Shown: one piece after another, positions 1-15,558 of the stretch
Position numbering within the stretch: position 1 is the stretch's first letter
Layout of the letters: the number at the start of each line of letters is the position of its first letter
Origin: Omnitrophica WOR_2 bacterium RIFCSPHIGHO2_02_FULL_52_10
Lineage (GTDB): Bacteria; Omnitrophota; Gorgyraeia; Zapsychrales; Zapsychraceae
DNA length: 15,558 nucleotides
Assembly (NCBI GenBank): GCA_001805655.1
Contig: MHGR01000019.1
Coordinates: forward strand, 1 to 15,558
Direction: 5' to 3'
Translations under genes and position numbers: made by a program
Notes under the pieces: generated by a model
Seen by the model: the letters and a program-made list of their open reading frames with translations, nothing else
Told to the model about the DNA's origin: nothing
Databases searched by the model: none

Positions 1-694
1 CGACAGGATGTGAATAAATCCTTACGGCATTTAAGTTGTCTTTGGCGCGAATGATAAAATACGCGAGCCATTGATGAAGCTGATAAAGTTTTTCGTAATC
101 GATGTAACCCCGATCCATGAGATAAAAAGATCCTGGTTCGGGAACAAGGATGTCCAGGATATTGACATCGTGGACGTTTGCCGGAGTAATCTCGACGAAG
201 GATGGAATAGGGCCACGTAAATCCAAAAGCGTGTGCATTTTGATTCCAGCTTTGGTGGTTCTGAACTTGGCCCAAGGAAACAGAGACAGACATAGATCGA
301 TTGTCGTTGAGTCTAAAGCATAAACTGTTTCTTCGAGGTCTAAACCAAAGTCGTCGTTTGAATACAAGTCTCTGGCCGAATGAATTAAGATTTGAGCGAA
401 GTCGGCGTAAATACGCCAGTCCCGATTCTCGTTGGCTCTGGCCAGAGTTGTCCGGCTGACTTTGCCGCGGATGCCCATGTGGTAAAGTTTGTTTTGCATG
501 GAAGGCAGGCAGACTTCGATGTCCCGCAAGCTTTCGCGGAAGGTTAATTGCGCAAAAGCCATGCAACGAAATTGATCCTGGCAGGTAAAAGTTCTGCTTC
601 TGTAATTGCCGGAATATCGATCGACACATTTTTGAAATTCGTACCATGGAATAAACTCCATGAGTTGAGAGAAAATCGTTTTGCCGGTATTCAT
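1..694 (-). CDS. IS4-family transposase, N-terminal 231 codons, cut by left window edge
   Basis: This is a DDE transposase of an IS4-type insertion sequence, which would cut and move its own element. The reading frame on the minus strand opens at ATG 694-692 and stays open to base 1, so the C-terminus lies outside the window. A good ribosome site (AAAGGAG, complement of about 701-707) sits just upstream. The N-terminus (MNTGKTIFSQLMEF) and the following stretch with DQFRCMAFAQLTFRESLRDI look like the DUF4372 domain of this IS group. The first catalytic Asp is D128 in ALDSTTIDLCLSLFPW and the second is D194 in FYLMDRGY. The third catalytic residue (Glu of the YREK region) would be off the edge. 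There is no internal stop or frameshift, so the element may be intact. Its right end should lie between 695 and about 850, but with only one end visible I cannot place the terminal repeat. Confidence 0.93.
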   Translation of the reverse strand, partial: MNTGKTIFSQLMEFIPWYEFQKCVDRYSGNYRSRTFTCQDQFRCMAFAQLTFRESLRDIEVCLPSMQNKLYHMGIRGKVSRTTLARANENRDWRIYADFAQILIHSARDLYSNDDFGLDLEETVYALDSTTIDLCLSLFPWAKFRTTKAGIKMHTLLDLRGPIPSFVEITPANVHDVNILDILVPEPGSFYLMDRGYIDYEKLYQLHQWLAYFIIRAKDNLNAVRIYSHPV

Positions 695-965
695 GACGCG
701 CTCCTTTGTTGAAGCGCTCATAATAACCGAAAAACGGATTCAAATCGAAAAATGGAAAATTTGTCGTAACCATATTTAAGTTAACAAATTGCAAAATTTA
801 TAAAATTCTTAACGGGACATTACTGAATCGATAATATTAATAAAAATATGATGATAAATAATTTCCGAAAGGTAACATTTTTGTTATTTTTCTAGACGCG
901 GCTTAAAAAACGGATATGATAAAAATAGCGTGTGATTTTCATAATATAATGCAATACCTATAGTT
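695..965. other. AT-rich gap: outer end of the IS element and upstream region of the REC-EAL gene
   Basis: This 271-base stretch has no credible gene. It is clearly more AT-rich than its neighbours, especially 760-900. A short inverted repeat (GCGCT 698-702 with AGCGC 713-717) brackets the ribosome site of the transposase. The stretch must contain the IS end and the promoter of the gene at 966. The string TTAACGGGACATTACTGA near 810-827 may belong to the IS terminus, but this is a guess because the partner end is not in the window. Confidence 0.4.
945..950 (+). promoter_or_regulatory. candidate -10 box for the REC-EAL gene
   Basis: A perfect TATAAT lies 15 bases before the ATG at 966. No convincing -35 is seen 16-18 bases upstream and no Shine-Dalgarno precedes the ATG. 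If the box is used, the transcript would have only about 9 untranslated bases. The surrounding AT richness makes chance matches likely. Confidence 0.3.
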
Positions 966-2108
966 ATGAGCGAAAAATACATTCTTATTGTGGACGGTAA
1001 TCGAAAAAGCGCCCAGGGAACAGCGGCCCTTTTGGAATCGCGCGATTATAAAGTCGATTTAGCCCACAGCGGCAGTGACGCGCTTCAAAAGGTCACGCAG
1101 TATCCGGACTTGATCCTTCTTGAACGGAACCTGCCGGACATCAGCGGGCTGGAAGTTTGCCAAGCGATACGAAACAATCGGCGCTTGCAGCATATTTCGA
1201 TCATTGTCGTTACCATAGAAAATGTTTCCGCAGAGAAGGCCGAGGGCCTGCGCCTGGGGGCGGATGACTACATTGTCCGCCCGGTCGATGATGAGGAACT
1301 GATCGCGCGGATAGAAGCGGTATTACGAAGGAACCAGGCCTTCAGGCAAAGTCAGGACAAAAAAAGCGCGCTAGTGACCGAGTTAAAGGAGATCCTCAGC
1401 GAGGAACTGATTACCCCTTACTTTCAGCCGATCTACTCCATGCATTCCCTGGTGCCCATGGGGCTGGAAGCCCTGAGCCGCCCACCATCGGGCGGTCTCA
1501 TCGACAACGCGGAGTTTCTGTTTAAAACGGCGCTGATTCTGGACATGTACTCGGAGGTGGAAATGCTTTGCTGGCGCGTGGCCGTCAGCCAGTGGAAAAA
1601 GATGGTCAACCACGGGAAATTGTTCCTGAACTGCACGCCGTACTTTATTGAAAGCGGACGGCTGAGCGAGAAGTTCCTTACGGACTTAAAAGTCGATCTT
1701 CATTGCCTTGTCCTGGAGATTACTGAGCGGACCGCGATTCAGAACCAGGAAATGTTCGTGCAGGAGTTAAATGATCTGCGGAAGCTGGGCGTTCATATCG
1801 CCGTGGACGACGTCGGCAGCGGCTTTGCCAGTTTGGATACTGTGGTTGAGATCCGGCCGGATATCGTCAAGATCGACCGTCACCTGGTCCGTAATTTATA
1901 TAATGACGAATTGCGTTACAACATTATGCAGGCGGTTATCTCCTTCTGCAAAAAAAGCAAAATGATGACCGTGGCCGAGGGAATCGAAGAGGAAAGGGAG
2001 CTGGAGGTCGTCGGCGAGCTGGGCATCGACGCGGTCCAGGGATATTTTCTGGCGAAACCAACGGCAGATATCAGCCCGGAAATTTTCTCAAAGAAATTCG
2101 GCGCGTAG
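966..2108 (+). CDS. Receiver-like plus EAL domain protein, probable c-di-GMP phosphodiesterase
   Basis: The predicted role is hydrolysis of c-di-GMP in the cytoplasm. Residues 1-125 form a CheY-like receiver fold and residues about 145-375 an EAL domain. The EAL signature residues are all visible: E168-A-L (GLEALSRP), N222, E251 (LEITER), D281-D282 (VDDVGSGFASL), K302 (VKID), E338 and E341 (VAEGIEEE) and Q358 (VQGYFLAKP). Enzymatic activity is therefore plausible. The receiver is degenerate: the phosphoacceptor position in LILLERNLPD is E53 instead of Asp, one of the paired N-terminal acidic residues is missing (VDG, D10-G11), and the conserved Lys before Pro is R105 (VRPVD). Normal Asp phosphorylation looks impossible, and E53 may mimic the phosphorylated state. 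The gene stands alone between an IS element and a convergent gene. No ribosome site is evident, so the start is taken from the receiver N-terminus. Confidence 0.9.
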   Translation: MSEKYILIVDGNRKSAQGTAALLESRDYKVDLAHSGSDALQKVTQYPDLILLERNLPDISGLEVCQAIRNNRRLQHISIIVVTIENVSAEKAEGLRLGADDYIVRPVDDEELIARIEAVLRRNQAFRQSQDKKSALVTELKEILSEELITPYFQPIYSMHSLVPMGLEALSRPPSGGLIDNAEFLFKTALILDMYSEVEMLCWRVAVSQWKKMVNHGKLFLNCTPYFIESGRLSEKFLTDLKVDLHCLVLEITERTAIQNQEMFVQELNDLRKLGVHIAVDDVGSGFASLDTVVEIRPDIVKIDRHLVRNLYNDELRYNIMQAVISFCKKSKMMTVAEGIEEERELEVVGELGIDAVQGYFLAKPTADISPEIFSKKFGA

Positions 2109-2111
2109 GGG

Positions 2112-2631
2112 ATTACAGACCACCGCATTTTTAATGGAACCAATGCATCTTTCACAGCATAGGAAAGCGGTTGCTGCTACCCCAACTTTCCTTAATAAAT
2201 GTTTAGAGGAAGTTGGGGTTGTCCCAGCTTCATCTAGGATTCTTTCAAGGAAAGCTGGGACTAGAAAACTCCTTTCCTATGCAGGCCGACTTTCCTTAAA
2301 AGTTTTAGAGGAAGTCGGCACAGTAATGGCTTCCTCTGGATGCTTTTAAGGGAAGCCATACAGCAAAGAAGATACGACGTCCTCATTTTCCTTTAAAATA
2401 TTTAGAGGAAATGAGGACATGTACTTGCCTTTTCTGTAGTACTTTTGAAGGCAAGTACGAACGTACTGGTTTTCCTTAATTTAAGTTTAGGGGAAACCAG
2501 TTACGTAACTAGCTTCCTCTAAAAATTTATAAAGGAAAGCTAGTACGCAGTGAGGAGTTTTCTTGCAACTGGTTGGAGCGGTGGCAGTATTGACGTCCGC
2601 AAGGGTTCCATTACTTATACGGACGTCAATA
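2112..2631 (+). repeat. Dispersed palindromic element, copy 1, interrupted by a hairpin array
   Basis: This is one of three related ~110 bp elements in the window. The left part is 2112-2156 and the right part 2566-2631. The conserved plan is TTACAGACC, an outer stem CCACCGC (2120-2126) with GCGGTGG (2578-2584), a small stem GCATT/AATGC around TAATGGAACC, and then a second hairpin TATTGACGTCCG (2588-2599) with CGGACGTCAATA (2620-2631). Copies 2 and 3 have TTTCACAACT uninterrupted; here 409 bases (2157-2565) sit inside it, possibly with a duplicated CA. The element starts four bases after the stop of the EAL gene and overlaps the stop of the convergent gene. The second hairpin is in the opposite orientation to the other copies. 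Confidence 0.85.
2157..2565. repeat. Array of eight alternating-orientation hairpins with variable stems and a shared loop core
   Basis: Eight imperfect palindromes follow each other: 2180-2218, 2222-2260, 2285-2319, 2326-2359, 2379-2418, 2421-2458, 2461-2506 and 2508-2544. Odd members read stem-CTTTCCTTnAAA...TTTAGAGGAAG-stem'; even members carry the same core on the other strand. Stem sequences differ completely between most members (for example GCCGACTT, GTCCTCATTT, GTACTTGCCTT) yet each is perfectly self-complementary for 8-11 bp. Two longer-range stems also occur: 2157-2167 with 2272-2282 (GCATAGGAAAG, enclosing hairpins 1-2) and 2263-2273 with 2553-2563 (AGAAAACTCCT, enclosing hairpins 3-8). 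Gaps between hairpins are 3, 24, 6, 19, 2, 2 and 1 bases. Retained pairing under sequence change suggests that the folded form matters, as RNA or as single-stranded DNA. No protein is plausibly encoded. The function is unknown. Confidence 0.85.
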
Positions 2632-3021
2632 GGGGGCGGGAAGGTTTTCCGAAATAACAAAATCTTTTATTTTCCAGCCGTAGCGCGTTTTCATAAGCTG
2701 GAATGACCATTTTTTCCCCGAAGGGAATGGATTGCCCTGCGGAAACTCGAGCACGGCGGAAACGCGCGCATGATACATGCCGTCTTTTTTGATTACTTCT
2801 CCTTCCCCAATTTCGTACGCCATCAGGTCATAGACAGGCGGGGAGTCCTCTTGCGCCTCCCAATAGGGCATGGCCAAAGTGAGATCGCCGTTTCTCCAAT
2901 GCTTTAAGACGGCGCGGACGGTTTTCACCGCGTCTTCACGGCGCAACACAGATTTTAGAAAAAAGATGGAGGCCAGGAAAGTTAAGAGCGCAATGGCCGC
3001 TATCATTTGTTTCTTTTTCAT
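2626..3021 (-). CDS. Small membrane-anchored or secreted protein of unknown function
   Basis: This is a 131-residue protein that I do not recognise. Residues 1-6 (MKKKQM) are basic and are followed by a hydrophobic stretch (about 7-24, IAAIALLTFLASIFFLKS), so it is either secreted or held in the membrane by an uncleaved N-terminal anchor. The remainder is soluble, with a stretch resembling small NTF2-like or lipoprotein-type domains (KWSFQLMKTRYGWKIKDF, about 104-121), but the similarity is too weak to name. It is convergent with the EAL gene, and copy 1 of the palindromic element supplies its last sense codon (Tyr) and its stop, so the natural C-terminus may have been altered by that insertion. 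No strong ribosome site precedes the ATG at 3021; a TATAAT lies on the same strand at 3053-3048. Confidence 0.65.
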   Translation of the reverse strand: MKKKQMIAAIALLTFLASIFFLKSVLRREDAVKTVRAVLKHWRNGDLTLAMPYWEAQEDSPPVYDLMAYEIGEGEVIKKDGMYHARVSAVLEFPQGNPFPSGKKWSFQLMKTRYGWKIKDFVISENLPAPY

Positions 3022-3047
3022 AGTTGAGTGTTTTTTGTCCGGATTAA

Positions 3048-3053
3048 ATTATA
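3048..3053 (-). promoter_or_regulatory. candidate -10 box for the small membrane protein gene
   Basis: A perfect TATAAT on the minus strand lies 26 bases before the ATG at 3021, in an AT-rich stretch. The best -35 candidate (TTGTGT) is 19 bases further upstream, which is long. This is a weak call. Confidence 0.3.
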
Positions 3054-3116
3054 AACAATGGGCTTCAAAATAACACAACCCGCAAGGAATGACAACAGCT
3101 TTTTCATTGTGAATAT

Positions 3117-3224
3117 TTACAGACCACCGCATTAGTAATGGAGCCAGTGCACTTTCACAACTCGTTGGAGCGGTGGCAGTATTGACGTCCGCATAGGTAA
3201 TGGAACCTTTGCGGACGTCAATAG
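3117..3224 (+). repeat. Dispersed palindromic element, copy 2 (uninterrupted)
   Basis: This is a complete copy in the same orientation as copy 1. The outer stem is CCACCGC 3124-3130 with GCGGTGG 3170-3176. The small stem is GCATT/AGTGC, where a U-A pair of the other copies becomes U-G. The second hairpin is a perfect 14-bp stem, TATTGACGTCCGCA (3180-3193) with 3210-3223, whose loop carries a further AGGT/ACCT stem around the shared TAATGGAACC. It lies between divergent genes (minus gene starting at 3021, plus gene starting at 3255), so it is not simply a terminator. A one-base deletion relative to copies 1 and 3 breaks the short frame (MEPMHLSQ) seen in them, which argues against coding. Confidence 0.88.
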
Positions 3225-3254
3225 ACGCAGGGCAGAAATGAATTACTTTCGGGG

Positions 3255-3902
3255 ATGATTGTATTGGAAGTTTTATTCTTGATCGGTGGAATAATTTTTA
3301 CCGGCGCGCTGGGCGGGAAGATTTACCGGCAATGGAATGCCCTGCAGGTCAAGGGCCGCATCAGCGCCGGGATTCTTTTGTGTTTGTGCTGCGTCTTTTC
3401 CGGCTGTGACATCTTGTACAGGGCTTTGGACAAAGAAGGGGCGGAGGAAAAACAGCTGGTGGGGGAGATTATCCCTTATGAAGCCAACCCAGTCATAGAA
3501 GAGGCTCAAGCCCTGCTCTATTTATACGGGTACAATACCGGCAAGGTCGACGGCATGCTCGGCCTCAGGACGCGCAACGCTTTAGAGAAATTTCAAACGG
3601 ATAACGGGTTGAAGCCTTCGAGGTCTTTAGACAAGGCGACTTGGGAGCGGTTGAATGTTTTTAAGGAAAATCAACTCGTTGTTGACCAGCAGCTTAATAT
3701 TCCGTTGGTACAAAAGCTTTTAAAGGCGGCCGGGTTTGACCCCGGAGACATTGACGGGAAAATGGGCGCTAAGACAGAAGCCGCGGTATTGAATTTTCAA
3801 GAGGCCCAGGGGTTGACGGCTGACGGTAAAATCGGGTACCAAACATTAAGCAAGCTTGCCGGCTATTTAACGGAAGATATGTCGGCAAACGATCACAAAT
3901 AA
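3255..3902 (+). CDS. Membrane-anchored protein with two peptidoglycan-binding domains
   Basis: This 215-residue envelope protein probably binds peptidoglycan. The N-terminus has two hydrophobic segments (about 2-20 and 38-50). The second ends in VFSGC (C51), which resembles a lipobox, so a lipoprotein is possible if translation or processing starts later than the first ATG. Two PG_binding_1 repeats follow: about 79-132 (IEEAQALLYLYGYNTGKVDG...TRNALEKFQ) and about 148-204 (VQKLLKAAGFDPGDIDGKMG...TEAAVLNFQ), each with the typical D-G-x-x-G and F-Q positions. There is no catalytic domain, so its role is attachment or sensing rather than cleavage. The start at 3255 is uncertain: the only purine-rich string (GGGG 3251-3254) is too close to the ATG, and TTG at 3264 is an alternative. 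It is followed by the sucC promoter region. Confidence 0.85.
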   Translation: MIVLEVLFLIGGIIFTGALGGKIYRQWNALQVKGRISAGILLCLCCVFSGCDILYRALDKEGAEEKQLVGEIIPYEANPVIEEAQALLYLYGYNTGKVDGMLGLRTRNALEKFQTDNGLKPSRSLDKATWERLNVFKENQLVVDQQLNIPLVQKLLKAAGFDPGDIDGKMGAKTEAAVLNFQEAQGLTADGKIGYQTLSKLAGYLTEDMSANDHK

Positions 3903-3932
3903 TTGAACATTGGCATTCCGGCCGAGAACGCC

Positions 3933-3961
3933 TTGCATTCTCCGGGGAATAATCATATAAT
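3933..3961 (+). promoter_or_regulatory. sigma70-like promoter for sucC
   Basis: TTGCAT (3933-3938) and a perfect TATAAT (3956-3961) are separated by exactly 17 bases. The -10 lies inside a 9-bp inverted repeat, ATCATATAA (3952-3960) with TTATATGAT (3970-3978), that would also cover the start site at about 3968. A dimeric repressor could bind there, or it may simply be an AT-rich hairpin ending the upstream transcript. The leader would be about 85 bases with no obvious terminator. Confidence 0.6.
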
Positions 3962-4052
3962 TAATTTTTTTATATGATCAACGGGCCGATAATAGGCAGT
4001 TATATGAGCAATGACTCTTTCCACAGTCGTTTCGGACATCTGTTGAACTGGC

Positions 4053-5189
4053 ATGAAAATCCACGAATATCAAGCAGCCGAAATATTTAAAAAAGCGGGC
4101 ATACCGATGCTTGCCGGGCGCGTTGCCGTTGAGCTCAACGAAGCCGTTGAAGCGGCCGACGCCATGAAATATCCTGTTGTGCTTAAATCCCAGGTGTTGG
4201 TCGGCGGGCGAGGGAAGGCCGGCGGGATCAAGGTAGTTCAAAACAGGAAGGAGCTGGAGCGCGGCTTTGCCCTGCTGAAAGGCCTGCGGATCAAGGGGTA
4301 TCCCGTGGAGAAAATTCTGATCGTCCCCGCCGTTAAGATTAAAAAGGAATTTTACGCGGGGGTTACGATTGACCAGCTCAGGGGGGACGTTGTCCTGATT
4401 GCCAGCGCTTCGGGCGGGGTGGAGATTGAGGAGATCGCCAAAAAGAATCCGCAGGCAATCAAAAAGTACTACTTTCAGAGGAGCAGGGAAATCGACCGAA
4501 CCCGGTTCCGGGAATTCGTCGAGGGAATTTTCGACCGTCCCGCCCACCGGGAGGCGGGCGCGGCCATATTCAGCAGCTTGGCCGGGGTGTTTTTTGATTA
4601 CGATTGTTCCCTGGCGGAGATTAATCCGCTGGTGATTGATGCCGGGGACGAGATACGGGCGTTGGACGCCAAGATCAATTTTGACGACAACGCGCTTTTC
4701 CGGCACAAAGATATCCAGGAACTGAGGGACACCTGTTTTGATGATCCCGATGAGCTGGAAGCCAAAGAATACGGCCTGAGCTTTGTCAAGCTCGAGGGGA
4801 ATGTCGGATGCATCGTCAACGGCGCCGGGCTGGCGATGGGAACGATGGATGTCATTAAACTTTCCGGCGGCCGTCCCGCCAATTTCCTGGATGTCGGGGG
4901 GAGTTCGGACCCCAAAAAGGTATTTCACGCGCTGGAGATCATCTTGAGGAACAAAAACATCAAGGGCATATTGATCAACATTTTCGGCGGCATTACGCGC
5001 TGTGATGATATTGCCAAGGGCATCCTGGATGCCAAAAAAAAGCTCGACATGCAGGTGCCGTTTGTGGTGAGGCTGATAGGAACGAATGAGAAAGAAGCCA
5101 AGGAGCTTTTGGCCAAAAACGGCATACAAACATTTGCGACCATGCGCGAGGCCGTTGAGAAAGTGGTCAAAATATCAAAGGATAATTAG
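4053..5189 (+). CDS. sucC: Succinyl-CoA synthetase (ADP-forming) subunit beta
   Basis: This is the nucleotide-binding half of succinyl-CoA ligase, which interconverts succinyl-CoA plus NDP and Pi with succinate, CoA and NTP in the TCA cycle. The 378 residues match the usual length (about 388). An ATP-grasp fold covers the first ~240 residues: MKIHEYQAAEIFKKAGIP, KSQVLVGGRGKAGGIK, and the acidic metal-binding stretch AEINPLVID. The C-terminal ligase domain shows GNVGCIVNGAGLAMGTMDVI, NFLDVGGSSD and the phosphohistidine-loop region NIFGGITRCDDIAKGI. The start was chosen from the conserved MKIHEYQ; no clear ribosome site precedes it. It is followed by sucD after an unusually long 229-base gap filled by palindromes. 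Nucleotide specificity (ATP or GTP) cannot be read with confidence. Confidence 0.96.
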   Translation: MKIHEYQAAEIFKKAGIPMLAGRVAVELNEAVEAADAMKYPVVLKSQVLVGGRGKAGGIKVVQNRKELERGFALLKGLRIKGYPVEKILIVPAVKIKKEFYAGVTIDQLRGDVVLIASASGGVEIEEIAKKNPQAIKKYYFQRSREIDRTRFREFVEGIFDRPAHREAGAAIFSSLAGVFFDYDCSLAEINPLVIDAGDEIRALDAKINFDDNALFRHKDIQELRDTCFDDPDELEAKEYGLSFVKLEGNVGCIVNGAGLAMGTMDVIKLSGGRPANFLDVGGSSDPKKVFHALEIILRNKNIKGILINIFGGITRCDDIAKGILDAKKKLDMQVPFVVRLIGTNEKEAKELLAKNGIQTFATMREAVEKVVKISKDN

Positions 5190-5190
5190 A

Positions 5191-5321
5191 AGCCATTTCA
5201 TAACCTCTTTTTGTCATCCCCGCATGCTTTAAGCGGGGATCCAGACCGGAACTACCGTCGGATTCCCGCTTTCGCGGGAATGACAATCCGGGTTATGACC
5301 CTTTGGGTTATGAAATGGGCT
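5191..5321. repeat. Composite palindromic repeat between sucC and sucD
   Basis: Two hairpins face each other as terminal inverted repeats: GTCATCCCCGC...GCGGGGATCC (5213-5242) and its near mirror GGATTCCCGCTTTCGCGGGAATGAC (about 5260-5284). Outside them lies a second inverted repeat, AGCCATTTCATAACC (5191-5205) with GGGTTATGAAATGGGCT (5305-5321), whose right arm has a partial direct copy at 5290-5298. The GTCATTCCCGC...GCGGGAATCC motif resembles widespread small non-coding repeats of many bacteria. The element begins right after the sucC stop. It is non-coding and unrelated in sequence to the element at 2112 or the array. Confidence 0.8.
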
Positions 5322-5322
5322 C

Positions 5323-5370
5323 TAGTGTCTTGTGGCTCGTGACCCGACACTATTCGAAACACGAGCCATA
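5323..5370 (+). other. Possible H-type pseudoknot upstream of sucD
   Basis: Two interleaved inverted repeats are visible: TAGTGTC (5323-5329) with GACACTA (5346-5352), and TGGCTCGTG (5333-5341) with CACGAGCCA (5360-5368). Because the arms cross, RNA pairing of both gives a pseudoknot with loops of 3, 4 and 7 bases. A small hairpin, TACCC-TGC-GGGTA (5369-5381), follows, and sucD starts 38 bases after that. It may regulate sucD or be part of the adjacent repeat. Confidence 0.4.
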
Positions 5371-5418
5371 CCCTGCGGGTACTGCTTCACTGCGGGACGC
5401 GAATGACGGGCGGCGAAT

Positions 5419-6291
5419 ATGAGCATTCTAATAGATACAAATACAAAAGTCCTCGTTCAGGGAATAACCGGCCGGGACGGCGCCTTCCATACCCAGCAGA
5501 TGGTGGATTACGGGACGAATGTCGCGGCTGGCGTGACGCCCGGCAAGGGAGGGCAGGAGGTGTACGGCGTTCCTGTCTTTGACACCGTTGCCGAGGCGAG
5601 GGGGAAAACGGGCGCCAATACGGCCATTCTCTACGTGCCCGCGAAATTCGCCAAAGACGCGATCTTGGAGGACATCAGCGCCGGCATGGAGCTGATTATT
5701 TGCATTACAGAGGGCATTCCGGTTCTTGATATGGTTGAGGTGAAAAAGGCGCTGGAGGGGAAGAACCTGCGCCTTATCGGCCCCAACTGCCCGGGCATCA
5801 TTTCTCCGGGGAAAGCGAAAGCCGGCATCATGCCCGGCCATATTCATAAACCGGGCCCTATTGGTGTCGTTTCGCGCAGCGGGACATTAACGTATGAGGT
5901 GGTTCACAACCTGACGATCAGCGGGATGGGGCAGTCCAGCTGTGTGGGTTTAGGCGGCGATCCGATCATCGGCACGCGCTTCGTTGACGTGTTGGAAATG
6001 TTCATGCGGGACGACGAAACCGAAGGCATAGTCATGGTCGGTGAAATCGGCGGTGAGGACGAGCAAATCGCGGCCGAATATATAAAAAAGGAAGCCACCA
6101 AGCCCATTCTCGGCTTCATCGCGGGCCGCACGGCGCCGGCCGGCAAGCGCATGGGGCATGCCGGGGCGATTATCTCATCCGGAGAGAGCACCGCGGAAGC
6201 CAAGCGGGAAGTCCTCATGGCGGCGGGGGGAACTGTGGTGGATTTCCCGTATGACATACCGGCGCATTTTCAGGGGAGAATCTCAGTCTGA
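5419..6291 (+). CDS. sucD: Succinyl-CoA synthetase subunit alpha
   Basis: This is the CoA-binding, phosphohistidine-carrying half of succinyl-CoA ligase and partner of SucC. Its 290 residues are the normal length. Residues 1-100 form a Rossmann CoA-binding domain with [15 protein letters not shown], followed by [20 protein letters not shown] and [11 protein letters not shown]. The active-site His is in [18 protein letters not shown] (residues about 233-250). The start is fixed by the conserved [15 protein letters not shown]; the ribosome site is poor (GGGCGGCG). The separation from sucC by palindromic DNA is unusual, since these genes are normally nearly contiguous, and could change the translation ratio of the two subunits. 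It is followed after 36 bases by the BioD-like/DRTGG gene, likely in the same transcript. Confidence 0.97.
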
Positions 6292-6327
6292 GGCGACTCG
6301 GAATACTGATTAAGCAATAGAAACGCA

Positions 6328-7434
6328 ATGGTAACAAAAAAAATCAAAAACATATTTATTTCGTCCATTTACCAAAACGCCGGCAAAACGACGGTTGCCC
6401 TGGGGTTGTATAAAGCTTTCCGGGAGATGAATCTAAAGACGGCCTTCATGAAACCGGTCGGGCAGGAAGTCGTGAAAATCGGCGAGTCGAATATTGACAA
6501 GGACACCTATCTGATCGGCGAGGTCTTCCGCACGTGGAAGAAGTTCAAGGAGATGAGCCCGGTTACCATCGGGCGGGGGTATACGGAGAAATACATCCTC
6601 AACCCCCATAAGGACAAGCTGCAGGCGGCTATTGAAAAATCTTTTAAGAACCTGACGTTTCGCAAGGACGCGATTATCGTGGAGGGGACCGGCCACGCGG
6701 GGGTGGGGTCGGTCATCGATTTCTCGAACGCGGATGTGGCTCATCTGCTGGGCTCAAAGGTCATTATTGTTTGCGAGGGAGGGATCGGCAAGAGCATCGA
6801 TGAAATCATGCTCAACAAGGCCCTGTTCGACCTGAAGGGGGTGGAGATCCTGGGAGTCATCGTCAACAAGGTGCTCCCGGATAAATATGATAAAATCAAA
6901 AACATTCTGGGCAAGGGGCTTGAATCAAAGAACATCCGGCTTTTAGGGGTCATTCCGTTCGATCCGCTTTTGAAGGCCCCGACGGTGGAGCAAGTCAAGC
7001 GGCAGCTGGATCTTGAGGTGCTTTGCGGCCAGAAAGGAATGGGGCGGCGCGTGCAGAATACGATCGTGGCCGCCATGGAGCCGCATCACATGATCCAGTA
7101 TCTGAGAGACGGGACACTGGTGCTGACTTCCGGTGACCGCGTCGACAATATCCTGGCCGCGGTCACCTCGCACTTGGTAAGCAATGAGGGCCGGGGGTTC
7201 CGGATCGCGGGGGTGATTTTAACCGGCGGGCTGATGCCCACTCCCAAAATTATCGAATTATTGCAAAAAAACCACATGCCGGTGCTTTTTACCCGCCATG
7301 ATACCTACACGATAGCCGCGAAGGTCGAGCATTTAATATGCAAGATCCAGAAGTCCGATAAAGACAAGATACAGGAAGCCACGCTCCTGGTCAGCAAATA
7401 CGTGGACGTGAAAACGATATTGAACGAGGCTTAA
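6328..7434 (+). CDS. BioD-like P-loop protein with DRTGG domain (phosphotransacetylase N-terminal-like, COG0857 type)
   Basis: This 368-residue protein resembles the N-terminal regulatory part of long phosphate acetyltransferases but lacks the catalytic acetyltransferase domain. Residues 1-210 form a dethiobiotin-synthetase-like P-loop domain: the nucleotide loop is SSIYQNAGKTTVALGL (12-27), with FMKPVGQ (40-46), a VEGTGHAGVGSV acidic segment (about 118-129) and ILGVIVNKV. Residues about 215-325 form a DRTGG domain, with GDRVDNILAA and ILTGGLMP. In long Pta enzymes this region binds effectors rather than doing the chemistry, so a sensor or regulatory role next to sucCD is my inference. There is no strong ribosome site before the ATG at 6328. 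It lies 36 bases after sucD and is followed by the nqr promoter. Confidence 0.85.
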   Translation: MVTKKIKNIFISSIYQNAGKTTVALGLYKAFREMNLKTAFMKPVGQEVVKIGESNIDKDTYLIGEVFRTWKKFKEMSPVTIGRGYTEKYILNPHKDKLQAAIEKSFKNLTFRKDAIIVEGTGHAGVGSVIDFSNADVAHLLGSKVIIVCEGGIGKSIDEIMLNKALFDLKGVEILGVIVNKVLPDKYDKIKNILGKGLESKNIRLLGVIPFDPLLKAPTVEQVKRQLDLEVLCGQKGMGRRVQNTIVAAMEPHHMIQYLRDGTLVLTSGDRVDNILAAVTSHLVSNEGRGFRIAGVILTGGLMPTPKIIELLQKNHMPVLFTRHDTYTIAAKVEHLICKIQKSDKDKIQEATLLVSKYVDVKTILNEA

Positions 7435-7463
7435 CGCCATAGCAGAATAGTCCATAATTTCTG

Positions 7464-7492
7464 TTGAAATCTCTCAAGCGAAGTGCTATCAT
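7464..7492 (+). promoter_or_regulatory. promoter of the nqr operon
   Basis: TTGAAA (7464-7469) and TATCAT (7487-7492) are spaced by 17 bases, and TG at 7484-7485 gives an extended -10 (TGCTATCAT). A start near 7499 would give a leader of about 70 bases ending in the AAAGGA ribosome site of nqrA. No terminator hairpin is visible in the leader. Confidence 0.65.
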
Positions 7493-7568
7493 TCAAGCTT
7501 AATTCCCTCCTCTTCAAAAAAGATATCAACAATTCAATTTAGGTTAGGGCGGTTCAAAGGATATAGAG

Positions 7569-8927
7569 ATGGGGTCTTTTTCTATACAAAAAGGCAGGGA
7601 TATTTTACTTAAAGGCGCGGCCAAAAAGGAGATCGTTACGATTCCCTTGCCGAAACGCGTGGCCGTACAGCCGCCGGACTTCAACGGATTAAGCTCGCGC
7701 CTGCGCGTCAAGGTGGACGACCACGTTAAGGTCGGAACAACGATTTTCTCTGATAAAGGCGTGCCGGAAATCCAGGTTGCCTCTCCCGCCAGCGGCAAGG
7801 TCGTTGCGGTCAACAGAGGCGACAAACGGGCGCTCCTTTCCATTGTCATTGAAACGGACGGCCGGCAAGAAGCGGAATCCCGCCCCAAGTTCCCGCGCGA
7901 AAAAATCCGCACTCTCTCCAAGGCGGAAATTACCGACGTGCTATTAAAGGGGCATCTTTGGCCGGTCCTCCGCCGGCGCCCTTTTTCCAAAGTGGCCGAT
8001 CCTCACCTGAAACCAAAATCCATTTTTGTTCATGCCATGAACTCCGAGCCGTTGGCCGGGGATGTCGATTTTATCCTGCAAGGACGTGAGGGGGAATTTC
8101 AGGCAGGGCTGGATGTCTTGAAGGGATTAACCGATGGGGACGTACATCTGTGCTATGCGCAAGGGGCGACATCCAAGGCTCTGACCCAAGCCGCCCATGT
8201 TCAAACGCACATGTTTTCCGGGCCGCATCCGGCGGGGAACGTCAGCACGCACATTCATTATGTCGATCCCATCAATAAAGGTGACCTTGTCTGGTATGTC
8301 GAGGCGCAGGATGTGCTGAGGATCGGGTCGTTATTCCTCAGCGGCGTCTACCCAACAGAGCGGATTGTCGCGGTTACCGGCGAAGGGGCGGTCCATCATC
8401 AAGTATACGCGAAAACAATTGTGGGCGCGCCGCTGTCCTCGCTGTTGGGGGGAATGACGCTGCAGCAGATGCGCTGTTTGTCGGGAAGCGTTTTGTCGGG
8501 CAGGGATGTCGGCACCGGCGGCTATCTGCGCTTTTATGATTCGCAGGTGACGGTTATTCCGGAGGGAGGGAAGCGGGAGCTGTTGGGGTGGCTTATGCCC
8601 GGCGCGCGCAAATACACCTTTTCCAGGACGTTTCTTTCCTCATTTTTGCCCCAGCGGGAAGTCTCCCTTGATTCGGGTGAGCACGGCAGCCACCGGGCCA
8701 TTGTTTTGAACCATGTTTACGACTCCCTCGTTCCGCTTGATATCATGACCTATTTTCTGATTAAGGCCGTTCTCGCCGGCAATGTTGAAGAAGCCGAGCA
8801 GCTGGGCATATTGGAATGCGATGAGGAGGACTTCGCCCTGTGCACGTTCGCCTGCCCGTCCAAGACGGATGTCGGAAAAATCATCAGAGACGGCTTGGCC
8901 TTGATCGACAAAAAGGATAGTGTCTAA
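7569..8927 (+). CDS. nqrA: Na+-translocating NADH:quinone reductase subunit A
   Basis: This is the cytoplasmic subunit A of the Na+-NQR complex, which oxidises NADH with quinone and pumps sodium. Its 452 residues compare with about 446 in Vibrio. Typical features are the N-terminal barrel-sandwich region (RVKVDDHVKVGTTIFSDK, then SPASGKVVAVNRGDKRALLSIVIE, residues about 46-97) and the central and C-terminal region with GDLVWYVEAQDVLRIGSLFLSG, EHGSHRAIVLNHVYDSLVPLDIMTYFLIKA and the C-terminal ECDEEDFALCTFACPSKTDVG, conserved across the NqrA/RnfC family. The start ATG has AAAGGA seven bases upstream. The stop overlaps the nqrB start (TAATG), so the two are translationally coupled. It is the first gene of nqrABCDEF. 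Confidence 0.97.
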   Translation: MGSFSIQKGRDILLKGAAKKEIVTIPLPKRVAVQPPDFNGLSSRLRVKVDDHVKVGTTIFSDKGVPEIQVASPASGKVVAVNRGDKRALLSIVIETDGRQEAESRPKFPREKIRTLSKAEITDVLLKGHLWPVLRRRPFSKVADPHLKPKSIFVHAMNSEPLAGDVDFILQGREGEFQAGLDVLKGLTDGDVHLCYAQGATSKALTQAAHVQTHMFSGPHPAGNVSTHIHYVDPINKGDLVWYVEAQDVLRIGSLFLSGVYPTERIVAVTGEGAVHHQVYAKTIVGAPLSSLLGGMTLQQMRCLSGSVLSGRDVGTGGYLRFYDSQVTVIPEGGKRELLGWLMPGARKYTFSRTFLSSFLPQREVSLDSGEHGSHRAIVLNHVYDSLVPLDIMTYFLIKAVLAGNVEEAEQLGILECDEEDFALCTFACPSKTDVGKIIRDGLALIDKKDSV

Positions 8928-10096
8928 TGAAATTCGTCGAAAATCAGATGAAGAAAATTGGCGGGCTTTTCGCGAAAGGAAAGCCTTTGGAGAAATTTTT
9001 TCCGTTCTTTGAGGCCATCGACACCTTCCTGCTCACGCCGGGGACAAGGACCAAGAAAGCGCCTTTTGTGCGGGATGCGGTGGATTTGAAACGGGTCATG
9101 GTCTCCGTCATTATTGCCTTGATCCCTTGTATCTTGATGGGCTTTTACAATACCGGTTATCAGATCCAGACGGCGAAAGGGCTGGAGTATTCGTTCTGGG
9201 GCTGCTTTGGGTTGGGGCTGGCGAAGGTCCTGCCGATTATCCTGGTCAGTTATGCGGCCGGCGGATTTTGGGAAGCTTTATTTGCCGTGGTCCGCAAGCA
9301 TGAGATTAATGAGGGATTTTTGGTGACCGGCATTCTGTATGCCTTGATCCTGCCGCCGACGATTCCTTTGTGGCAAGTGGCGGTCGGGATTTCCTTCGGG
9401 GTTGTGATCGGCAAAGAAATTTTCGGCGGAACAGGCATGAACGTGCTCAATCCGGCCTTGACCGCGCGCGCGTTCGTCTTTTTTGCCTATCCGGCGCAGA
9501 TGTCCGGCGATGCGGTGTGGGCGGCCGTAGACGGATTTTCGCGGGCTACACCGTTAGCCGTCGTGGCGACGGCCCAAAAGGGCACATCGGCCATCGCGGC
9601 ATTAACGGACGCCGGGTATACGTTCAAGGACATGTTTCTTGGCTTTATCCCAGGATCCATTGGGGAGACTTCAGCGCTGGCTTGTCTGCTCGGTTTGGGA
9701 TTCCTGCTGATTGCGGGTGTGGCCAGCTGGCGGGTGGTCGCCGGTTGCGCCGTGGGGCTGACGGCGATGAGTTTGGTGTTTTTCGCGTTCAGGGGAGAGA
9801 ACAGCATGGCATTTTTCAACCTGCCGCCGTACTGGCACATGGTCATGGGAGGCTTCGCGTTCGGATCGATTTTCATGGCGACGGATCCGGTGTCCTCCAG
9901 CGCGACCGAAACGGGCAAATGGATTTACGGAATCCTCATCGGCATGCTGGTTGTGCTCATCCGCATGGTCAACCCGGCCTACCCGGAAGGGGTCATGCTG
10001 GCCATATTGTTCATGAACGTCTTTGCTCCGCTGATCGACCATTTTATTGTCCAGCAGAATATTAAAAGGAGGCGCGCGCGTGCAACGGCAAAGTAA
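8927..10096 (+). CDS. nqrB: Na+-NQR subunit B, membrane flavoprotein
   Basis: NqrB is the largest integral membrane subunit, carrying FMN and taking part in Na+ translocation and quinone reduction. The 389 residues show about ten hydrophobic segments after a soluble N-terminus with FFEAIDTFLLTPGTRTKKAPFVRDAVDLKR. The conserved GKEIFGGTGMNVLNPALTARAF (about 162-183) and FIPGSIGETSA (240-250) are present. In this family FMN is bound covalently to the Thr of the latter motif (T248 here) by the flavin transferase ApbE, which is not in the window. It starts one base inside the nqrA stop and ends 17 bases inside nqrC. Confidence 0.97.
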   Translation: MKFVENQMKKIGGLFAKGKPLEKFFPFFEAIDTFLLTPGTRTKKAPFVRDAVDLKRVMVSVIIALIPCILMGFYNTGYQIQTAKGLEYSFWGCFGLGLAKVLPIILVSYAAGGFWEALFAVVRKHEINEGFLVTGILYALILPPTIPLWQVAVGISFGVVIGKEIFGGTGMNVLNPALTARAFVFFAYPAQMSGDAVWAAVDGFSRATPLAVVATAQKGTSAIAALTDAGYTFKDMFLGFIPGSIGETSALACLLGLGFLLIAGVASWRVVAGCAVGLTAMSLVFFAFRGENSMAFFNLPPYWHMVMGGFAFGSIFMATDPVSSSATETGKWIYGILIGMLVVLIRMVNPAYPEGVMLAILFMNVFAPLIDHFIVQQNIKRRRARATAK

Positions 10097-10796
10097 CCAA
10101 TACACGTTCATGTTCGCCCTCGCCGTTTGCGCGATTTGCAGTCTGGCGATCGCGAGTGTTTCGGAAGGGCTCAAGTCAAGAAAGGAATTGAACGTTGCCT
10201 TGGACATCAAGAAGAACATCCTTAAGGCGGTGGGCTTAAAAGAGGGTTTGCCGAAAAAGGCGACCGCCAAGGAAGTTTTAAGCGTTTATGAGAGCAAAAT
10301 TGAAGAGACGGTGATTGATGATAACGGCGAAATTGTTGAGGCAAAAAAGCCCGGAGACATCCAGGAGGGCGAGGCGCTGCACCCCTTGTATATATATAAG
10401 GAAAGCGGACAAGCCGTCTCCTATTGTTTCCCAATCATCGGCAAAGGGCTGTGGTCCACTCTTTACGGATATTTCGCCCTTGAGCCGGACGCGATGACCG
10501 TCCGAGGGATTACTTTTTACAAGCACGGGGAAACCCCGGGGCTGGGGGCGGAAATCGAGCGGGATTGGTTCCTTAACAATTTCAAGGGCAAAAAGATTTG
10601 GGATGTGAGGAGCGGCGCGCTCATGCCAACACAGGTTGTTAAAGGAAAAGTGGCCGGCGTCATTCCCGAAGAGAAGCAGGAATTTTACGTGGACGGCATC
10701 AGCGGGGCAACGATCACCGGGAAGGGTGTGAGCCAGATGGTGGACCGATGGGTCCATGCCTATGAGCCGTTCTTAAAGAAGATAAGAAAACAGTGA
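10080..10796 (+). CDS. nqrC: Na+-NQR subunit C, FMN-bearing
   Basis: This subunit has a single membrane anchor (about 8-27) and an FMN-binding domain on the outer side. The GTG at 10080 is preferred to the upstream ATG at 10047 because AAAAGGAGG (10064-10072) lies seven bases before it and it leaves only 17 bases overlapping nqrB. The protein is then 238 residues. The domain shows KHGETPGLGAEIERDWF and the flavinylation motif DGISGATITGKGV with S208-GAT-I-T213, the ApbE target in NqrC proteins. The stop TGA at 10794-10796 is immediately followed by copy 3 of the palindromic element, which separates it from nqrD. Confidence 0.95.
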   Translation: MQRQSNQYTFMFALAVCAICSLAIASVSEGLKSRKELNVALDIKKNILKAVGLKEGLPKKATAKEVLSVYESKIEETVIDDNGEIVEAKKPGDIQEGEALHPLYIYKESGQAVSYCFPIIGKGLWSTLYGYFALEPDAMTVRGITFYKHGETPGLGAEIERDWFLNNFKGKKIWDVRSGALMPTQVVKGKVAGVIPEEKQEFYVDGISGATITGKGVSQMVDRWVHAYEPFLKKIRKQ

Positions 10797-10797
10797 T

Positions 10798-10910
10798 ATA
10801 TTGACGTCCGCAAAGGTTCCATTACCTATCCGGACGTGTCAATACTGCCACCGCTCCAACCAGTTGTGAAAGATGCATTGGTTCCATTAAAAATGCGGTG
10901 GTCTGTAATT
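10798..10910 (-). repeat. Dispersed palindromic element, copy 3, between nqrC and nqrD
   Basis: This is the same element as at 2112 and 3117 but on the opposite strand. The second-hairpin arms are TATTGACGTCCG 10799-10810 and 10831-10844, the latter with a two-base TG insertion. The outer stem is CCACCGC 10848-10854 with GCGGTGG 10895-10901, and the element ends in the complement of AATTACAGACC. The uninterrupted TTTCACAACTGG on its sense strand shows what copy 1 looked like before the array. It fills nearly all of the only large gap in an otherwise packed operon and may affect mRNA stability or the expression ratio. Confidence 0.88.
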
Positions 10911-10945
10911 TGTCCGCACCAACCCACCGGCAAAAGGAGGGTGTC

Positions 10946-11581
10946 ATGGCACAAGCCATCTTAACGAAGCAGGAAAGAAAGCAAATCAAGGAGGGGATGT
11001 GGGACAAAAATCCCATTACCTTCCAGGTGCTGGGGATATGCTCCTCTCTGGCCGTCACCACACAGCTTAAGACGGCCCTGGTTATGTGCGCCGCCTTGAC
11101 CTTCGTGGTCGCTATGTCTAACGTTGTGATTTCTTTGCTGCGCAACATGATCCCCTCCAAGATCAGGATTATTATCCAGCTGTCCGTGATCTCATCGCTG
11201 GTCATTGTGGCCGATCAATTCCTAAGGGCCTATATGTATGACGTCAGCAAGCAATTGAGCGTTTTTGTCGGACTGATCATTACGAACTGTATCGTCATGG
11301 GGCGCGCCGAAGCCTACGCGATGGCTAACCCGCCGAGGCAGTCGTTTATCGACGGCTTAGGGAACGGATTGGGCTACAGCGCGGTGTTGATTTTAGTGGC
11401 GATTGGAAGGGAAATTTTAGGCAGCGGGACACTTTTAGGATATCCGGTCGTGCCGCGGTTCATGTATGACCACGGCTATGTGAATTGCGGGATCATGGTC
11501 TTGGCCCCGGGGGCGTTCTTTCTTTTAGGGATGATTATTTGGATTCAAAGGGCCCTCAGCGGCTATACCGAGCAACATTAA
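10946..11581 (+). CDS. nqrD: Na+-NQR subunit D, membrane protein
   Basis: NqrD is an integral membrane subunit that pairs with NqrE around an iron-sulfur centre in the membrane core. ATG 10946 is chosen because AAAGGAGG (10933-10940) lies five bases upstream; an in-frame ATG at 10898 would read out of the palindromic element. The 211 residues match the family length. It has six membrane segments, the conserved [22 protein letters not shown], and [12 protein letters not shown]. The two metal-binding cysteines are C32 and C115, with the same spacing as C29 and C112 in Vibrio. It is followed after 20 bases by nqrE. Confidence 0.97.
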
Positions 11582-11601
11582 AAACCAGGGAGGCGAAAGC
11601 C

Positions 11602-12210
11602 ATGGAACATTATGTGAGCCTAGCGGTGAAAAGCATATTCGTTGAAAATATCCTGCTGGCGTATTTCTTGGGCATGTGTTCATTTTTAGTCTGTTCCAAG
11701 AAAGTTGAAACAGCCATTGGATTGGGGTGCGCCGTGGTCTTTGTGCTGACAATCACTACCCCGGCGAGCTGGGCCGTCAACCATTTCCTCCTCGAAAAAG
11801 GGGCGCTGGCTTGGGCCGGAGTCCCCGATGTCGATTTGAGCTTCTTAAGCTTCATTGCCTTCATTGCCGTCATCGCGGCCATGACGCAGATTGTCGAGAT
11901 GGTCATTGACCGGTTCAGCCCGAAATTATACACGGCCCTCGGGATTTTTCTCCCGCTGATTGCCGTGAATTGCGCCATTTTGGGGGCGGCCCTGTTCATG
12001 GATGAGCGGGACTACAACTTCCCCGAATCCGTGGTGTTCGGGTTCGGCTCGGGCGTGGGCTGGGCGTTGGCGATCATCGCCATGTCCGCTATACGCAAGA
12101 AATTAGAATATTCCAATATTCCAAGTTCGTTAAGAGGCCTCGGCATCACGATGATATTGACGGGGTTAATGGCCATGGGCTTTATGTGCTTTGCCGGCAT
12201 CAGCCTTTAA
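11602..12210 (+). CDS. nqrE: Na+-NQR subunit E, membrane protein
   Basis: This is the inverted partner of NqrD, with six membrane helices. ATG 11602 follows GGGAGG (11588-11593); the upstream in-frame extension to 11485 would overlap nqrD and is rejected. The 202 residues begin [20 protein letters not shown], as is typical of NqrE. Cysteines C26 ([12 protein letters not shown]) and C124 ([12 protein letters not shown]) correspond to the iron-sulfur ligands contributed by this subunit. [20 protein letters not shown] near the C-terminus is also conserved. It is followed after 15 bases by nqrF. Confidence 0.97.
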
Positions 12211-12225
12211 AGGAAAGGTGCGTTT

Positions 12226-13458
12226 GTGGAATTTTTCAAGTTCGTCCTCTTAAGCACGGCCGTATTTTCCGGGATCATCGTCTTCTTGATCATCATGCTG
12301 TCGCTGGTGGAATCAAAGGTCGCTAAAAAAGGCGACTGCAAGATTTTGATCAATGACGAAAAGGAGCCCATCGTTGTTGCCGGGGGGAGGAATCTCCTGT
12401 CAACGCTTTCCAGCAACAAAATCTTCCTTCCCTCCGCCTGCGGGGGCGGCGGGACCTGCGCGATGTGCAAATGCCAGGTTCTCGAGGGCGGCGGCGACAT
12501 TCTGCCGACCGAAACCGGGCTTCTAACGCGGGCGGAACAAAAAGAGCATTACCGTTTGGCCTGCCAGGTGAAGATCCGCACTGACATGAAAATCCGCATC
12601 CCGGATGAGGTGTTCAAGATTCAGAAATTCGACTGCGCGGTCCGCTCCAACTACAATGTGGCGACGTTCATCAAGGAGCTTGTCATGGAGCTGCCCCAAG
12701 GGCAAACGCTGGATTTTAAAGCGGGCGGGTATATTCAGATCGATATCCCGCCGTATAAATTGGACTATAAAGATTTCGTCATTGAAGAGAAATATCATCC
12801 GGATTGGGACAAATACCGCCTTTGGGACCTCAAGGCGGAGAATGACGAGCCGATCTTCCGCGCCTATTCCATGGCCAATCACCCCGCCGAAGGCAACATT
12901 GTCATGCTTAACGTGCGCATCGCGACCCCTCCGCCAAGAGATTGGCACCTTCCGCCCGGCAAGGCATCTTCCTATATGTTCAATCTGAAAGCGGGAGACA
13001 AGGTGACGGTCAGCGGCCCTTACGGCGAGTTTTTTATTAAAGACACGAAGAGGGAAATGATTTATGTCGGCGGTGGGGCAGGGATGGCGCCGATGCGCAG
13101 CCATATTTTCCACTTGTTTCATACCCTCAAAACGCGCGATCGCAAAGTCAGTTACTGGTATGGTGCTCGCTCCGTGCGGGAGATGTTTTATGACGGGCAG
13201 TTTAAGGAGATTGAAAAGAATTTTCCAAATTTTTCGTACCACGCCGCCCTGTCCGAGCCCCTTCCCGAAGACAAATGGAACGGCCCGACCGGCTTTATTC
13301 ACAGCGTCCTCTTTGAAAATTATCTGAAGAACCACGAAGATCCGGAGGAGATCGAGTACTATCTTTGCGGCCCGCCCATGATGATTGCGGCCGTGCAAAA
13401 AATGCTCGATTCGCTCGGCGTGCCGGAAGAGATGATCGCGTTTGATTCGTTTGGTTGA
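12226..13458 (+). CDS. nqrF: Na+-NQR subunit F, NADH dehydrogenase component
   Basis: NqrF is the electron entry subunit: NADH passes a hydride to FAD and then electrons to a [2Fe-2S] cluster. The GTG at 12226 is used, with AGGAAAGG seven bases before it. The 410 residues contain one N-terminal membrane helix (about 6-28), a plant-type ferredoxin domain with cluster ligands C72, C78, C81 ([13 protein letters not shown]) and C113 (LACQVK), the FAD site [10 protein letters not shown] (about 221-230) and the NADH-binding parts [16 protein letters not shown] and YYLCGPPMM. All expected ligands are present. It is the last gene of the operon and is followed by a strong terminator. Confidence 0.98.
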
Positions 13459-13464
13459 TGGCTC

Positions 13465-13506
13465 AGCGCGCCCTGAAACGGCATCTCAGGGCGCGCTCGC
13501 TATTTT
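13465..13506 (+). terminator. intrinsic terminator of the nqr operon
   Basis: A 12-bp perfect stem, AGCGCGCCCTGA (13465-13476) with TCAGGGCGCGCT (13486-13497), and a 9-base loop are followed by CGCTATTTTT. It lies seven bases after the nqrF stop. No T-run exists on the other strand, so it should act on the nqr transcript only. Confidence 0.85.
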
Positions 13507-13559
13507 TGGAGCTTAACCGGAGCGCATGTCGCGTAGGATTGAATCGCGGGATTGAATGG

Positions 13560-13721
13560 TTATTTGTCGCACCGGGAAGGGTCTTTCCCCTCCTTGAGGC
13601 AGGCGCACGCGTCCGGATCCGTTGAGCAGCTCTTTTTAAGGACTTTTTTGGCGAAGATCAATCCGACCGCCATGGCCAAGACACAGCCGCTGAACACCAG
13701 GAATGTCATGAGGAAAGGCAT
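13560..13721 (-). CDS. nqrM: NqrM, Na+-NQR maturation factor (DUF539-type small membrane protein)
   Basis: NqrM is needed for assembly of functional Na+-NQR, probably by delivering iron to the NqrD/NqrE centre. The start at 13721 gives 53 residues, MPFLMTFLVFSGCVLAMAVG, then IFAKKVLKKSC and a Cys-rich tail (C32, C39, C41, C51). The AMAVG..F..K...SC core followed by C-x-C and a final C matches NqrM. It is shorter than the Vibrio protein (about 80 residues) but has the key cysteines. A longer frame to 13817 is rejected because its extra residues are unlike the family and run into the divergent promoter. It is convergent with nqrF, so expression is separate. A promoter at 13728-13756 would give a nearly leaderless transcript. 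Confidence 0.85.
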   Translation of the reverse strand: MPFLMTFLVFSGCVLAMAVGLIFAKKVLKKSCSTDPDACACLKEGKDPSRCDK

Positions 13722-13727
13722 GCCTTT

Positions 13728-13756
13728 AGTATAAGGGAAAAGATCCTTAAATGCAA
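13728..13756 (-). promoter_or_regulatory. promoter of nqrM
   Basis: On the minus strand TTGCAT (13756-13751) and TATACT (13733-13728) are 17 bases apart. The predicted start site falls at or beside the ATG at 13721, implying a leaderless or very short-leadered mRNA. The -35 is the same TTGCAT as in the sucC promoter. Confidence 0.55.
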
Positions 13757-13759
13757 TGC

Positions 13760-13774
13760 CCGCAGTCCCTGCGG
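13760..13774. promoter_or_regulatory. inverted repeat between the divergent nqrM and GAF-ANTAR promoters
   Basis: CCGCAG-TCC-CTGCGG forms a 6-bp inverted repeat just outside both -35 boxes (13751-13756 and 13777-13782). A shared operator is possible by position; no T-run supports a terminator. Confidence 0.3.
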
Positions 13775-13776
13775 CT

Positions 13777-13804
13777 TTGTTTCCGGTAATCTTTATGCTA
13801 GAAT
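13777..13804 (+). promoter_or_regulatory. extended -10 promoter of the GAF-ANTAR gene
   Basis: TTGTTT (13777-13782), a 16-base spacer and TGCTAGAAT (13796-13804, an extended -10) predict a start near 13811, giving a leader of about 20 bases with no Shine-Dalgarno. Confidence 0.5.
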
Positions 13805-13831
13805 AGCACGCCGACACAACGGCAAACCCCT

Positions 13832-15070
13832 ATGGCTAACACGGCAAAAAAGACCAATACGCTTAAAATCAGCCATGCCCACGAGCTGAAGCTCCTGCGC
13901 AAAATCGTTGAGATCACCAATTCGGAAATGGATCTGCAGGTCGTTCTCAAGGAGGTCGTGGATATCATGACCGAGATGACGAAAGCGGATTCGGTCTTCA
14001 TCTATCTCTTTGACCAAAGCAAGCAAAATCTTGTCCTGATGGCTTCGAAGGTGCCGCACAAGAAGGAGCTAGGAAAAATCAACCTTAAGGCGGGCGAGGG
14101 GATTACCGGATGGGTGGCTCAAGAAAACAAGCCAGTTGCCATCAAAAAGAACGCCTACAAGGACAAAAGGTTCAAGAATTTCGATGTCCTGCCGGAAGAC
14201 AGGTACGAGGCCTTCCTCTCCATCCCGATTATCCATAAAAACAATGCGATCGGCGTTGTTAATATCCAGCATAAAAAAACCCACGCGTACCCTTCCGCGA
14301 CGATTGGACTCATCGCGCTGATTGCCAAACAAATCAGCGGGGCCATCGAGCATGCCCGGCTGTTTGAGGACACCAGGAAAAAAGCCCTGCAGTTCGACAG
14401 CCTCGTCAAGGTCAGCCAGTCGATTACTTCCCAGAATTATCTCGATGAAATCCTGAATCTCATTGTCGTGGTCACGGCCGAGATGCTCAACTCCAAAATC
14501 TGCTCCATCATGCTGCTCGATGAAGATAAAGGCGAATTGGTGATCAGGGCGGCGCAGAGCTTGAGCCTGGAGTATCAAAAAAAGGCCAATGTGAAAGTCG
14601 ACGGCAGCGTGGTTGGCGGGGTGATTAAGACCAAGATGCCGACGGCGGTATACGATGTCCGCGAAGAGAAAAACTACAGGTTCAAGGAGCTGGCGATCAA
14701 GGAAGACCTGACCTCCATGCTTTCCGTCCCCATGGTGGTCAAGGACAAGGCCATCGGCGTAATCAACGTGTACACGAAGGAGCGGCATCGCTTCGCGCAG
14801 GAAGAGATCGATGTGCTGCAAATGGTGGCGAACCAGGCCGCCGTGGCCGTTGAGAACACGCACCTGATGGAAGAAGCGCTGAGGGCCAAAGAGGCCCTGG
14901 AAACACGGAAGCTCATTGAGCGCGCGAAGGGCGTCCTGATGCGCTTGAGCCGTCTCAGCGAAGAAGAGGCGCATAGAGTCATCCACAAAAAGAGCATGGA
15001 TTCCTGCCGCTCCATGAAGGAAATCGCCGAATCGATTATCCTGATGGATGAATTACAGCGGGGGAAGTAG
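13832..15070 (+). CDS. GAF-GAF-ANTAR sensor and RNA-binding antiterminator
   Basis: This 412-residue cytoplasmic regulator has two GAF sensory domains (about 20-165, with FIYLFDQSKQNLVLMAS and KAGEGITGWVAQENKPVAI; and about 190-338, with CSIMLLDEDKGELVIRAAQ and SMLSVPMVVKDKAIGVINVY). A helix leads into a C-terminal ANTAR domain (about 350-408): LETRKLIERAKGVLMRLSRLSEEEAHRVIHKKSMDSCRSMKEIAESII. ANTAR domains bind paired RNA hairpins with AnnGnn hexaloops and block a downstream terminator. The ligand of the GAF domains is unknown. Such hairpins and a terminator lie in the leader of the next gene (15214-15273), making that gene the likely target. The gene is divergent from nqrM. It starts at the only ATG fitting the domain; no ribosome site is seen. 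Confidence 0.92.
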   Translation: MANTAKKTNTLKISHAHELKLLRKIVEITNSEMDLQVVLKEVVDIMTEMTKADSVFIYLFDQSKQNLVLMASKVPHKKELGKINLKAGEGITGWVAQENKPVAIKKNAYKDKRFKNFDVLPEDRYEAFLSIPIIHKNNAIGVVNIQHKKTHAYPSATIGLIALIAKQISGAIEHARLFEDTRKKALQFDSLVKVSQSITSQNYLDEILNLIVVVTAEMLNSKICSIMLLDEDKGELVIRAAQSLSLEYQKKANVKVDGSVVGGVIKTKMPTAVYDVREEKNYRFKELAIKEDLTSMLSVPMVVKDKAIGVINVYTKERHRFAQEEIDVLQMVANQAAVAVENTHLMEEALRAKEALETRKLIERAKGVLMRLSRLSEEEAHRVIHKKSMDSCRSMKEIAESIILMDELQRGK

Positions 15071-15115
15071 GGAACGGTTTGAAACCGTTCCCTGCAAAGG
15101 TGCCAATTTGGCATC
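15070..15115 (+). other. two tandem palindromes after the GAF-ANTAR gene
   Basis: GGGAACGGTTT-G-AAACCGTTCCC (15070-15092) begins at the last base of the stop codon, and GGTGCCAA-T-TTGGCATCC (15099-15115, one G-T pair) follows. Both are near-perfect odd palindromes. No T-run follows either, so they are poor intrinsic terminators. They may protect the mRNA 3' end or bind a protein upstream of the promoter at 15132. Confidence 0.55.
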
Positions 15116-15131
15116 CGGTTAAATGCGAGCC

Positions 15132-15160
15132 TTGACAAAAGTGAGTCCCGGGTGTATCTT
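15132..15160 (+). promoter_or_regulatory. strong sigma70-like promoter for the ptsP-like gene
   Basis: The consensus TTGACA (15132-15137), a 17-base spacer and TATCTT (15155-15160) predict a start near 15167. This yields a leader of about 120 bases containing the hairpins and terminator described next. It is the best -35 in the window. Confidence 0.75.
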
Positions 15161-15181
15161 TAATCCGCATTCACCTAATCG

Positions 15182-15242
15182 TTTCCAGTGGGGCGGCGAG
15201 GCCCATGGGAAGAATTCACGGAAGAGTCAAGGCAATGAAGCC
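15182..15242 (+). promoter_or_regulatory. predicted ANTAR-binding leader: twin AnnGnn hexaloop hairpins
   Basis: Hairpin P1 is ATTC (15214-15217), loop ACGGAA (15218-15223), GAGT (15224-15227). Hairpin P2 is GGC (15231-15233), loop AATGAA (15234-15239), GCC (15240-15242). Both six-base loops have A at position 1 and G at position 4, the known signature of ANTAR targets, and they are three bases apart. The 3' arm of P2 shares its last two bases with the 5' arm of the terminator, so P2 and the terminator exclude each other. The stems are short (4 with one G-U, and 3). An upstream hairpin, TTTCC-AG-TGGGGC...GGCCCA-T-GGGAA (about 15182-15212), precedes them. Confidence 0.55.
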
Positions 15243-15273
15243 CGATCGTTTTCATAAATGGTCGGGATTTTTT
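15241..15273 (+). terminator. intrinsic terminator in the leader of the ptsP-like gene (attenuator)
   Basis: CCCGATCGTTT (15241-15251) pairs with AAATGGTCGGG (15256-15266) around a four-base loop, with two G-U pairs, and is followed by six T (15268-15273). It lies 16 bases before the ATG and after a strong promoter, so it must be read through for the gene to be expressed: a classic attenuator arrangement. Confidence 0.85.
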
Positions 15274-15288
15274 GTTTAGGAGCCTCAA

Positions 15289-15558
15289 ATGACCAAGAGG
15301 GACCATGCGAAAATGATATGTGATGCCGGCGAGCTCAGCGGCATCTTTAAGGACGCCACCAGCCTGGAGGCGTTTCTGCAGGAAATCGCTGAAATGGTTT
15401 CGCAGCACATGCATTCGGATGTCTGCTCCATTTATTTATTTGACGATCAGGCACAGAAACTTGTTCTCAAGGCGACCAAAGGCTTAAACCCCTCCTCGAT
15501 CGGCACAATCAGCTTGAAGCTGGGAGAAGGCCTGACAGGCATAGCGCTTAAGGAAATG
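15289..15558 (+). CDS. GAF-domain protein, PtsP-like (start only, cut by right edge)
   Basis: The first 90 codons are open to the window end. The ATG at 15289 has AGGAG (15278-15282) six bases upstream. The sequence contains a GAF domain: AEMVSQHMHSDVCSIYLFDDQAQKLVLKATKGLNPSSIG, then SLKLGEGLTGIALKEM. This closely resembles the N-terminal GAF domain of PtsP (enzyme I-Ntr, the first phosphotransferase of the nitrogen PTS), where CSIYLFD and LVLKATKGLN are characteristic. The PEP-utilising enzyme I part would lie beyond the edge, so another GAF sensor (for example a histidine kinase) remains possible. Expression is probably controlled by the leader attenuator and the adjacent ANTAR protein. Confidence 0.7.
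   Translation, partial: MTKRDHAKMICDAGELSGIFKDATSLEAFLQEIAEMVSQHMHSDVCSIYLFDDQAQKLVLKATKGLNPSSIGTISLKLGEGLTGIALKEM

Follow-up and report, generated by a model that had tools for sequence, protein, structure and literature searches.

A hairpin array in an Omnitrophota genome as a probable nest of miniature mobile elements

The hairpin array and its layers

The window, that is, the whole stretch of 15,558 nucleotides analysed here, lies on contig C19 of a 1.56-Mb MAG of Candidatus Omnitrophota (137 contigs, 76% complete). The array adjoins a response-regulator/EAL gene, whose best three of five confirmed matches belonged to Candidatus Omnitrophota with 66–67% identity. A partial transposase-like frame, seen by eye, runs off the window start on the minus strand (1–695). 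Eight hairpins in alternating orientation (+, −, and so on) are present at about 2179–2544, and they have a common tip and differing, self-paired stems as the initial annotation had described. A covariance model of the hairpin found seven of the eight in the order 2179+, 2221−, 2285+, 2323−, 2379+, 2465+, and 2508−. Hairpin 6 (about 2423–2459), which is visible by eye and has a divergent tip, was missed by the model at E<=0.01. The array folded far better than shuffled sequence, as had been anticipated, both as DNA (+ strand, z −12.9) and as RNA (+ strand, z −14.0; − strand, z −13.8), and none of 100 shuffles was as good in any of the three cases. A scan of the whole window against Rfam gave no family at the gathering threshold.

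Comparison with other copies resolved the region into a composite at 2114–2631, slightly beyond the limits first given to it, in which an element R2 is inserted in an element R1 and carries four hairpin pairs. Its features are as follows.

2114..2156, + strand: left half of R1 (TACAGACCACCGC...TTTCACA), by comparison with other R1 copies
2155..2565, + strand: R2 (CAGCATAGGAAAG...GGAGTTTTCTTG), 411 bases with its four hairpin pairs included
2157..2167, + strand: 5' arm of R2 stem P1, pairs with 2272–2282
2180..2260, no strand assigned: slot 1 pair (hairpins 1 and 2), flanks CTA/CTA; model matches 2179–2219 (+) and 2221–2261 (−)
2263..2272, + strand: 5' arm of R2 stem P3, pairs with 2554–2563; interlocked with P1
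2272..2282, + strand: 3' arm of R2 stem P1, pairs with 2157–2167
2285..2360, no strand assigned: slot 2 pair (hairpins 3 and 4), flanks CAG/CAG
2378..2455, no strand assigned: slot 3 pair (hairpins 5 and 6), flanks TACGA/TACGA
2464..2544, no strand assigned: slot 4 pair (hairpins 7 and 8), flanks ACG/ACG
2554..2563, + strand: 3' arm of R2 stem P3, pairs with 2263–2272
2566..2631, + strand: right half of R1, with the terminal hairpin TATTGACGTCCG..CGGACGTCAATA at 2588–2631

R1, the outermost layer of the nest, is a miniature element of 106–109 bases, which begins with TACAG (TGCAG in L020) and finishes with CAATA. The IS630/Tc1-type MITEs, with a TA target duplication at both ends, may be a candidate family for R1. 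The fetched stretches contained 23 R1 copies with a complete right hairpin, three of them in the window, where empty copies lie at 3118–3223 (+) and 10799–10907 (−). The latter occupies a spacer that separates Na+-NQR-like genes (identified by eye). Compared with the copy at 2588–2631, the loop of the right hairpin was flipped in three of the 23 copies, namely the two empty ones in the window and L046. The right hairpin of an R1 copy at L030 (1035–1312) is interrupted by another palindromic repeat (TCATTCGACGGCGCC...), which also occurs at L048 (about 3430–3580).

R2 is an element of about 93 bases (92–96 bases in empty copies), and its core matched in seven of the 81 genomes of the order. The junction of R2 in R1, TTTCACA^ACTSGTTGG, was found in seven copies or fragments (window, L015, L018, L021, L025, L026, L027), of which L026 contains a run of N and L025 and L027 are incomplete. 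At L018 (1110–1392), a composite of R1, R2, and hairpin pairs lies between two sulfate-adenylyltransferase-like ORFs (named by eye). Fifteen viral contigs fitted a 17-base R2 pattern; blastn detected matches of 18–21 bases in six of them and none in nine, and these fits were dismissed as chance.

The initial annotation had reported two 11-bp stems enclosing separate groups of hairpins. These stems exist and are the two stems of R2; however, they are not separate enclosures, because their arms follow one another as the 5' arm of one stem, the 5' arm of the other, the 3' arm of the first, and the 3' arm of the second, and would form a pseudoknot. Pairing was counted across seven genomes in 21 of the 30 R2 loci, the remaining loci being filled or partial. 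In the interlocked structure 97.3% of cells paired, with 25 double-changed cells versus 7.9 in shuffles, whereas an alternative local 5' hairpin paired worse (84.5% overall, 71.4% for that helix). For stem P3, 99.5% of cells were paired and one of the ten pairs was changed on both sides. Over the whole R2 structure, the number of pairs changed on both sides was 3 versus 2.6 shuffled, a value reached by 286 of 500 shuffles, and that of pair types was 9 versus 10.6 shuffled, reached by all 500.

R2 has four fixed sites for hairpin pairs, and a copy holds from zero to four of these pairs; the filled slots of the window are flanked by repeats of 3–5 bases (CTA, CAG, TACGA, and ACG). Slot 1 was empty in L011, L016, L018, and L021 and filled in L013, L014, and L015. 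Slot 2 was empty in L013, L015, L018, and L021 and filled in L011, while in L014 it carries three further hairpins inside. Slot 3 was empty in L016 (1104–1226) and L021 and filled in L011, L015, L018, and L019, and slot 4 was empty in L011, L015, and L018. A pair 91% identical to that of slot 4 stands alone in another repeat of the same-genus genome G002 (L051). Some of the empty slots could be explained by loss through slippage between the short direct repeats, and no insertion was seen as a difference between strains. By eye, the triple-hairpin variants of slot 2 (L014, about 1458–1575; L214 and L221 of G002) have alternative folds, because their arms pair crosswise as well. In L061 and L208 (G002), slot 3 is occupied by another palindrome, in the form CCTGCCTGC..GCAGGCAGG and as a variant of it, which suggests that the R2 loops may be open to further palindromes.

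The hairpins alternate strictly inside the window, but the family as a whole does not follow this rule, since the tip of hairpin 5 was flipped within the same stem in three R2 copies (L015, L018, L019) and hairpin 1 was flipped in L023. The flips of the R1 loop and of hairpin 5 are a sign of DNA-level exchange between the arms.

Copies of the double-hairpin unit, its tip and its sites

When the own genome was searched with 2112–2631, 90 DNA matches in many partial combinations were obtained. The covariance model was seeded with 36 hairpins, drawn from 46 non-redundant ones of 93 candidates, with stems required. With 150 of 1194 candidates scored in the own genome, it gave at least 53 matches there at E<=0.001. 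Over the phylum, the threshold of E<=1e-4 was passed by at least 14 of 384 genomes, which include the own genome and all belong to the same order; 17 candidates were scored per genome and weak carriers were therefore missed. A plain DNA search matched 11 of 111 relatives, including G038, which is absent from the results of the model search; its 24-base match in G090, at class level, was taken as chance. The search for further copies that had been suggested initially thus revealed units dispersed in the own genome and in relatives of the same order.

At E<=0.01 the model gave 252 matches over 99 fetched sources, both strands of one hairpin often being counted. Removal of overlaps and of one duplicate locus left 196 hairpins in 97 loci, the input being the best 150 of the 252 matches plus weaker ones, with the better strand kept and L074 dropped as the same place as L152. 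Among 77 cases of neighbours within 8 bases, 70 were arranged '+-', four '--', two '++', and one '-+', which indicates that the usual unit is a facing pair. This basic unit is about 80 bases long, and its two hairpins are mostly 0–1 base apart. The 44 hairpins with no close neighbour include some at stretch ends or with a low-scoring partner, for example hairpin 6 of the window.

The hairpins share a conserved asymmetric tip, YTTTCCTT..AGAKGAAR (YTT-T-CC-TT ... AGAKGAAR). In 131 distinct sequences of 150 aligned matches, the covariation score was 0.468 versus 0.187 in shuffles, and 355 stem cells were double-changed versus 125; none of 500 shuffles was as high in either measure. Of 500 shuffles, 71 reached the observed 9 unit-stem pairs changed on both sides (7.4 in shuffles), and 27 reached the observed 27 further pair types (24.5 in shuffles). 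Two of the five covariation measures thus do not stand out from shuffles, and the shuffles overstate significance because related copies were entered separately. One stem position showed all four pair types with counts of 41, 32, 32, and 20, while the tip was almost invariant. The drift of the stems is mostly an exchange of G-C and A-T pairs along the pattern RYMCYNRY. An apparent pair in the tip, columns 14–54, was unpaired in 65 of the 131 sequences, which indicates conservation of the tip at the level of sequence and not of pairing. The proposal that selection acts on structure fits the covarying stems, and the tip is constrained in sequence too. The further idea that each private stem serves as a tag was not supported, because copies in the same slot have common stems and the stems drift between slots and lineages.

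Since the model had been seeded with stems required, sites were also chosen by the tip letters alone. The pattern TTTCCT-N(6-16)-TTAGAKGAA gave 81 matches in eight of the nine hairpin genomes searched (none in G012), whereas the reversed control pattern gave two. In 12 other relatives one match was obtained and the control also gave one; this lone match (same-genus G001, L273) had flanks complementary at five of seven positions. After sites less than 12 bases from a stretch end were omitted and identical contexts merged, near-identical same-slot copies being counted separately, 49 of 71 distinct contexts had 6–7 of 7 flanking positions complementary, versus a mean of 4.0 and a maximum of 10 in 1000 shuffles. 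These 49 well-paired contexts contained 22 different arms, and ten further contexts were complementary at five of seven positions.

Relatives of the same order also have hairpin pairs that stand by themselves in different sequence surroundings. The backgrounds of the units included R2, several R1-like elements, GGATCCTTCGC^..CTCAGGATGACG and CCCGC..GCGGGAATGACA repeats, and the neighbourhoods of tRNA genes. Pairs near tRNA genes or inside tRNA-like fragments were seen at L113, L124, L127, L131, L143, L149, L151, and L152. Insertion into tRNA genes was considered: ARAGORN predicted a tRNA across the unit-free junction at two places only (tRNA-Tyr at L124 and tRNA-Ala at L127), and no tRNA spanned the junction of the other units tested after unit removal. 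Both tRNAs were found intact with the unit present, and insertion into tRNA genes was rejected.

The 70 pairs were reduced to 60 sites with distinct flanks. At 49 of these sites the unit lies between direct repeats of the form Y(N)R (36 of two bases and 13 of three), a rule that was formed on the same 60 sites and then counted. With shuffled flanks 12.8 ± 3.0 sites fitted it, with a maximum of 23 in 1000 shuffles. Eleven sites break the rule, among them slot 2 of the window, whose CAG/CAG repeat can be seen by eye although the edge placed by the model is shifted. No constant tag at the hairpin foot was found in the flanks of the 70 pairs, in which the only bias was towards a left-hand Y and a right-hand R. 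Hairpin loops contained 74% of 50 sites versus 58% of control positions, with an edge effect, a difference that does not establish loops as preferred targets. Nine units lie in open frames, putative genes, that extend for 25 codons or more to either side (in two cases for more than 160), and the unit length was a multiple of three in 26 of 49, related copies being counted separately.

R2 copies within protein-coding frames

Of the 25 R2 copies found by pattern, six (L203, L205, L209, L211, L213, L223) lie in frame within open frames that continue for 62 codons or more to either side. Each of the six is exactly 93 bases long, and the L205 copy is at 1500–1592 of G000:C20. R2 adds to these hosts a peptide of about 31 residues, SxGKYK..NSFPxQQRRYDERSEEFSC. 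A Pfam scan of four of the six ORFs assigned NLPC_P60 (L205), NYN_YacP (L223), Wzy_C, i.e. O-antigen ligase (L211), and TPR (L203), and only the NLPC_P60 match (residues 318–429) spans R2.

R2 encodes residues 364–394 of the NlpC/P60 host protein. In 12 of 13 strongly matching relatives the match stops at residues 357–372 and resumes at 398–409, and in one relative, G035, it is unbroken through R2. Nine tblastn alignments contained 32–47 gap positions in total; the one inspected has its gap at about 380–408, an edge that the alignment does not fix exactly. A protein search with the R2 peptide gave two proteins among three candidates, one identical to the query and the other (P0002) resembling the O-antigen-ligase host of L211.

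Probable mobile elements and alternative explanations

We consider it probable (about 0.8), judging from sequence comparison, that the array consists of miniature mobile elements, non-autonomous and nested in one another, which are served by a putative trans-acting enzyme. Four double-hairpin units would have inserted at four sites into the loops of R2, and R2 in turn within R1. A putative recombinase or transposase would move the units by recognising the tip of the folded hairpin and joining them at short targets of the form Y(N)R. If the enzyme reads the tip and the shape, the stem would be held only to self-complementarity, and its drift could proceed through compensatory change or through template switching from arm to arm. 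The alternating orientation may have arisen from repeated insertion of palindromic pairs.

The handling of single-stranded DNA hairpins by a recombinase, as proposed in the initial annotation, is a mechanism compatible with our findings. One version of it, a REPIN-type system in which a Y1 (RAYT/TnpA-REP) transposase acts on single-stranded DNA, has the same topology, since an inverted hairpin doublet is the replicating unit in the part of PMC3116915 available to us. Y1 genes matched in 11 of the 14 hairpin-bearing genomes, and at L194 (G002:C20) a hairpin pair lies about 100 bases upstream of a Y1-transposase-like gene. However, no Y1 match was obtained in G014, G029, and G043, which are 86–92% complete, and of 32 sources scanned in the vicinity of Y1 genes, representing 30 distinct places, only four had hairpins. 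The Y1/RAYT-like gene on C115 (L048, 2120–2990) is flanked by a different palindrome of its own, CCACCTCGGAGGTGG, which by eye is unrelated to R1 and R2, and the hairpin foot has no constant tag. The check for Y1 genes confirmed their frequent presence and, in these incomplete genomes, gave no firm link to the hairpins; a REPIN-type system is unlikely, and RAYT as the mobiliser, though conceivable, is not supported. Our search for the mobilising enzyme covered Y1 genes as the only enzyme class and identified no mobiliser, and no autonomous partner was seen; the MAG being 76% complete, the enzyme could be missing from the assembly.

Spread through an RNA intermediate, by reverse transcription into nicked sites and with R2 perhaps a retroposon whose left flank is often T-rich (A-rich on the other strand), would agree with the T run that precedes many R2 copies (by eye, uncounted). 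Such a route was also suggested for the Allomyces elements, according to the portion of PMC2800124 available. That suggestion rested on absent flanking duplications, whereas repeats of 2–3 bases bound 49 of 60 unit sites here, and we regard the RNA route as somewhat less likely still than a Y1 system.

The other reading of the initial annotation, taken as a functional multibranched non-coding RNA with a role for every hairpin, would account for the strong folding on both strands and for covariation in the unit stems and, more weakly, in the R2 stems. However, pairs are individually present or absent between copies, hairpin 5 is flipped in three of them, and pairs stand alone in unrelated repeats. 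In addition, no Rfam family reached the gathering score in the window, and copies lie at many places, in gene spacers and in open frames. A single large RNA as the unit of selection was therefore rejected, and a functional multibranched RNA is improbable. Ordinary intergenic terminators or random palindromes, to which the intergenic position of many copies would be suited, can practically be dismissed, since the tip letters occur at 81 sites versus two for the reversed pattern, the '+-' arrangement of pairs is fixed, and 370 of 384 phylum genomes gave no model match.

Within the reading of the array as nested mobile elements, we tentatively propose, at somewhat less than even odds, a bacterial double-hairpin family whose enzyme would read only the hairpin shape and the asymmetric tip of about 15 bases and join at Y(N)R, so that recognition would be decoupled from the stem sequence. 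Other palindromic elements, one of which enters proteins in frame, would be landing pads. REPINs and BIMEs of Pseudomonas and enterobacteria likewise are inverted hairpin doublets that are dispersed, replicate, and form clusters, and compensatory changes were reported in their spacer hairpin (PMC3116915, available part). Unlike the Omnitrophota units, in which the tips are conserved and both stems vary, REPINs have strongly conserved outer REP sequences and a varying spacer according to the same text. REP elements further carry a constant tag such as GTAG or CGTC in the section of PMC3733652 at hand, whereas the Omnitrophota units have none, and in the incomplete genomes compared here these units showed no stable link to a Y1 gene such as characterizes the REPIN/RAYT system.

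The original Allomyces study reportedly concerned mitochondrial double-hairpin elements. These and the repetitive hairpin-forming elements of sponges resemble the units in that two adjacent hairpins are dispersed, also inside genes, and are thought to be mobile (PMC2800124, in part). The Omnitrophota units differ from the organellar double hairpins in being bacterial and in their conserved asymmetric tip, Y(N)R repeats, and insertion into a second element; the sponge elements have conserved stems and variable loops in that partial text, the reverse of the units. LIMP and HyLIMP of Lobosphaera mitochondria share a fixed loop in both orientations, and stem changes in HyLIMP are usually compensated on the other arm; however, LIMPs are described, in what was available of PMC4524435, as single hairpins with pentanucleotide-repeat stems in one algal organelle. 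By its description, R2 resembles the Rickettsia palindromic elements (RPE), short palindromes in frame in unrelated protein genes with a conserved peptide (PMC10969869, in part). RPEs are about 150 bp long, while R2, of about 93 bp and from another phylum, can carry double hairpins in its loops. No published description of these Omnitrophota elements was found among the titles and abstract openings by which the literature was judged, most subscription papers falling outside this scope.

If our reading is right, in-frame palindromic insertion is extended to Omnitrophota by R2, and the double-hairpin form, which the available parts of the literature compared here describe from organelles, is brought to bacteria. 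The units would then constitute a natural collection of hairpins from which the structural requirement of the enzyme could be read, what varies freely being unread and what is constant being read. They would also provide a test case for compensatory change in stems, in which selection on folding could be set against template switching.
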